Assembly (NCBI RefSeq): GCF_000179575.2
Contig: NC_015636.1
Location: 124,001 to 188,000 of the forward strand
Reading direction: 5' to 3'
Origin: Methanothermococcus okinawensis IH1
Lineage (GTDB): Archaea > AGJL01 > Methanococci > Methanococcales > Methanococcaceae
Length of the DNA stretch: 64,000 nt
Every line of letters starts with the position of its first letter. The first letter of the stretch is position 1. A program made the translations under genes and the position numbers. Shown piece after piece: positions 1-64,000 of this stretch. The notes beneath the pieces were generated by a model. That model worked only from the letters and a program-made list of their open reading frames with translations. It did no database searches and was not told where the DNA came from.

Positions 1-1025
1 GGTGTTTCCTTTGTAACATCGTTTTTAATCTCATCAAGGGTCATTCCAATGGCTATTTTGGATGCTATCTTGGCAATTGGATATCCTGTTGCTTTACTTG
101 CAAGTGCGGAGCTCCTACTTACCCTTGGATTTACCTCGATTACCCTATATTCAGTCATGTCTTTACTTACTGCAAACTGGACATTACAGCCCCCTTCTAT
201 CCTTAAATGCTTTATAATTTTTAATGCTGCATTTCTAAGTCTCTGATGCACTTCGTCGCTTAGGGTTTGGGATGGAGCTACAACGATACTTTCTCCTGTA
301 TGTATTCCCATAGGGTCCATATTTTCCATATTACATACAACGATACAGTTATCTTTTGCATCTCTCATTACTTCGTATTCATATTCTTTCCATCCAAGAA
401 CGCTTTCATCTATCAATACTTGATTAATTAATGAGTAATTAAGTCCTTTTTCGGTTATTTCTCTTAATTCTTCTTCATTATGGGCAATACCTCCACCAGA
501 GCCTCCAAGTGTAAATGCAGGTCTAACTATCACAGGATAACCGAGCTCAGCTACTGCATTTAATGCCTCTTCAACCGAATGTACAGCATGTGATTTTGTT
601 ACAGGTTCGCCTATCTCTTCCATTGCTTTGTTGAATAGTTCCCTATCTTCACTAGTTTCTATAACTTCTACTTTTGAACCAAGTAATTCTACGCCATATT
701 TATCTAAAATTCCCATTCTATGAAGGTCCATGGCTAAATTTAATCCAGTTTGGCCTCCCATAGTTGGAAGTATGGCATCAGGTCTTTCTTTCTCTATAAT
801 TTTCTCCACAATCTTTGGATGAAGTGGTTCAAGATAAACCTTATCTGCAATATTGGTATCAGTTTGAATTGTTGCTGGGTTTGAATTTACCAAAATAGTA
901 TATATTCCTTCCTCTCTCAACGACTTACATGCTTGAGAACCTGAAAAATCGAATTCTGCCGCCTGACCTATTACAATTGGTCCAGAACCTAATATCATTA
1001 CCTTATTTATATCCTTCCTTTTCAA
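1..1025 (-). CDS. carB: Carbamoyl-phosphate synthase large subunit, N-terminal part (cut by window edge)
   Basis: This is the amino-terminal ATP-grasp half of the large subunit, which makes carbamoyl phosphate for pyrimidine and arginine synthesis. The translation starts [20 protein letters not shown] and runs without a stop to the window edge, about 341 residues. Typical stretches are visible: [46 protein letters not shown] and [20 protein letters not shown]. The start is a TTG at 1025, chosen because GGTGG lies five bases upstream and the conserved [11 protein letters not shown] follows closely; an ATG nine codons later has no such site. The 3' end is missing, so it cannot be seen whether the gene is whole or split in two, as in Methanocaldococcus. 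Confidence 0.93.
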
Positions 1026-1243
1026 AATTCCACCTATGTCATATATTGAATTATTTAAATTACACCATAAAAATTATAAACTAAATATATTTTTCATAAA
1101 TGATTATAACAAATAGTATTTATTTTTAACTTAATTTTAAAATAGATTTATAGATTTATAAAATATAAAAATACGATATGTAATTAGGTTATATTAATTA
1201 AATTTAATATAATATATAACTTTAACTTATGAATATGAATGGC

Positions 1244-2329
1244 TTAATTATTAACCATTTCCATCAATTTTTTAGCAGCTTTTTCCATCGAATATTCAAA
1301 TGGAATACCGTTTTCAGTTAATATTCTCCTTCCCTCTTCCTCATTTGTTCCCATCATTCTTACGGCAAACTTCACATTTGGATGTTTCTTCAATACTTCA
1401 ACGATACCCCTTGCAACTTCATCGCACCTTGTAATACCTGCAAGCACATTTATGAATATTCCCTTTACATCCTTTTTCAATACCTTTTCAAGTGCCTTTT
1501 TAACAGTTTCTTCATTAGCCCCTCCTCCAATATCCAAGAAACATGCGGGATTTCCACCGTATTCTTTTATCATATCCATACTTGCAAGAGTAAGACCTGC
1601 ACCGTTACCTATTACTCCAATATCTCCGTCGAGCTCCACATAGGCAAATTCAAGTTTATCTTTTTTATTGAATTCTTCAAATTGTGTATAATCATGCCTA
1701 TAATATGCATCATCATCCACATTTAAAACTGCATCAGCTGCAAGAGCTCTGCCATCTTCGGTTATTACAAGAGGATTTATCTCCACAAGCATTCCATCCA
1801 TATCTTTAAATACATTGTATAATTTATAAACTATATCTGCAACCTTGGAGATTTCACTTGAAGGTATATCGGCATCTTTTAGGATATTCCTTGCAATATA
1901 TGGTAAAAATTCATTTAGTGGATTAACATGATATTTTATTATCTTTTCAGGGTTTGTTTTTGCGATTTCTTCTATTTCTACACCACCTTCTGTTGAAAAC
2001 ATAATTACTGGCTTTCTCTCTGCTCTATCTATTGTTATACCCAAATAATATTCTTTTTTAATAGGGAGCTTCTCCTCAACAAGAACTTTTTCAACCTTTT
2101 CTCCTTTTATATCTTTATTTAACAATTCTTTAATTTTCTCATTAGCCTCATTCACAGTATCTGCAAATAAAACCCCTCCTGCTTTCCCTCTTCCACCTAC
2201 AAGAACCTGTGCCTTTATTACAACGGGTTTATTTAGTTTTTCGATTTCATTTGATGTTATAAATCCCTCTGGAACAGGTATTTTGTATTTTTTAAATATT
2301 TCCTTTGCCTCATATTCGTGTAATTTCAC
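1244..2329 (-). CDS. sucC: Succinyl-CoA synthetase (ADP-forming) subunit beta
   Basis: The 361-residue product interconverts succinate and succinyl-CoA with ATP as the beta subunit of an alpha-beta enzyme; in methanococci it serves the incomplete reductive citric acid path. It starts MKLHEYEAKEIFKKY, the family signature, followed by an ATP-grasp domain (about residues 5-220, with KAQVLVGGRGKAGGV) and a CoA-ligase domain with FLDIGGGANEETV and NVLAGITRCDEVA. The start is GTG with AGGTGATATT just upstream. The sucD partner is not in the window. It faces the same way as carB but is separated by about 220 AT-rich bases. Confidence 0.96.
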   Translation of the reverse strand: MKLHEYEAKEIFKKYKIPVPEGFITSNEIEKLNKPVVIKAQVLVGGRGKAGGVLFADTVNEANEKIKELLNKDIKGEKVEKVLVEEKLPIKKEYYLGITIDRAERKPVIMFSTEGGVEIEEIAKTNPEKIIKYHVNPLNEFLPYIARNILKDADIPSSEISKVADIVYKLYNVFKDMDGMLVEINPLVITEDGRALAADAVLNVDDDAYYRHDYTQFEEFNKKDKLEFAYVELDGDIGVIGNGAGLTLASMDMIKEYGGNPACFLDIGGGANEETVKKALEKVLKKDVKGIFINVLAGITRCDEVARGIVEVLKKHPNVKFAVRMMGTNEEEGRRILTENGIPFEYSMEKAAKKLMEMVNN

Positions 2330-2490
2330 AATATCACCTTATTTTATTATTTTATTTTTTCAATATTTTATTATACTTATTTTAATTTTTTATTCAGTTT
2401 ATATTTATTCTATATTTTTACCCTTTTTTAACTTCTTTTTTATTTTATTATTTTTTTTCAGTTTTATCGATTTTTTAGTAATTTATCCAA

Positions 2491-3003
2491 TCATCTACAT
2501 ATTTCAATAGCATTTAAGAATTTTTCACAGTATTTGCATCTTATTTTTAGAGGTTCCTTTTCCTCAACTTTAAATTTACCAATTATATTTTCAGTTTGAG
2601 TTATGCAATTTGGATTTGTGCATTTTAATATGCCTTCTATTTCGTCAGGAATCTCGACTTTAAATTTCTTTACAACCACTCCATCCTTTATGATGTTTAT
2701 TGTGGCATTTGGAGATATAAGACTTATCTTATTTACATCCTCTTTTGAGAGCTCTATTCCTTCTATCTTTAAAATATCCTTTTTTTCATTTTTTTTAGAT
2801 GATACATTCATGGCAATAGTTACAGTTTGATTATTATTTAGGTTCAAAACCTTATAAACTTTTAATGCTTTTCCTTTTGTTATATGGTCTATTACTGTCC
2901 CATTTTTAATGGGTTTTACCTTTAAACTTTTTTCCTTTAAATTTTTTTTTATGTTTTTTATATTTCTTATTTTTTCCATATCTTCCATATTATTATCCAT
3001 CAT
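2491..3003 (-). CDS. pyrI: Aspartate carbamoyltransferase regulatory chain
   Basis: This is the zinc-binding regulatory chain of aspartate transcarbamoylase, which binds nucleotide effectors and holds the catalytic trimers together. The core begins LKVKPIKNGTVIDHI, the typical PyrI start. The zinc ligands are C128-x4-C133 and C156-x2-C159 near the C-terminus. At 170 residues it is about 20 longer than usual, because of a Lys/Asn-rich N-terminal extension. A GGTGAT site precedes the ATG at 3003; a second ATG follows immediately. The partner gene pyrB is not in the window. The carB gene nearby serves the same pathway. Confidence 0.93.
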   Translation of the reverse strand: MMDNNMEDMEKIRNIKNIKKNLKEKSLKVKPIKNGTVIDHITKGKALKVYKVLNLNNNQTVTIAMNVSSKKNEKKDILKIEGIELSKEDVNKISLISPNATINIIKDGVVVKKFKVEIPDEIEGILKCTNPNCITQTENIIGKFKVEEKEPLKIRCKYCEKFLNAIEICR

Positions 3004-3046
3004 GCAATATCACCATGCAATAACTTGCTACTATTCTACTATTTTA

Positions 3047-3634
3047 CTATTTTACTGAGCCCCACACCAATTCAAAATAATCTTTTTCTTTATTAACTAT
3101 TTTTTTGTCAATTATGGCGACACTAGATTCTCTATTCTCAAAAAGTGCTTTATCAGTCCAATTATGGCTTCCAAGCACTACTGTTTCATTATCTACAATT
3201 ATAAGTTTATTGTGGGTTCTTTGGCGTTCGGTTAATTTAACAGGTATTCGCTCGCTACTCAATAAATGTTTTATGGTTCTATTAGATTCTACCTCTCCAT
3301 CGAGAATAACCCTAACCATCACACCTCTTTTCCTAGCATTTATGAGCTCATATAATATATCTTCTGTTTTTTTACATTTATATACCGAGAACATAATTAT
3401 ATTTATTTCTTTTTTAGCAGAAGATATTAAATTAAGAACATAATAATAATATTTTTCGTCATTTAATATCTCTATTTTGGTCTTTCTGATTTTAGGACTT
3501 ATGGTTGTAATGCTTGATTTACTGGTTTTGTCGGATGTGAGTATATCGATTTTATTGGACAAATTAAAAACAAAATATAATAATATAACCAAAATTATCA
3601 AATTTATTATATTTATATATGAGAATAACACCAT
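3047..3634 (-). CDS. Membrane-anchored PLD-family nuclease-like protein (single HKD motif)
   Basis: A 195-residue protein with one hydrophobic N-terminal segment (about residues 5-25) followed by a phospholipase D superfamily domain. The HKD motif reads HNKLIIVDNETVVLGSHNW, with His, Lys and Asp in the expected spacing and the downstream G-S-x-N-W motif. A single HKD with a membrane anchor resembles the bacterial Nuc-type endonucleases, which dimerise to form the active site. Whether it cuts DNA or RNA or acts on lipid is not visible. AAGGGA lies upstream of the ATG. The stop is 43 bases from the pyrI start. Confidence 0.85.
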   Translation of the reverse strand: MVLFSYINIINLIILVILLYFVFNLSNKIDILTSDKTSKSSITTISPKIRKTKIEILNDEKYYYYVLNLISSAKKEINIIMFSVYKCKKTEDILYELINARKRGVMVRVILDGEVESNRTIKHLLSSERIPVKLTERQRTHNKLIIVDNETVVLGSHNWTDKALFENRESSVAIIDKKIVNKEKDYFELVWGSVK

Positions 3635-3694
3635 GATTTTCCCTTTTTATTTTTTATTTCTTTTTTATTTAGGGCGGGTCATTTTGTATATTCT

Positions 3695-3719
3695 TTAAAT
3701 ATCAACACCTGATATTTAA
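3695..3719. repeat. Perfect 10-bp inverted repeat with 5-base loop
   Basis: TTAAATATCA at 3695-3704 is matched by TGATATTTAA at 3710-3719 with ACACC between. It lies about 60 bases upstream of the PLD-like gene start, on its promoter side. It could be an operator or a hairpin; AT-rich arms lower the significance. Confidence 0.6.
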
Positions 3720-3728
3720 CAAATTTAA

Positions 3729-3770
3729 TCGTTTCCATATAAATGAAAATTAAAAAGTTAATGGAAACGA
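3729..3770. repeat. Perfect 10-bp inverted repeat TCGTTTCCAT / ATGGAAACGA
   Basis: TCGTTTCCAT at 3729-3738 and ATGGAAACGA at 3761-3770 are exact reverse complements, 22 bases apart. The arms have more G/C than the surroundings, which makes chance less likely. It sits between two divergent genes and may be a protein-binding site. Confidence 0.65.
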
Positions 3771-4046
3771 ATTATTATGACCCACACTATTTTTATTTTT
3801 TAAATAATATATTTTATATATGGATTCATATTCATCTATTATCATTATCTATTAAATATATTATTAATCAATCAAAACTAATCATTATTACCTTTCATTA
3901 TTACTACCATTCATTTTATTATTTGGTTTATTAAATTGATATATGAATATAATTACTGAGAATATTTATATCATTAATAATATTATAATATAATATTGTA
4001 ATATAATAATCATAATCCCAATATCATAACATTATAATGTGGCAGT

Positions 4047-4640
4047 ATGGATGCATTAATAATGGCTGGCGGAAAAGGCACAAGGCTAAATTCTGATATT
4101 GAAAAACCCCTTTTGCCAATTCTAAGAAGACCTATGATAGACTATATTGTTGAAGCACTTTTAGAATCCAATATAAATAATATATATATTGCAGTATCAA
4201 AAAATACGCCAAAAACCGAGGAATATATTAAATGCTATAAAAGATATTACATCAATAAAAACATATACCTAATTAAAACATCGGGGCTAAATTATATCCA
4301 TGATTTAAATGAATGCATACCCTATTTTTCAGAACCTTTTATGGTATTGTCCTGCGATATTCCTACGATTAAACCAAAAATCATAAATAAAATTATAACT
4401 CAATATCATATTATAAAGTCTAAGAAAGCCCATGTGGAATCTCTATGTGTAGTTGTTAAAAAGGATATTTATCCAAGTAATCCAAGTATTGTGATGGATG
4501 GATATATCCCATTAGGTATCAATATATTAAGTCCAAAATATGGCGAACAGAAAGAAGAATTATATATAATTGATGAACCAATATTAAATGTAAATACATT
4601 GGAAGATAAAAACCTTGTTGAAAAAATACTGTTGGAATAA
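4047..4640 (+). CDS. cobY: GTP:adenosylcobinamide-phosphate guanylyltransferase
   Basis: CobY is the archaeal, non-orthologous replacement of bacterial CobU and makes adenosylcobinamide-GDP during cobalamin nucleotide-loop assembly. The 197-residue product begins MDALIMAGGKGTRLNSDIEKP, the nucleotidyltransferase signature with the GGKGTR loop and the conserved EKP lysine. The stretches LNECIPYFSEPF and PLGINILSPKYGEQKEE match the CobY of Methanocaldococcus as I remember it, over essentially the full length. A PRC-barrel gene follows after 23 bases, probably in one transcript. Cobamides are needed for the methyltransferases and for the corrinoid protein encoded by cdhD/cdhE at 12.7-15.5 kb. 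Confidence 0.92.
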   Translation: MDALIMAGGKGTRLNSDIEKPLLPILRRPMIDYIVEALLESNINNIYIAVSKNTPKTEEYIKCYKRYYINKNIYLIKTSGLNYIHDLNECIPYFSEPFMVLSCDIPTIKPKIINKIITQYHIIKSKKAHVESLCVVVKKDIYPSNPSIVMDGYIPLGINILSPKYGEQKEELYIIDEPILNVNTLEDKNLVEKILLE

Positions 4641-4663
4641 TAATAAATAATAATGGTGAGTTT

Positions 4664-4954
4664 ATGAGTATGAATAAAACCAAAATTCCATTTAGAACAT
4701 TAGTTGGAAAATCCATTGTAGGAAATATGGGGAGCATTATAGGAACTGTAACCGATGTAGTTATGGATGAAAATACTGGAAAAATCATTTCATTGGATGT
4801 AGAACCATCAGAGCAAAGTCCCATTCCTCCTTCCGATGATTGTTATAGATTGATACCATATAAAATAGTTTTGGCTATAAGGGATGTTGTTGTTATTGAT
4901 GAATCAAAAATAAATAAGGTTAGAATTATAAGCAAAAGACCAAATGCAGAATAA
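4664..4954 (+). CDS. PRC-barrel domain protein
   Basis: A 96-residue protein that is nearly all one PRC-barrel: PFRTLVGKSIVGN, IGTVTDVVMDE, KIISLDVEP and YRLIPYKIVLAIRDVVVID form the repeated strand pattern. Small stand-alone PRC-barrels are common in methanogens; their role is unknown, though the fold is linked to RNA processing (RimM) and photosystem assembly. It follows cobY by 23 bases with a GGTGAG site, so co-transcription is likely. Confidence 0.85.
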   Translation: MSMNKTKIPFRTLVGKSIVGNMGSIIGTVTDVVMDENTGKIISLDVEPSEQSPIPPSDDCYRLIPYKIVLAIRDVVVIDESKINKVRIISKRPNAE

Positions 4955-5123
4955 ATTCCATATAAATTCTAATCTACTTATAGTTATTTTTATATAATTT
5001 ATTTTTAGTATATATTTTCAATATTTATTTTATATATTATATTACTTTTATTTCTGCTTTATTTTTTTAAATTTTAAAATATATTTAAATAAATAATTAA
5101 TAATTAAATTAAATGGTGATATA

Positions 5124-6032
5124 ATGGATATAAATGTTAAGGATTTAGAATTTACAAAAATGCATGGTTTAGGAAATGACTATATTGTAATAAATGAATT
5201 TGATGGAATAAAAATAAAAGAAGAAGATAAAGAAGAATTTTCAAGAAAAATATGTAAAAGAGGATTTTCCATCGGTGCAGATGGTGTTATATATGTTCAA
5301 AAACCAACCAATGACAAATACGATGTGAGATTTAGAATATTTAATAGCGATGGTTCAGAGGCTGAAATGTGTGGAAATGGCATAAGATGTTTCTCCAAAT
5401 ATGTTTATGAGAGAATATTAAAGAAAAATCCTTTAAATGTGGAAACAAAAGGAGGTTTAAGAGTTTCAGAGATGGATATTGAAAACGACATTGTAAAAAA
5501 GATTAAGGTATATATGGGAGCTCCGACATTTCAATTAAAAGATATACCTATGAAGGTAGAAGGAAAATCAGAAAATGATGAATTTTTAAATGAAGCCATT
5601 AAATTGAATAATGATTTAATAGATGAAATTAAATTAAGCGTTGTAAATGTTGGAAATCCCCACGCTGTGATATTTGTTGAGGATAACAATATTACCATGG
5701 ATTTTGCGAGAGATAACCTAAATACATTAGGTAAAGAGATAGAAAACCATGAAGTATTTCCAGAAAGAATAAATGTCCATTTTATAGAGGTTATAAATCC
5801 AAATGAAATAAAAATATTAACATGGGAAAGAGGAGCAGGATATACCACAGCATGTGGAACTGGAACCACGAGCTCAGTAATTATTGCTCATAAACTTGGA
5901 AAAACAGGAAATAAGGTTTTAGCACATTTAGACGGAGGAGATTTGGAAATTGAAATAAAAGAGGATGGAGTTTATATGAAGGGAGATGCTGTAATTGTTT
6001 ATGACGGTAAATTGCAAAATATAGGATGGTAA
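5124..6032 (+). CDS. dapF: Diaminopimelate epimerase
   Basis: DapF converts LL- to meso-diaminopimelate, the step before LysA (at 8979). It has the two catalytic cysteines: C83 in MCGNGIRCF and C244 in TTACGTGTTS. The N-terminus FTKMHGLGNDYI is typical. At 302 residues it is slightly longer than bacterial forms because of a short N-terminal lead (MDINVKDLE). GGTGAT lies six bases before the ATG. It has its own AT-rich upstream region of about 170 bases. Confidence 0.96.
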   Translation: MDINVKDLEFTKMHGLGNDYIVINEFDGIKIKEEDKEEFSRKICKRGFSIGADGVIYVQKPTNDKYDVRFRIFNSDGSEAEMCGNGIRCFSKYVYERILKKNPLNVETKGGLRVSEMDIENDIVKKIKVYMGAPTFQLKDIPMKVEGKSENDEFLNEAIKLNNDLIDEIKLSVVNVGNPHAVIFVEDNNITMDFARDNLNTLGKEIENHEVFPERINVHFIEVINPNEIKILTWERGAGYTTACGTGTTSSVIIAHKLGKTGNKVLAHLDGGDLEIEIKEDGVYMKGDAVIVYDGKLQNIGW

Positions 6033-6152
6033 TGCTTTAAAAAAATAATAATAATTTTAAATAAAATTAAAATAAAAAATAAAAATAAATAATAATAAAA
6101 TAATTAATAGATACTTAAAATAAAATAATTAGATAAATAATAGAATTAAAAA

Positions 6153-7721
6153 TTAAATATGGTGCTTTTCCATTTTTTCCATTAAAACATTTTTAAAGAA
6201 TTCATTTATTTTCTTTTTTGAATATCCATATTTTCTTGCAGTGGCATATATCATTTTTTCGCTTCCACTTCCATACTGTGCAGCTTTTTTAGGTCGATAG
6301 GCTATATAATCAGGTATATAGTTTGAAGCAATGTCTCTTAATATTATTTTTCTTTCAGTATCATTTAATTTGTATTCGATAGGCAGTGATAAACCTACTT
6401 CAACTACATCCCTATCTAAAAATGGTACCCTGAGCTCTACACCATTAGCCATTGTGCAGTGGTCATCTCTTTCAAGATTTACTTTATAGATATTCATTAC
6501 ATCGTTATATAGCAATTTTTTAAGTTTTTCTTTTCCCATTTCATTTAGTGCCTTTAAATATCTATTGTATCCACCAAATAACTCATCTGCACCTTGCCCA
6601 GACAATACCACCTTTATTCCATCTTGCTTAGCCATTTCAGAAGCGGCATATATAGGAATACCCACTGCAAGTTTCATTAAATTCAATTCATCGATGGCAT
6701 AAGCTACATTAAAAAGATATTTTTCGTATTCTTCGGGAGATATGATTTTTTTTCTAAACTTCAAGCCCATATCTTTTGCAGCTTTTTCGGCATATTTTAT
6801 ATCTTCACTCTCTTCTGTGCCTACGGAGTATAACACTACATCGCAGTATTCTGACGCCAGTTTTGCCACAAGTGTGCTATCAACACCTCCGGAATAGATA
6901 ATACCTACCTTATCAATGCCTCTTGTTCTTTTTGATATGGAATCCCATAATGCATCTTCAAGCTCTTTTTTACAGGATTCATAATCTATATTTTTATAAT
7001 TATTTTCAAAATAATCAGTCCTGATTTTTTGAATATTTTCTTCAATTTCATATTCATTTTCATCTAAATCGTATATTAATTGACTATTGGGATTTAAACG
7101 AGATATTGGATAATGGTATGCCTCTTCAAATGACATTATATCTATTTCCATTAATAAATACCATAATGCCTTTTTCTCAGACGCAAAGGCAAAATAATTA
7201 GGTCTATCTATATAAAAAAGTGGTTTCACTCCAAAAATATCCCTTCTCAATAGTATTATATTTTCATTTTTATCGTATAGGCAGTAAGCATAATCCCCAT
7301 CGAGCTCATCTAAAATACCCTCTTCATAACTATGAATTATGATTTCGCTATCTGTATCAGTATTAAAATCATGTTTATTTTGCAAATCTTCCATTAACTC
7401 ATAGTAATTGTATATTTCTCCATTGCAGATTGTCCATATACTTTCGTCCTCATTTGAAATGGGCTGACTTGCATTACCCACAATAGCCAAACGGTTATGT
7501 CCCATACCTAACCTGTTGGATTTATCGAATGGTATATTTAAGTTGTTAAAGTCATTAAAATAGATAACTTCATCATCAAACATTAATCCAGAACTATCTG
7601 GTCCTCTATGTTTCAAAATCTTCATTTCATTAATTAAATGTCTTAAAATTTCTTTTTTACAGCTACTACTCGGACCCTCGTCGTCATCATCTTTTACTAT
7701 TATTCCATTTATTGAACACAT
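6153..7721 (-). CDS. asnB: Asparagine synthase (glutamine-hydrolysing)
   Basis: The 522-residue enzyme amidates aspartate with ATP and glutamine. The N-terminal class II glutamine amidotransferase domain begins MCSINGIIV, so Cys2 becomes the catalytic nucleophile after Met removal; HRGPDSSG, MGHNRLAIV and ICNGEIYNY follow. The synthetase domain carries the PP-loop YSGGVDSTL and then LSGQGADELFGGYNRYL. A short Asp/Ser-rich insertion (DDDDEGPSSS) lies close to the active-site start, which is unusual. A GTGAT site precedes the ATG. It is convergent with dapF. Confidence 0.93.
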   Translation of the reverse strand: MCSINGIIVKDDDDEGPSSSCKKEILRHLINEMKILKHRGPDSSGLMFDDEVIYFNDFNNLNIPFDKSNRLGMGHNRLAIVGNASQPISNEDESIWTICNGEIYNYYELMEDLQNKHDFNTDTDSEIIIHSYEEGILDELDGDYAYCLYDKNENIILLRRDIFGVKPLFYIDRPNYFAFASEKKALWYLLMEIDIMSFEEAYHYPISRLNPNSQLIYDLDENEYEIEENIQKIRTDYFENNYKNIDYESCKKELEDALWDSISKRTRGIDKVGIIYSGGVDSTLVAKLASEYCDVVLYSVGTEESEDIKYAEKAAKDMGLKFRKKIISPEEYEKYLFNVAYAIDELNLMKLAVGIPIYAASEMAKQDGIKVVLSGQGADELFGGYNRYLKALNEMGKEKLKKLLYNDVMNIYKVNLERDDHCTMANGVELRVPFLDRDVVEVGLSLPIEYKLNDTERKIILRDIASNYIPDYIAYRPKKAAQYGSGSEKMIYATARKYGYSKKKINEFFKNVLMEKMEKHHI

Positions 7722-7914
7722 GATGCATCACTAAATTTATGCTATATAGTTTTATCTTTATTTTTTATTTTTTTAGTTTTATTTTTTAGTTATTTTTAGA
7801 TTATTTATTTTTATTTATTATTGATATACATATATAAATTTTATTATTTATATGTTATATGTGTTATATTATATATATTTTATTTTAGTTATTTGCATTA
7901 CTAATTTTTTAAAT

Positions 7915-8685
7915 TTACTGTCTAAATATATCTTCCTCCTTTTTTCTAATTAAATCCTTCCCATTTCCTTCAACAAATGGAACTGGTGCATTTCTTATAA
8001 TTACAAGAGGTATTCCTTCGTTTGACTGTCCCATTACAACAGATGCAGTAGCTGCGAGCTCATCTGCTATGCCTACTTCTGTTGTATGAAGGGGTCTTCC
8101 AAATAAATCTTCCTCTCCTCTCCTATCCCACAATGTACATATCCCGCTTACGCCTATTGCCACACCACAAGAACCTTTTCTAAATGGTCTTCCCATACTG
8201 TCGTTTATTATTACTCCAATCTTTTTTCCCGTTTTTTCTTCAATCATTTTTCGGAGCTCCGATGCACTTTTATCTGGGTCTTTTGGAAGGGGTTTTATAG
8301 CATTAAGGGAATTACTCTCATCAACTCCGCTGTTTGCACATACGAAACCATGTTTTGTTTCAGTGATAATAAATTTTTCACCAACTTTAACTATTTCATT
8401 TGATTCATCAAGTATAACCTGCACAACCTCTGGAGATTTATCCAGTCTTTTAGCAAGTTCAATAGCCTCTTTGGATGGTGTTATGTTCTCTTTTTTTAAT
8501 ATATTTCCTTCAAGTTTTGATATAACAGTTTCCGCTATAACTATTATATCTTTATCCTCTATTGGATATTTTGAAATTAAATCCGCGAGATAATTTAGAC
8601 CTAACTTTTCATCTCCTGAGATTATTGGTATCTCCAAACCTATAACTTCCATTTTTCTTTTTTCTACGATTTTATCTTTTAGCAT
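7915..8685 (-). CDS. cofE: Coenzyme F420:L-glutamate ligase
   Basis: CofE adds glutamates to F420-0 using GTP, giving the polyglutamyl tail of the deazaflavin carrier used by the Frc hydrogenase at 52-56 kb. The 256-residue product shows GLEIPIISGDEKLGLN, the SDSMGRP-like NDSMGRPFRKGSCGVAIGVSG and DELAATASVVMGQSNEGIP, which are family signatures. The ATG at 8685 has AAGGGA six bases upstream, while the next ATG (Met12) has no site, so the longer start is preferred. Confidence 0.94.
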   Translation of the reverse strand: MLKDKIVEKRKMEVIGLEIPIISGDEKLGLNYLADLISKYPIEDKDIIVIAETVISKLEGNILKKENITPSKEAIELAKRLDKSPEVVQVILDESNEIVKVGEKFIITETKHGFVCANSGVDESNSLNAIKPLPKDPDKSASELRKMIEEKTGKKIGVIINDSMGRPFRKGSCGVAIGVSGICTLWDRRGEEDLFGRPLHTTEVGIADELAATASVVMGQSNEGIPLVIIRNAPVPFVEGNGKDLIRKKEEDIFRQ

Positions 8686-8978
8686 AATTTTCCCTTATAT
8701 TATTATAAACTAAATTCTTGTTATAATATCTTTTTATAACTTCTTACATGAAATATATATAATTTTTTAATTCAATAAACGCTAAATAAATTAAAAAAAT
8801 AAATGTATTAATAAGAAACTAAAATATAAAAAATATAAAAATAAATAAAACCTGGTTATAAAGAATATATAAAATTAATTTAAAATAGAATAAAATAATA
8901 AAAATAAAAATAAGATAAAAAAAGATAAAAATTAGTAATAAGCAAATAATAATAAATTCCGATAAAAACGGTGAAAAC

Positions 8979-10295
8979 ATGAAATTTCTTGGAAATGAAA
9001 TGATAACTGTTGAAGATGGTATTTTAAAGATAGATGGATACAATGCAACAGAGCTCGCAAAAGAGTATGGAACGCCACTTTATGTAATGAGTGAAAGTCA
9101 GATTGTTAAAAACTTTACAAGATATGTTGAAGCATTTAAAGAATATACCGAAAAAACAGGCAAAGAATTTATTGTAGGTTATGCATACAAGGCAAACTCA
9201 AACTTGGCAATTACAAGATTGTTATCAAAATTGGGATGTGGTGCAGATGTTGTAAGTGGAGGTGAGCTCTACACCGCAAAGCTTTCAAATGTTCCATCAG
9301 AAAAAATTGTATTCAATGGAAACTGCAAAACAAAAGACGAAATAATAATGGGTATTGAAGCAAATATAAGGTCATTCAATGTAGATAGCATAAGCGAATT
9401 GATATTAATAAATGAAACTGCAAAAGAAATGGGAAAAGTGGCAAATGTTGCATTTAGAATAAACCCTAATGTAAATCCAAAAACCCATCCAAAAATTTCA
9501 ACAGGATTGAAAAAGAACAAATTTGGACTTGATGTCGAATCTGGAATTGCAATGAAAGCCATTAAAATGGCAAAAGATATGGAAAATGTAAATATTGTAG
9601 GGGTGCACTGTCATATAGGTTCTCAATTAACGGATATTACTCCATTTATTGAAGAGACAAGAAAAGTTATGGATTTTGTCGTTGAATTGAAAAAAGAAGG
9701 CATTAAAATAAAAGATGTTAATTTAGGTGGTGGATTGGGCATTCCTTATGACAAAAATACAGAAATTCCAACTCAAAAGGATTTGGCAAATGCTATAATA
9801 AATACAATGATGGAATATAAGGATAAAATCGAGCTCCCAAATTTAATACTTGAACCTGGAAGAAGCCTGGTAGCAACAGCAGGGGTATTACTTGGAAAAG
9901 TGCATCATATTAAAGAAACACCTGTTGCAAAATGGATAATGGTTGATGCTGGTATGAATGACATGATGAGACCTGCAATGTATGACGCCTACCATGAGAT
10001 AACACCATGTATCATAAGAAATGAAAATAAGAAAGAAGTTGTGAATATTGCCGGTGGATTATGTGAGAGCTCAGATGTATTTGGAAAAGATAGGGAGCTC
10101 CCAAAAATAGAAGTAAATGATATAGTCGCCATATTGGATGTTGGGGCATACGGTATAAGCATGGCAAACAATTACAATGCAAGGGGCAGACCTAGAATGA
10201 TTTTAACATCAGAAAAAGGTGTATATATTATTAGAGAAAGAGAAACCTATGCAGATTTGCTATCAAAAGATATTGTGCCTAATTATTTGCTGTAA
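8979..10295 (+). CDS. lysA: Diaminopimelate decarboxylase
   Basis: LysA makes lysine from meso-diaminopimelate with pyridoxal phosphate. The fold type III signature is clear: FIVGYAYKANSN with the PLP lysine at K71, GVHCHIGSQL, the glycine-rich GGGLGIPY and EPGRSLVATAG, and the C-terminal GGLCESSDVFGKDRELP and GAYGISMANNYN. Length is 438 residues. The start is ATG with GGTGA four bases before it. The DUF1847 gene follows after about 115 bases. Confidence 0.96.
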   Translation: MKFLGNEMITVEDGILKIDGYNATELAKEYGTPLYVMSESQIVKNFTRYVEAFKEYTEKTGKEFIVGYAYKANSNLAITRLLSKLGCGADVVSGGELYTAKLSNVPSEKIVFNGNCKTKDEIIMGIEANIRSFNVDSISELILINETAKEMGKVANVAFRINPNVNPKTHPKISTGLKKNKFGLDVESGIAMKAIKMAKDMENVNIVGVHCHIGSQLTDITPFIEETRKVMDFVVELKKEGIKIKDVNLGGGLGIPYDKNTEIPTQKDLANAIINTMMEYKDKIELPNLILEPGRSLVATAGVLLGKVHHIKETPVAKWIMVDAGMNDMMRPAMYDAYHEITPCIIRNENKKEVVNIAGGLCESSDVFGKDRELPKIEVNDIVAILDVGAYGISMANNYNARGRPRMILTSEKGVYIIRERETYADLLSKDIVPNYLL

Positions 10296-10410
10296 TTATC
10301 GTAATTATCATATATTACTTTATTACTCTAATATTATTTTATTACTCTATTATTTTAATATTACATTATATTACTTTAAATTTTTAAAAAAATATATCGA
10401 AGGTAAAATA

Positions 10411-10992
10411 ATGCAATGTGCAAAATGCAATGAAAAATCCTGTGCAAAAGGAAAGAATTGTTATAAAGAAATTAGTGAAAAGGCAATGAAAGAGTATGAA
10501 AATGATGAAAATTTAAAGATAGCAAAAACTTCATCCTACATCGAAGGAACATACTATATGAAAAAAACACGATTGGAAGAGATTATAGAATTTTGTAAAT
10601 TGATGGAATATAAAAAGATTGGAATAGCTTTTTGTATTGGAGTGGAGAATGAAGCAAAAACTTTGGATAAAATCTTATCTAAATATTTTAAAACCTATTC
10701 CGTATGTTGCAAAGTCTGCGGGATTAGCAAAGATGATTTAGGCTTAACAAAAATAAATCCAAACAATAGAGAATCCATGTGTAATCCAATAGCTCAGGCA
10801 ATGATTTTAAATGAAAAAAATACAGATTTAAATATTATGATAGGTTTATGTATCGGTCATGATATGTTATTTCAGAAATATTCAAGAGCTCCTACAACAA
10901 CATTTTTAGTCAAGGATAGGGTTTTAGCACATAATCCCGCAGGAGTTCTATACAGTAAATACTATGTAAAAAAGAAATTTCATATAGAATAA
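10411..10992 (+). CDS. Cysteine-rich DUF1847-type protein
   Basis: The 193-residue protein begins MQCAKCNEKSCAKGKNCY and has further cysteines in CCKVCGIS and SMCNPIAQA, so it probably binds a metal or Fe-S cluster. ITIGLCIGH-like (MIGLCIGHDMLF) and APTTTFLVKDRVLAHNP fit the DUF1847 family, whose function is unknown. The reading frame is open far upstream into lysA, but the ATG at 10411 is preferred because GAAGGTAAAATA lies directly before it and the cysteine-rich family start follows. Confidence 0.8.
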   Translation: MQCAKCNEKSCAKGKNCYKEISEKAMKEYENDENLKIAKTSSYIEGTYYMKKTRLEEIIEFCKLMEYKKIGIAFCIGVENEAKTLDKILSKYFKTYSVCCKVCGISKDDLGLTKINPNNRESMCNPIAQAMILNEKNTDLNIMIGLCIGHDMLFQKYSRAPTTTFLVKDRVLAHNPAGVLYSKYYVKKKFHIE

Positions 10993-11065
10993 TCTTTTTT
11001 TATTTCTTATTTTCTATTATTTCTATTATTATTTTTATATTATCCTTTTTATTTCTATTAGCGTC

Positions 11066-12016
11066 TTATCCTTTTATTTTATTCTCCCGAAATTCTCTAA
11101 ATAATTTAAACTCTTCATTATCAAGAGGATATATTTTAATTTCAAAATTGTTAAATATACAGAAATTTTTAATATAACGGTAGGCTTTATCACCTGTGTA
11201 ATCTTCAAAAAAGGCATAAATAGGTTTTTTTTCATTAGATACAATATACATATTTTTATCAATTTCTATCAATGAAGGCTCTTCTGTTAAAATGTTTATT
11301 AAAGAATCGTTCTTAACCGTTTTAAATCCCTTTTCTTTTATTTTTTTAATCAATTCATCAAATGATAAAGAGGTTTTCAAAGGAGCTCGGGGATGAGTTT
11401 CTACATAATTATTAAATTTATTGAGAGATATTTTATTGATAAATGCGGTAACTTCGCTAACCGCAAAGATGGTTTTTATTTTTCCAAGAGCTTTTTTTCC
11501 TTCAAGTTTTTTATTTTTAGACTCATATAATGCAAAAATTTCGTCGCAGTTTTTGAATATCAATGTTCCTTTGTCAGATTTATATTTTTTTGGTATTAAA
11601 ATTACTTCATATAAACCCATTCCTATATAATTATATATATTGTTGTATTGATTTACTAAAATACCATTTTCCGTGTTTATATCTGGTTTTACATAAGAAG
11701 AGATTGAATTACATATATTTTCTCGTGATTTGAATATTGGAGATGTAAGTTTATTGTTATTTAACTCATCATCTATAATTCTTTTAACCTCTTCATTTGA
11801 ACATTTATATATTTCTATCAAAAACAAATCAGGTAGATTTTTTAATATTGTTTTTAAGTTAGATTTCTTTCCATCCAAAATCGAGAGTATTAATTTTGAA
11901 TTACTGTAAAACAGCATGGCATTATCTATTTTTATAAACCCTGTAAAGTCCTGCAAAAAAGAGACAGCCTGTTTAAAATCAGATAAATTTCCTACTTTGG
12001 AGTATATTCTCTTCAT
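11066..12016 (-). CDS. Conserved hypothetical protein (possibly DUF2226-like)
   Basis: A 316-residue protein that I do not recognise with certainty. The N-terminus (LSDFKQAVSFLQDFTGFIKI, then a strand-rich segment with MLFYSNSKLILSILDGK) resembles archaeal DUF2226 proteins. There are no membrane segments or catalytic motifs. It is lysine-rich with one acidic C-terminal part. GGGGAGATT precedes the ATG. It lies alone between the DUF1847 gene (convergent) and tRNA-Sec (same strand). Confidence 0.6.
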   Translation of the reverse strand: MKRIYSKVGNLSDFKQAVSFLQDFTGFIKIDNAMLFYSNSKLILSILDGKKSNLKTILKNLPDLFLIEIYKCSNEEVKRIIDDELNNNKLTSPIFKSRENICNSISSYVKPDINTENGILVNQYNNIYNYIGMGLYEVILIPKKYKSDKGTLIFKNCDEIFALYESKNKKLEGKKALGKIKTIFAVSEVTAFINKISLNKFNNYVETHPRAPLKTSLSFDELIKKIKEKGFKTVKNDSLINILTEEPSLIEIDKNMYIVSNEKKPIYAFFEDYTGDKAYRYIKNFCIFNNFEIKIYPLDNEEFKLFREFRENKIKG

Positions 12017-12259
12017 AATCTCCCCTATAGTAATAAGATAAATGTAATGAATAATAAACTTTAACTAAACTAAATAAAATTAAATATAAATTAATGCCTA
12101 AATAATATATAAAGAATAAATATATGGATAATAATATATAAACAGTAAATAATAAAGGCATCGATGAAGTAATCAAAATAAAAAATATGACCTGTAAAAT
12201 TATCTGTATATAATTGTTTATATAATTATATATAAATGTAAAGAACCATATAAAAAAAA

Positions 12260-12349
12260 CGGCGCTGGGGGGGGAATCGAACCCCGAGTTCAAACGAACT
12301 TGACGGATCTGAAGTCCGCCCTGTGTCACCAGACACAGCACCCCGCGCC
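12260..12349 (-). tRNA. selC: tRNA-Sec (anticodon UCA)
   Basis: The 90-nt RNA on the minus strand has the archaeal selenocysteine tRNA shape: a 9-bp acceptor stem (GGCGCGGGG with CCCAGCGCC, one G-A mismatch), a 7-bp D stem (CTGTGTC/GACACAG) closed by a 4-base loop, a 6-bp anticodon stem (GGCGGA/TCCGTC) around CTTCAGA with anticodon TCA, an extra arm AGTTC-GTTT-GAACT, and a 4-bp T stem GGGG/CCCC with TTCGATT. The discriminator is G and CCA is not encoded. The 9+4 pairing and the long D stem separate it from serine tRNA. It shows that the organism can, or recently could, decode UGA as selenocysteine. Confidence 0.93.
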
Positions 12350-12374
12350 ACGATGTATTATTATATTGATGTAA

Positions 12375-12408
12375 TACTCTTCTTATTAGCATTTCAGTTA
12401 TATATCTA
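12375..12408 (-). promoter_or_regulatory. Probable promoter of tRNA-Sec
   Basis: On the minus strand AGATATATAACTG (about 12395-12407) is a good archaeal TATA box. Transcription would start about 25 bases on, near 12377, shortly before the mature tRNA 5' end at 12349. Confidence 0.45.
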
Positions 12409-12463
12409 ATAAGATTAATATATTCAAAACATAAAAAATTACACCATAGGTTTTTAAATTATA

Positions 12464-12562
12464 ATATTTCACAATTCCTTTTAACCATTATAATTTCTAA
12501 TATATATCTTTTTCTATAATTTATTTACAATATTTAAAAAATTTTTTATAATTGTGAAATAT
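12464..12562. repeat. Perfect 13-bp inverted repeat upstream of cdhD
   Basis: ATATTTCACAATT at 12464-12476 and AATTGTGAAATAT at 12550-12562 are exact reverse complements separated by 73 bases. The pair lies between the tRNA-Sec promoter and the cdhD TATA box, in a region with no gene. It is a candidate operator for the cdh genes, or the ends of a small element. Confidence 0.7.
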
Positions 12563-12616
12563 ACCTTTAATTAACCTTCGATATCCATTTTAAAGAGTTG
12601 CGATAGAATTTTATTC

Positions 12617-12655
12617 AAAAGATTTATATATAACTTTTTTTAGATAACATATTAA
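12617..12655 (+). promoter_or_regulatory. Probable promoter of cdhD
   Basis: AAAAGATTTATATATAAC holds a purine-rich BRE and a strong TATA box (12623-12632). A start about 25 bases downstream would give a leader of about 40 bases before the cdhD ATG at 12695. Confidence 0.55.
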
Positions 12656-12694
12656 TTTGTAATGATTTATAATGATAGATTTTTTGGTGATTCT

Positions 12695-13885
12695 ATGGAC
12701 CTTGATGCACTAATAAAAATAGTGGAAAAAGTAGGTAGAATAGAAATAGATAATATTGAAGTTACAGCAGATGAACTTGTAATAAATATACCTTCGGCAC
12801 CACCATTAGTAATACCACAAACACCTGCATTAAAAGAAACACTTGTAGAAACTGGAATAAGCAAAGAATTAAAAATAGAAATTCCAGAGATAGATTGGGA
12901 AATACCAATAAATAAATATAAAGGACATATAAGGGAAGTTCAATTTGGAAAACCAAAATCCGAAGGAGGAAGAGGTAAAGTTGTAAAAATTGGTGGTCAA
13001 AAAGCATTATATAGATTTGAAGAACCACAACCAAACGCACCTGTGGTAACCTTTGATATATTCGATATGCCTATGCCGGGACTTCCAAAAAATGTTAGGC
13101 AGTATTTCGAGGATGTTATGCAAGACCCTGCTGAATGGGCTAAAAAATGTGTAAAAGAATTTGGAGCAGATATGATTACAATACACCACATATCAACAGA
13201 CCCAAAAATTAAAGATACTCCTGTAAAAGATGCAGCTAAATTAATGGAAGAATTATTACAGGCAGTAGATGTTCCATTTGTTATTGGTGGTAGTGGAGAC
13301 CCTAAAAAAGACCCTCTTGTGTTGGAAGCTTGTGCAGAGGTTGCAGAGGGAGAAAGATGCTTACTTGCATCGGCAAACCTTGATTTGGATTATAAAAAGG
13401 TTGCAGATGCTGCTATGAAATACGACCACAATGTGTTATCATGGACTATTATGGACCCAAATATGGCTAAGGACTTAAACAGAAGGTTAATATCTCATGG
13501 ACTTGATGGAGACAGGATTGTAATGGACCCAACAACCTGTTCATTAGGATATGGTTCTGAATTCTCTATAAATGCCATGACAAGGTTAAGAATATCAGGG
13601 TTAAAAGGGGATGAGCTCGTAAATATGCCGATGTCATCAGGAACAACAAATGCTATTGGGGCAAGAGAAGCATGGATGAAAAACCCTAAATGGGGAGATA
13701 GAGCATATAGACTTCCATTATGGGAAATTACAACAGGTTTAACCATGCTTTTAAGTGGTGTAGATATATTCATGATGCTTCATCCTGTATCCATTACAGC
13801 ATTAAAAGAACTTGGTAAAACACTAACAACAAAACCTGGGGAAATAAAAATAAATACCGACAATTACGAATGGATAAAGGCATAA
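12695..13885 (+). CDS. cdhD: Acetyl-CoA decarbonylase/synthase subunit delta (corrinoid Fe-S protein small subunit)
   Basis: CdhD forms, with CdhE, the corrinoid iron-sulfur protein that passes the methyl group from tetrahydromethanopterin to the acetyl-CoA synthase centre. The 396-residue TIM-barrel-like protein shows QFGKPKSEGGRGKVVKIGGQ, DMITIHHISTDP, PFVIGGSGDPKKDPLVLEA and DRIVMDPTTCSLGYG, typical of the delta subunit. The frame is open upstream, but the ATG at 12695 has GGTGATTCT directly before it and gives the usual MDLDALIKIV start. cdhE follows 162 bases on; the CODH/ACS core subunits are not in the window. Confidence 0.95.
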   Translation: MDLDALIKIVEKVGRIEIDNIEVTADELVINIPSAPPLVIPQTPALKETLVETGISKELKIEIPEIDWEIPINKYKGHIREVQFGKPKSEGGRGKVVKIGGQKALYRFEEPQPNAPVVTFDIFDMPMPGLPKNVRQYFEDVMQDPAEWAKKCVKEFGADMITIHHISTDPKIKDTPVKDAAKLMEELLQAVDVPFVIGGSGDPKKDPLVLEACAEVAEGERCLLASANLDLDYKKVADAAMKYDHNVLSWTIMDPNMAKDLNRRLISHGLDGDRIVMDPTTCSLGYGSEFSINAMTRLRISGLKGDELVNMPMSSGTTNAIGAREAWMKNPKWGDRAYRLPLWEITTGLTMLLSGVDIFMMLHPVSITALKELGKTLTTKPGEIKINTDNYEWIKA

Positions 13886-14047
13886 TTAATTTATACTTAA
13901 AATATTCATTAATCAATATGTATTAATTATTATCATTTATTTTACTCCTAAATCACATTTACTTACTTATTATTTAATTTATTAATTAATATTTATTAAT
14001 TATTCATTTATCATATATTTTTAAAATATGGAATATTGGTGATGATA

Positions 14048-15514
14048 ATGGCAAAAGTAAGTGCTATGGATATTTACAAACTTCTTCCAAAAACAAACTG
14101 TAAAAAATGTGGTGAATCTTCCTGTATGGCTTTTGCAACAAAATTGCAAAATAAAAAAGCAATGGTTGAGCAATGCCCTATAATGAACACACCAAAATTT
14201 GAAAAAAATAAAAAGAAACTTATAGAGATGTTATCCCCACCTGTGAAAGAAGTTTGGTTTGGTTATCCAGATAAAAAATGCGTCATGGGTGGAGACGAGG
14301 TAATGTATAGATATGAGCTCTCATTCTTCAACCAAACTCCTCTTGGTATAGATATATCCGATAATTTATCCGATGAGGAAATAAAAAATAGGGCAAAATA
14401 TGTTGAGGATTTTGTATTTGAAAGAACTGGGGAAAAATTAAAATTGGATTTTGTTGCCATAAGAAACGCATCCAATGACCCCGAAAAATTTAAAAAAGCT
14501 ATTGAAATTGTTCAAGAAGCTACAAAATTGCCTATTGCATTGTGTTCTCTTAATCCAGATAATATTGAAAAGGCTTTGGATGTTGTTAAATCAAAAACTA
14601 TGATATATGCCGCTACAAAGGATAATTTTGCAGAGCTCCTAAAAATACTAATACAAAAAAAAGAATCTGGAAAGAAATTTGCATTAGTTTTATCCTCAGA
14701 TGATATAAAAACATTAAAGGGTATGACTAAGGAATGCGTTAAATATGGTATTGAAGATTTGGTTTTAGACCCCCATACAACACCTGAAAACATTGCAGAA
14801 ACACTTGATAAGTTTGTAATGATAAGAAGAAGTGCAATAGAACGAGAGGATAAATTATTGGGCTATCCATTATTGGGGCTTCCTATAAACAGTTATTTCT
14901 ATGTGCTAAATGGAAATAATACCCTAAGTAAGTTTATAGAAGAGTCTGATAAAGCAGCAGGGATTATTGAGGCTAGAACTGCAAATGCACTGTTAAATAG
15001 GTATGCCGATGCAATGATTCTACATGGAACAGAGGTATGGGAATTGATGCCTATATTAACTCTTAGACAGGCTATATTCACAGACCCAAGGAAACCTCAG
15101 GCAGTTGAACCTGGCTTATATCCAATAGGAAATCCTGATGAAAACAGTCCTGTAATTATGACTACGAACTTCTCATTGACATTCTATACTGTAACAGGAG
15201 ATTTTGAAAAAGACAATGTTAAATGCTGGTTATTGGTGCTTGATACCGAAGGTAAAGCCGTGGATGTTTCAGTTGCTGGTGGTCAATACTGCGGTGAAAA
15301 TGCTAAAAACCTAATCGAAGAAACTAAGATTGAGGAAAAAGTAAATCATAGGATAATTATACTACCTGGATTAGCAGCCCCTGCAAGAGGAGATATTGAA
15401 GAAAAAACAGGATGGACTTGTGTAATTGGAACAAGAGATTCTTCGCAAGTAGGGGAGTTTTTAAAGAAGAATTGGGAAAAGATATTGAATGATTGGAAAG
15501 CCAAAAATGCATAA
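14048..15514 (+). CDS. cdhE: Acetyl-CoA decarbonylase/synthase subunit gamma (corrinoid Fe-S protein large subunit)
   Basis: CdhE is the larger subunit of the corrinoid Fe-S protein. The N-terminal [4Fe-4S] domain has C18, C21, C26 and C43 (LLPKTNCKKCGESSCMAFA), whose cluster drives reductive activation of cobalt. A TIM-barrel part with DFVAIRNASNDP and the C-terminal corrinoid-binding domain (SVAGGQYCGENAKNLI, IILPGLAAPARGDIEE) follow. Length is 488 residues. I chose the ATG at 14048 because GGTGATGATA lies directly before it; ATG 14042 and TTG 14036 are in frame but less well placed. The cysteine spacing recurs in the Fe-S protein at 45972. Confidence 0.95.
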   Translation: MAKVSAMDIYKLLPKTNCKKCGESSCMAFATKLQNKKAMVEQCPIMNTPKFEKNKKKLIEMLSPPVKEVWFGYPDKKCVMGGDEVMYRYELSFFNQTPLGIDISDNLSDEEIKNRAKYVEDFVFERTGEKLKLDFVAIRNASNDPEKFKKAIEIVQEATKLPIALCSLNPDNIEKALDVVKSKTMIYAATKDNFAELLKILIQKKESGKKFALVLSSDDIKTLKGMTKECVKYGIEDLVLDPHTTPENIAETLDKFVMIRRSAIEREDKLLGYPLLGLPINSYFYVLNGNNTLSKFIEESDKAAGIIEARTANALLNRYADAMILHGTEVWELMPILTLRQAIFTDPRKPQAVEPGLYPIGNPDENSPVIMTTNFSLTFYTVTGDFEKDNVKCWLLVLDTEGKAVDVSVAGGQYCGENAKNLIEETKIEEKVNHRIIILPGLAAPARGDIEEKTGWTCVIGTRDSSQVGEFLKKNWEKILNDWKAKNA

Positions 15515-15601
15515 AAAGTATAATAATTGGTAAATTTTTTTATTTTATTTTTAGTTTATTTTTATTTATATATCAACATATTTACAAATAATAATTATAG
15601 A

Positions 15602-15615
15602 AAAGTATATATATG
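15602..15615 (+). promoter_or_regulatory. Probable promoter of tRNA-Gln
   Basis: AAAAGTATATATATGG is a TATA box with a purine-rich BRE. The sequence TTTGCTC about 25 bases on fits the start-site box seen in methanococcal stable RNA genes, about 15 bases before the mature tRNA. Confidence 0.5.
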
Positions 15616-15652
15616 GGAACAACATTATTAGAGTTTGCTCTGATTTGGAATT

Positions 15653-15725
15653 AGCCCGGTAGTGTAGTGGCCAATCATCCTAGGCTTTGGACCTGGGGAC
15701 TGCGGTTCGAATCCGCACCGGGCTA
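15653..15725 (+). tRNA. tRNA-Gln (anticodon UUG)
   Basis: A 73-nt cloverleaf: acceptor AGCCCGG/CCGGGCT with discriminator A, D arm GTGTAGTGGCCAATCAT, anticodon stem CTAGG/CCTGG around CTTTGGA with anticodon TTG, and T arm TGCGG-TTCGAAT-CCGCA. CCA is not encoded. No intron is seen. Confidence 0.95.
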
Positions 15726-15834
15726 CTTTTTATTTTAGACATATATATTTGTATATCTAAATATATTATATAAAAATTATAGTTTCATTAATCACATATT
15801 CGATATATATCGTATTAACATTCACGGTGTAATT

Positions 15835-16530
15835 ATGGACAAACGAGGTATATGTATAAATATTGCCATTGTCTCAGAGGGAAAATATGGAGACAGAGCT
15901 ACAAAAGTCATTGGAGAAAAGTTTAATTGCAATTTTTTAAAGATAAATTATACCGGAGATTTTGAAGATATTGAAATTGACAGAGCTCAGTTGGATGAGA
16001 TGAAAAAATATGATATAATAATCACATATACCATAAATCCAGATTTAACATATACTCTTATAAACGAGATAAGCAATATCAACAAAAAAGAGAAAAAGAA
16101 TATCTTCGTAATCGTGGGAGCATGGAAGGGAGAAGGATTTAAAAAACAGCTTGAAAGTTTTGGAAATGTAATTTGTCCAGATTTGATGTGCAATTTGGAT
16201 GAACATATTTTAAAAGATAAAATTGAAAAATATCCCCAGTTGAGAGAGTTTCTAAAATATTTTGGAAAACCTATTGTTGAGGTATATCTTGATGATAATG
16301 ATATAATAAAATATATAGATGTAATAAGGGAAGCTCCGTGTGGTTCGAGCTCCGATACATTGAAAGAATATATCGGAAAAAAATACGATAAAAAAACTTT
16401 AATAAATATTGGATTGAGGGTTCAGCATTTTTGCAGAGCCGGAAAACTAAGAGTTTTTACTGAAAAAGAAAGCAAAAAGAGTAGGGCGGGCAGAATATTA
16501 GTAGAGGGAATAAATTTAAAAAAGATTTAA
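15835..16530 (+). CDS. DUF166 family protein
   Basis: A 231-residue protein with two visible parts: an N-terminal Rossmann-like half (INIAIVSEGKYGDRAT, IITYTINPDLTYTLIN, NIFVIVGAWKGEGFKKQLE, VICPDLMCNL) and a C-terminal half with the DUF166 hallmark IREAPCGSSSDTL followed by a cysteine (VQHFCRAGKLRVF). Two or three conserved cysteines suggest metal binding. The family was once linked to thymidylate synthase in archaea but has no settled function. GGTGTAATT precedes the ATG. Confidence 0.8.
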   Translation: MDKRGICINIAIVSEGKYGDRATKVIGEKFNCNFLKINYTGDFEDIEIDRAQLDEMKKYDIIITYTINPDLTYTLINEISNINKKEKKNIFVIVGAWKGEGFKKQLESFGNVICPDLMCNLDEHILKDKIEKYPQLREFLKYFGKPIVEVYLDDNDIIKYIDVIREAPCGSSSDTLKEYIGKKYDKKTLINIGLRVQHFCRAGKLRVFTEKESKKSRAGRILVEGINLKKI

Positions 16531-16542
16531 AAATAAAATTAA

Positions 16543-16860
16543 TTAGTCGTATTCTCTCCATGTATAGCCACATTTTGTGCATTTATAAAACCTTGTTTCA
16601 GGTTCATCAGCACATCTTGTTTGCTGCAACCACCAGTAAGCTTCCATGTTTCCACATTTTGGACATTCTATCCTTGTAGTTGGCAAGGTATTCACATCTT
16701 CAATTACCACAATTTCTTGTTTATTTGATTCTATTTTTTCTTTTAATTCGTATGATTCATCAGTCTGTTCTAAATCCTCTTCATAACCACATACTGTGCA
16801 TACCAGTTTTCCATCTTTTGGAAGCATTATATTTTTACATTTTGGACAGAATTTTACCAT
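16543..16860 (-). CDS. tfs: Transcription elongation/cleavage factor TFS
   Basis: TFS stimulates the intrinsic RNA cleavage of archaeal RNA polymerase and rescues backtracked complexes. The 105-residue protein has two zinc ribbons: FCPKCKNIM with CTVCGYEE at the N-terminus, and ECPKCGNMEAYWW with KCTKCGYTW at the C-terminus. The catalytic acidic tip is present as TRCADEPETRFYKC. GGTGATAAT precedes the ATG. The start region is duplicated 168 bases upstream (second copy at 17023-17039), with a hairpin cluster in between. Confidence 0.95.
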   Translation of the reverse strand: MVKFCPKCKNIMLPKDGKLVCTVCGYEEDLEQTDESYELKEKIESNKQEIVVIEDVNTLPTTRIECPKCGNMEAYWWLQQTRCADEPETRFYKCTKCGYTWREYD

Positions 16861-17039
16861 ATTATCACCTTGATGTATTTAATATATTTTTATCAAAAAT
16901 AAAGGCTCCAAAACGAACGAAGTGAGTTTTGGACTTTCGAAATCTTTGATTTCGAGTAATAAAATTCCGAAGGAATTTTATCTGATTGATGCAACCTTTT
17001 TTAAAGGTTGCGGGTGGAATATTACCATATTATCACCTT
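16855..17039. repeat. 17-bp direct repeat flanking a cluster of perfect hairpins
   Basis: TACCATATTATCACCTT occurs at 16855-16871, where it is the reverse complement of the TFS start codon and ribosome site, and again at 17023-17039. Between the copies lie four stem-loops: CCAAAAC/GTTTTGG (16908-16932, 11-base loop), TCGAAATC-TTT-GATTTCGA (16937-16955), ATAAAATTCC-GAA-GGAATTTTAT (16959-16981) and GCAACCTTT-TTT-AAAGGTTGC (16991-17011). The last three are perfect with 3-base loops. The second copy still has a ribosome site and ATG on the minus strand, opening only 16 codons. This looks like an inserted element with duplication of its target, or a structured RNA. Confidence 0.75.
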
Positions 17040-17112
17040 AATATATTTAAATTTATATTTTCATTAAAAATTAAAGGTTTAAGGGTTTTTATCAAAATTT
17101 AGCGTTTATTTT

Positions 17113-17529
17113 TCATTTTAATTTTAGGTAATTTAAATAATCTTCAAATATTTTTTTATGGTCAAATGCCAAATTTAAATTTTTAACCTCTTCGATTTTA
17201 AATAATTTAGCCTCTTTGGCATCGTCAGCTCCTTTGATAGTTCCTTCAATAGGTTCCAACACATAAACAACAGAAACTGTATGGCCCCTCGGGTCTCTAT
17301 TTGGGTCTGAATAAACTCCAAGAAGGTGTTTTATTCGAGTTTTTAAACTTGTTTCTTCCTGAACTTCCCTTATAACAGCATTTTCTGTGGTCTCCCCATA
17401 CTCTACAAAGCCTCCTGGAAATGCCCAAAAATCTTTAAAAGGTGGATTTTTTCTTTTTATCAATAGTATTTTATCGTCAATCTGAACTATGCCATCAACA
17501 GTTAATGATGGTGATTTATATTTGCACAT
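17113..17529 (-). CDS. Nudix hydrolase (ADP-ribose pyrophosphatase-like)
   Basis: The 138-residue protein contains the full Nudix box: GGFVEYGETTENAVIREVQEETSL (G-x5-E-x7-R-E-x2-E-E). The preceding LLIKRKNPPFKDFWAFPGG and the single-domain size match the archaeal ADP-ribose pyrophosphatase group, but the substrate cannot be proved from sequence. GATGATAAT precedes the ATG. It is divergent from lysS. Confidence 0.9.
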   Translation of the reverse strand: MCKYKSPSLTVDGIVQIDDKILLIKRKNPPFKDFWAFPGGFVEYGETTENAVIREVQEETSLKTRIKHLLGVYSDPNRDPRGHTVSVVYVLEPIEGTIKGADDAKEAKLFKIEEVKNLNLAFDHKKIFEDYLNYLKLK

Positions 17530-17847
17530 ATTATCATCAAAAATATTTTATTTCATTATATCAATGGTTTAAATAACCTTAAAAAGGGTTAGTAGGTTAC
17601 TATACTTCTTAGATTCTTTAATAAATTTACTTTTTATGATATTATACAATATCATTAAATAGGTTTTGAATTAAGAGAGTTTTTATAATATTTATAATTT
17701 ACGATAAATTTAACAAAGTATATATGCATTATATATCTATTTAAATAAACTAAATATAATATGATAAAAATAACATAATAAAATAAGATGATAAAGAATA
17801 CAAATATAATAATAAAAAATAAAGAAAATATATATGGAGGCGATTAT
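17530..17847. other. Divergent intergenic region, Nudix gene / lysS
   Basis: About 320 AT-rich bases with no gene. AAAGTATATATGCATT near 17717-17730 is a plausible TATA box for lysS. Nothing else stands out. Confidence 0.5.
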
Positions 17848-19467
17848 TTGCATTGGGCTGACGCTATGGCTAAAAAAATAATAAAAAAAAGAGAGAAACA
17901 AAATCCTAAAAAATATCTTGTTGCAAGTGGTATTACTCCATCAGGGCATATACATGTAGGAAATGCAAGAGAAACACTTACAGCAGATGCACTTTATAAA
18001 GGACTAATAAATAATGGTGTAGAGGCTGAGCTCATATTTATTGCCGATACCTACGACCCACTCAGAAAGGTTTATCCTTTTTTGCCTGCGGGATATGAAA
18101 AGTATGTGGGTATGCCATTGAGTGAAATACCATGTCCTGAGGAATGCTGTAAAAGTTATGCAGAGCATTTTTTAAAACCATTTGTGGATAGTTTAGAGGA
18201 TTTGGGTATTAATTTAACATTATACAAGTCTGATGAAAACTATAAAAAAGGACTTTACGATGAAAAGATAATATTAGCATTGGAAAATAGGGATAAAATA
18301 AGGGACATACTAAACAGATATAGAAAAGAGCCACTTCCAGAAGATTGGTATCCATTAAATGTAGTTTGTGAAAAATGCGGAAAATTAAGCACAACAAAGG
18401 TAATTAACTATAACAGAGAAAATAAAACTATTGAATATGTATGTTCCTGCGGACATAAAAACACGGTAAAGCCCTTTAAAGGTAGGGGAAAACTTCCTTG
18501 GAGAGTTGATTGGCCTGCAAGATGGAGTATATTCAATGTAATAGCAGAACCTATGGGTAAAGACCATGGAACATCTGGTGGTTCCTACGATACAGGGGTT
18601 AAAATTGCCAGAGAAATATACAATTATCAAGCACCTGAAAAAATAATTTATGAGTGGATTCAGTTAAAAATAGGAGAAAAAGCTGTTCCAATGTCTTCGT
18701 CATCTGGTGTGGTATTTGCAGTTAAAGACTGGGTAAAAATCTGCCATCCTGAAATTTTAAGGTTTTTACTTTTGAGAAGCAAGCCTACAAAACATATAGA
18801 CTTTGATTTAAAGGCAATTCCTAATCTTGTAGATGACTACGAAGAACTGGAAAGAAAATATTTCGAGCTCATGAAAAAAAGAGAAAAAGGCGTTGAATTG
18901 AATGAAAATGATATGGATAAGATAAGGTTGTATGAGCTCTCAACACCAAAGATACCTGATGAGTTGCCTTTGCAGATACCGTATAGATTCTGCGTTATAA
19001 TATCTCAGATAGCCTACGATGCTGAAAAAGGAGAAATTAATATGGATAAAGTGCTTGAAATCCTTAAAAGAAATAACTACGAATCCATTGATTCAATAAA
19101 AGAAAGTGATTTCGAACGATTGAAAACAAGATTATATATGGCTAGGAATTGGGCTTTAAATTATGGTGAAGTATTAAAAATAATAGATTTAGAAAAAGCA
19201 AAGGAAATATACAATAATGAATTAAATGAAAAACAGAAAGAATGGATAAAAACCTTTGGAGAGAAATTGAGAGAAATTGAATTCGATGCATTATCCATAC
19301 ACGAGTTAATATATAACAGTGCAAAGGAAATGGAATTAAATCCAAAAGAGGCATTTTTAGCATCGTATAAAATACTTCTTGGTAAAAAATATGGTCCTAA
19401 ATTAGGAAGTTTTTTATCATCACTTGATAGGGATTTTGTAATTGGGCGATATTCCTTAACAAAATAA
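17848..19467 (+). CDS. lysS: Lysyl-tRNA synthetase, class I
   Basis: This is the archaeal class I LysRS, unrelated to the usual class II enzyme. The HIGH motif is in [16 protein letters not shown] and the KMSKS-equivalent is VPMSSSSG; a four-cysteine zinc site is formed by CEKCGK and CSCGHK. The frame is open to an ATG at 17788, but the true start is probably the TTG at 17848: GGAGG lies seven bases upstream and the protein then begins [11 protein letters not shown], as in Methanocaldococcus from memory. That gives 539 residues. Confidence 0.94.
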
Positions 19468-19593
19468 AATATTTTTAAAATTTTTATTATTATTTATTAT
19501 TACTTATTACTATTTATTATATACTATATATTATATATTATTTATTTATCTCGATACTTAGTAATTAATAATTTTTCTATTTTGGGTGAAAAT

Positions 19594-20391
19594 ATGATAG
19601 AGATTATATCCTATCAAGAAGTTAAAGGAAATAACAAAGATATTGTAAATAATGAATTTGAAAAATTACTAAATGAAATAAAAAATAAATATAATGCCGA
19701 AATATTGTCCGTAGATTATGAAGAAGAGGATGGAAAAGAGGGAATATTATATATAAAAGTTGGAGAATTGAAAATAACATTTAACTCTTTTTTGGAATAT
19801 GTGGATTTTTGTTTAAATTATGGTGCTGATTTGGATATAGTTAGTCCATCAAAATTAAAAATTAGTTCAAAGGAATTTGGAGAGACTGTTGCCCATATAA
19901 TTGAGTTTTTTAAAAGATTTTATGAAAAATATAATATAATGTTCAATGTCCATATAAAAGAAGAAGATAATATTAATGTTGAGGAATATAAAAACGGCAT
20001 TTACGATGAGGATGACATATTTGCATTACAGGAGGAAGGACTTATAAAAGTAAAGGCTGTTTTTGAAGGGTTTGGGAGCTCCGAGGATGAGGTAATTAAA
20101 AAGGTATTACTATCATTTGGGGATAATATAGTGGTAAATAAGGTTATTACAAAACCTTTGGAAAAAGAGGGAAATTATAAAAATGTGAATTTTTATGGAT
20201 TAATAGCTGTGGAAATATTTTGCAAACCTTTCGATATTGTAGAGATGGCTTATAAATTTTTACCTGTTGTTATATCTATTGAAGATAGATATATTGAAAT
20301 AGATGGTTTAGAATTGCAAGATATTGGAAATGATTTAGGAGGTGCAGTTTTCGAGCTCACCCATGCAGCAGTTATGAAAAACTTAAATTAA
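19594..20391 (+). CDS. Conserved hypothetical protein next to korB
   Basis: A 265-residue acidic protein (many Glu, Asp and Lys) with no membrane segment, no cysteine motif and no known catalytic signature. I do not recognise a family. The ATG at 19594 is chosen because GGGTGA is four bases upstream; an upstream in-frame TTG lies within that site. It stands between lysS and the kor genes, the same order I recall for Methanocaldococcus, so it is probably conserved in the order Methanococcales. Confidence 0.75.
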   Translation: MIEIISYQEVKGNNKDIVNNEFEKLLNEIKNKYNAEILSVDYEEEDGKEGILYIKVGELKITFNSFLEYVDFCLNYGADLDIVSPSKLKISSKEFGETVAHIIEFFKRFYEKYNIMFNVHIKEEDNINVEEYKNGIYDEDDIFALQEEGLIKVKAVFEGFGSSEDEVIKKVLLSFGDNIVVNKVITKPLEKEGNYKNVNFYGLIAVEIFCKPFDIVEMAYKFLPVVISIEDRYIEIDGLELQDIGNDLGGAVFELTHAAVMKNLN

Positions 20392-20551
20392 AAAAATAAT
20401 AAATAGAAACTAATAGAAAATAAACAGAAAGAAAAATAAAAAAATTAATAAAACACTAAAATAATTATAAAAAAATAATGAAAAATAAAAAAATTAATGA
20501 TACATAAAAATAACCATAAGATAATTATATAATTTTATATTTGGTGATAAT

Positions 20552-21355
20552 ATGCATCCAGCAATAAAATATATGAGAGAGGACAGACTCCCACACATAT
20601 TTTGTCCAGGTTGTGGAAATGGTATTGTATTGAACTGTTTTATAAATGCCCTTGAAAAATTGAATATGAGCTCCGAAGACTATATAGCAATATCTGGAAT
20701 TGGATGTTCATCAAGGCTTGCAGGATATTTAAACTGTGATTCATTACATACAACACACGGGAGACCAATAGCATTTGCAACAGGGGTAAAGGTTGCTAGA
20801 AATGATAAAAAAGTCGTTGTATTTACAGGAGATGGTGATTTATCGGCTATTGGTGGAAATCACTTTATCCACGGTTGTAGGAGAAATTTGGATATAACGG
20901 TGATATGTGTAAATAACAACATATATGGAATGACAGGAGGTCAGTATTCACCAACTACACCGCATGAGAAAAAAGCCACCACTGCACCTTATGGAAATGC
21001 AGAAAACCCTATGGATTTATGTAAATTGGCCATTGCTGCGGGTGCCACCCATGTAGAAAGATGGACAACGGCACACCCTATTCAGTTATCAAATGCTATA
21101 AAAAAAGGAATAGAAAAAAAAGGATTTTCATTTATTGAGGCAATATCGCAATGTCCAACATACTATGGAAGATTTAATGTTTCGAGAAATCCTGCTGAAA
21201 TGATTAAATTCTTTAAGGAAAATTCAATAACTATAAAAAAAGTTGAAACTGAAAATCTTTCAGATGAAGAATTAAAGGATAAAATTATTGTGGGAGAGTT
21301 TTTAGATATCGAAAAACCTGAATTTATAGAGCAAATAAATATGCTGCAAAAATAA
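20552..21355 (+). CDS. korB: 2-oxoglutarate:ferredoxin oxidoreductase subunit beta
   Basis: The beta subunit carries thiamine pyrophosphate and makes 2-oxoglutarate from succinyl-CoA, CO2 and reduced ferredoxin, using the product of SucC/SucD. The 267-residue protein shows FCPGCGNGIVLN, GIGCSSRLAGY, the TPP motif FTGDGDLSAIGGNHFIHGCRRN and NNIYGMTGGQYSPTTP. GGTGATAAT precedes the ATG. korC follows 144 bases on; korA and korD are not in the window. Confidence 0.93.
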   Translation: MHPAIKYMREDRLPHIFCPGCGNGIVLNCFINALEKLNMSSEDYIAISGIGCSSRLAGYLNCDSLHTTHGRPIAFATGVKVARNDKKVVVFTGDGDLSAIGGNHFIHGCRRNLDITVICVNNNIYGMTGGQYSPTTPHEKKATTAPYGNAENPMDLCKLAIAAGATHVERWTTAHPIQLSNAIKKGIEKKGFSFIEAISQCPTYYGRFNVSRNPAEMIKFFKENSITIKKVETENLSDEELKDKIIVGEFLDIEKPEFIEQINMLQK

Positions 21356-21362
21356 TAATTAT

Positions 21363-21389
21363 ATAACAACACTGTTAAACGGTTGTTAT
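21363..21389 (+). terminator. Stem-loop between korB and korC
   Basis: ATAACAAC (21363-21370) pairs perfectly with GTTGTTAT (21382-21389) just after the korB stop codon. It may slow RNA decay or act as a processing or weak termination site. Confidence 0.4.
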
Positions 21390-21499
21390 TGGATAAAACT
21401 AATTAAAATACTAAAATAAATAACTGAAAATTACAGGATATAATGGAATAACAAAATAAATAATAAAATAAAATAATAATTAATTTAATAGGTGGAATT

Positions 21500-22036
21500 A
21501 TGAGGAAAGAAATTAGGTTGTCAGGTTTTGGAGGTCAAGGGATAATTTTATCAGGCGTAATTTTAGGAAGGGGGGCTTCACTTTACGATAATAAAAACGC
21601 AGTTCAAACCCAATCCTATGGACCTGAGGCAAGAGGGGGGGCAAGTAAATCAGAGGTCGTAATATCCGATAAGGAAATAAGCTTTCCAAAGGTAATAAAA
21701 CCAGACATATTAGTTTGTATGTCCCAACCTGCCTTTGACAAATATGGGAGAGATATAAAAGAAAATGGATATGTAATTGTTGATAAAGACTTAGTTTCTA
21801 TACCTAATGATTATATAAATAATTTTAAGATTTATCAAATTCCATTTACAGAAATTGCCAATAAAGAGGTTGGTTTAAAGATAGTTGCCAATATTGTAAT
21901 GCTCGGAGCTCTTACAAAAATAACCAATATTGTTTCAAAAGATGCTATGGAAAAAGCAATATTGGATACAGTTCCTAAGGGCACTGAAAAAAAGAATATA
22001 TTAGCTTTTGAAAAAGGTTATAACTATATTGAATAA
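21500..22036 (+). CDS. korC: 2-oxoglutarate:ferredoxin oxidoreductase subunit gamma
   Basis: The 178-residue gamma subunit of the 2-oxoacid oxidoreductase family begins RLSGFGGQGIILSGVILGRGAS, followed by TQSYGPEARGGASKSEVVIS, both family signatures. It completes a korB-korC pair. AGGTGGAATT precedes the ATG. Confidence 0.92.
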   Translation: MRKEIRLSGFGGQGIILSGVILGRGASLYDNKNAVQTQSYGPEARGGASKSEVVISDKEISFPKVIKPDILVCMSQPAFDKYGRDIKENGYVIVDKDLVSIPNDYINNFKIYQIPFTEIANKEVGLKIVANIVMLGALTKITNIVSKDAMEKAILDTVPKGTEKKNILAFEKGYNYIE

Positions 22037-22296
22037 TTTTAAATGTAATAATTTTATTATTAATTTAATTACTCGATTTTATTTATTATTTGATTTTTAT
22101 TTGCTAAGATTAATAACGATTAAATTTTTATAATTAAAGGTATAATATAGACCTTGGTAAAAAATAAATTTATAAAATAAATAAAATGAATTTATTCTAT
22201 AATTTTTATATATTTTATTTTTATATTTATATTATTTATTTTATTATTTTACTATTTTTATTAAATTAAATTTAACTAAACTTAAAGTGGTGTATT

Positions 22297-24576
22297 ATGA
22301 TAGATAAATGTCCAATTTGTAAAGGAACAGGAAAAAAAATTGTTGGCTATAAACCATGTCCTGAATGTGAGGGAACAGGATATATTGAAGAATTCAATAC
22401 AAAATCTCAGTTTAAAGGAGCTCCTAAAAAATCCAAATACGATTTGGATGTTGCAGAAGTGCCGTGCCCAAACTGCAAAGGAACAGGAAAGATTCCAGAA
22501 TATGATACCTGTGATTATTGTGGAGGAAGCGGAAAAATCGTAAAATGCGATAAATGCGGAAAATATATTGGAAAATATCCACAGGATAAGGACAAAACAT
22601 TGTGCGATAAATGTAGAAAAGAGGAGGAAGAAAAAAAGAAAAACTTGAAAACAGTCTATATATTGGATAATCTATGTGGAATGAATGATTTGGAAGAAGG
22701 TAAATTTTACAAAGGTAAAGTATCAAGAACTGAGAAATACGGTGTTTTTATTTCATTAAACGAGCAAACAAGAGGATTGTTGAGAGCTCGTGAAATGGTA
22801 GGAAAAAGATTAGGGGACTTTAAGATAGGGGATGAAGTTGTCGTGCAGGTATCTGAATTAAAACCACAAAAGAGGGAAGTGGATTTTAGATATATTCCAA
22901 TTGCAAACTATAAAATTGAAAAACTTGAAAAGAGCATCCCATTAACAACAATAAAGGAAATCACCGATAAAGGCATACTTGAAATGAGGGATGAAGTGGT
23001 CCATATTCAAGGGGAAATTATTCAAATCACTCAAACGCCAGGTCCAACAATATTTACCATTACCGATGGAACAGATACGGCATGGATAGCAGCATTTGAA
23101 GTTGCAGGTTTAAGAACTCACCCTGAAATAATGGTAGGGGATATTGTAGATGTGGTAGGAACTGTTTCCATAAGAGATGGAAAACTTCAAATTGAACGAA
23201 TAAAATTAGTAAAACTGGAAGGGGAAGAGGCAGACATAGTAAAAGAAAAGATAGAAAGAGAATTGGATAAAAAATCAGAACCATATAGTGATATAGAATT
23301 CCTTGTGGATAGTCCAATACTTGAAAAATTGAGACCTAAAATGACTGATGTGGCAAAAAGGATAAGAAGGGCAATATTAGATGGCAAACCTGTAATTATA
23401 AGGCATCATGCAGATACCGACGGTTACTGTGCAGGTATAGCACTTGAAAAAGCCATACTACCCATATTAAACGAATTTTCAATAGATAATGATGCACAAT
23501 GGCATTATTTTAGGAGAAGTCCATCTAAGGCACCATTTTATGAATTGGAAGATATTACAAAAGATTTAGTATTTTCATTGGAGGATAAATTAAGGTTTGG
23601 TCAAAAGATGCCATTGGTTGTATTAACGGATAATGGAAGCACCAATGAGGATATACCTGCAATATCTCAGGCTGAGGCTTACGATGTAGATGTTGTTGTT
23701 GTAGATCACCACTATCCAGGAGAGGTGGTAGATGGTAAAGTGGAAGTGGATGAATATGTAAGAGCTCATGTAAATCCATACCTTGTTGGTGGTGATAGTA
23801 ATTTAACCGCAGGGGTTTTAGCAACAGAAGTTGCAAGGATGATAAATAAAGATATTACTGATGAAATAAAGCATCTTCCAGGTATAGCTGTGGTTGGAGA
23901 CCATGCAAAAGGAAAAGAAGTAGAAGATTATATAAAAATAGCATTGGAAGATTTAACAGAATGTAGTAAAAAATACGGTAGTGGAAAAGAATATACAAGA
24001 GAGGATTTAGATAAAATTGGATTATGCATGGATTTTGAGGCATTTTATTTAAGGTTTATGAATGGAAGGGGTATTGTAGAGGATATACTTGGAATAAATA
24101 AAAAGGAATTTCATAGGCATGAAAAACTAATTGATATATTATACAATAGGGCAATGCAAATGGTAGATAGGCAAATGAAAGCCGTAATTCCTGCCATAAA
24201 AACCGAAAAACTTGATAATGGAATAATACTAAATACATTGGATGTAGAAAAATATGCCCATAAATTTACATTTCCAGCACCCGGAAAAACATGTGGCTTT
24301 GCCCATGATTCCATAGTTCAAAAATATGGGGAAGAAACACCAATAATAACAATAGCTTATGGTCCGGATTTTGGTGTTGTTAGGGCAACTGATGCAGTTA
24401 GCGAAAGATTTAATTTCAACCTAAATATTATAATAGAGCAGCTTATAAAAGAGATTCCAGAGGCTTCCTTAGATGGGGGAGGTCACGAGTGCGCTGGAAG
24501 TTTAAAGTTTGTTGAAGGATTAAGAGAAAAAGTATTAAGTAAATTTATAGAAATCATTAAAGAAATGAAATATTAG
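22297..24576 (+). CDS. DHH-family phosphoesterase with DnaJ-type zinc finger, S1 and OB domains (archaeal RecJ-like)
   Basis: A 759-residue multidomain protein. Residues 1-110 hold CxxCxGxG repeats (CPICKGTGK, CPECEGTGY, CPNCKGTGK, CDYCGGSGK) and a CDKCGK/CDKCRK zinc pair. An S1 RNA-binding domain follows (GKFYKGKVSRTEKYGVFISL), then an OB-fold segment (VVHIQGEIIQITQTPGPTIFTITDG). The C-terminal half is the DHH phosphoesterase with RHHADTDGYCAG, VVVVDHHYPG, GVVGDHAKG-like VVGDHAKGKE and the DHHA1 end SLDGGGHECAGSLKF. RecJ-like archaeal proteins act as nucleases in replication or RNA decay; the S1 and zinc-finger parts favour RNA or single-stranded DNA. It stands alone. Confidence 0.9.
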   Translation: MIDKCPICKGTGKKIVGYKPCPECEGTGYIEEFNTKSQFKGAPKKSKYDLDVAEVPCPNCKGTGKIPEYDTCDYCGGSGKIVKCDKCGKYIGKYPQDKDKTLCDKCRKEEEEKKKNLKTVYILDNLCGMNDLEEGKFYKGKVSRTEKYGVFISLNEQTRGLLRAREMVGKRLGDFKIGDEVVVQVSELKPQKREVDFRYIPIANYKIEKLEKSIPLTTIKEITDKGILEMRDEVVHIQGEIIQITQTPGPTIFTITDGTDTAWIAAFEVAGLRTHPEIMVGDIVDVVGTVSIRDGKLQIERIKLVKLEGEEADIVKEKIERELDKKSEPYSDIEFLVDSPILEKLRPKMTDVAKRIRRAILDGKPVIIRHHADTDGYCAGIALEKAILPILNEFSIDNDAQWHYFRRSPSKAPFYELEDITKDLVFSLEDKLRFGQKMPLVVLTDNGSTNEDIPAISQAEAYDVDVVVVDHHYPGEVVDGKVEVDEYVRAHVNPYLVGGDSNLTAGVLATEVARMINKDITDEIKHLPGIAVVGDHAKGKEVEDYIKIALEDLTECSKKYGSGKEYTREDLDKIGLCMDFEAFYLRFMNGRGIVEDILGINKKEFHRHEKLIDILYNRAMQMVDRQMKAVIPAIKTEKLDNGIILNTLDVEKYAHKFTFPAPGKTCGFAHDSIVQKYGEETPIITIAYGPDFGVVRATDAVSERFNFNLNIIIEQLIKEIPEASLDGGGHECAGSLKFVEGLREKVLSKFIEIIKEMKY

Positions 24577-24695
24577 AAATAAATAAATAAAAGATAATTA
24601 AAAAAATTAAAATAATTAAAAAATATAATATAAAATAAATAATAATCCAATAAAAATCTTTATTTTAATAAAAATTTAATTAATAAAAAATTTAT

Positions 24696-26318
24696 TTATA
24701 GTTCTTTCAATGGAACTAATTCTGAATATTCTTTTATACCGTGAAGTGCTTCGATTTCGATAGGAATACCCTTATTTTTTATTATAACAAATGGATTTAT
24801 TCCCCCAAGACTTACAAATCCAAACATGCCTTTTTCAACTTTTATTCCACAAATATCATTGTTTGGTTTTCCTATTTCAAGTATTCCTGGCCAATTAAGT
24901 TTTTCAGCGATGTTAATTAAACTATCCCTTGCAGCCATTGGAACTTTTCTTACTCCCGACAAAATTGTTTTTTTACCATCCACTCTATTAAAAAATACCT
25001 CATGGGGGTCTAATGATGTTCCCTCGTAGGAAATTATATCGATGAATCTATTTTTGCCGAGCTCTAAAACACCTCCGTAATATGGTATAATTGGAACACC
25101 ATATTTTACGAAAATACCATCTATTGTTGAGGAGCATAATGTATTTATTATTATTTTATCGCCTTTTATTTCCATCCCAATTCTATCGGATATTACGGTT
25201 TTAGATTTATGACATTCTTTCAATGCATCTAAAACCTCCTCTTCATATTTTCTATTAATATAAGCTGTATTTACAAGCACATTTCCTCTTTCACTTTCCA
25301 TATCGTAATTTACTTTATGTAACATAGATAACATCTTTGATAAAACAGGCATTATTTTAACTTTCCCTTTTTTATTTATTGGATGAAGATATTTTTTATT
25401 TCTCTTTTCCATAAGCGACAAATCCATTAAAGTTGTAGCTGCATTAATCTTTACAGGATAACCTTTTTCAACGGCAGGACATATTGGGGATAATCCACCA
25501 ACAAGGGCAACACCGATTTCTCCTTCGTTTAAACTGAGTCCCAATACATTGTCTTCACCATAACTTAAAACACCGTTTAATAAATCTCTCTTTAATAGGT
25601 TTTCAAATTTTTCCATTACTGAGCTCGGAATTATTCTAAAATTGGCAGGTAAATACCCTTCTCCATTTTCTATTATGCCCAATACATCAGTTTTTCCACG
25701 AGTAATAAAGGCTTCTAATGGGTCTATGGATGATTTTCTAAAATCTATCACCCCTTCAAAATAAACTGGTTCATAGTCTTCAAATTTAACAATGCCCCCA
25801 TATTTTGGCATTGAAAGTATACCATTTTTTAACAAAAAATTGTCAAATGTAATGGAACACAATGTTTCTATATCTACTAAGTTTGGATTTTCGCTATCTT
25901 TTCTGATATTTACATAATCTCCAATAGAAAAACCACTATCTACTACTTTTAATACTAAGTCCCTTATTATATCATAATCTCCTTCAAAAACTGTTTTATT
26001 TATGATAACTTTCGTTGGAAAATTTGATAAATATACTTTCTCCATAATTTGAGAAAATACAGAACCAATTCTATATGATATATTCGCCTTTCTAAGTTCT
26101 TCTAGTCCCTTTTTAGTAATAGCTCTTCCAGAATACCCAAATTTTTCAGTTAGGTTTTTTTCATCAAGTAATTGAAGGTGATACCTAACTGCTCGCTCCC
26201 CTATCTCATAACCTCGCCTTTTAAGTTCGTTTGCTATGGTTTTAGCACCAACTGGTTCATCATATTCTGAAAGTATGCTTAAAATCTCAACAAGTTTTTC
26301 GTCTAAATTGTTAGTCAA
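24696..26318 (-). CDS. nrpR: Global nitrogen regulator NrpR
   Basis: NrpR represses nitrogen-assimilation genes (nif, glnA) in methanococci by binding GGAA-N6-TTCC operators, with 2-oxoglutarate as inducer. The protein has an N-terminal winged helix (KLVEILSILSEYDEPVGAK, RRGYEIGERAVRYHLQ) and two tandem NrpR domains of about 220 residues each. Their repeated elements are visible: LVDIETLCSITFDNFLL / IIINTLCSSTIDGIFV, and MPKYGGIVKFEDYEP / IPYYGGVLELGKN. I start it at the TTG at 26318, where AGGTGATAT lies directly upstream, giving 540 residues; an in-frame ATG 33 bases further has no site. Confidence 0.92.
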   Translation of the reverse strand: MTNNLDEKLVEILSILSEYDEPVGAKTIANELKRRGYEIGERAVRYHLQLLDEKNLTEKFGYSGRAITKKGLEELRKANISYRIGSVFSQIMEKVYLSNFPTKVIINKTVFEGDYDIIRDLVLKVVDSGFSIGDYVNIRKDSENPNLVDIETLCSITFDNFLLKNGILSMPKYGGIVKFEDYEPVYFEGVIDFRKSSIDPLEAFITRGKTDVLGIIENGEGYLPANFRIIPSSVMEKFENLLKRDLLNGVLSYGEDNVLGLSLNEGEIGVALVGGLSPICPAVEKGYPVKINAATTLMDLSLMEKRNKKYLHPINKKGKVKIMPVLSKMLSMLHKVNYDMESERGNVLVNTAYINRKYEEEVLDALKECHKSKTVISDRIGMEIKGDKIIINTLCSSTIDGIFVKYGVPIIPYYGGVLELGKNRFIDIISYEGTSLDPHEVFFNRVDGKKTILSGVRKVPMAARDSLINIAEKLNWPGILEIGKPNNDICGIKVEKGMFGFVSLGGINPFVIIKNKGIPIEIEALHGIKEYSELVPLKEL

Positions 26319-26569
26319 AATATCACCTATTATAAATAGTATTATCTTCACATTATTTAACTTAAAAACTTAATTAGATTGAGAATAGATAATATATATT
26401 GCCAGTTATTATAATTTATTTATTTTTCATTTTTATATATTAATCCTATATTATAAAACTACTTTAATTAATTTGTAGGCATATAAAAATTTAAAATTAA
26501 AAAATAAATTAAAAAATCAAAAAGAAAATTATATATAATTCTTTTAATATATTTTATATAGGTGATATT

Positions 26570-27916
26570 ATGATTAAACTTTGCCATAAAAGAGGACAGA
26601 TATCCATAGAATTAATATTGCTAATGTTGGTCGTTGTAATAGGAGCTGCGGTTGTAGCTACTGAAATGAGTAAGGTTAAACTAAGTGGGGGAACTAATGC
26701 CGCAAATGAGGTTAAATATGCAGCATCCGTAGCATTTGCTAATGGACATGTTTCTAATAATGGAACCAGTGGTGGGACTACTAATACAACGGGAAATAAT
26801 AATACGAATACTAACCCAACCAATACAAATAACAATAAACCTGATTTAGTAGGGGCTCTTGAAGTTGGAAATACAGTCATACACAATAATTCATGCAGTT
26901 GTCATCACAATACAGTCATACACAATAATTCATGCAGTTGTCATCACAATACAGTCATACACAATAATTCATGCAGTTGTCATCACAATACAGTCATACA
27001 CAATAATTCATGCAGTTGTCATCACAATACAGTCATACACAATAATTCATGCAGTTGTCATCACAATACAGTCATACACAATAATTCATGCAGTTGTCAT
27101 CACAATACAGTCATACACAATAATATATATATGGTTAATATAATTGTTTCAAATATTGGAAATGAAAATACAAATAAATCATTTGTTGTTACATTAAAAG
27201 ATAATGGTAATTTAATAGGCGAAGATACAATAAATGGATTAAATGCCAGTGAGTCTAAAATAGTTTCATTTAATTGGTATCCTGGTAGTATTGGGGAACA
27301 TCATTTAGTATCTTATGTGGATGCAAATGATGATATTGATGAATCAAATGAAAGTAATAATATAGATTCAAAAACTGTTAATGCTATTGGTTATAATTCA
27401 ACAAGTATAACTAATGTAAATATATCCGGAGGTTCAAGGATTAGTCCAACATCCAGCGGTAGAAATAATGAATTAACAATTACTGAAATAAATGGTACTA
27501 TATATAATCTTTATAATGGTGACAATAATAAAGGTAATAAAGGTAATAACGGTAAGAAAGGATTGATAGACCAGAATGGTGGTATAGTATATCTAAATGA
27601 AACGAACTCCCATTCAGGGAAAGCCACATCAATCATATACCGATGGATAGGAAGTGATTCATCACTTATAATTGATGGGGTAGATGCATCAGCTTTAAAA
27701 GAGCATAAAATAACTATTATTGCAAGCAAGGATAATCCTATAAACTATACAATAACACATAAAGGAAATAATAATGGAATGGGTCATTTCTACCTATCCT
27801 TTAATGCAACACATGCTAATATAACAATTGAAGAAGGCCATAGTAAAACCAATATTATTGACGCTATAATATCAACAATTGAAAATATCATAAACTCCAT
27901 ATCTTCTTCCATTTAA
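26570..27916 (+). CDS. Secreted class III signal peptide protein with Cys/His-rich tandem repeats and a CARDB-like domain
   Basis: The 448-residue protein starts MIKLCHKRGQISIELILLML: a short basic leader, RG|QISIE cleavage site and hydrophobic stretch typical of archaeal type IV pilin-like (class III) signal peptides. Residues about 60-90 are Asn/Thr/Gly-rich. Residues 101-185 are six exact copies of NTVIHNNSCSCHH plus a partial seventh, with 12 cysteines. Residues about 190-265 look like a CARDB adhesion domain (VNIIVSNIGNENTNKSFVVTLKDNG). The rest is Asn/Ser/Thr-rich with many N-glycosylation sequons. It is probably a cell-surface or pilus-associated protein. GGTGATATT precedes the ATG. 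Confidence 0.88.
   Translation: MIKLCHKRGQISIELILLMLVVVIGAAVVATEMSKVKLSGGTNAANEVKYAASVAFANGHVSNNGTSGGTTNTTGNNNTNTNPTNTNNNKPDLVGALEVGNTVIHNNSCSCHHNTVIHNNSCSCHHNTVIHNNSCSCHHNTVIHNNSCSCHHNTVIHNNSCSCHHNTVIHNNSCSCHHNTVIHNNIYMVNIIVSNIGNENTNKSFVVTLKDNGNLIGEDTINGLNASESKIVSFNWYPGSIGEHHLVSYVDANDDIDESNESNNIDSKTVNAIGYNSTSITNVNISGGSRISPTSSGRNNELTITEINGTIYNLYNGDNNKGNKGNNGKKGLIDQNGGIVYLNETNSHSGKATSIIYRWIGSDSSLIIDGVDASALKEHKITIIASKDNPINYTITHKGNNNGMGHFYLSFNATHANITIEEGHSKTNIIDAIISTIENIINSISSSI
26870..27124 (+). repeat. 39-bp exact tandem repeat, 6.5 copies, within a coding region
   Basis: The unit begins AATACAGTCATACACAATAA and is 39 bases, exactly 13 codons. Full copies start at 26870, 26909, 26948, 26987, 27026 and 27065; a 21-base partial copy ends at 27124. 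I found no base differences between copies, including third codon positions, so the array is young or kept uniform by recombination and is likely to vary in number. Confidence 0.97.
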
Positions 27917-27962
27917 TTTACTTTTTTAACCTATTAATTTTTATTTATTTTGAGTTGATTTT

Positions 27963-28733
27963 ATGAATGTATTAATAATGGGCGGAACAAGCGACGCTAA
28001 TAAAATATCGGAAGAACTAAAAAAACTAAATAATATTTACACAGTAATAACTACAACTACAAATCACGGCAGTGAATTGGCAAGGAAACATGCCAATAAG
28101 GTGATTTCAAGGCAAGATAACAAAGAAACCTTTGAAGACATAATTAAAAACAATAACATATCTATTCTAATAGATGCTACCCACCCCTTTGCTATAAATG
28201 CCTCCAAGAGAGCTCTGCAAGTTTCGAAAGATTTAAATATTCCATACATTCGATATGAACGACCTCAAAAATTTTATGAAAATGCCATATATGTTAAAGA
28301 TTTTAAAGAGGCTTCAAGGCGAGCTCTTGAAATTAGTAAAAAAAATATAATGTATTTGGCAGGCATAAAAAATTTAAAAAATGTTGTTGAAATAATTGGA
28401 AAGGATAGGTTAATAGCAAGAGTGCTTCCTATATCTGTAAATGAAGCCTTGAATATATTGCCATCAAAAAATATAATAGGTATGCAGGGAATATTTTCAA
28501 AAGAGTTAAATAGATATTTAATAATGGATTACAACTGCGATGTAATAATCACAAAGGATAGCGGAGATAGTGGCGGACTAAATGAAAAGGTAATGGGAGC
28601 TATTGAAGCAAATGCAACTCCAATAATTGTGGAAAGGCCTAAATTATACTATCCATTAATGTTTGATAATATAAACGATTTATTAAATTATATATTGAAT
28701 TATATTAAATCTAACGATAATACATCTAAATAA
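27963..28733 (+). CDS. cbiJ: Cobalt-precorrin-6A reductase
   Basis: CbiJ/CobK reduces cobalt-precorrin-6A with NAD(P)H in corrin-ring synthesis, so it feeds the same product as cobY. The 256-residue protein begins NVLIMGGTSDANKISEEL and contains IDATHPFAINASKRAL, IRYERPQKFYEN, the FKEASRRALE motif and ITKDSGDSGGLNEKVMGAIEA, all typical. The ribosome site is weak (GAGTTGATTTT). It lies 46 bases after the surface protein. Its last 8 bases overlap the end of the wrecked VWA gene on the other strand. Confidence 0.93.
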   Translation: MNVLIMGGTSDANKISEELKKLNNIYTVITTTTNHGSELARKHANKVISRQDNKETFEDIIKNNNISILIDATHPFAINASKRALQVSKDLNIPYIRYERPQKFYENAIYVKDFKEASRRALEISKKNIMYLAGIKNLKNVVEIIGKDRLIARVLPISVNEALNILPSKNIIGMQGIFSKELNRYLIMDYNCDVIITKDSGDSGGLNEKVMGAIEANATPIIVERPKLYYPLMFDNINDLLNYILNYIKSNDNTSK

Positions 28734-29645
28734 GGGTATCAAATAATTCCTCCGCCCCTCTTGAAGTTAATTGATGAATTGTAATTATCTTATCAGATAT
28801 CTTTTTTAAACTTAAAGTAGGTTTTGTATTTATACAGAATGTAAATATTTTTCCTTGTTTAACTTCTTCCACATATTCAATGAACCGCCTATGCATATCA
28901 CACTCCCCATCGGTTATAAATACAATATCTCATTGAAATCCAATGCTTTAATAGGTTTCTCGAAATTTGTGCCTCCTCCAAAAAATACAGAAGCAAATTC
29001 GATAATATCTTCTGAACATGTTTTTTATCAAATATCCCTATTTCTCGAATATTATCATCAAATAATATGCAAATAAATCGTTTTTTATCCCTTAACTGAA
29101 TTTCCAACAGCGATAATGCAATTGCCTTAGCCCATATTTCTTTTGTCCCCCTCATGGAACCACTCAAATCCAAACATACAATAAAATCCTTTTTGTCTTC
29201 ATGATTTAAAACTTCATAATTTAACAATCTATGTTCTGAAAATACCGCATAGAGTATTTATTGAAGATGAGATATCTCCCATATAACTATCGAGCTCCTT
29301 CATAATATTGTTTATATCATTTGTCATATTTTCTTCATAACCCTCTTTTTCTTCTTTCTTTTTTTTATCGAATTTTTCAGAAAAGTAAGATGTAGCAATA
29401 ATAGAATAGGACTCATCCAAATTAGTAATGACCTTAATGTTTTTGTAATGCCTGTTATTCATAATAGCCTCTATCGTTGTATCAGGTTTTACAATCTCCA
29501 CATGATATTTAAAAAACAGGTAAAAAATATCTTCTATTTTGCTTTCGTCCAAATATTAACCACAATATGATAATTTATGCTTATTCTCATTCCAAACAAG
29601 TTTGTCGTATTTATCATGTTTTATTGTATTGTATTTTATATCCAT
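28726..29645 (-). pseudogene. Degraded VWA-domain protein gene
   Basis: Read on the minus strand, a good site (GGTGATAGT) and ATG at 29645 open MDIKYNTIKHDKYDKLVWNE, which hits a TAA after about 29 codons. The same frame resumes at LDESKIEDIFYLFFKYH and ends at TAG near 29229; a +1 shift gives EHRLLNYEVLNHEDKKDF and the VWA MIDAS motif DLSGSMRG. A -1 shift after an A6 run gives SEDIIEFASVFFGGGTNF, and a further shift gives DIVFITDGECDMHRRF to a stop at 28726. One nonsense codon and three frameshifts show a dead gene. Intact relatives are CoxE-like VWA proteins. Confidence 0.85.
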
Positions 29646-29781
29646 ACTATCACCAATATTACTAATTATATATTAATCATCATTAGTAATACTATTATTA
29701 AATTAAATCATAAACTATATATACTTAATTGCATAATAATATTACTAAAATTACTAAGAACTTAAATTTTTTGGTGATAGT

Positions 29782-30135
29782 ATGCTATTAACAGTATCGG
29801 AGCTCTGTATAAAACGACCTGAAAAAAATCCAAAAAATGCAGAATTAGAACTAAATACTGACTGGAGTATAGACTATAATAAAAAAGAGGATGGATTTGA
29901 GTATAAATGCAAATTAAAAACTGATGGAGCATTTCCATTTAAAATATCTGTAAAAGGTATGATACTGGATAATGATTTTAACGAAGTTCCAGAAGAGGTG
30001 TCCCTTAAAATATTGAACAATGTTGTAGATATAATACCAAATCTCCTTAACTTATCAAAAGAAAAAGAAATAAAAATAAAAATGGATATACCATTAAATA
30101 TTAAAGATGAAGTTTCTCAAAAAATAGCATCATAA
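29782..30135 (+). CDS. Small SecB-like protein
   Basis: A 117-residue protein. The pattern DGAFPFKISVKGMILDNDF followed by a long helix region (LKILNNVVDIIPNLLNLSKE) and a final MDIPLNI strand resembles the archaeal SecB-like chaperones (one is known in Methanocaldococcus). The link rests on this pattern only. GGTGATAGT precedes the ATG; the wrecked VWA gene runs the other way from the same upstream region. Confidence 0.6.
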   Translation: MLLTVSELCIKRPEKNPKNAELELNTDWSIDYNKKEDGFEYKCKLKTDGAFPFKISVKGMILDNDFNEVPEEVSLKILNNVVDIIPNLLNLSKEKEIKIKMDIPLNIKDEVSQKIAS

Positions 30136-30436
30136 CTAATTCATATAATCATAATTATCATCAGCTATTAATATTAATTTATATATAATTAATTCTTAAT
30201 ATTACAAAATAAATAGAAAGTATTATATATAAGTTATTGTAAATAATAAGTTGGATTTAAACCATAGGAACCATTTATTAAATATAAATTTAAATACTGC
30301 CATAAAATATAAAAATAGAATTTTAATTCTTTTAGTATTTTAGGGAATATCAAAAAAAAGTAAAATATTTCATTTATATATATTTTTTATTTTTTATTAT
30401 TTCATTGGTTGTAATATATTTATAAATTTTATTTTA
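30136..30436. other. Intergenic region without recognised features
   Basis: Three hundred AT-rich bases between the SecB-like gene and the (extended) end of the NYN gene, so the flanking genes converge. I see no gene, RNA or strong repeat. Confidence 0.5.
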
Positions 30437-30509
30437 TTATTTTTTAAACCAATTTATTTTATTCATGATTGAAGGTTTATCCTTATCTATTTTTTCTTCA
30501 CTGTGAAAA

Positions 30510-31157
30510 TCATGATTTAATTGTTCTTTTTTTTCCATCTTTTTGTTTAGTATAATCTTCTCCTTTTTCCATTTCATTTTCTATGTCTATTTTATCTTCC
30601 ATTTCTTTTTCCATCTTTTCTTTTTTATCGCCTAAATTCTTTTTGTCTTTCTTTTTTTGTTCTAATTTCTCCCTATCTAACTCAAAATCTTCTTCTATTT
30701 TAATTACATGGTCTGCTATGTTTTGAATTGCCGTGCTAAATCCAGGTTCTGCTCCAATTACTATAATCTTTTTCCCATGTTCCTTAGCCTTTCGAATTGC
30801 AGGGAGGAAATCCGCATCTCTTGTCATATAAACAATAGTATCAATGTTATTGTTAAATATGAGCTCAGTTCCTTCAACAGCCATCTCCACATCAACATCT
30901 CCGGCTGAGATTCTTGGTTCAAAACCTTGATTTGCAATAGCTTCAATTAATTTATCAGATGCATATTGATTTAAATATACCCTCCCAATTACAATAGTTC
31001 CAAATTCATCTAAAACTTCTCTTATTTTGTCTAAATCTATATTAAACTCTTTTCTTAACATATTTGGACCATCTACTAAAAGTGCCATCCTATTATTTCC
31101 TCTTTTACTACTTTTTTTTACATAAAATTTTTTCAAATTGCTTAATTTCTCCCACAT
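30510..31157 (-). CDS. NYN/PIN-like domain protein with charged C-terminal tail (possible C-terminal frameshift)
   Basis: The NYN nuclease-like domain spans about residues 25-160: MALLVDGPNMLR (first acidic motif), GDVDVEMAVEGTELIFN, DTIVYMTRDADFLPAIRKAKEHGKKIIVIG. These hold the Asp residues expected of this RNase fold (LabA/DUF88-like). A Lys/Glu-rich coiled tail follows. I prefer the ATG at 31157 (GTGATAAT just upstream) over the ATG four codons earlier. At an A8 run (30527-30534) skipping one base would replace the short end with EQLNHDFHSEEKID and a finish NKINWFKK, stopping at 30437; this reads more like a native tail. Confidence 0.8.
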   Translation of the reverse strand: MWEKLSNLKKFYVKKSSKRGNNRMALLVDGPNMLRKEFNIDLDKIREVLDEFGTIVIGRVYLNQYASDKLIEAIANQGFEPRISAGDVDVEMAVEGTELIFNNNIDTIVYMTRDADFLPAIRKAKEHGKKIIVIGAEPGFSTAIQNIADHVIKIEEDFELDREKLEQKKKDKKNLGDKKEKMEKEMEDKIDIENEMEKGEDYTKQKDGKKRTIKS

Positions 31158-31260
31158 ATTATCACACATTAAATTAATAATAAAATAATTAAAATAATTA
31201 AATAAAAATAAAACAATAATTAAATTAAATAATAATTATAATAATTAATAAATTAAATAA

Positions 31261-32058
31261 TTAATAGTTTAATAGCTTTTCATATTTATTTTTAAATTCA
31301 TCTAAATTTTTTATGGTAGTATTTAAGGTAAGAGGTGTTAATGATACATATCCTTTTTTTCTCAAAACATATACATCTGTGCCTTCTTCCTCTTCCATTA
31401 TTGGATAACCATCTATCCAGTAATAAGCCCTCCCTCTTGGGTCAATTCTTTCTTCCACATGGGTGGTGTACATCTTTTTTGCCAATTTTGTAATTTCTAT
31501 GGGTGTTTTTTCATCGGCATTCTCAGGGATATTCAAATTAATCACATCACAGGGAAAATTGCCATCGAGATATTTCTTAACAATTTTAGCTGTAATTTTT
31601 GAAGGCGTAATAAAATCTACTGGTGTCTCCCCCTCCCTAAATTTCAAGTGGTCTGCGGTGATTTGCAATGAACATGCAAGGGATTTTGCTCCATGATGGG
31701 CTCCTTCAAATGCTGCCCCAAGTGTTCCAGAAGTTGTTATTTCAGTTCCTAAATTCTCGCCTACATTTATGCCAGAAATAACCATATCGGGAATCTTTTT
31801 CAAAATTTTATAAATCCCCAATATTACGCAATCCGTAGGAGTTCCAGAAACTGCATAACCATAATCTCCATTAGAAAGTTTTGTCTTAGTCATCCTTAAA
31901 GGTTCAAACAAACTAATAGCCCTTCCAACCCCACTTTGTTGGTTTGTAGGAGCTACAATTATAACATTGGCATCCAACTCCTCCTTTAAAACAGATTTTA
32001 ACACCAATAGAGCATTTGAATATATCCCATCATCATTTACCAAAAGAATATCTACCAT
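31261..32058 (-). CDS. surE: 5'-nucleotidase SurE
   Basis: SurE removes phosphate from nucleoside 5'/3'-monophosphates with a divalent metal. The 265-residue protein starts MVDILLVNDDGIYS with the metal-binding Asp pair, followed by APTNQQSGVGRAIS (metal-binding Ser), SGTPTDCVILG and SGINVGENLGTEITTSGTLGAA. GGTGATAAT precedes the ATG. Confidence 0.96.
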   Translation of the reverse strand: MVDILLVNDDGIYSNALLVLKSVLKEELDANVIIVAPTNQQSGVGRAISLFEPLRMTKTKLSNGDYGYAVSGTPTDCVILGIYKILKKIPDMVISGINVGENLGTEITTSGTLGAAFEGAHHGAKSLACSLQITADHLKFREGETPVDFITPSKITAKIVKKYLDGNFPCDVINLNIPENADEKTPIEITKLAKKMYTTHVEERIDPRGRAYYWIDGYPIMEEEEGTDVYVLRKKGYVSLTPLTLNTTIKNLDEFKNKYEKLLNY

Positions 32059-32364
32059 ATTATCACCGCGGATAAATAAATGTATAAACTATATATAAGC
32101 TATATCAAATAAACTATATATTAAACATAATTTGAATAGATATATAAAGTATGATAAACATATCTTTAAACATTATTTTATTTTAATGTAAAAAAATAAA
32201 AAAATAATATTAACATAAACTTATACCAATGTAATAACTTAAATTATTTCCTATATCATATAAATAATTATATAAATTAGTCAATCTAAGTGTGATATTT
32301 AAGTGATATATTTTATTATGATTATGATTAAATTTTAAATTCCTTGTTCTATTTAGGTGATAAT
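32059..32364. other. Divergent intergenic region, surE / winged-helix gene
   Basis: About 305 very AT-rich bases with several weak TATA-like runs (for example AACTATATATAAG near 32085-32100). No gene or clear palindrome was seen. Confidence 0.45.
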
Positions 32365-33153
32365 ATGAAAAAGAGGAATATTACTGAATTTCAAATACTT
32401 TCTGAAATCGTAAGAAAACAGCCCCATGTAAAACAGAAAGAAATAGCAGAAGTTTTAGGCATAACTGTTCAAGGCGTTTCCGAACATATAAGAAACCTAT
32501 TAAAGAAGAATTATATCAAATCAAGAGGTCGAGGGGAGTATGTCCTTACAGATACAGGAATGAGAGCTTTAAAAACCTGGATTTCTGAATTTAAGAATTA
32601 TTTAAATGATGTAAATCAGGATATATATAGATATAAAGAAATATGGCCTGCTATTGCTTATGAGGATTTAAAAGAAGGGGATGAGGTATATCTATTTATG
32701 AAAAAAGGGAATTTATATGCCTCAAAATTTAATAAAACAGAATCAACCGCAAAAGTTGTTGAAGGTGGTAAAGAGGGGGAAGATATAGCCATAACAGATA
32801 TAAAAGGAATAATAGATATAAAAAAAGGAAAAGTTATAATATTAAAGATTCCTCCAAAAGTTAAAGGAGGTTCTAAGAATGTCGATTATGATTTGATTAA
32901 AAAGATACTTGATGATAATAAGGATGCAGTAATAGCAAGTATGGGGACCATATCCTATGTGGTATCTAACAAATTGGGTATTAAGCCAGATATAAGATTT
33001 GCAGTTCCAGAGGGGGTTGTAAGTGCCTGCAATAGAGGGTGTGATGTTATAGGTTTTATTACTGGAAAAATGACCGAAAAAATTGTGAAGATATTGGATA
33101 AAAATAAAATAAGTTATACAGTGTTAGATACTGCAAAAAATACGGATGAATAA
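32365..33153 (+). CDS. Winged-helix transcriptional regulator with C-terminal putative ligand domain
   Basis: A 262-residue protein. Residues about 5-70 form a MarR/ArsR-like winged helix: EFQILSEIVRKQPHVKQKEIAEVLGITVQGVSEHIRNLLKK, then RGRGEYVLTDTGMRAL as the wing. The remaining 190 residues contain a Rossmann-like end (AVIASMGTISYVVSNKLG, RFAVPEGVVSACNRGCDVIGFITG) that could sense a small molecule. No target is known. GGTGATAAT before the ATG at 32365 decides the start over a TTG/ATG seven codons upstream. Confidence 0.82.
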   Translation: MKKRNITEFQILSEIVRKQPHVKQKEIAEVLGITVQGVSEHIRNLLKKNYIKSRGRGEYVLTDTGMRALKTWISEFKNYLNDVNQDIYRYKEIWPAIAYEDLKEGDEVYLFMKKGNLYASKFNKTESTAKVVEGGKEGEDIAITDIKGIIDIKKGKVIILKIPPKVKGGSKNVDYDLIKKILDDNKDAVIASMGTISYVVSNKLGIKPDIRFAVPEGVVSACNRGCDVIGFITGKMTEKIVKILDKNKISYTVLDTAKNTDE

Positions 33154-33322
33154 CTTAAAAAAATAATAATTAAAACACATAAATTAAAAATAATAATTAA
33201 AAAATTAAATAATAAATTATTAATATTAGTTTAAATAATTTTATACTGTTAATATTTGATATTTAAAAAATAAGAAATAAAGTAGAAAAATTAAAATATA
33301 AAAAAATAAAAAAGGTGAAATT

Positions 33323-34228
33323 GTGGAAATAAACGGAGTATTTATAGAAGACACATTTGCAGAGGCATTCCCAATATGGGTTTCAAGAGTTTTAATTACA
33401 GCAGCAACAGAGAGACTTGCAAAAATAGCAGCAACAGAAGCAACAGGATTTGGATGTTCAGTTATTATGTGTCCAGCAGAGGCAGGTATTGAAAAATATG
33501 TTTCACCAGAAGAAACCCCAGATGGAAGACCAGGATATATTGTAGAAATATGTCATCCTAAAAAATCCGAGCTCGAACATCAATTGTTAGAAAGACTTGG
33601 ACAGTGCGTTTTAACAGCACCTACCACAGCAGTATTTGATGCTATGGGAGAGGATGCCGATGAACAGTTGAAAGTAGGATTTAAATTGAAATTCTTCGGC
33701 GATGGTTATGAGAAAAAAGACAAAGTTGGAGAAAGAACAGTTTATAAAATACCAATAATGGGCGGAGAATTTATAGTAGAAAACAAATTGGGAGTTAAGA
33801 AAGGAGTAGCAGGAGGAAACTTTTTTATAATGGCTGACAGTAATATGACAGCTTTAACAGCAGCAGAAGCTGCAATAGATGCTATAAATACAGTAGAAAA
33901 AACCATTACACCATTCCCAGGAGGAATAGTTGCATCAGGTAGTAAGGTAGGATATACAAATCCAAAATACAAATTCATGGTAGCTACAACAAACCATAAA
34001 ATGTGCCCAACATTAAAAGGCGTTGTTGAAGATTCAGAAGTTCCAGAAGATGTAAATGGAGTTTATGAAATTGTAATCGATGGTGTTGATGAAGAAGCTA
34101 TTAAAGAAGCTACAAAAGCAGGAATTTTAGCAGCTACAACTGTTAAAGGTGTTAAGAAAATCACAGCAGGAAACTACGGTGGAAAATTAGGTAAATTCCA
34201 AATAAAATTGAGAGAATTATTTGAATAA
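33323..34228 (+). CDS. ftr: Formylmethanofuran:tetrahydromethanopterin formyltransferase
   Basis: Ftr carries out the second step of CO2 reduction to methane, moving the formyl group from methanofuran to tetrahydromethanopterin. The 301-residue protein shows [43 protein letters not shown] and a repeated second half with [22 protein letters not shown] and [19 protein letters not shown]. The start is GTG with AAGGTGAAATT upstream. Codons look typical of a highly expressed gene (many AGA, GGA, CCA). It is alone in its transcript. Confidence 0.97.
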
Positions 34229-34355
34229 TTAACTTATTATATGTTAATTTAATTATTTAATTATACATTATATTATTTATTTCATTATAATTTTAATTTT
34301 TTATATTTTTCAAAAATTTAAAATAATATAATTTTAATATATTGGGGGTTTTACT

Positions 34356-35051
34356 TTGAAACCAAAATATGTATTAAAAAATGACATATTTGCAGAATTT
34401 ACACTCAATAAGTCCTTCAATACATACAAGGGAAAGGTTATAAAATCCGATTTTAACGGGCTAATGGAAGGCGTTGTAATGCTAAATAAAAAGAATCATT
34501 GTTATTTTTATCCATTAAAGGCACTTCACATGATTAAACCAGAAAAATGCATTCCTGTAAATATCCTCCCAAAGACCTCATTACCTACGAATCCAAAAAA
34601 TATACATACAAAAGAGGCACTTTCAAGAATTGTTGGACGAACTTTAAAGGTTTGTTATAACAACCCAAAAACAACATACCTTGGAAGACTTTTGGGATTT
34701 ACAAGAGGTATATTTTCATGGACTATTGTTTTAGAGATATACGGTGAAGTGGTTATTCTGATAAATCCCAATTATGTTATATATTACGGCACAAGGTGGA
34801 ATCTGCCAAAGAATAATGCACCATACAACCCACCCATGCTTTTAAACCTAACGAAAACAACCAATTACCTTAAAAAATGTCTTTTGGATGATGTTCAACT
34901 TGAAGTTAATCATCCAAGAATAAATATTGAAAATAAGGTTTATATTTATCCTCATGGTATTGTTTCAAATGATAATTATTTAAAAAAACAGGTTTCAGAA
35001 TTCCTTAAAGAACATGGACTTTATTTTAGAGATAATATTAAAAAATACTAA
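34356..35051 (+). CDS. Conserved hypothetical protein downstream of ftr
   Basis: A 231-residue basic protein I cannot place. It is rich in Lys, Asn and Tyr, with a few cysteines that do not form a motif, and strand-like stretches such as LMEGVVMLNKKNHCYFYPLKALHMI and TRGIFSWTIVLEIYGEVVILI. The start is TTG at 34356 with GGGGGT nine bases upstream. The ftr neighbour suggests nothing definite about its role. Confidence 0.65.
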   Translation: MKPKYVLKNDIFAEFTLNKSFNTYKGKVIKSDFNGLMEGVVMLNKKNHCYFYPLKALHMIKPEKCIPVNILPKTSLPTNPKNIHTKEALSRIVGRTLKVCYNNPKTTYLGRLLGFTRGIFSWTIVLEIYGEVVILINPNYVIYYGTRWNLPKNNAPYNPPMLLNLTKTTNYLKKCLLDDVQLEVNHPRINIENKVYIYPHGIVSNDNYLKKQVSEFLKEHGLYFRDNIKKY

Positions 35052-35136
35052 TAAAATAAAAATAATTTATAAATATAATAATATAGATATATAAGTTTTA
35101 TAAAAAATATAAATATAATGAAAAATAATAATGTGA

Positions 35137-35865
35137 TTAACCTATATATCTTAAATCTTCTTCATTTGTAGGAGCTCGCTGTTGCTGTTGCATAGCTTCT
35201 TCTTCAAACTTTTTGATTTTTTCTAAGAATTTTTCCATCTCTTTTGCCCTATCTTCCAGTTCTTTCATACTGATTTCAAATCCAATAAATTTTGAAAGTA
35301 TTTCCAACACTCTTCTTGCAGATTTAGGGTCAACCAAATATCCAGGAGTTTCTCCCATAAGACATACGCCCTCAATACCATTTAATTTTGAAAATGTCAG
35401 CATTAATCCCGCAGCTCCTATAATACTTCCACCGTCCTGTCTAAACTCAGCACCGAGCTCAGATATTTTATCAGCCAATTCTTTTGATGTGGAAGCAACA
35501 TAAACTTTTGGCATCTCCTCTTTTATTTGACCTATACCAAATCCGCCTAATGTATAGGTGATTTTTGCACCATACTTTATACCTATCTCTACTATTTTTT
35601 GAGAAAGCTGATATTGACCAGCAGGCGAAAGTGCCTGGGTATTTCCAAGAACTACCACCATAGATACAGGTTCTTTTATTATATAAACCTCATTATTCAT
35701 AAAATCTACTGTTCCATCGTTATTAACCAAAACTTGTGGTGGAAAATCATCACAGTAAATTTCTAAAATCTTCTCTCCATTAAATTCATGTATTAAATGT
35801 TCTGCGGCTATTCTCCCCACATGACCTATTCCTGGAAGACCTTCTATTAATACGGCATCCTTCAA
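35137..35865 (-). CDS. PAC2 / proteasome-assembly-chaperone-like protein (N-terminus probably frameshifted)
   Basis: The visible frame (242 residues from a TTG) shows the PAC2 family: VLIEGLPGIGHVGRIAAEHLI, LGNTQALSPAGQYQL, YTLGGFGIGQ, GAAGLMLTF and GVCLMGETPGYLVDPKSARRVLEIL, then a coiled-coil end. The TTG has no ribosome site. Forty-one bases upstream an ATG (35906) opens MVKIIEKK and stops at TAA after an A8 run (35883-35890). One more A, or a -1 slip on A AAA AAA, joins this to IKDIEPLKDAVLIEG, which gives the usual family N-terminus. So the gene is either frameshifted, slippage-dependent or mis-sequenced. Confidence 0.85.
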   Translation of the reverse strand: MKDAVLIEGLPGIGHVGRIAAEHLIHEFNGEKILEIYCDDFPPQVLVNNDGTVDFMNNEVYIIKEPVSMVVVLGNTQALSPAGQYQLSQKIVEIGIKYGAKITYTLGGFGIGQIKEEMPKVYVASTSKELADKISELGAEFRQDGGSIIGAAGLMLTFSKLNGIEGVCLMGETPGYLVDPKSARRVLEILSKFIGFEISMKELEDRAKEMEKFLEKIKKFEEEAMQQQQRAPTNEEDLRYIG

Positions 35866-36036
35866 TGGTTCTATATCCTTTATTTTTTTTCTATAATTTT
35901 TACCATAATCTCGCCATATAATTTTTTATATTATATAATATTCTTTTGATGATATATATCTTCTAATTTATATAAATATTATTTAGATTCTAAGTTAAAT
36001 TTAATAATTATGTTATATTATCGATTATATTGTTTT

Positions 36037-36786
36037 TTATCTTAAAACGATTTTTTTATAAAGTTTTACGAGCTCCATAATATATCTTTCTTCATCCTCA
36101 GAGATATTTAATATTTCCTTTACCTTATTTGCCATATAGCACTTACCAAAAAACAAAGCCATGGCACTTGTGAAGTTATGAGCTCTCCTTTTTTTTGCCT
36201 TATCAAAATCGATAATGTATATCTTATTAATATTTTTATTATCATTTCTATTAACAATAATGTGTTTTCCCCCTTGAATCTCTGTATGGTCTATTTTATG
36301 TAAATCAAGACGCAAACACTGTCTAAGTGTTTCCTCAATAATACACAATAGTTCTTTTTTATCAATATCATTTTGATTCATGTAGTCCTTTAAAGTAATA
36401 CCATCTGCAAATTCCATAATAAGAAAATCCTCTGAAAAATTATAAACTATCGGAGCTACTCCAAATTTGTTAATTTCTTTTAGTATGTTCCCCTCATGAT
36501 AAATTGTATTTTTAGCCCCAAGTCTTGGCACCTTAATGGCAACTAATTTATCATCCATCAAACCTTTAAAAACTACTCCCCTATGTCCCTTACCTACAAA
36601 ATCTATCAATCTTATATTATTTTCTTTTAAAATTTTATTTAGCATATTCCAATCTACTAAATTACAAATTATTGGATGATTTTTAAATTTTTTAATAGCA
36701 TTCAAATTATCAATATTATTGTATTTATCGTTATATTTATTACATATATCACTATATTTATTAGCGTTATTTTTATTTATATCCAT
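36037..36786 (-). CDS. Small protein kinase-like protein
   Basis: The 249-residue protein has kinase features: a Gly-rich loop DFVGKGHRGVVFKG, the VAIK lysine (LVAIKVPR), a conserved Glu (HEGNILKEI), a hinge (LIMEFADGITL), a catalytic-loop equivalent (HKIDHTEIQGGKHI) and the DFD metal motif (IIDFDKAKKR). It resembles archaeal Bud32/RIO-type small kinases more than eukaryotic-type ones. The N-terminal 40 residues are Asn-rich. The ATG at 36786 is chosen for the GGTGAATAT before it. It follows the small membrane protein by 11 bases, so the two are co-transcribed. Confidence 0.78.
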   Translation of the reverse strand: MDINKNNANKYSDICNKYNDKYNNIDNLNAIKKFKNHPIICNLVDWNMLNKILKENNIRLIDFVGKGHRGVVFKGLMDDKLVAIKVPRLGAKNTIYHEGNILKEINKFGVAPIVYNFSEDFLIMEFADGITLKDYMNQNDIDKKELLCIIEETLRQCLRLDLHKIDHTEIQGGKHIIVNRNDNKNINKIYIIDFDKAKKRRAHNFTSAMALFFGKCYMANKVKEILNISEDEERYIMELVKLYKKIVLR

Positions 36787-36797
36787 ATATTCACCAA

Positions 36798-36953
36798 TTA
36801 AATAATAATCTTCAACAAAATCCAAAGCAATATTATGAACAAAACCCCCATTATTGCCAATTTAAAGGCAGCTTTTATAGCAGATATCACTATTTTTACC
36901 ATTATAATCAATATCAATAGTGCTATAATTACCATGATTACATGATTTATCAT
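36798..36953 (-). CDS. Small two-segment membrane protein
   Basis: Starting at the ATG at 36953 (GTGGTGTGATA directly upstream) the product is 51 residues: two hydrophobic stretches (VIMVIIALLILIIMV and AIMGVLFIILLWILL) joined by a short lysine-containing loop. A longer reading from 37037 is open but has no site. No family is recognised. It precedes the kinase gene by 11 bases. Confidence 0.6.
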   Translation of the reverse strand: MINHVIMVIIALLILIIMVKIVISAIKAAFKLAIMGVLFIILLWILLKIII

Positions 36954-37091
36954 TATCACACCACTTATTATATTTAATAAATGAATATAATTAATAAAAA
37001 TAAGTAAAAAAATAATAAAATAATATATATTGGACAAGTATAATTAAAATAAATAAATTAAATAAACTAATGTAGATATATTATTTATAAA

Positions 37092-40022
37092 TCATTCCAT
37101 ATATATGGCAACCTTGTAGGGTATTGCAAATCTCTTTTTATTTGCTTTATCTTCGCCGTTTATAATAATTTCACATTCAAATTCTTTTTCAAGGAATTCC
37201 TTTGCATCGTTTAATATTGCAACCTCATCAATGATAGGTTTTATTCCAATTTTCATTATCTCATTTATGAATTTTGGAATCTCCTTTCCATACTTCCTAA
37301 ATTCTGGATTTTTCATTATAATAGGCATCATCTGTTTTACATTTTTATCTTTATTTTCAGCCATGATTTTTAAAACCTCATATTTCCAATCGTCCGATGT
37401 GTATAAATATATCTTCTCTGGTTTTATTTTTGCAACACCCATAATGTTTCTTATATCGTCCATTGTTGATTTTATAAACTCTTCTGCTAAATCAAGGGAT
37501 TCATCTATATATTTTTCATCAGCTACTGGAAATGATTCCTTTGAGATATATCCGTCTTTACTTAGGAGCTCCCATATTTCTTCACATAAATGCGGTGTCA
37601 TAGGTGTCAATATCTTTGTCCATATTTCAACGATATATCTTAGTATATGCTTATTATTTCCTCCCCTTCTTTTATACCATCTTAAATCATTCATTAGACC
37701 ATAGAACAGTATTCCTACTTTTCTAAGGTGGAATTTATTATATGATTCATCTGCTATTTTTATGGCATTATGGGTTTTATGTAATAACCATTTATCGATT
37801 GTCGATAATTTACTTACATTTAGTTCATCCAAGTTATTATCATTATTATCATTATTGTTATTATTATCATTATTATTAATATCCTTTACATTAACTGCCA
37901 ATTCATAGAATTTAATTAAATTATCCTTAGCCTTTTCCATATCTTTAAACTTAACATCTGCATCCTGTGGGAGCTCTGCACAGGTGGTAATATAAAACCT
38001 TGCAACATCAGGACCGTATTTTTCGGCAACCTCCATTACTGGAAGAACTGGACCTTTTGATTTTGAAAGTTTTCTGCCTTCTATTGTCACATATCCATTT
38101 ACAACAATGCCCCTTGGCCAAAATTCTTCATCAAACAGAGCTACATGGTTAAATATCATAAATGTTAAGTGGTTGGGCACAAGGTCTTTTGCCGAACATC
38201 TCCAATCCAATGGATAGTAATATAAAAATTCTTTTCTCATTTCTTTTATGAGCTCAGCATTTATATTTGTGTTTTTTGAAACTTCGTTTATATCTCCCTT
38301 TCCAAGGAATACATAGTCAAATAATTCTGGAAGAAGCTGTTCAGGTTTTATATTATTTGTATTTATGGTCTTTGCTATTGTATAATATGCCATATATATG
38401 GTGCTATCTGAAAGGCTCTCAATCATCCAGTTTTTATCGAATGGTAGTTTTGTTCCAAGTCCTTTTTTCCTTGCACATGCCTTATCCTTCATCCAGTCAA
38501 TTTTATTGTGGAAATCCACCCTTACAGATTCTGGAATAAATTTCATCTTATCTACGCATTTATGTGCTTTTTTCTTCCATTCCTCATCCGAGTATGTGAT
38601 AAACCATTGCCCTTTAACTGTTTTTACAACACATTCTGTTCCACATCTACAAACAACAGGTTCTGATAACTCATAAAGAACCTCTGCAATTCCTTTTTTA
38701 ATTAAATCCTTTGTAAGTATGTCTTTTATATCCCTCACAGCAACATCTTTATACTCTCCACAATTTTCATTTAATATACCTTTGTGGAACTCATCCTTAT
38801 AGATTTTGTTTGTGGCTTTTTCCAAATTCTCCTCATCATTTTGGTCTTTTATCCCCATTTTTTCTACAATTTCCTTTGCAGGATATTTTCCATATCCTTC
38901 TATTTTAATAAGAGATATCAATTCATCGTCAGTTAATTCCTTCCCAATACTTTCATAGTAATCTCTTAAAGCAACATAATCATAAGGAGCATGTGCTGGA
39001 ACGCTCATTACACAGCCTGTTCCTATTTCTGTTTCAACAAATGATGCAGGATATATTGGCACTTCCTTATTTGTAATAGGATTTACTACGGTTTTTCCAA
39101 CTAATTCACTGCCTTTTATTTCCTTTATCAACTGCACTTTTTTATCTTGATTTTTAAGCTTTTCAGAAGCTTCTTTGCTGACAATCCATATTCCGTTGTA
39201 TTTTAGAGATATGTCCTCACTGTTGGAATTTTGAACCTCATCATAAACTTTTATTATATAATAGGTTTTTTCAGGGTTAATCCAGGCATTTACTACACCG
39301 AATATTGTTTCAGGCCTAAGGGTAGCCATAGGCATTATACATTCTTCTTCTTTTCCATCTATATCCATTTTCATTTTAAATTTTAAAAGCACATATTCAA
39401 TAAGGGTTGCATCCTCTCCCTTTAATAAATCGTGGTCTTCCACAGGATTATCACATCTTGGACAGTATCTGACGGGGTGGGAACCTTTTTTAATATATCC
39501 TTTTTCCTTCAACTTTAAAAACTGCCATTCTATGAACTTTTTAAATGTTTCATCGTCCGTTTTAAAGTTTCTTCTCCAATCAAGTGCAAATCCCATTTTT
39601 TTAAATGATTCAGTAGCCTTTTTTGAGAAATATTTCACGATATTTTCTGGCGTGTTTAATGTTAATAACTCATCCATAGGTATATTATGTAATGTATTGT
39701 ATGCCCAAATCGTATGTTTATCCTGTTTTTTTATGAGCTCCGCTAATCCCAATATTGGGGTCCCACTTACATGAAATCCAAAAGTCCATAAAACATTTTT
39801 ATTTTTCATTCTTTGGTATCTTGCAACGGTTTCTGGAATTGTAAATGTTCTTAAATGCCCGGCATGTAAAACACCATTTAAATATGGAAATGCCGCAGTT
39901 ATATAAAACTTATTTTCGTTTTTATTTGGTTCTTCTGGATTTCCAGCATCTGCTTCAAATATCCTATCCTTTTCCCATCTTTTTTGCCACTTTTCAGCAA
40001 TTTTAACAAAATCAACTGACAT
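37092..40022 (-). CDS. leuS: Leucyl-tRNA synthetase
   Basis: A 976-residue archaeal-type LeuRS. It has the HIGH motif in AAFPYLNGVLHAGHLRTF, an inserted CP1 editing domain (TLRPETIFGVVNAWIN, the Asp-containing VETEIGTGCVMSVPAHAPYDY), CPRCDN zinc residues, and the KMSKS motif as GRKLSKSKGP. Around residues 715-735 a run of Asn and Asp (coded by AAT/GAT microsatellite at about 37838-37880) is inserted in the linker to the anticodon domain. GAGGTATAGT precedes the ATG. It is divergent from proS. Confidence 0.96.
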   Translation of the reverse strand: MSVDFVKIAEKWQKRWEKDRIFEADAGNPEEPNKNENKFYITAAFPYLNGVLHAGHLRTFTIPETVARYQRMKNKNVLWTFGFHVSGTPILGLAELIKKQDKHTIWAYNTLHNIPMDELLTLNTPENIVKYFSKKATESFKKMGFALDWRRNFKTDDETFKKFIEWQFLKLKEKGYIKKGSHPVRYCPRCDNPVEDHDLLKGEDATLIEYVLLKFKMKMDIDGKEEECIMPMATLRPETIFGVVNAWINPEKTYYIIKVYDEVQNSNSEDISLKYNGIWIVSKEASEKLKNQDKKVQLIKEIKGSELVGKTVVNPITNKEVPIYPASFVETEIGTGCVMSVPAHAPYDYVALRDYYESIGKELTDDELISLIKIEGYGKYPAKEIVEKMGIKDQNDEENLEKATNKIYKDEFHKGILNENCGEYKDVAVRDIKDILTKDLIKKGIAEVLYELSEPVVCRCGTECVVKTVKGQWFITYSDEEWKKKAHKCVDKMKFIPESVRVDFHNKIDWMKDKACARKKGLGTKLPFDKNWMIESLSDSTIYMAYYTIAKTINTNNIKPEQLLPELFDYVFLGKGDINEVSKNTNINAELIKEMRKEFLYYYPLDWRCSAKDLVPNHLTFMIFNHVALFDEEFWPRGIVVNGYVTIEGRKLSKSKGPVLPVMEVAEKYGPDVARFYITTCAELPQDADVKFKDMEKAKDNLIKFYELAVNVKDINNNDNNNNNDNNDNNLDELNVSKLSTIDKWLLHKTHNAIKIADESYNKFHLRKVGILFYGLMNDLRWYKRRGGNNKHILRYIVEIWTKILTPMTPHLCEEIWELLSKDGYISKESFPVADEKYIDESLDLAEEFIKSTMDDIRNIMGVAKIKPEKIYLYTSDDWKYEVLKIMAENKDKNVKQMMPIIMKNPEFRKYGKEIPKFINEIMKIGIKPIIDEVAILNDAKEFLEKEFECEIIINGEDKANKKRFAIPYKVAIYME

Positions 40023-40507
40023 ACTATACCTCTTATTTTATTTTTTTCTTATATCTCCTTTTTTTATATATTTTATTTTTTAAATTTTCTAAATTTTTTA
40101 TTTTTATTTTTTATTTTATTTTTTTCGTTTTATTGAATATCACTGTAAATCTTAATTAAATAATACTGCATCAAATATAATACATCATAAAGCATAATAA
40201 CTGAATTTAATAAATACTTTTTATAACAAATACCGAGTTTATATATAATTTAAAGAATAATAATAGAGCGTTAGGATAGTAACGTTATGGTAATAAAATA
40301 TTATCATAAACTTATTCTTAATAATATGGCAATATATTTAAAAATGATTCATAGAGTATATATTTAAGGCATATTTATAAATAATTTAAAATATTTCTTA
40401 TTATTTTATTATTTATTTTAATTTTATTATTTTAGTAATCTCATTTATAACTGAGTAGAATATAATGAAAATATAAAATATTAATTTATATAAATATGGG
40501 TGAAACA
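40023..40507. other. Divergent intergenic region, leuS / proS, with a possible RNA promoter
   Basis: About 485 bases between two divergent synthetase genes, longer than the usual gap here. It is AT-rich except for a G-containing patch near 40265-40290. The CCGAGTTTATATATAAT promoter-like site at 40232-40249 lies far (about 260 bases) from proS. A small RNA or a long leader is possible; no tRNA-like fold was seen. Confidence 0.45.
40232..40250 (+). promoter_or_regulatory. Strong TATA/BRE-like promoter in the leuS-proS gap
   Basis: ACCGAGTTTATATATAAT matches the strong methanococcal stable-RNA promoter pattern (CCGAAA-like BRE followed by TTTATATA). Transcription would start near 40266 at GAGCGTTAGG. 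A similar CCGAGTTTATAT lies at 56069 in the frc-vhc gap. Confidence 0.45.
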
Positions 40508-41911
40508 GTGGAAAATTTCTCAGAATGGTATGGAAATATACTTGAAAGAGCGGAAATATATGATTTAAGATATCCAATAAAAGGATGTGGTGTTTATCTA
40601 CCTTATGGGTTTAAAATAAGAAAATATGCATTTGAAATAATAAGAAACATGCTTGATGAAACAGGGCATGACGAAGCACTATTTCCTATGCTTATTCCAG
40701 AAGACCTTCTTGCAAAGGAAGGAGAGCATATAAAAGGATTTGAAGATGAGGTCTATTGGGTAACACATGGCGGAAAAACGCCTCTCGATGTAAAACTTGC
40801 TTTAAGACCTACATCTGAAACACCAATTTATTATATGATGAAGTTATGGATAAAGGTGCATACTGACCTTCCAATAAAAGTTTATCAAGTCGTAAATACA
40901 TTTAGATATGAAACAAAGCACACAAGACCCCTCATTAGATTAAGAGAGATTATGACATTTAAGGAAGCTCATACAGCACATGCTACAAAGGAGGATGCTG
41001 AAAATCAGGTGAAGGAAGCAATAAACATATATAAAAATTTCTTTGATGAGCTCGGTATTCCAACAATTATATCAAAAAGACCAGAATGGGATAAATTTCC
41101 AGGTGCAGAATATACCATGGCATTTGATACCATATTCCCAGATGGAAAAACCATGCAAATTGGAACCGTCCATAATTTAGGGCAGAATTTTGCAAAAACC
41201 TTTGAGTTGGAATTCGAAACAGCCGATGGCGGTAAAGATTATGCCTATCAAACATGCTACGGTATATCCGATAGGGTGATTGCTTCAATTATAGCACTTC
41301 ATGGAGATGAAAAAGGGCTTATACTTCCACCAAATGTAGCACCTATTCAAATAGTAATTATACCTCTTTTGTTTAAAGGAAAAGAAGAAATTGCAATGAA
41401 TAAGGCAGAAGAGGTATATAACACCTTAAAAGAAAAAGGATTTAGGGTAAAACTTGATGATAGAGATATAAGACCAGGTAGGAAATTCAATGATTGGGAA
41501 TTAAAAGGAGCCCCTATAAGAATTGAGTTAGGTCCAAGAGATATAGAAAATAAAAAGATTACATTATTCAGAAGAGATACTGGGGAAAAATTCCAAATAA
41601 ATGAAGATGATTTATTAGATGGAATAAACAACACAATGAACTCCATAATGAAAACAATTAAAGAAAAAGCCAATGAAAGAGTAAATTCATTTATCACCAT
41701 AATGGATAATAAAAATAATAAAAATAATAATGATATCGAAGCTCTTATAGACAATGTAAAAGAAATACTTGCGGAGAAGAAGGGGGTGGTTTTAATACCT
41801 TATGATAAAAACTTATACAATGAAGAGTTTGAAGAATCAATAGAAGCCTCTGTTCTTGGAATCACCAAATGCAATGGTAATGAATATATTGCAGTTGCAA
41901 GAACCTATTGA
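40508..41911 (+). CDS. proS: Prolyl-tRNA synthetase
   Basis: A class II, archaeal/eukaryal-type ProRS. Motif 2 and surroundings are clear: [47 protein letters not shown]; motif 3 region [15 protein letters not shown]; anticodon domain [13 protein letters not shown] and [29 protein letters not shown]. The GTG at 40508 (GGGTGA four bases before) gives [19 protein letters not shown], the usual start; the ATG at 40496 overlaps that site. Length 467. An Asn/Lys-rich microsatellite (about 41703-41735) lies in the C-terminal part. Confidence 0.95.
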
Positions 41912-41961
41912 TTTAATTTATTTTTTATTTTTTATTATTTAAATAGATATAACTAAGAATA

Positions 41962-43148
41962 TTAAAATAAATGACTTAAAAATCCTGGAATAAAATAAAA
42001 AGTTCCTATGGCACTTCCAATGCTGGAAAGTGTGGCAACCATTAAAATCCTTATTATATTGTTATTCATTAATTCCTTTAAACTGTTGGATTTGAATAAT
42101 TCATCAATATCTTCTGTTGATATGCTTCTATATTTTAATTCAACAAGACCTGCCACATAACCTGCTCCAATTACTGGAATAAGGGAGGTAATTGGTGCTG
42201 CAAGGAATGCCGAAATAATTGATGGAATCTTCCCACGAGCAATAATTGCACCAAGTGCCGATAAACTACCATTTATAAGTATCCAATCAATGGTTAATTT
42301 CTTTAAAGCTTCTGGGTTAGAAGATATTGCATAGAATCCATATAATATAATACATAATATTATTGATGATACTATTAATTTAAAATAGTTTTTTCCTTTT
42401 TTACCTCCATCAATTCCTTTAAATCTATATTTAGTTCATTTTTTTCTAATTTTTTTAAATAATTACATATTCCACTTAAATGACCCGCCCCAACAACTGC
42501 CAAGATTTTTTCTTTTCCTTTACTCATTTCAAAGAGATTTTTTGCCATAAATTTATCCCTTTCATCCACAAGAACCTCATATATTGAAGGAGACATTTCT
42601 TTTAACATTTTAATTAAGTCTTCTGCATTATTTACCATTTCATTTAAAGATTTTTCATCCAATTCAACGTTATTATTATCGTCATTAAATAACTCATACA
42701 AAAAATTTAACTTTTCCCTTAAACTCATAGTTTTCAGAGCTCGTTTCAAGGTAATATTTATAGGTCTATCTATCAACGATATTGGTTTATTATATGCCAT
42801 TGCCAAATCAACCGCTTTTTTCATTTCGCTACCTGGTTTTATACCAAATCTCTCCCCAATGTCCTTTTGAAAATTTGCTAAAATTGTATGAATCAAAAAA
42901 AGACCCACATTTCCCTCTTTTATTAATTTCAATACATCAATATTTTTATTGTTAATACTGTTATTGCCATGATGCATATCGTTTGTAATGGCAAAAAACC
43001 TATCTTTATCCAATTCAACCGCTATTACATCAGGGTCTATGTCAATTATAGCGTTCTCAACCTCCATTACACTATTCCCTGAAACATGGGCTGTTCCTAC
43101 TAAGTAAATATCACATTCATTGGTACCATTGTTAATTTTTATATGCAT
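41962..43148 (-). CDS. TraB family protein, two frames joined by a -1 shift
   Basis: The first frame (43148 to 42375, 257 residues) is the TraB catalytic-like domain: IYLVGTAHVSGNSV, VIAVELDKDRFF, ISLIDRPINITLKRA, LVDERDKFMA and AVVGAGHLSGI. It ends abruptly after MEVKKEKTILN. The missing membrane domain continues in the -1 frame: GKNYFKLIVSSIILCIILYG, IDWILINGSLSALGA, SAFLAAPITSLIPVIGAGYVAGLVE and GSAIGTFYFIPG, ending at 41962. The frames meet at A AAA AAG (minus strand 42402-42396), read GT(A AAA AAG), the classical -1 slippery heptamer. Joined length is about 395 residues, normal for the family. It may be a real frameshift mutation, programmed slippage or a missing base. Confidence 0.85.
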
Positions 43149-43614
43149 TATTTCACCAAAATAAAATAATATTAATTATTTAGTTTTAAATTAATATTAT
43201 TTAAATTATTAATTATAATTTTTATGTTTATATATTTGGATATTATTTCTATTTTATTTCATATTATTATAATAAATCAAGTATCTTTAATTTATTTCTA
43301 ATATATACTCTCTATAAATAAAATTATTACAAAAATGAGTATAAAAATTTAAAATTAAAAATAATAAATTAAATTATTATATTATTTTTTATATAGTTAT
43401 ATATATTTATAGCTATATATTTATACATATATTTTTTTGATTAATACTATCATAAAAATCAAATCAAAAAATATATAAAATATTAATCTCATAATAATCA
43501 AAAGTTATATTATAATATATAATAATCACAAAAATTTTCTTATAAGATAAAAAATATAAAATAATATAATAAAATATAAAATAATTAAAAGTAATAAAAT
43601 AAAAAGGCGATAAT
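43149..43614. other. Divergent intergenic region, traB / comA
   Basis: About 465 bases, almost entirely A and T, including nested TATAT-rich palindromic stretches near 43395-43435. No gene, RNA or GC-containing motif stands out. The comA promoter must be here. Confidence 0.5.
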
Positions 43615-44373
43615 ATGAATGCATTTAGTTTTTTAGATATTGAGAGAGAAAAAGGCATTACTATGGTATTGGATAAAGGATTATCCCCCGATTTTATAAA
43701 TGATTACTTAAAAGTTTGTGGAGAGTATATAAACTTTATTAAATTTGGTTGGGGAACTAGTGCAGTTCAAAATAGGGATATTGTAAAAGAAAAGATAAGA
43801 AATTACAAAAGATATGGAATAAAATCATATCCCGGCGGAACCTTATTTGAGGTCTGTTTTTCAAGAGGAATGTTTGACGAATATTTAAATGAATGTAAGG
43901 AGCTCGGTTTTGAAGCTGTGGAAATATCCAATGGTTCTATGGATTTAAGTTTAGAAGATAGAAAAAATGCTATAAAAATGGCAAAAGATGAGGGATTTAT
44001 CGTTTTAACAGAGGTTGGAAAAAAGAACATAGAAAAAGATAAAGAATTAAGCATAATGGATAGAATAAATCTGATAAATGAAGACCTAAAAGTAGGAGCT
44101 GATTATGTAATTATCGAAGGTAGAGAAAGCGGAAAATCCATTGGATTGTTTGATAAGGAAGGAAATGTAAAATTATCAGAATTTGAAACCTTAATTAACA
44201 ATGTCCCAGTTGAAAAAATTATATTTGAAGCTCCAAATAAAAATCAGCAGGTTGAATTCATATTAAAAGTTGGAAATGATGTTAATTTAGGAAATATTGC
44301 ATATAATGAAGTAATTTCATTGGAAACCCTTAGAAGAGGATTAAGGGGAGATACTTTTGGGAAAATACAGTAA
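43615..44373 (+). CDS. comA: Phosphosulfolactate synthase
   Basis: ComA adds sulfite to phosphoenolpyruvate, the first step of coenzyme M synthesis in methanogens. The 252-residue TIM-barrel protein shows GITMVLDKGLSP, INFIKFGWGTSAV, KSYPGGTLFEV, EAVEISNGSMDL, VLTEVGKKN, DYVIIEGRESGKSIG and ETLRRGLRGDTFG, matching the family. GGCGATAAT precedes the ATG. The ATPase/GTPase/Fe-S trio follows 64 bases on in the same direction, probably in one operon. Confidence 0.95.
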   Translation: MNAFSFLDIEREKGITMVLDKGLSPDFINDYLKVCGEYINFIKFGWGTSAVQNRDIVKEKIRNYKRYGIKSYPGGTLFEVCFSRGMFDEYLNECKELGFEAVEISNGSMDLSLEDRKNAIKMAKDEGFIVLTEVGKKNIEKDKELSIMDRINLINEDLKVGADYVIIEGRESGKSIGLFDKEGNVKLSEFETLINNVPVEKIIFEAPNKNQQVEFILKVGNDVNLGNIAYNEVISLETLRRGLRGDTFGKIQ

Positions 44374-44437
44374 AAATAATTAAGATATACCCAATTAATA
44401 AGCCAAATAATTTATAAAAATATAGAAATGTGATAAT

Positions 44438-45217
44438 ATGGATATAAACGAAATTACAATAATAGGTGGATACAACAAATTTGGAGAGGCAGAGGCAGTT
44501 AAAGAATTAACTGTAAAAAAAGGAGAAATATTTGGTGTTGTAGGTCCAACAGGTAGTGGTAAATCTAATTTAATAAGTGATATTGAGCAGTTAGCACAGG
44601 GAGATACTCTTTCAAGAAGAAAAATATTGATAAACGGGGAAGTTCCGCCGGTTGATATGAGAAGAGACCCAAGAAAAAGAAGAATAGCTCAATTATCACA
44701 AAATATGAATTTTTTAGCAGACATGACTGTTGAAGAATTCCTATTGATGCATGCAAAAAGTAGAGGCATAGAAAAAGAAGGAATAGTGGATGAAATAATA
44801 AATTTAGCCAATAAATTGACAGGAGAGCCGATTAAAAAGGAATATAATTTAACCATATTGAGCGGTGGCCAGTCAAGAAGTTTAATGGTTGCAGATGTGG
44901 CTGTTATAAGTGATTCTCCTATCGTGTTAATTGATGAAATAGAAAATGCAGGTATTAAAAAACATGAAGCCTTAGAGCTCTTAGCAGGTTATGGAAAAAT
45001 TGTAATGGTTATTACCCACGACCCAGTTTTAGCACTTATGACAGATAGAAGGGTTGTAATGAAAAACGGAGGAATGACCGAAATTATAGAAACCTCTGAG
45101 GAAGAAAAGGAGGTTTCAAAGAAATTAAATTGTATAGATAATTGGATGTTATCAATGAGAGAAAAAATAAGATATGGCGATAGACTGGCATTGGAAGATA
45201 TAAAATTTACCGTATAA
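44438..45217 (+). CDS. ABC-type ATPase of a comA-linked trio
   Basis: A 259-residue stand-alone ABC ATPase with all motifs: Walker [11 protein letters not shown]-loop region AQLSQNMNF, signature LSGGQSRSL, Walker [12 protein letters not shown] and the switch HDP ([10 protein letters not shown]). No membrane partner is encoded nearby, so it is probably not a transporter. It is followed by a GTPase after 12 bases. Function is unknown; a soluble role in metallocentre assembly or activation is my inference. Confidence 0.82.
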
Positions 45218-45229
45218 GGTGAGAAATAA

Positions 45230-45970
45230 ATGGATAAAATAGAAAAGAATAATAAAGATATAAAAATAAGTATAGTGGCAGGAACTCCCGGAGCAGGAAA
45301 AACTTCTGTATTAATACATACAATTAAAAATCTTATGAATGCAGGATATAATCCAGCGGTTGTTAAAATTGACTGTCTTTATACAGATGATGACATAAGA
45401 TATGGTAAATTAGGTATTCCCACGCTTATAGGACTTAGTAAAGATATGTGTCCAGACCATTTTGCAATATATAATTTGGAAGAGATGGTTGAATGGGCAA
45501 AAAATCAGGACAAAGATATAGACACACTTATAATTGAAACCGCAGGATTGTGCCATAGATGTGCCCCATATACAAAAAACAGCCTTGGAATCTGTGTGAT
45601 AGATGCAACATCTGGACCAAATACACCGAGAAAGGTAGGCCCATTTTTAACAAGTGCCGATGTTGTAGCAATTACGAAAGGGGATATAATTTCTCAGGCA
45701 GAAAGAGAAGTATTTAGAGAAAGAATTTTGGAAATGAACCCTAATTGTAGAATATATGATGTAAATGGATTAAGTGGACAAGGTTGCGGGGAGATAGCCG
45801 ATGAAATAGCTGAAACAGAACCACTGAATAGCTTAGAAAATGAAGAATTAAGACATAATGCTCCATTATGCATTTGTACCCTTTGTGTTGGAGAAACGAG
45901 AGTTTCAAAGAAATACCACAGAGGGGTATTAAGAAGAATCGATGGATTTACAAAATATACAGGGGAATGA
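45230..45970 (+). CDS. HypB/CooC-like GTPase of the comA-linked trio
   Basis: A 246-residue P-loop protein of the G3E/SIMIBI type: Walker [25 protein letters not shown], then [16 protein letters not shown] with two cysteines after the Walker B-type IIETAG, and an NKxD-like ITKGDI. Near the C-terminus [11 protein letters not shown] offers more thiol ligands. Relatives (HypB, UreG, CooC) insert nickel into enzymes. Many cysteines suggest that this one binds a metal or Fe-S. The next gene starts one base after its stop. Confidence 0.82.
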
Positions 45971-45971
45971 T

Positions 45972-46649
45972 ATGGGCGTAGATAAATCGGATAAATTAAA
46001 TAAAATAATAAAATTACTTCCAGGATATAATTGCAGAGCATGTGGTTATAAGCGATGCGATATTTTTGCAGAGGAACTTTTAAATGGTAGAACTTCATTG
46101 GATAAATGCCCATTTTTATTTAGAGAAGATTTTAAACAGAACATGATCGAGTTAAAAGAATTATTAAAAGATGTGGAATATAAAGAGGTAAAATCAGAAG
46201 CGGAAGAAGAAGAAAAACTCGTAGGGGTAATTGACGAATATGAAGCAGATTTTCTGTTAGACCCTTTACCTAATGAACATTCATGCAGGGAAACTTTAAT
46301 GATTGCTGATAAAAAGCCTTTAAAAATTGGGGATTATATTCAATATAGGCCGTTGGGATGTCCGATACCGCATTTTGCTAAAATAATTGATGAAAATCAT
46401 GGGTTGTATATAGTCCATATTGAAGGTCCATGCCATAGAATCACAGGAAAGGAAAAAGAATATATAAATGTAGGTATAGCCATGGTCGTGGCATTTGAAG
46501 GAATAGTTATTGGAAAGGTCCCAGAGGTAGGGCATACTGTTAAGTTTATACCAAATCACTGCATGATGCAGAAGGTTCATTCAGGTGTAGTTGTTGAAGT
46601 TGAGGGAAACAGGGCATATATTGAAGGTATTGATTTAAAAGTCTGGTAA
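45972..46649 (+). CDS. Fe-S protein of the comA-linked trio
   Basis: The 225-residue protein starts with a [4Fe-4S] domain: C21, C24, C29 and C46 (LLPGYNCRACGYKRCDIFAEELL). The cysteine spacing (3, 5, 17) is identical to that of CdhE in this window (C18, C21, C26, C43), the domain that reduces corrinoids. The C-terminal half is strand-rich (GDYIQYRPLGCPIPHFAKII, HRITGKEKEYINVG, EVGHTVKFIPNHCMMQKVHSG). The ATG at 45972 sits one base after the GTPase stop, so translation is coupled. A role in reductive activation or metal-centre maturation is inferred. Confidence 0.82.
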   Translation: MGVDKSDKLNKIIKLLPGYNCRACGYKRCDIFAEELLNGRTSLDKCPFLFREDFKQNMIELKELLKDVEYKEVKSEAEEEEKLVGVIDEYEADFLLDPLPNEHSCRETLMIADKKPLKIGDYIQYRPLGCPIPHFAKIIDENHGLYIVHIEGPCHRITGKEKEYINVGIAMVVAFEGIVIGKVPEVGHTVKFIPNHCMMQKVHSGVVVEVEGNRAYIEGIDLKVW

Positions 46650-46775
46650 TTTTGTGATTTTAAATTTCCATTTTAATATTAATATATATTATTTTATTAT
46701 TATTTTCATTTAGATTTTTTAAATTTTACAGTTTTTATGTTTATGTAAATATTCTTAAAATATGTATGATTTAAC

Positions 46776-48011
46776 TTATTTTACGATTTCATTACCAGTT
46801 ATGTGTGTTATTTTATTATCCAATATTTTCAAAACCTTTCTAAGTGGTATATTTAATTCTTCTGCTATTTTTTTGGCATCTTCATATTCGGGCTTTATAT
46901 TTATTATTTTATCATCAATGGAGGATATTTTTACATCACATTTAAATTCTTTACCATTTATGTTAATAAAATAGGTTTTTTTAATTCGTTCTGCTTTTAT
47001 TCTATCTATTCCTTTTATCCTTACCCCCAATGTTCCAGTTTCTTCCATAAGCATTTTTGCGAATTTTTCAGAAGTTGCATAATCTGTAATTACAGAAATA
47101 ATATTGGTAGGTCGGTTTTTCTTTCCAATACCATTTACAACAAACACCTCTTTTGCCCCTTCATTTAGTAATTTTTCAAACAGAGCTCCTATAACCTCAC
47201 CGGATATATCATCCACATTGGTTTCAAGCACAACCATATTTTTTTCCATTATATCTTCATTTATTTTTCCCTCAACAACCCTTAAAATATTTGGGACTTC
47301 TTTTAATGTCTTTGAGCCTCCGCCATATCCAACTTTTATAGGTATCATAGGTGGAAAGTTATCTACAATTTCATCAACTATATTGGAGAGTATGGCAATG
47401 CCCGTAGGTGTGGTGTGTTCAAATTTAGTGGCATAAGGAGGATTGGAGTATTTTATACCATGTTTGCATAATATTTCAAGGGTAGCAGGTGCAGGAATCG
47501 ATAATATACCATGTTCCATCTTAGTGTAACCTCCACCAAGAACTGGGGGTGTAGAGTATATTTTCCCATTTAAAAACCCGTTTTTTTCAAGTAGCATTAT
47601 ACTTCCAACAACATCAAAAATAGTATCAAGAGATGCCACTTCGTGAAGGTGGAAATTAGTTTTATGGAGCTTTTTTTCAGCATATATTAAATCATTTATA
47701 ATATTGTTTGTTATACTTTTTGCCCTATTGGATAATTTTAAATTGTTTGAAACTTCTGCAATAGCATTTTTTAAATCTTCTGGATGGTGAAATCTATCCT
47801 CAATTATATCTATATAAAGCTTTTTTGCCATTATGCCGTTTATTTTTTCTTCTTTAATATTTACTTCAAATTTTTTGCAGTTTTCCAAATTGTTGATGAC
47901 AGAGGTGAGCTCATATAACGAATCGATATCATCCGTTAAATCAATAAGTGCGGATATAAACATATCACCAGATATTCCTGATATTTTAGGGTCTATAATT
48001 AGAGTTTTCAT
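46776..48011 (-). CDS. larC: Nickel-pincer cofactor protein LarC homologue
   Basis: The 411-residue protein belongs to the LarC/DUF111 family, which in bacteria inserts nickel into the pincer nucleotide cofactor. It begins MKTLIIDPKISGISGDMFIS and has NFHLHEVASLDTIFDVVGS (conserved HxHE-type histidines), GYTKMEHGILSIPAPAT, HTTPTGIAILSNI and VLETNVDDISGEVIG. The ATG at 48011 is chosen because AGTGATAGT precedes it; 27 codons upstream remain open without a site. Its presence near a putative nickel GTPase is suggestive only. Confidence 0.87.
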   Translation of the reverse strand: MKTLIIDPKISGISGDMFISALIDLTDDIDSLYELTSVINNLENCKKFEVNIKEEKINGIMAKKLYIDIIEDRFHHPEDLKNAIAEVSNNLKLSNRAKSITNNIINDLIYAEKKLHKTNFHLHEVASLDTIFDVVGSIMLLEKNGFLNGKIYSTPPVLGGGYTKMEHGILSIPAPATLEILCKHGIKYSNPPYATKFEHTTPTGIAILSNIVDEIVDNFPPMIPIKVGYGGGSKTLKEVPNILRVVEGKINEDIMEKNMVVLETNVDDISGEVIGALFEKLLNEGAKEVFVVNGIGKKNRPTNIISVITDYATSEKFAKMLMEETGTLGVRIKGIDRIKAERIKKTYFININGKEFKCDVKISSIDDKIINIKPEYEDAKKIAEELNIPLRKVLKILDNKITHITGNEIVK

Positions 48012-48091
48012 ACTATCACTTTTATATTGATGAAAATAAAAAAATAAATTATAAAATAAAATAACGCTCATGTTCTTATATTGGTTAGGCA

Positions 48092-48151
48092 TTATCGGAT
48101 AATGGTTATGTAATTATTATTCATCGGAGCTCCGATAATTTTCTCCGATAA
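48092..48151. promoter_or_regulatory. Repeated TCCGATAA octamer and 14-bp palindrome, larC-truA gap
   Basis: TTATCGGA at 48092-48099, TCCGATAA at 48131-48138 and TCCGATAA at 48144-48151 are copies of one octamer in both orientations. ATCGGAGCTCCGAT (48123-48136) is a perfect palindrome overlapping the second copy. The G/C content is far above the surroundings. Candidate operator for larC, truA or both. Confidence 0.5.
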
Positions 48152-48259
48152 AGTTTTTATCGCTATATGTTTTCATTATTTATAGTAGATAATTTAAGTA
48201 TATCTATATATAACATCATAATAAATTATTAATATTTATCATCATCATATTGTGATATT

Positions 48260-49051
48260 ATGTATATCTTAAAGGTAGCATATAACAAACACCATTATGG
48301 ATTTCAAACTCAACCCCATAAAGAAACAGTTTGCGATAAAATAATGGATGCTTTAAAAGAATGTAATTATTTAGCAAATGACAAAATAATTTTTTGTGGA
48401 GGTAGAACCGATAAAGGCGTTTCTGCAATTGGAAATTTTATAGTTGTAGAATTAAGCCAAGAGCCGATTTTATCCCATATTTATTCAAAATTAAAAAATA
48501 AAGGAATATGGATATTTGGCTACAAAAAGATAGATACTATTCCTGAGGTAAAATATAGACATTATAGATATATATTGCCTATTATACCACATATCGATGA
48601 ATACAACATTGATTTAATGATAGAAGCTTCAAAAAAACTTATAGGGGAACATTCATTCCATAACCTATCAAAAAAAGATAGAACAAAGGAAAAAAGCCCC
48701 ATTAGGACAATATATGATATAAAAATTGAAAAAAATCTATACTATATTACAATTGATGTTATCGGCAAAAGTTTTCTGTGGAATATGGTAAGAAAGATAA
48801 TCACTGCATTATCCGAAGTTGGAAAAGAAAATAAACCTGTGGGGTGGATAGATGAGCTCCTGTGTGAGAACCATAAAGGGGGTGTTCCACCCGCACCAGC
48901 AGAAGGGCTTATACTGATGGAAGCAAAAACTGATATAGAGTATATTTATGACAAATATGTATTAAATAGGTTTAGAAGGGAATGGATGGAAAACTACAAA
49001 AAAACAACCATGAAATTAGGAGTATGTAGAAATATGATGGAATTTATATAA
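48260..49051 (+). CDS. truA: tRNA pseudouridine synthase A
   Basis: TruA makes pseudouridine at positions 38-40 of tRNA. The catalytic Asp is in GGRTDKGVSAIGNF; KYRHYRYILP, GEHSFHNLSKKD, RTIYDIKIEK and GKSFLWNMVRKI follow the family order. Length is 263 residues. GTGATATT precedes the ATG. The upstream region holds the TCCGATAA cluster. Confidence 0.94.
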   Translation: MYILKVAYNKHHYGFQTQPHKETVCDKIMDALKECNYLANDKIIFCGGRTDKGVSAIGNFIVVELSQEPILSHIYSKLKNKGIWIFGYKKIDTIPEVKYRHYRYILPIIPHIDEYNIDLMIEASKKLIGEHSFHNLSKKDRTKEKSPIRTIYDIKIEKNLYYITIDVIGKSFLWNMVRKIITALSEVGKENKPVGWIDELLCENHKGGVPPAPAEGLILMEAKTDIEYIYDKYVLNRFRREWMENYKKTTMKLGVCRNMMEFI

Positions 49052-49269
49052 AATAATCCATATAATTTATAATTCATAATTTATATAAAATATTTTTGAT
49101 TATAATTACATATTCATATGGGATATAATGAAGTATTAAGCCATAAAAAATTAAAATAATTTAATATTATATTATAATTTATTCAAATTTATACCATATA
49201 CATTATAAAATCTCAAATAGATAAGATAGAAGAGAGATAAAATTAGAAAAAATTAGATATGATGATAAT

Positions 49270-49986
49270 ATGGAAAAATACATTACTTCGATAAGTATAG
49301 ATATATCCTCAAATGATGTAGAAACAAATCCTATTGTAAATGAAAAAATAAGGAGGGAATTGTCCTTAATTACTCATCCAGATGTAAAATCAGCACTTTC
49401 AAATATTACGGGGGATGATATAGTAATTACCTCTTTTGTTCCTGAAAACTTAATCGAAGAAACCAATAAAAATATTATAAAATTATTAAAAAAACATGCC
49501 GAAGGTTTTGAAGATTTAAATGGGATTTCCGAACATCCTGAGGATGCAGGGGAGGGAGTATCCTATGCAATAGCTAAGGCGGGCTCTAAATATGGGGATT
49601 CTTTAATTGTTTCTTTTGACACCTACGGGGGAGAAGATATTGTAAATGAAATGGCATTGTTTGTTGAAGATATTGGGAAAAAATACGGCTTTGATGTGGG
49701 TTCCAGCGTATCTAACAAGCCTAAAAAGATTCACGGCGTTGGATATTCTGGCATTGCCACAGATGACCCTGTTGTTATCATTACCTTTGAAGAATTAAAG
49801 GAGCTCCCAAAATTAGCAGGATTAATATTTGGTGGGTTGCTAAGTTTTGACAATTTATATTTTGTTAAAAAAGGAACTGCCACGAATATACTACCACCAG
49901 GGGTAATTTATACGATGTCTGCCTTTTTAAATGGAAATGTAATAGATTTATACGATGGTATAAGGAGAAAATATAATTTACTTTAA
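49270..49986 (+). CDS. Conserved hypothetical methanogen protein
   Basis: A 238-residue acidic soluble protein, start supported by GATGATAAT. It has no motif that I can name. Features: an N-terminal helical half (VNEKIRRELSLITHPDVKSAL, EETNKNIIKLLKKHAEGFED), then DAGEGVSYAIAKAGSKYGDSL and a glycine-rich GLIFGGLLSFDNLYF. It is alone between truA and the TDT transporter. Confidence 0.65.
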   Translation: MEKYITSISIDISSNDVETNPIVNEKIRRELSLITHPDVKSALSNITGDDIVITSFVPENLIEETNKNIIKLLKKHAEGFEDLNGISEHPEDAGEGVSYAIAKAGSKYGDSLIVSFDTYGGEDIVNEMALFVEDIGKKYGFDVGSSVSNKPKKIHGVGYSGIATDDPVVIITFEELKELPKLAGLIFGGLLSFDNLYFVKKGTATNILPPGVIYTMSAFLNGNVIDLYDGIRRKYNLL

Positions 49987-50190
49987 TTATTTAATTAATT
50001 TGGTTATTCTTTTAATTTATTTTAATTATTTTATTTTTTTACTTTTCATTTTTTATTTTAATGTATATCATTATATTTAAATATATTTTAAAAATATTAA
50101 AATACATCGATTAATCGGAAGTTTTAAATATATTAACTTTAAATATAGCAATATTACCACTGCACATATGTGGATAAAAGAGGTGAAAAA

Positions 50191-51234
50191 ATGCTAGAGG
50201 CATGCGAATCGAAATGGGATATAATAAAGAATTTCATACCATCATGGTTTGCAGCGATAATGGGAACAGGTATATTGGCAATTACAAGTCATATGTATGC
50301 CATGTATTTGCCCATACTAAATACAGTTGCTGTATATCTTGTTTATTTTAATGTATTTCTGTTTATACTATTTAGCATACCTTGGACATTGAGATGGATA
50401 ATATTTCCAAAAAATGCAAAAGCAGATTTAAATCATCCAGTATTATCTGCATTTTACCCAACATTTGCTGTTAGTATGTTAGTTCTTGCATCGGATTTTT
50501 TTACAATCCTCCACAACATATATTGGTCTAAAATATTTTGGATACTTGGAGCTCTGTCTATGATTGTATTTAGTATAATTGTTCCATTCCAAATGTTTAA
50601 ATCTGAAAATATAAAATTAGACCATGTAAATCCCGGATGGTATATTCCTCCTGTTGGTTTAATAGTTATTCCTATTGCAGGTGGATTATTGGCACCCCAT
50701 TTTACAGGATTGCTCCATGAATTAGCCGTTATTACAAATTTCTTTGGATGGGGAGCAGGATTTTTCTTATACTTGGCTATATTGGCAATTGTATTTTATA
50801 GATTTATGCTTCACCATCCACTACCCTCAACCCTTGCTCCGACTGTATGGATTAATTTAGGTCCAATAGGTGCAGGTATTATTGCATTGATAAATATTGT
50901 TCATAATACTCCAATAATACATATTAAAGACCCATACTATATCTTTTCATTTATATTTTGGGGATTTGGACTTTGGTGGGCTATAATGGCAATAGTTATG
51001 ACATTGCACTATATTAAAAACTTAAAACTCCCATATGGCATGCCTTGGTGGGCATTTATCTTCCCTCTTGGTGCCTATGTTGGCTCAACATATTACATAT
51101 ATAATTTATTCCACTACAATATAGTAAATTATATAGGATTTGGTTTATATTGGCTATTGTTCTTTTTCTGGGCAATTACCCTTATAAAAACTGCAATATC
51201 AACATATCATGGATATCCATTTAAAGGGCACTAA
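50191..51234 (+). CDS. TDT family (TehA/SLAC1-like) transporter
   Basis: A 347-residue membrane protein with about ten hydrophobic segments and the family opening FIPSWFAAIMGTGILAI. Further hallmarks are NPGWYIPPVGLIVIPIAGG and LHHPLPSTLAPTVWINLGPIGAG. Family members move C4-dicarboxylates, sulfite, tellurite or anions; the substrate here is unknown. The start is the ATG at 50191 with AGGTGAAAAA directly before it; an upstream in-frame GTG is less likely. A perfect palindrome CGATTAATCG lies near 50108, upstream of the TATA region. Confidence 0.87.
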   Translation: MLEACESKWDIIKNFIPSWFAAIMGTGILAITSHMYAMYLPILNTVAVYLVYFNVFLFILFSIPWTLRWIIFPKNAKADLNHPVLSAFYPTFAVSMLVLASDFFTILHNIYWSKIFWILGALSMIVFSIIVPFQMFKSENIKLDHVNPGWYIPPVGLIVIPIAGGLLAPHFTGLLHELAVITNFFGWGAGFFLYLAILAIVFYRFMLHHPLPSTLAPTVWINLGPIGAGIIALINIVHNTPIIHIKDPYYIFSFIFWGFGLWWAIMAIVMTLHYIKNLKLPYGMPWWAFIFPLGAYVGSTYYIYNLFHYNIVNYIGFGLYWLLFFFWAITLIKTAISTYHGYPFKGH

Positions 51235-51381
51235 TTTAGAAGCAAAACATTAATAATAAATATTAAGTAGATATTATTAATTATTAGTTTATTAATTTTA
51301 ATTATATTTTATTGTAATTATATTTTATTATATTTTTATTATTCTATAATTAATATTATAGCTATTTTTAGGTGAAAATTT

Positions 51382-51609
51382 ATGTGGATTTCTCCGATGA
51401 ATATGATGATGGGAAATTATTGGAATTTTGGTTTTATGTTTTTTGGATTTTGGACTGTAATAAAAATTATTGTATTTATATTGGTTGTTGTAGATATAGT
51501 TAAAAGAGATGATTTAGACATTCTTGAAAAAATTTTATGGCTGTTAATTGTTTGGTTTTTGGGAATAATTGGAGCTATAATTTATTACCTGCTGTCTAAA
51601 CGAAGATAA
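51382..51609 (+). CDS. Small PLDc_N-type membrane protein
   Basis: A 75-residue protein with a Met/Asn/Gly-rich start, two hydrophobic segments ([18 protein letters not shown] and [20 protein letters not shown]) and a basic end SKRR. The pattern [34 protein letters not shown] fits the PLDc_N (phospholipase D-nuclease N-terminal) small membrane family. GGTGAAAATTT precedes the ATG. Confidence 0.72.
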
Positions 51610-51659
51610 TTAAAAAAATTAAAAATAAAAAATAAAATAAAAAATAAAGGTATAGATAT

Positions 51660-52214
51660 ATGGTAATGTATATTAAAGACGAAGTTGGAGTAATAGGTAT
51701 AGATGATGCCCCATTTAATAGAAACGATAAAGAAGCCCTATTAATTGGGACTTATTATCGAGGAAATAAGATAATAGATGGCATTTACTTTAAAAAAATA
51801 CACAGAGATGGAATGGATTCAACAGAAAAGATTATTGAAATGATCATGGGAAAACATAAAACAAAGATAAATGTTATATTCTTGGACGGCGTTACATTTG
51901 GAGGATTTAACATAGCAAACCTATATGAAATAAATGAAAAAACCAATATCCCTGTGGTTGCAGTTATTGACAGGATGCCCAATCGACAAAAAATGATGGA
52001 TGCTTTAAAAAAACATTTTGAGGACTATGAAAAAAGAATCTACCTTTTAAAATCATTCCCAGAGCCTGAAAAAATTAGTGATATATATGTTCAGTATGTC
52101 GGTATAGAGAAGGAGCTCCTAAAAATGATAATACAAAAAACAAGATTAAAAAGCAAAATTCCAGAATGTTTAAGAATATCCCACTTAATAGGAAGAGGAT
52201 TTTTGGAGTTATAA
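51660..52214 (+). CDS. DUF99 family protein (endonuclease V-related fold)
   Basis: A 184-residue protein with the DUF99 signature VGVIGIDDAPF near the start, then VIFLDGVTFGGFNIANLYEI, PVVAVIDRMPN and a C-terminal PECLRISHLIGRGF. The family is distantly related to endonuclease V, with conserved acidic residues, but no activity has been shown as far as I know. The start is ATG at 51660 with AAAGGTATAG upstream; an in-frame ATG lies two codons on. Confidence 0.82.
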   Translation: MVMYIKDEVGVIGIDDAPFNRNDKEALLIGTYYRGNKIIDGIYFKKIHRDGMDSTEKIIEMIMGKHKTKINVIFLDGVTFGGFNIANLYEINEKTNIPVVAVIDRMPNRQKMMDALKKHFEDYEKRIYLLKSFPEPEKISDIYVQYVGIEKELLKMIIQKTRLKSKIPECLRISHLIGRGFLEL

Positions 52215-52346
52215 TTTTATTTTAAATAACTTTCTTAAACTAAATTATCTAAATAAACCAAATAAACTAATTAAAAACTAAATAAAAATAAAAAAATATA
52301 AAATAAAAAAATATAAAATAATTAAAAAAATAAAACTAAAATATAA

Positions 52347-53195
52347 TTAATAAGGAACAGGTAATCCTATCTCTTTTCTATGTTCAATTTCTTTGGAATT
52401 ATTAGTTTTCTTAGTTAATGCAAGTTTTTCAAGGATTCCTAAACCAAATTTACCTTCATCTATTGGTTTGGTTTCTAAGTATCCTTCATCAACCATCTTG
52501 TTGAAGAATTCTTCACCTTTTGATGTTCTTATAAATACCGAGCTCCAACCATCAGGACTGCCTACTGAACCTGTTGAGATATCTGCCAATTCTGCTGTAT
52601 AGTCTGTGCATACATGGCATGCTTTTTGTTCGTAGGGATGGGTTTCTTTTAACTTTATAGATTTTGCCTCTCCCCATTTTGTATATACCCAGAATTTACC
52701 TTTTCCTATATCCAATTTAGCAACATCGTCTATTTTTACACCGCAGTGTTCTTCAATTATGGTTTTCATACCATTATATGGGAAGTTTTCCATACAGAAT
52801 ATACCCATAATCAATGCAATTTTATCTGGCATGTGTCTGAATCCTACTGGATATTTCATGGCTTTTCTTGTAGCTATTACCTGACATGGAGTTCCTACAA
52901 CTCCAAGTTTTTCACAGCCGTATTCTCTAATAGCACTTTTTAAAACGCTTATATTTGGACATACTGTATATTTTGTTCCTCCTGCTTTTAAAACCTCTTC
53001 TGGTGTTGTGGCAACCTTGGGAACTGGCTTACAACCTTCACCTTTATCTGCTACTATTACACCATCTAAAAGGTTATTTTCCAACCCATATATAAATGCG
53101 CTAGATACTATCCCACCATCTTGGGATTTTTTTAATATCTTTTTATCCGTAGCTCTTGCGGATATTATTGTCTTATAATTTCCAAAAGCATCCAT
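52347..53195 (-). CDS. frcB: Coenzyme F420 hydrogenase subunit beta (selenium-free isoenzyme)
   Basis: FrcB holds FAD and a [4Fe-4S] cluster and passes electrons from H2 to F420. The 282-residue protein shows [72 protein letters not shown] and [20 protein letters not shown], all typical of FrhB. It is the last gene of frcADGB and follows frcG by 20 bases, with GGTGATTAA before the ATG. Confidence 0.94.
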
Positions 53196-53215
53196 TTAAT
53201 CACCCCTAAGGATTT

Positions 53216-53947
53216 TTATTGTTCTATCTCTTTAACCTGTTCTGGAATTCTTATTCTTGGGCATTGGAATGAACATGCTCCACATTTTATACATACTTCA
53301 TTTAAAATATTAGGTCTTCCTTCAACCATTTCAATAGCTCTTGTTGGACATGCAGAGGCACAGGAACCACATCCCATGCAGAGGGATTTATTTACTACAT
53401 TTGTAATTAAATCACATCCACAGGCTTCTGTGCTATTCTGAGCAAACTCTGCAAATGGTTGTAAATATTTTGTATCTCCATTTATTGCCAATATAATTAC
53501 CTTAACTATTGTTTCTGGTGATGGAGGACATCCAGGAATTGCCAAATCAACTTTTATCACATCTCCAACAGCAACATACGAGGCATGAGCTGGTTTTGAC
53601 ATCTGTCCTCCCCTACTATATCTTAAAACTCCACCAGTTGCTGCACATGCTCCCAATGCAACTACAATCTTTGCCTTTTTTCTTGTTTCGAGAATATCCT
53701 TTATAGAATGTTCATCATCCAAACAAACCGCACCTTCCACAAGTGCAATATCTATATTATCAGGAATTTTTCTTTCAATCAATATTTTTTCATCGGTTTC
53801 ATTTATCTCTGTTTTTTCATCCATCAAAGTCAATGAATAAACTAAATCTATACTTCCCAATATATCCAAAAGCTTTTCATAGGTATCAGTTAATGATATT
53901 AAACATCCAGTACATCCACTCATGTGAATGTGTGCCACCCTTACCAT
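53216..53947 (-). CDS. frcG: Coenzyme F420 hydrogenase subunit gamma
   Basis: The small [NiFe]-hydrogenase subunit, which carries three [4Fe-4S] clusters. The 243-residue protein starts [21 protein letters not shown] (proximal cluster cysteines), followed by [14 protein letters not shown] and [14 protein letters not shown], then two ferredoxin-type motifs [15 protein letters not shown] and [21 protein letters not shown] precedes the ATG. Same transcript as frcB. Confidence 0.95.
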
Positions 53948-54062
53948 TTTTTCACCTCAATTAAAATAATATTTACAAAAAATTATATATTTAAATATAT
54001 ATTTATACTATTAATATTATTGACCATGATTAATGTTTTAGTTATTAATTATTACTTATTAA

Positions 54063-54566
54063 TCATTCAACTGCTAATTCGTCCAACACCATATTTACTG
54101 CCTTATCAACTGATTTTTTTACTTCTTCTGATAGTTCAAGACATATATCTGGTGCAGGCATGTTTTTTATTTGGCATCCTATAACCACTATATCAATATT
54201 ATAATTTTCACTGAGCTCATTTAACATTCCTGCAAGTGGCATATTATGGGCATCTGCTTGATATTTTTCAATTTCGGGTAAATCCTTAGGATAAAGTTTT
54301 ATCAATTCTCCAGCCTTTAATCCATAATCTATTGCATCTACTATCACTATCTTTCTTATTGGCGTATTCTCATCAATTAAAGATAATATAAAGTGAGATG
54401 CACCAGTTCCTGCATCTATTAGTTCTATTTTATTGGAGTTCAAAATTGGATTATTTTCTTTCATTTTATTTAATTCATTTATTACAGTATATCCAAATCC
54501 ATCGTCTCCAAATAATATATTTCCACATCCAAGGACTAAAATTTCTTTATTTAAATAGTTAGGCAT
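54063..54566 (-). CDS. frcD: F420 hydrogenase maturation protease FrcD
   Basis: A 167-residue HycI/HyaD-type endopeptidase that trims the large subunit after nickel insertion. It begins KEILVLGCGNILFGDDGFGYTV with the nickel-recognition Asp, then ELIDAGTGASHFILSLID, VVDAIDYGLKAGELI and IVVIGCQIKNMP. It stands between frcA and frcG, as in other F420 hydrogenase operons. Its target is presumably FrcA after H393. Confidence 0.93.
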   Translation of the reverse strand: MPNYLNKEILVLGCGNILFGDDGFGYTVINELNKMKENNPILNSNKIELIDAGTGASHFILSLIDENTPIRKIVIVDAIDYGLKAGELIKLYPKDLPEIEKYQADAHNMPLAGMLNELSENYNIDIVVIGCQIKNMPAPDICLELSEEVKKSVDKAVNMVLDELAVE

Positions 54567-54672
54567 ATTACACCCTTAAATTTAGTTATTAAATTATATT
54601 GGTTATTATTTTTGTTATTATTTTTTGGTTATTATATCATATTAGTTAATTTATAGCCAATTATCAATTAGA

Positions 54673-55905
54673 TTAGTGAATAAGTTTTTCATCTACTGTT
54701 TTATTATCATAATCCTTAACAATCATGTGAGTTGCACAGGAAACGCATGGGTCATAGGCTCTAACCACATGTTCTGCAAATTTATAATGGCTTCCCTCAA
54801 TTGCTTTACCGATTAATGGAATATTCCAAGTTGTAGCAACAATTGCGTTATAGTATGTTATTCTTCCGTTCTTATCGATTGAAGCTTGATGGGTATTGTG
54901 CCCCCTTGCTGCTTCATGAACACCTAAACCCACCTTTTCACCATCACCAATTATTGGTTCGTTTGAAAGGGTTTTTCCATTTACATTTAATTCATCAACA
55001 ATTTCCATTGCTCTTTTTACTAAAACAATTAATTCATAAGCCCTAGCTATATGTATAGCCATGGCTCCTTTTTCTTTAAAATCAAAGAATTTGTTAAATC
55101 TTGCCCTAGGTCCAACTTCTGCCAATCTTCCATTTAATGTAGGAATTGTTGTTGATGCCTGTAATGCTACCTCCTTTTCATAGACATCAAATGGTGTGTA
55201 TTCTACAACATTATCTTGGTCGATTTTTGTTCTATCTCCATAAGTCGGGTGAGTAGCAATATATCCAAAATCATGGTATCCAAGTTTTTCTGGGAGCTCC
55301 GTTCCATCAGCTAATGCTCTACTTTCAAATATTGGAATTAAATAATCTATCTGTTCCTTTGCAAGTTTTTCATATTTTTTGCATTTGTAATATATTTTTG
55401 ACCTAACACTTTCTGTAATGTTTTTTGCCATACCACCAATTTTTATGTTTGGTGGATGTATTGCTTCACCACCTACGACATCGCATATATATTGTCCTAC
55501 CTTTCTCATTGCCTGAACTCGTTTAATAAATTCAACTTTATCCTTTTCAGGCACAAAATCAGGTGAAACTAAAAACTGATGAAGTGGATGAGAATGCATT
55601 TTGTTCCCAATTCCAAGTAATTCCCTTAATAATAATCCGTCTTTTGGTGGAATTATACCGCAGGCATCCTCAATTGCCTCAGCCGATGAAATCCCGTGTG
55701 CAGACTGACAAATGCCACAGAATCTCATCACAGCGAGCGGTGCGAATTCCGCAGGTTTTCCTTCTAAAAATCTTTCAAAACCTCTTACTGGTGTTACACT
55801 TAAATAGGCTCCTTTTTCTACAATTCCTTCATCATCTACTTTTAAAACTAATTTTGTATGTCCTTCATGCCTTGTTGTTGGATTTATTTCCACCGTTTTA
55901 CCCAT
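54673..55905 (-). CDS. frcA: Coenzyme F420 hydrogenase subunit alpha, cysteine form
   Basis: The nickel-iron subunit of the F420-reducing hydrogenase. N-terminal nickel ligands are C63 and C66 ([11 protein letters not shown]); the C-terminal pair is C387 and C390 ([10 protein letters not shown]). The first C-terminal ligand, often selenocysteine in the FruA isoenzyme, is Cys here, which makes this the selenium-free Frc type. Seventeen residues after H393 are probably removed by FrcD. Length 410. GGTGGTTCT precedes the ATG. It is the first gene of frcADGB and is divergent from vhcD. Confidence 0.95.
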
Positions 55906-56327
55906 AGAACCACCATATATGTTATTAAAATAGATAATATGTTATCTAACTAATTAATTGATATTTAAAAAATTAATATATTTATTATAAAATATAATAT
56001 ACGATATAATATATTTAAAATACTGTTATTTAGTTAAAATAGAAAGATATATATGTTAAAACAAAAATCCGAGTTTATATTATTTTAATAATATTAATTA
56101 ACTAAAAATAATACTAAATATTCTTTTTTTGTAAAATATTATTAATTTTTTAATATTTAACTTCATAATGCTTAAAATTATTGAATAAACTTAAACATTT
56201 TAAATTATTTTAAATGACTTTATAAACTTTACTATTTGATTTTAGATATATTATTATATATAATAAAAAGTTAAAACTAACATTAGATTATGTAATAAAC
56301 ATATTAATATATTTAATAGGTGATAAA
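55906..56327. promoter_or_regulatory. Shared frc-vhc divergent control region
   Basis: The 422-base gap between frcA and vhcD corresponds in arrangement to the Methanococcus voltae frc-vhc spacer, which is known to control both selenium-free hydrogenases so that they are used when selenium is short. It is very AT-rich. A CCGAGTTTATATTATT promoter-like site lies at 56069-56084; TTATATATAATAAAAAG near 56253-56269 is an alternative TATA box for vhc; several A/T runs could serve frc. No strong GC-containing palindrome was found. Confidence 0.65.
56066..56084 (+). promoter_or_regulatory. BRE/TATA-like site in the frc-vhc gap
   Basis: AATCCGAGTTTATATTATT contains a BRE-like TCCGA and a TATA box. 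A start near 56105 would give a long vhc leader of about 220 bases. The same core occurs at 40232. Confidence 0.35.
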
Positions 56328-56750
56328 ATGTCCGAATGGGAACCAAAAATAATAGGTTTTTGTTGCAACTGGTGCACCTATGGTGGAGCAGACACAGCAG
56401 GTGTAGGTAGAATGCAATATCCTCCAAGCATTAGAATAATCAGGGTTATGTGCTCTGGAAGAATAGAACCTTCCTTAATCTTAAAAGCATTTAGTGAAGG
56501 AGCAGACGGTGTTTTTGTTGGAGGTTGCCATTTAGGAGATTGCCATTATGATGCTGGAAATTATAAATGGCAAAGAAGGGCTATGTTTTTAAAAGAATTA
56601 CTACCCGAGCTCGGAATAGAACCAGAAAGATTTAAATTTGAATGGATTTCAGCATCAGAAGGTGAAAAATTCCAGCAAACTATGATAGATGTATATAATA
56701 CTGTGAAATCTATGGGTCCTTTAAAATTAAAAGAAAAATTGGAAGAATAA
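56328..56750 (+). CDS. vhcD: F420-non-reducing hydrogenase iron-sulfur subunit D
   Basis: VhcD (MvhD family) links the hydrogenase to heterodisulfide reductase through a [2Fe-2S] cluster. The 140-residue protein has the expected pattern: [16 protein letters not shown] (C12, C13, C16), VMCSGRIEP and [15 protein letters not shown]. The position that is selenocysteine in some VhuD proteins falls among these cysteines, and there is no in-frame TGA here. GGTGATAAA precedes the ATG. First gene of the vhcDGAB-hdrA-fwcB series. Confidence 0.94.
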
Positions 56751-56839
56751 TTAATTAGGAATTATTAGAAATTAATTAGACATTAAACATATTATAATAT
56801 ACTGTGATATAGGATACACTGATAATAAACGGTGATTAA

Positions 56840-57742
56840 ATGGTAAAAATAGCAACAACTTGGTTATGCTGTTGTTCTGGATGTCATATCAGTTTGTTAG
56901 ATTTACATGAGGAGCTCCTAAACATACTTGATAGAGTTGAACTTGTCCATTGTCCTGTATTAATGGATGTTAAAGAAATTCCTGATAAGGTAGATATTGC
57001 AATTATTGAAGGAGGAATAAGAAATAAAGAAAACGAAGAAATAGCAAAAGAGATGAGGAAAAAGGCTGACATAGTTATAGCATTTGGAACATGTGCAGCA
57101 TTTGGTGGAGTTCCTGGATTGGGAAATTTATATTCAAATGAAGAAATATTAGACAAGGTATATAAAACAACATTAACAACAGAAAATGAAAAAGGTAGTA
57201 TTCCAAATGAAGAAGTTCCAGAATTGACTTCAAGAGTAAAACCATTATCTCAGATAATAGATGTGGATTTTGTTGTACCAGGATGCCCGCCAGAACCTGA
57301 AGTTACAGCAAAAGTGCTTACCATGTTATTAGAGGGGGAGACTCCTGAATTACCAAAAAATAATCTTTGTGAGGTATGCTCTAGAAAGAAAAGTAAAGAA
57401 GGGGTCTCTATTACAACACTAAAAAGAAGATTCAAAGGAACACCTGACCCAGAAAAATGCCTATTAGAACAAGGATATCTATGCATGGGACCTGCTACAA
57501 GGGCTGTATGTGGTGCAAAATGTCCCAAGGTAGGAATTCCATGTGCTGGATGCTGCGGTCCTGCGGGAACTGTTGTGGACCTAGGAGCAAAAATGATTTC
57601 TGCACTATGTTCAGATTATGGCATTGATAAAGATAAAGAGATAGACCCAACAATACTTCCAAAATCGATAAAAGATAAAATCGGATGTTTCTATAAATTT
57701 ACGCTTCCAAGTGCTTTAATTCCCATTAAATTAAAGAAATGA
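56840..57742 (+). CDS. vhcG: F420-non-reducing hydrogenase small subunit
   Basis: The small subunit with Fe-S clusters. The 300-residue protein begins [22 protein letters not shown] (proximal cluster ligands), followed by [37 protein letters not shown] and a cysteine cluster [29 protein letters not shown], all typical of MvhG/VhuG. GGTGATTAA precedes the ATG. It follows vhcD by 89 bases. Confidence 0.95.
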
Positions 57743-57844
57743 ATACTATAATTAAAAGATAGATAGTATAATTAAATATTTAACTATATGCCATTACTAA
57801 TTATAGCAATATATCTAATTAATAATTAAGGATACGGTGATAAA

Positions 57845-59269
57845 ATGGTAAAATTATCAGTTGAACCAGTCACAAGGGTTGAAGGGCATGGAAAGATAAC
57901 TGTGTCTTTTGATGAAAGTGGAAATCTGGATAAAGTTCATTTTCATGTGGTAGAGGTCAGGGGTTTTGAAAAATTTTTAGAAGGGAGGTATATTGAAGAT
58001 GCACCAACCTACACTCCAAGAATTTGTGGAATATGCCAAGTAGCTCACCATTTGGCAAGTGCAAAGGCCGTAGATAAAGTATTTGGAGTAAAGATTCCTG
58101 AAACAGCTAAACTTTTAAGGAATTTAATGCATCAGGGGGCAACAGTTCATAGTCATGCATTGCATTTTTATGCTCTTGCAGCTCCTGATTTAATGTATCC
58201 AACAACAGATGATATTTTAAAAAGAAATTTATTGGGCATGGCAAAAGAAAATCCTGAGGTTGTCAAAGAAGCCATAGAATTGAGAAAAATAGGCCAAACT
58301 ATTGTAAAAACAGTTGGAGGAAGAGCAATACACCCCGTTACAGCAGTTGTTGGAGGACAGTCAAAATCCTTAGGTGAAGAAGAAAGAGACGAATTATTAA
58401 AATTATCGGATAGGGCTATTGAATTGTCTGAAAAATCCATAAAACTTGGAAAAAAACTAATTGAAAATATAAAAGAAAATGATTTGCTTGATATTGGATA
58501 CTTTGAATCCTATCATGCAGGTATGGTAAATGATGGAACACATGAGCTCTATGATGGAAAAATTAGAGTGGTTAATCCAAAAGGAAAAACAGAATATGAA
58601 TTTGACCCATCGGAATATTCAAATTATATTGCCGAAGGAGTTAAGCCATATTCATACTTGAAATTTCCATACTTAAAAGATAAAGGGGAAGAAGAAGGAA
58701 TTTATAGAGTAAATACTTTATCAAGGCTTAATGTTTCAGATAAAATGGCAACACCATTGGCACAAAAATACTATGAAGAATTTATTGAGGAATTTGGAAA
58801 ACCATGTCACTACCCAATATTATTTAACTATGCAAGATTGATAGAGCTCCTATCAAGTGCTGAGAAAATAAAAGAACTTTTAGAAAATGATAAAATTGTA
58901 GGTACCGATATAAGAGCAGAACCCGCCGATGATATAGTTGGTGAAGGTGTAGGGTGTGTTGAAGCTCCAAGAGGAACTCTAATTCATCACTTTAAAACTG
59001 ATAACGATGGGATTATTAAAGATACAAACTTGGTTGTTGCAACGGTTCAAAACAATCCTGCAATGGACCTTGGGGTTAGAAAGGTTGCTGAAAAATATTT
59101 AAAAAAACCAGAAGATGCAAATGAAAAGATTTTAAATTATATGGAAATGGTAATTAGGGCTTATGACCCGTGCCTATCCTGTGCAACTCATGTAATAGGA
59201 GATAATAATGGCAGTTTATCGTTGGAGGTATATAAAGGAAATAACTGGGTTAAATCAGTTAAAATATAA
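57845..59269 (+). CDS. vhcA: F420-non-reducing hydrogenase large subunit, cysteine form, unsplit
   Basis: The nickel-iron subunit. N-terminal ligands C61 and C64 (RICGICQVAHH) and C-terminal ligands C443 and C446 (YDPCLSCATH) are all present in one 474-residue chain. In the selenium isoenzyme the last piece is a separate tiny selenoprotein (VhuU), so the unsplit Cys form identifies Vhc. About 25 residues after H449 should be cleaved by a maturation protease that is not encoded next to it. GGTGATAAA precedes the ATG. Confidence 0.95.
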   Translation: MVKLSVEPVTRVEGHGKITVSFDESGNLDKVHFHVVEVRGFEKFLEGRYIEDAPTYTPRICGICQVAHHLASAKAVDKVFGVKIPETAKLLRNLMHQGATVHSHALHFYALAAPDLMYPTTDDILKRNLLGMAKENPEVVKEAIELRKIGQTIVKTVGGRAIHPVTAVVGGQSKSLGEEERDELLKLSDRAIELSEKSIKLGKKLIENIKENDLLDIGYFESYHAGMVNDGTHELYDGKIRVVNPKGKTEYEFDPSEYSNYIAEGVKPYSYLKFPYLKDKGEEEGIYRVNTLSRLNVSDKMATPLAQKYYEEFIEEFGKPCHYPILFNYARLIELLSSAEKIKELLENDKIVGTDIRAEPADDIVGEGVGCVEAPRGTLIHHFKTDNDGIIKDTNLVVATVQNNPAMDLGVRKVAEKYLKKPEDANEKILNYMEMVIRAYDPCLSCATHVIGDNNGSLSLEVYKGNNWVKSVKI

Positions 59270-59339
59270 ATTTTTAACCATTCGAGTAAAATCTACAACA
59301 TTATGAAACTTTACTAAAATCAAAAAAAGGTGTATTACA

Positions 59340-60499
59340 TTGGAAGGAATAAAAATTCAAGAGGATGCATGCTTGGTATGTAATGCATGTAAGGCTGTCT
59401 GTCCAACAGACGCCATAGAGATAGCCCCCTTTAAAACATGCACACTCTGTATGCAGTGTGTGGAAGTATGTCCAACAGGGGCTTTATCAGAAATAGATGG
59501 TAAGATAGATTATAATCCAGTTAAATGTATGAAATGTGGAAAATGTGCAGAGGCCTGCCCTACAAAGATAAAAAGAGTAGATAATACATACCCTTATTCA
59601 AAGGGACATTGTGTTTTATGTCAAAAATGTGTAGATGTCTGTCCAATTGAAATTATATCAATACCTGGACTTGTAGAAAAACCTAAGAAACAAATTACAA
59701 TACCAGACGAACCAATAGTTGTAATGGATAACTGCGTTGGATGTGGAGTATGTGTTCCAGAATGTCCTGTGGAGGCCATTACAATCGAGGACAACAAGGC
59801 AGTTATAGATAAAACAAAATGTATATACTGCTCTATATGTGGTCAAACCTGCCCATGGAATGCAATTGCAGTATCTGGAAAGATACCTAAAAAGAGAAAA
59901 AAGAAGTTATATCCTTTAATGTTGATAGAAACGCATGTATAGGATGTTTCAAATGTGCTGAGATATGTCCAGGAAATATGATTAAAGTGGATAAAAATAA
60001 TTTAATAGTAATGCCTCCAAAGGCTTGTCCAGCATGTGGTTTATGTGTCAATGTATGTCCAGTAAATGCCTTAACACTCGATGTAAAATATGACAGTGCT
60101 CATCCAATTACAGATGAAGGTCTTGTAATCATCGATGAAGATTACGAAACCCTTAAAGAATGTGCAGAAGTCTGTCCTACACGAGCTATAAAGGTAGATG
60201 AAAAATCAAAAACTGTAAAAATGTGTATAGTTTGTGGAGCCTGCACAGTAGCTTGTCCTACTGGTGCCTTAAAAATGGGCACAATAAACCATAACGGAAA
60301 GGATTATAATAGAATAGAATTTAACCCATCGCTATGTGATAAATGTGGAAAATGTGTAGAAGTTTGTCCAATGAAGGTTTTAGAGATAGATGAAAATGAT
60401 GAACACCTTCCTTTAAAGGGATACTGTGTAATGTGTCTTTTATGTTTAAGCTGTGCAGAGCAGATAAAGGGAAAAGGTAAAGTCATTGATTTAAAATAG
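59340..60499 (+). CDS. vhcB: Polyferredoxin VhcB, two frames joined by a -1 shift
   Basis: The polyferredoxin carries electrons for the hydrogenase. Frame one starts at a TTG (AAAGGTG upstream) and has six CxxCxxCxxxCP motifs ([36 protein letters not shown] and so on), ending at TAG at 59942 after [11 protein letters not shown]. The protein continues in the -1 frame as [23 protein letters not shown] and then [24 protein letters not shown] and [12 protein letters not shown] to 60499. The switch point is A AAA AAG at 59897-59903, in phase AG(A AAA AAG), a classical -1 slippery heptamer. Joined length is about 386 residues, normal for the family. It may be a programmed shift, a mutation or a missing A. 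Confidence 0.9.
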
Positions 60500-60634
60500 A
60501 TTTGATGATTAAACTAAAACTAAAATTAATTTTAAATTAAAATTAAACTTGTATTAATAATTAATTATATTAATTGGTATTTTTTAGATATTGTTATTAA
60601 AAAATATAATATAGTTATTATAAATGGTGATACC

Positions 60635-62605
60635 ATGGAAGAACCAAGAATTGGTGTTTATATATGCCATTGTGGAATTAACATTGGTGGAGTAGTTGAT
60701 TGTCCAGCAGTTTCTGAATTCGCCAAAACATTGAAAAATGTTGTAGTTGCAAGGGATTACAAATATATGTGTTCTGACCCAGGGCAGGAGCTCATACAAA
60801 AAGATATTAAAGAGTATAATTTGAACAGGGTTGTAGTTGCAGCATGTTCTCCAAGGATGCATGAACCTACATTTAGGAGATGTGTCCAAGAAGCAGGATT
60901 AAATCCTTTCCTATTTGAGTTTGTAAATATAAGGGAGCATGATTCTTGGGTGCATATGCATGAGCCAGAAAAAGCCACGGAAAAGGCAAAAGACCTTGTA
61001 AGAATGGGGGTTGCAAAGGCAAGATTGTTGGAACCATTGGAGTTTATCAAAGTCGGGGTTAAAAAGAGAGCTCTGGTTATTGGTGCAGGGGTTGCAGGCA
61101 TCCAAGCCGCATTGGATTTAGGGGATATGGGATTTGAAACGGTATTGGTGGAAAAAACCCCATCTGTTGGAGGAAGGATGGCTCAATTGGATAAAACATT
61201 TCCAACAAACGACTGTTCTATCTGTATATTAGCTCCAAAAATGGTAGATGTTGCAAAACACCCAAATATTAAATTATATTCCTATTCTGAGGTTAAGGAG
61301 GTAAGTGGATATATTGGAAACTTCAAGGTTAAGATATTAAAGAAACCGAGATATCTCGATGAAACAAAATGTACAGGATGTGGTCAGTGTGCAGAGGTAT
61401 GTCCAATTGAAGTTCCAAATGAATTTGATATGGGACTTGGAACAAGAAAGGCAATATATAAACCATTCCCACAGGCTGTTCCTGCAAAATATACAATCGA
61501 CAAGGAACACTGTATAGAATGTGGGTTATGCTCCACAGTATGTGGTCCAAAAGCCATAGATTACAATCAAAAACCAGAGCTTGTTGAAGAGGAGGTAGGG
61601 AGCATCATTGTTGCAATAGGATACGACCCATTTGACCCATCAGTTAAGGAAGAATATGGCTATGGAATCTATGACAATGTAATTACAGGTCTTGAACTTG
61701 AAAGGCTAATAAATGCATCAGGTCCAACAATGGGGCATGTTGTAAGATTAAGTGATGGAAAGACTCCAAAAAGAGTAGCATTTATACAGTGTGTAGGTTC
61801 AAGAGATGCAAAAGTAGGGAATAAATACTGTTCAAATGTTTGCTGTATGTATGCCATGAAAAACTCCCAACTAATAAAAGAGCATGAGCCGGATACAGAG
61901 ATAGATATTTATTATATGGATGTTAGGGCATTTTCTAAGGGATACGAAGAATTTTATCAAAGGTCTCAGGAACAATACGGCATAAAATTCATAAGGGGAA
62001 GGCCAGCAGAAATCATAGAAAATCCAGAAACTAAAAATCTAACTATAAGGGCGGAAGATACATTACTTGGGGAATTGATTGAAAAAGAATACGATATGGT
62101 GGTTCTCTCAGTGGGTATGGTGCCTGCAAAATCTATGGATGAAGTTCAGAAGATTTTTGCCATCTCAAAATCAGCAGACGGGTTCTTTATGGAAGCTCAC
62201 CCAAAACTTAAACCTGTTGATACAGCCACGGATGGTATTTATCTTGCAGGGGCCTGTCAAGGACCTAAGGATATTCCAACATCGGTTGCACAAGGTTCAG
62301 CAGCAGCATCACGGGCTGCAATACCTATGGCTAAGGGAGAGGTTAATGTTGAACCTATAATCGCTGAGGTAAATGAGGATATTTGTGGAGGTTGTGGTGT
62401 CTGCGTAAAACAGTGTCCCTACGGAGCTCCTATAATGGTAGAAAAAGAAAATGGAAAACTTGTAGCAAATGTTATTTCGGCATTGTGCAAGGGATGTGGA
62501 ACCTGTGCAGCAGGATGTCCAAGTGGTGCTATGGAACAACATCACTTTAAAACTATTCAATTATTTAATCAGATTGAAGGGGCATTTAAAGACCCAGCTA
62601 ATTAA
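60635..62605 (+). CDS. hdrA: Heterodisulfide reductase subunit A, cysteine form
   Basis: HdrA bifurcates electrons from the hydrogenase to CoM-S-S-CoB and ferredoxin. The 656-residue protein has an N-terminal Cys-rich part ([20 protein letters not shown]), the FAD loop [17 protein letters not shown] (about 148-164), C194 and C197 in [12 protein letters not shown], and ferredoxin motifs [35 protein letters not shown] and [12 protein letters not shown]. The NDC position is selenocysteine in some methanococcal HdrA; here it is TGT/TGC Cys. GGTGATACC precedes the ATG. Position between vhcB and fwcB fits the HdrABC-Vhc-Fwd supercomplex. Confidence 0.96.
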
Positions 62606-62693
62606 TACATAAATATTAATGTAAATAAATATTTAATTTTAATTTTTAATTTAATTTTTAATTTTAATAATAATTAGTGTATGTGGTGATTAC

Positions 62694-63998
62694 ATGAAAA
62701 TTGTCAAAAATGTTGTATGTCCTTTCTGCGGCACCCTATGTGATGACTTGGAAATTATGGTTGAAGATGGACACATAGTTGGAACAAAAAATGCTTGCAG
62801 AATAGGAAATGCAAAATTCATGCATTTTGAAGGTGCTGTAAGATATACAGAACCTTTAATGAGAGAAAATAAAAAAGACGACTTCAAAAAAACAGATTAT
62901 GAAACTGCAATAGAAGAAACTGCAAGATTATTGGTAGAATCGAAATTACCTTTGATATACGGGTTTTCAACCACAGAATGTCATGCACAGGCTTATGGCA
63001 TGGAATTAGCTGAAAAAGTTAGAGGTATTATAAGTAATACCGCAGAAGTTTGCCATGGACCGAGTGTTTGGGCTTTACAAGATGTAGGATACCCAGTTTG
63101 CACCCTTGGAGAAGTTAAAAACAGAGCTGATGTTGTTATATTTTGGGGCTCAAACCCAATGCATGCTCACCCAAGACATATGAGTAGATATTCAATATTT
63201 TCCAGAGGATTTTTCAGAGAAAGAGGAAGACACGACAGAACAATGATTGTTGTAGACCCAAGAAAAACCGACACTGCAAAATTGGCAGATATTCATTTAC
63301 AGGTTGAACCTCATAAGGATTATGAATTAATAAGTGCTATGAGGGCTGTATTAAAAGGCTTTGAATTGGAAGTGGATGAAGTTGCAGGTGTTCCATCTGA
63401 AACCATCTACGAAGCTGTGGATATCTGTAAAAATGCCCAGTTCGGACAATTGTTCTTTTCCATGGGAATGACTCAATCAAAAGGAAAACACAGAAACATT
63501 GACAATGCCATTGAGCTTGTTATTGACTTAAATGCCCATACAAAATTTGGTTTAATGCCAATGAGAGGACACTACAATGTAAATGGTTTTAACCAAGTAT
63601 GCACCTGGATAAGTGGTTATCCATTATGTGTCGATTATACAAGGGGATATCCAAGATACAACCCAGGGGATTCAAGTATTACAGATTCATTAATGAGGGA
63701 AGAGGGGGATATAATGCTAAACATAGCCTCTGACCCAGGAGCTCACTTCCCACAAAAAGCTGTTAAACACATGGCAAAAATCCCTCTGGTATGTATTGAC
63801 CCTCACCAAACACCAACATCAGAATTGGCAAACATTATAATTCCTCCTGCAATAGCAGGTGTTGAGGTTGATGGAACAGCATATAGGATGGATGGAGTTC
63901 CAATAGAACTTAGAAAAGTAATTGATGCACCAGAAGGTGTATTACCAGATAGTGAAATCCTAAAAATGTTGATGAAAAAAGTCGATGAAATGATGTAA
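62694..63998 (+). CDS. fwcB: Tungsten/molybdenum formylmethanofuran dehydrogenase subunit B, cysteine form
   Basis: Subunit B holds the pterin-bound metal that reduces CO2 to formate, the first step of methanogenesis. The 434-residue protein has an N-terminal [4Fe-4S] site (VVCPFCGTLCDD, C9, C12, C16 and C35) and the metal ligand C120 in AEVCHGPSVWAL, which corresponds to the selenocysteine of formate dehydrogenase (VUHGPS); it is Cys here. Other pterin-binding parts are FWGSNPMHAHPRHMSRY, VVDPRKTDTAKLADIHLQ and the final IIPPAIAGVEVDGTAYRMDG. It ends with TAA three bases before the window end. GGTGATTAC precedes the ATG. Further fwd genes are not next to it inside the window. Confidence 0.94.
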   Translation: MKIVKNVVCPFCGTLCDDLEIMVEDGHIVGTKNACRIGNAKFMHFEGAVRYTEPLMRENKKDDFKKTDYETAIEETARLLVESKLPLIYGFSTTECHAQAYGMELAEKVRGIISNTAEVCHGPSVWALQDVGYPVCTLGEVKNRADVVIFWGSNPMHAHPRHMSRYSIFSRGFFRERGRHDRTMIVVDPRKTDTAKLADIHLQVEPHKDYELISAMRAVLKGFELEVDEVAGVPSETIYEAVDICKNAQFGQLFFSMGMTQSKGKHRNIDNAIELVIDLNAHTKFGLMPMRGHYNVNGFNQVCTWISGYPLCVDYTRGYPRYNPGDSSITDSLMREEGDIMLNIASDPGAHFPQKAVKHMAKIPLVCIDPHQTPTSELANIIIPPAIAGVEVDGTAYRMDGVPIELRKVIDAPEGVLPDSEILKMLMKKVDEMM

Positions 63999-64000
63999 TT

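Follow-up and report, generated by a model that had tools for sequence, protein, structure and literature searches.

We interpret the hairpin-rich block beside the TFS-like gene of Methanothermococcus okinawensis as a non-coding mobile DNA element of the double-hairpin type that inserted long ago and would move by annealing to a target and copying it, a reading to which we assign a probability of roughly 60%. Its identity as a mobile double-hairpin element is well supported by sequence comparison, and the annealing-and-copying mechanism is a hypothesis drawn from a signature of nucleotide changes at one foot of the element. The window, i.e., the whole stretch of DNA analyzed, comprises 64 kb (bases 124001–188000 of contig C2, 1,662,525 bp, one of the two contigs of the genome). 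In the element, a short linker joins hairpin A to hairpin B; at this locus, two additional hairpins separate them.

The block lies between the TFS-like gene (16543–16860, minus strand; Zn_ribbon_TFIIS and Zn_ribbon_RPB9 domains), which is intact and on the hairpin A side, and a NUDIX gene (17113–17529, minus strand), which directly adjoins TFS in relatives with an empty site. Based on its dispersed homologues and on orthologous TFS sites without it (L010, L011), the putative inserted element spans 16905–17011 in orientation A to B on the plus strand, as do all hairpins given here. Hairpin A (16907–16933), matched by R1, a covariance model built on the simple form of the element, has an 8-bp stem (TCCAAAAC/GTTTTGGA) with inner AC/GT pairs and a GAA triloop. 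Middle hairpin 1 (16937–16955; 8 bp, triloop) is an extra module absent from simple members and present also in G008 (L074, L076) and G002 (L077), and middle hairpin 2 (16959–16981; 10 bp, triloop) is bracketed by AGTAA and TCTGAT in the motif alignment. Hairpin B (16991–17011) has a 9-bp stem (GCAACCTTT/AAAGGTTGC) and a TTT loop, and the target duplication begins at its foot. On recheck, the three perfect triloop stems of 8, 10 and 9 bp listed in the initial annotation proved correct in position and pairing; the 7-bp stem said to precede them exists and is longer, at 8 + 2 bp with the inner AC-GAA-GT of hairpin A. The elevated G+C content that it noted likewise holds (0.37 in the element vs. 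0.16–0.17 in the flanking spacers). Triloop hairpins with stems of at least 8 bp number six in the window, three of them in the block; three within 80 nt occurred in 0 of 60 Markov-resampled windows, and the block folds better than 200 of 200 shuffles on both strands (z of −4.6 and −6.1). An isolated 8-bp triloop hairpin (ATCCAAATACGATTTGGAT) lies at 22431–22449 of the window.

A direct repeat of ~60 nt flanks the element (16844–16904 and 17012–17074, plus strand, counted from the B-proximal start). Its ungapped part covers 54 nt at 78% identity, and the 17-bp direct repeats described earlier are real, being merely the best-conserved core of this longer repeat. The proposal that the repeat duplicates the TFS start region is borne out by the left copy, into which TFS reads on the minus strand and which holds the first codons, start codon and ribosome-binding site of the gene plus ~45 nt of AT-rich upstream DNA; the right copy carries a partial TFS start and upstream DNA. 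Insertion at the 5′ end of TFS would have duplicated ~60 nt, so that the A side kept the complete gene and its start region and the B side received a partial copy. At 17012–17022 (plus strand) the right copy opens with a tail zone, GGGTGGAATAT, against GGACAGAATTT in the target: A>G, C>T and A>G, then one T>A. The TFS start codon is ATG in both copies here and GTG in both in G008, and at the L204 locus the copies (GGAGCAATT vs. GGAGTAATT) are alike within each genome. Because the two copies evolve together within a genome at both loci, gene conversion between them is suggested.

A functional role in TFS expression, as a structured leader RNA or as a terminator, would account for the strong folding and for the retention of the block in G008 at the same site. 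However, the same element occurs after tRNAs, gene ends and other unrelated targets, the TFS site is empty in L010 and L011, and the hairpins change freely between species. In addition, the proximal repeat copy already supplies TFS with a ribosome-binding site and with AT-rich, promoter-like DNA, so the hairpins need not lie in the TFS leader, and the stems are almost devoid of G-U pairs. A role in TFS expression therefore seems very improbable from these comparisons, and the TFS leader, one of two readings in the initial annotation, was set aside given the occurrence of the same element at unrelated genes.

The TFS block is instead a complex member of a dispersed non-coding family, whose simple form is hairpin A plus hairpin B (~60 nt; AGGTTCCAAAACGAACGAAGTGAGTTTTGGACTTTNGATNGCAACCTTTTTTAAAGGTTGC) and occupies about a dozen loci in the M. 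okinawensis genome. A DNA search of this genome found hairpin A, often with hairpin B, elsewhere (16 partial matches), and R1 returned 31 matches, some of them weak or antisense shadows. At E ≤ 1e-4, R1 matched 19 of 36 genomes of the order Methanococcales, in all five genera: three Methanothermococcus, one g2 genome, every g3 and g4 genome and most genomes of the second family, with no match at this threshold in nine other Methanothermococcus and six g2 genomes. Weak matches with an A-type hairpin only (L206, L207) were excluded from the count of full elements, and the census is based on the searches, the stretches around matches and a 400-kb sample of G000. Of 19 strong hairpins detected de novo in this sample, 6 have flanking repeats (three of these belong to one tandem array), vs. 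none at 19 control positions; in the g2 sample G012, 6 hairpins were detected, along with one repeat resembling a local tandem. No Rfam family matches the element at gathering score, and no plasmid or phage record matched it by BLAST.

Occupancy varies among relatives. The TFS site is filled in M. okinawensis and in Methanothermococcus sp. S013_52 (L009 = L074), and NUDIX directly follows TFS in L010 and L011. The start of the MTH1187-like gene is filled only in G008 and empty in G000, G002, G007 and G009; the hisF end is likewise filled in G008 and empty in the same four genomes; and the atpD end is filled in G000 and empty in G002, G007 and G009. Loci L335 and L345 of the other family likewise carry an element at the atpD end, and the tail is identical (AGGGGGAA); either the insertion is very old or this site has been chosen more than once. 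Together, the further copies in this genome and the variable occupancy, both of which the initial annotation had proposed to look for, the copies in other genera and the many duplicated targets support its other reading, a miniature mobile element with target duplication.

The hairpins themselves also differ between genomes. Hairpin A is present at one orthologous gene start in three species (L083, L094, L081), where hairpin B has its simple form in G008, has been lost in G000 and contains nested hairpins in G002; this looks like rapid internal turnover at an inherited site. The AGTAA-hairpin-TCTGAT module occurs in either orientation, alone at L077 and L079, at 16937–16990 in the window, and with further hairpins nested in the hairpin B loop at L075, L081, L090 and L092; it looks like an independent hairpin family. 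A further hairpin family (GGTATCC...CCATAGGGGC...GCCCCTATTGG...GGATACC) adjoins A-B elements of the order's second family (L297–L301, L303, L304, L306, L309, L313). At L258:16976 in G000, a hairpin that does not belong to the A-B family (ATAAAATCCTATGGGATTTTAT) lies between perfect 19-nt direct repeats (ATTTCATTCAGGTGATTGA).

Target duplications flank members of the family. Among 61 elements, the left and right flanks of the same element aligned with a median score of 26, vs. 9.9 for mismatched pairs, a control that includes orthologous loci. In 51 clear cases the duplication has a median length of 50 nt (quartiles 43–55) and runs from the foot of B to A, with median gaps of 0 nt to B and 3 nt to A; it starts within 5 nt of hairpin B in 49 of the 51. 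Most duplications in genome G021 are no longer clear. The polarity is fixed: in clear cases the protein gene or tRNA is left intact on the A side, and the duplication starts inside that gene. The elements target the 3′ halves of tRNAs, the 3′ ends of genes (atpD, hisF, argF, rpS15 and others) and gene starts (TFS, ksgA, trpG and the MTH1187-like gene); protein names other than TFS and NUDIX are those we presume from our reading of the translations. Elements follow tRNA genes at L002, L003, L202, L203, L210, L078, L080, L191, L195, L171, L174, L199, L303, L306 and L351, and at tRNA targets the duplication starts in the T-loop, at GTTC|RAATC. A classical DDE transposase moving a MITE, with the 50-nt repeats as unusually long staggered-cut duplications of the kind seen in the IS1634 group, would fit the narrow duplication length, the dispersed copies and the empty sites. 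However, the element lacks terminal inverted repeats, hairpins A and B differ in sequence, and both the one-sided change signature described below and the consistent polarity to the gene speak against it; we regard this explanation as decidedly unlikely.

In G021, A-B elements at L155, L157, L162, L166 and L170 lie beside or within a CRISPR-repeat-like sequence (GTTAAAATCAGACCCTTAGGGGGATGGAAA), which is apparently their duplicated target. Tandem arrays were also found, e.g., of 132-nt units (three, following tRNA-Ser) and of 93-nt units (four, at L180); unequal exchange between repeats would be expected to give such arrays. Those at L180, L189, L190 and L331 (93- or 109-nt units) comprise hairpin B and a gene 3′ end without hairpin A, and at L190 two array copies have different gene ends, suggesting exchange between paralogues.

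The changes at the foot of hairpin B are directional. Comparing the right copy with the left, A>G plus C>T changes outnumbered the reverse changes 48:5 in the first 11 nt after B in a first count, vs. 47:46 in the rest of the duplication. The excess was also present in nineteen elements fetched after the rule was set (21:6 at the B foot, p = 0.006, vs. 38:36) and, after removal of redundant loci, in gene targets (34:7 in the first 11 nt, p = 2.5e-5, vs. 64:60 beyond) and tRNA targets (21:2, p = 6.6e-5, vs. 15:17 beyond). These p values are optimistic, since the elements depend partly on one another through inherited insertions, possible sequence exchange between tRNA sites and concerted evolution of the repeat copies. 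Summed over gene and tRNA targets, the ratio is 55:9 at the B foot vs. 79:77 elsewhere; the directional changes concentrate at positions 1–8 after B, and the A side has no excess (20:16). A>G and C>T are the changes that still pair with the other strand of the target as G·T. We infer that the element moves as single-stranded DNA, or serves as a template for a switching polymerase, and that a tail of ~5–10 nt 3′ of hairpin B anneals to a new target with G·T mismatches tolerated. The annealed tail would then be extended by copying ~50 nt of the target and the strand rejoined at hairpin A, so that the right-hand copy would begin with the original tail sequence. RNA pairing or single-strand deamination could likewise produce the tail signature. 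An element-borne tail is favored over random deamination because in the tRNA group an identical tail, GTTTGAATC, recurs over targets reading either GTTCAAATC or GTTCGAATC across two families.

Pairing in the hairpin arms is close to strictly Watson–Crick. In 97 distinct sequences, 98.6% of cells in the three helices are paired, a percentage inflated by the fitting of the alignment (A3) to the model. Both sides changed in 350 cells, and a one-sided change giving a pair such as G-U occurred in only 14. RNA helices normally retain many G-U pairs, and their near absence here suggests that identity of the arms is maintained in the DNA itself, whether through copying of one arm from the other or through recognition as DNA hairpins. 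DNA hairpins are favored over RNA because the arms covary almost without G-U pairs. Perfect arms of this kind are also compatible with hairpin-primed template switching during replication, which would copy hairpins elsewhere without dedicated mobility and leave duplications by chance. Modular gain and loss of hairpins inside B (the L204 locus in G000 vs. G008; L081, L090, L092), the tandem arrays (L180, L189, L210) and the lack of a Y1 transposase point the same way. The fixed order and orientation of A and B, the narrow duplication length and the constant start in the tRNA T-loop, however, look too regular for chance, and we consider template switching by itself rather unlikely.

Pfam searches for candidate enzymes gave no Y1 transposase (PF01797) in G000, G019 or G021; among 22 genomes, matches were confined to G002, G008 (a fragment) and G020. 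Reverse transcriptase (PF00078) was absent from G000 and from 21 of the 22 genomes searched, the one match being in G019. Neither enzyme has a match in the M. okinawensis genome, and both were rejected as drivers there. TnpB-type proteins (PF07282) exceed the cut-off in 15 of 19 element-bearing genomes vs. 2 of 17 others, the exceptions being G017, G024, G030 and G033 on one side and G011 and G027 on the other. Insertion could accordingly be mediated or guided by RNA, with a transcribed element whose 3′ tail wobble-pairs with the target and a reverse transcriptase or TnpB-like nuclease acting there; this would fit the TnpB co-occurrence, and A>G and C>T exactly preserve wobble pairing with the complementary strand of the target. 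Against this, the stems are almost without G-U pairs and reverse transcriptase is nearly absent from the genomes searched. TnpB co-occurrence follows phylogeny; moreover, G017 and G033 carry elements without TnpB, and G027 has ten PF07282 matches and no elements at E ≤ 1e-4. The right ends (3′ flanks) of TnpB genes, compared by eye with hairpins A and B, bear no resemblance to them. Insertion through RNA is unlikely on this evidence, and we retain the movement of a DNA element by annealing and copying as the preferred reading.

We place the element among the small palindromic mobile repeats. It behaves like a MITE or a double-hairpin element (DHE) yet departs from the features that define MITEs, REPINs and DHEs. 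Insertion sequences of the IS1634 group have long, variable target duplications and are protein-coding with inverted repeats; the element shares the long duplications, whereas it measures ~60–110 nt and has neither a protein-coding gene nor inverted repeats. REP/REPIN sequences, associated with RAYT (Y1) transposases, are likewise extragenic pairs of short palindromes, but here A and B are different sequences with long flanking duplications. REP/REPIN or IS200/IS605-derived PATEs would be expected to insert without target duplication, unlike this family, and to have a Y1 (HUH) transposase in the genome, which was not found in M. okinawensis; nor was the reverse transcriptase that a retroelement or SINE-like origin would call for. 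Archaeal MITEs, known from Sulfolobus, Halobacterium and Haloquadratum according to the parts of a review consulted here (PMC10969869), in which no Methanococcales MITE is named, are similarly small, non-coding, multicopy and scattered in intergenic DNA with target duplications. In contrast, A and B are separate palindromes rather than terminal inverted repeats, the duplications have a median of 50 nt (n = 51) instead of 2–10 bp, and among the candidates looked for (Y1, and TnpB-type elements whose ends were compared by eye only and were not similar) there is no cognate transposase or autonomous relative sharing ends. DHEs of Allomyces mitochondrial DNA and related repetitive hairpin-forming elements also consist of two adjacent hairpins and are short, non-coding and dispersed with copy numbers varying between close relatives, and the element resembles them in these respects, including presence or absence between relatives. 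Unlike the Allomyces elements, reported to have no flanking duplications (PMC2800124), it resides in archaeal chromosomes and duplicates ~50 nt of its target. Searches of the open-access literature for M. okinawensis and the repeats of Methanococcales, and for hairpin elements and long target duplications in general, retrieved no account of such a family, although an earlier one elsewhere is possible.

The one-sided A>G/C>T signature in the first target nucleotides after B is new in this analysis. Combined with the ~50-nt duplication and the sparing of the gene on the A side, it fits no described transposition pathway checked here. Tentatively, the element may represent a class that has neither a gene nor inverted repeats, selects targets by a short 3′ tail with G·T tolerance and copies ~50 nt while sparing the gene; should this reading hold, such an archaeal class might possibly be previously undescribed, a suggestion about which we remain somewhat doubtful. 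The insertion signature makes the mechanism directly testable. The family accounts for partial tRNA and gene-end duplications that annotation could mistake for genes, terminators or regulatory RNAs and, if our reading is true, well-studied hyperthermophilic methanogens would harbor an order-wide family of mobile hairpin DNA.
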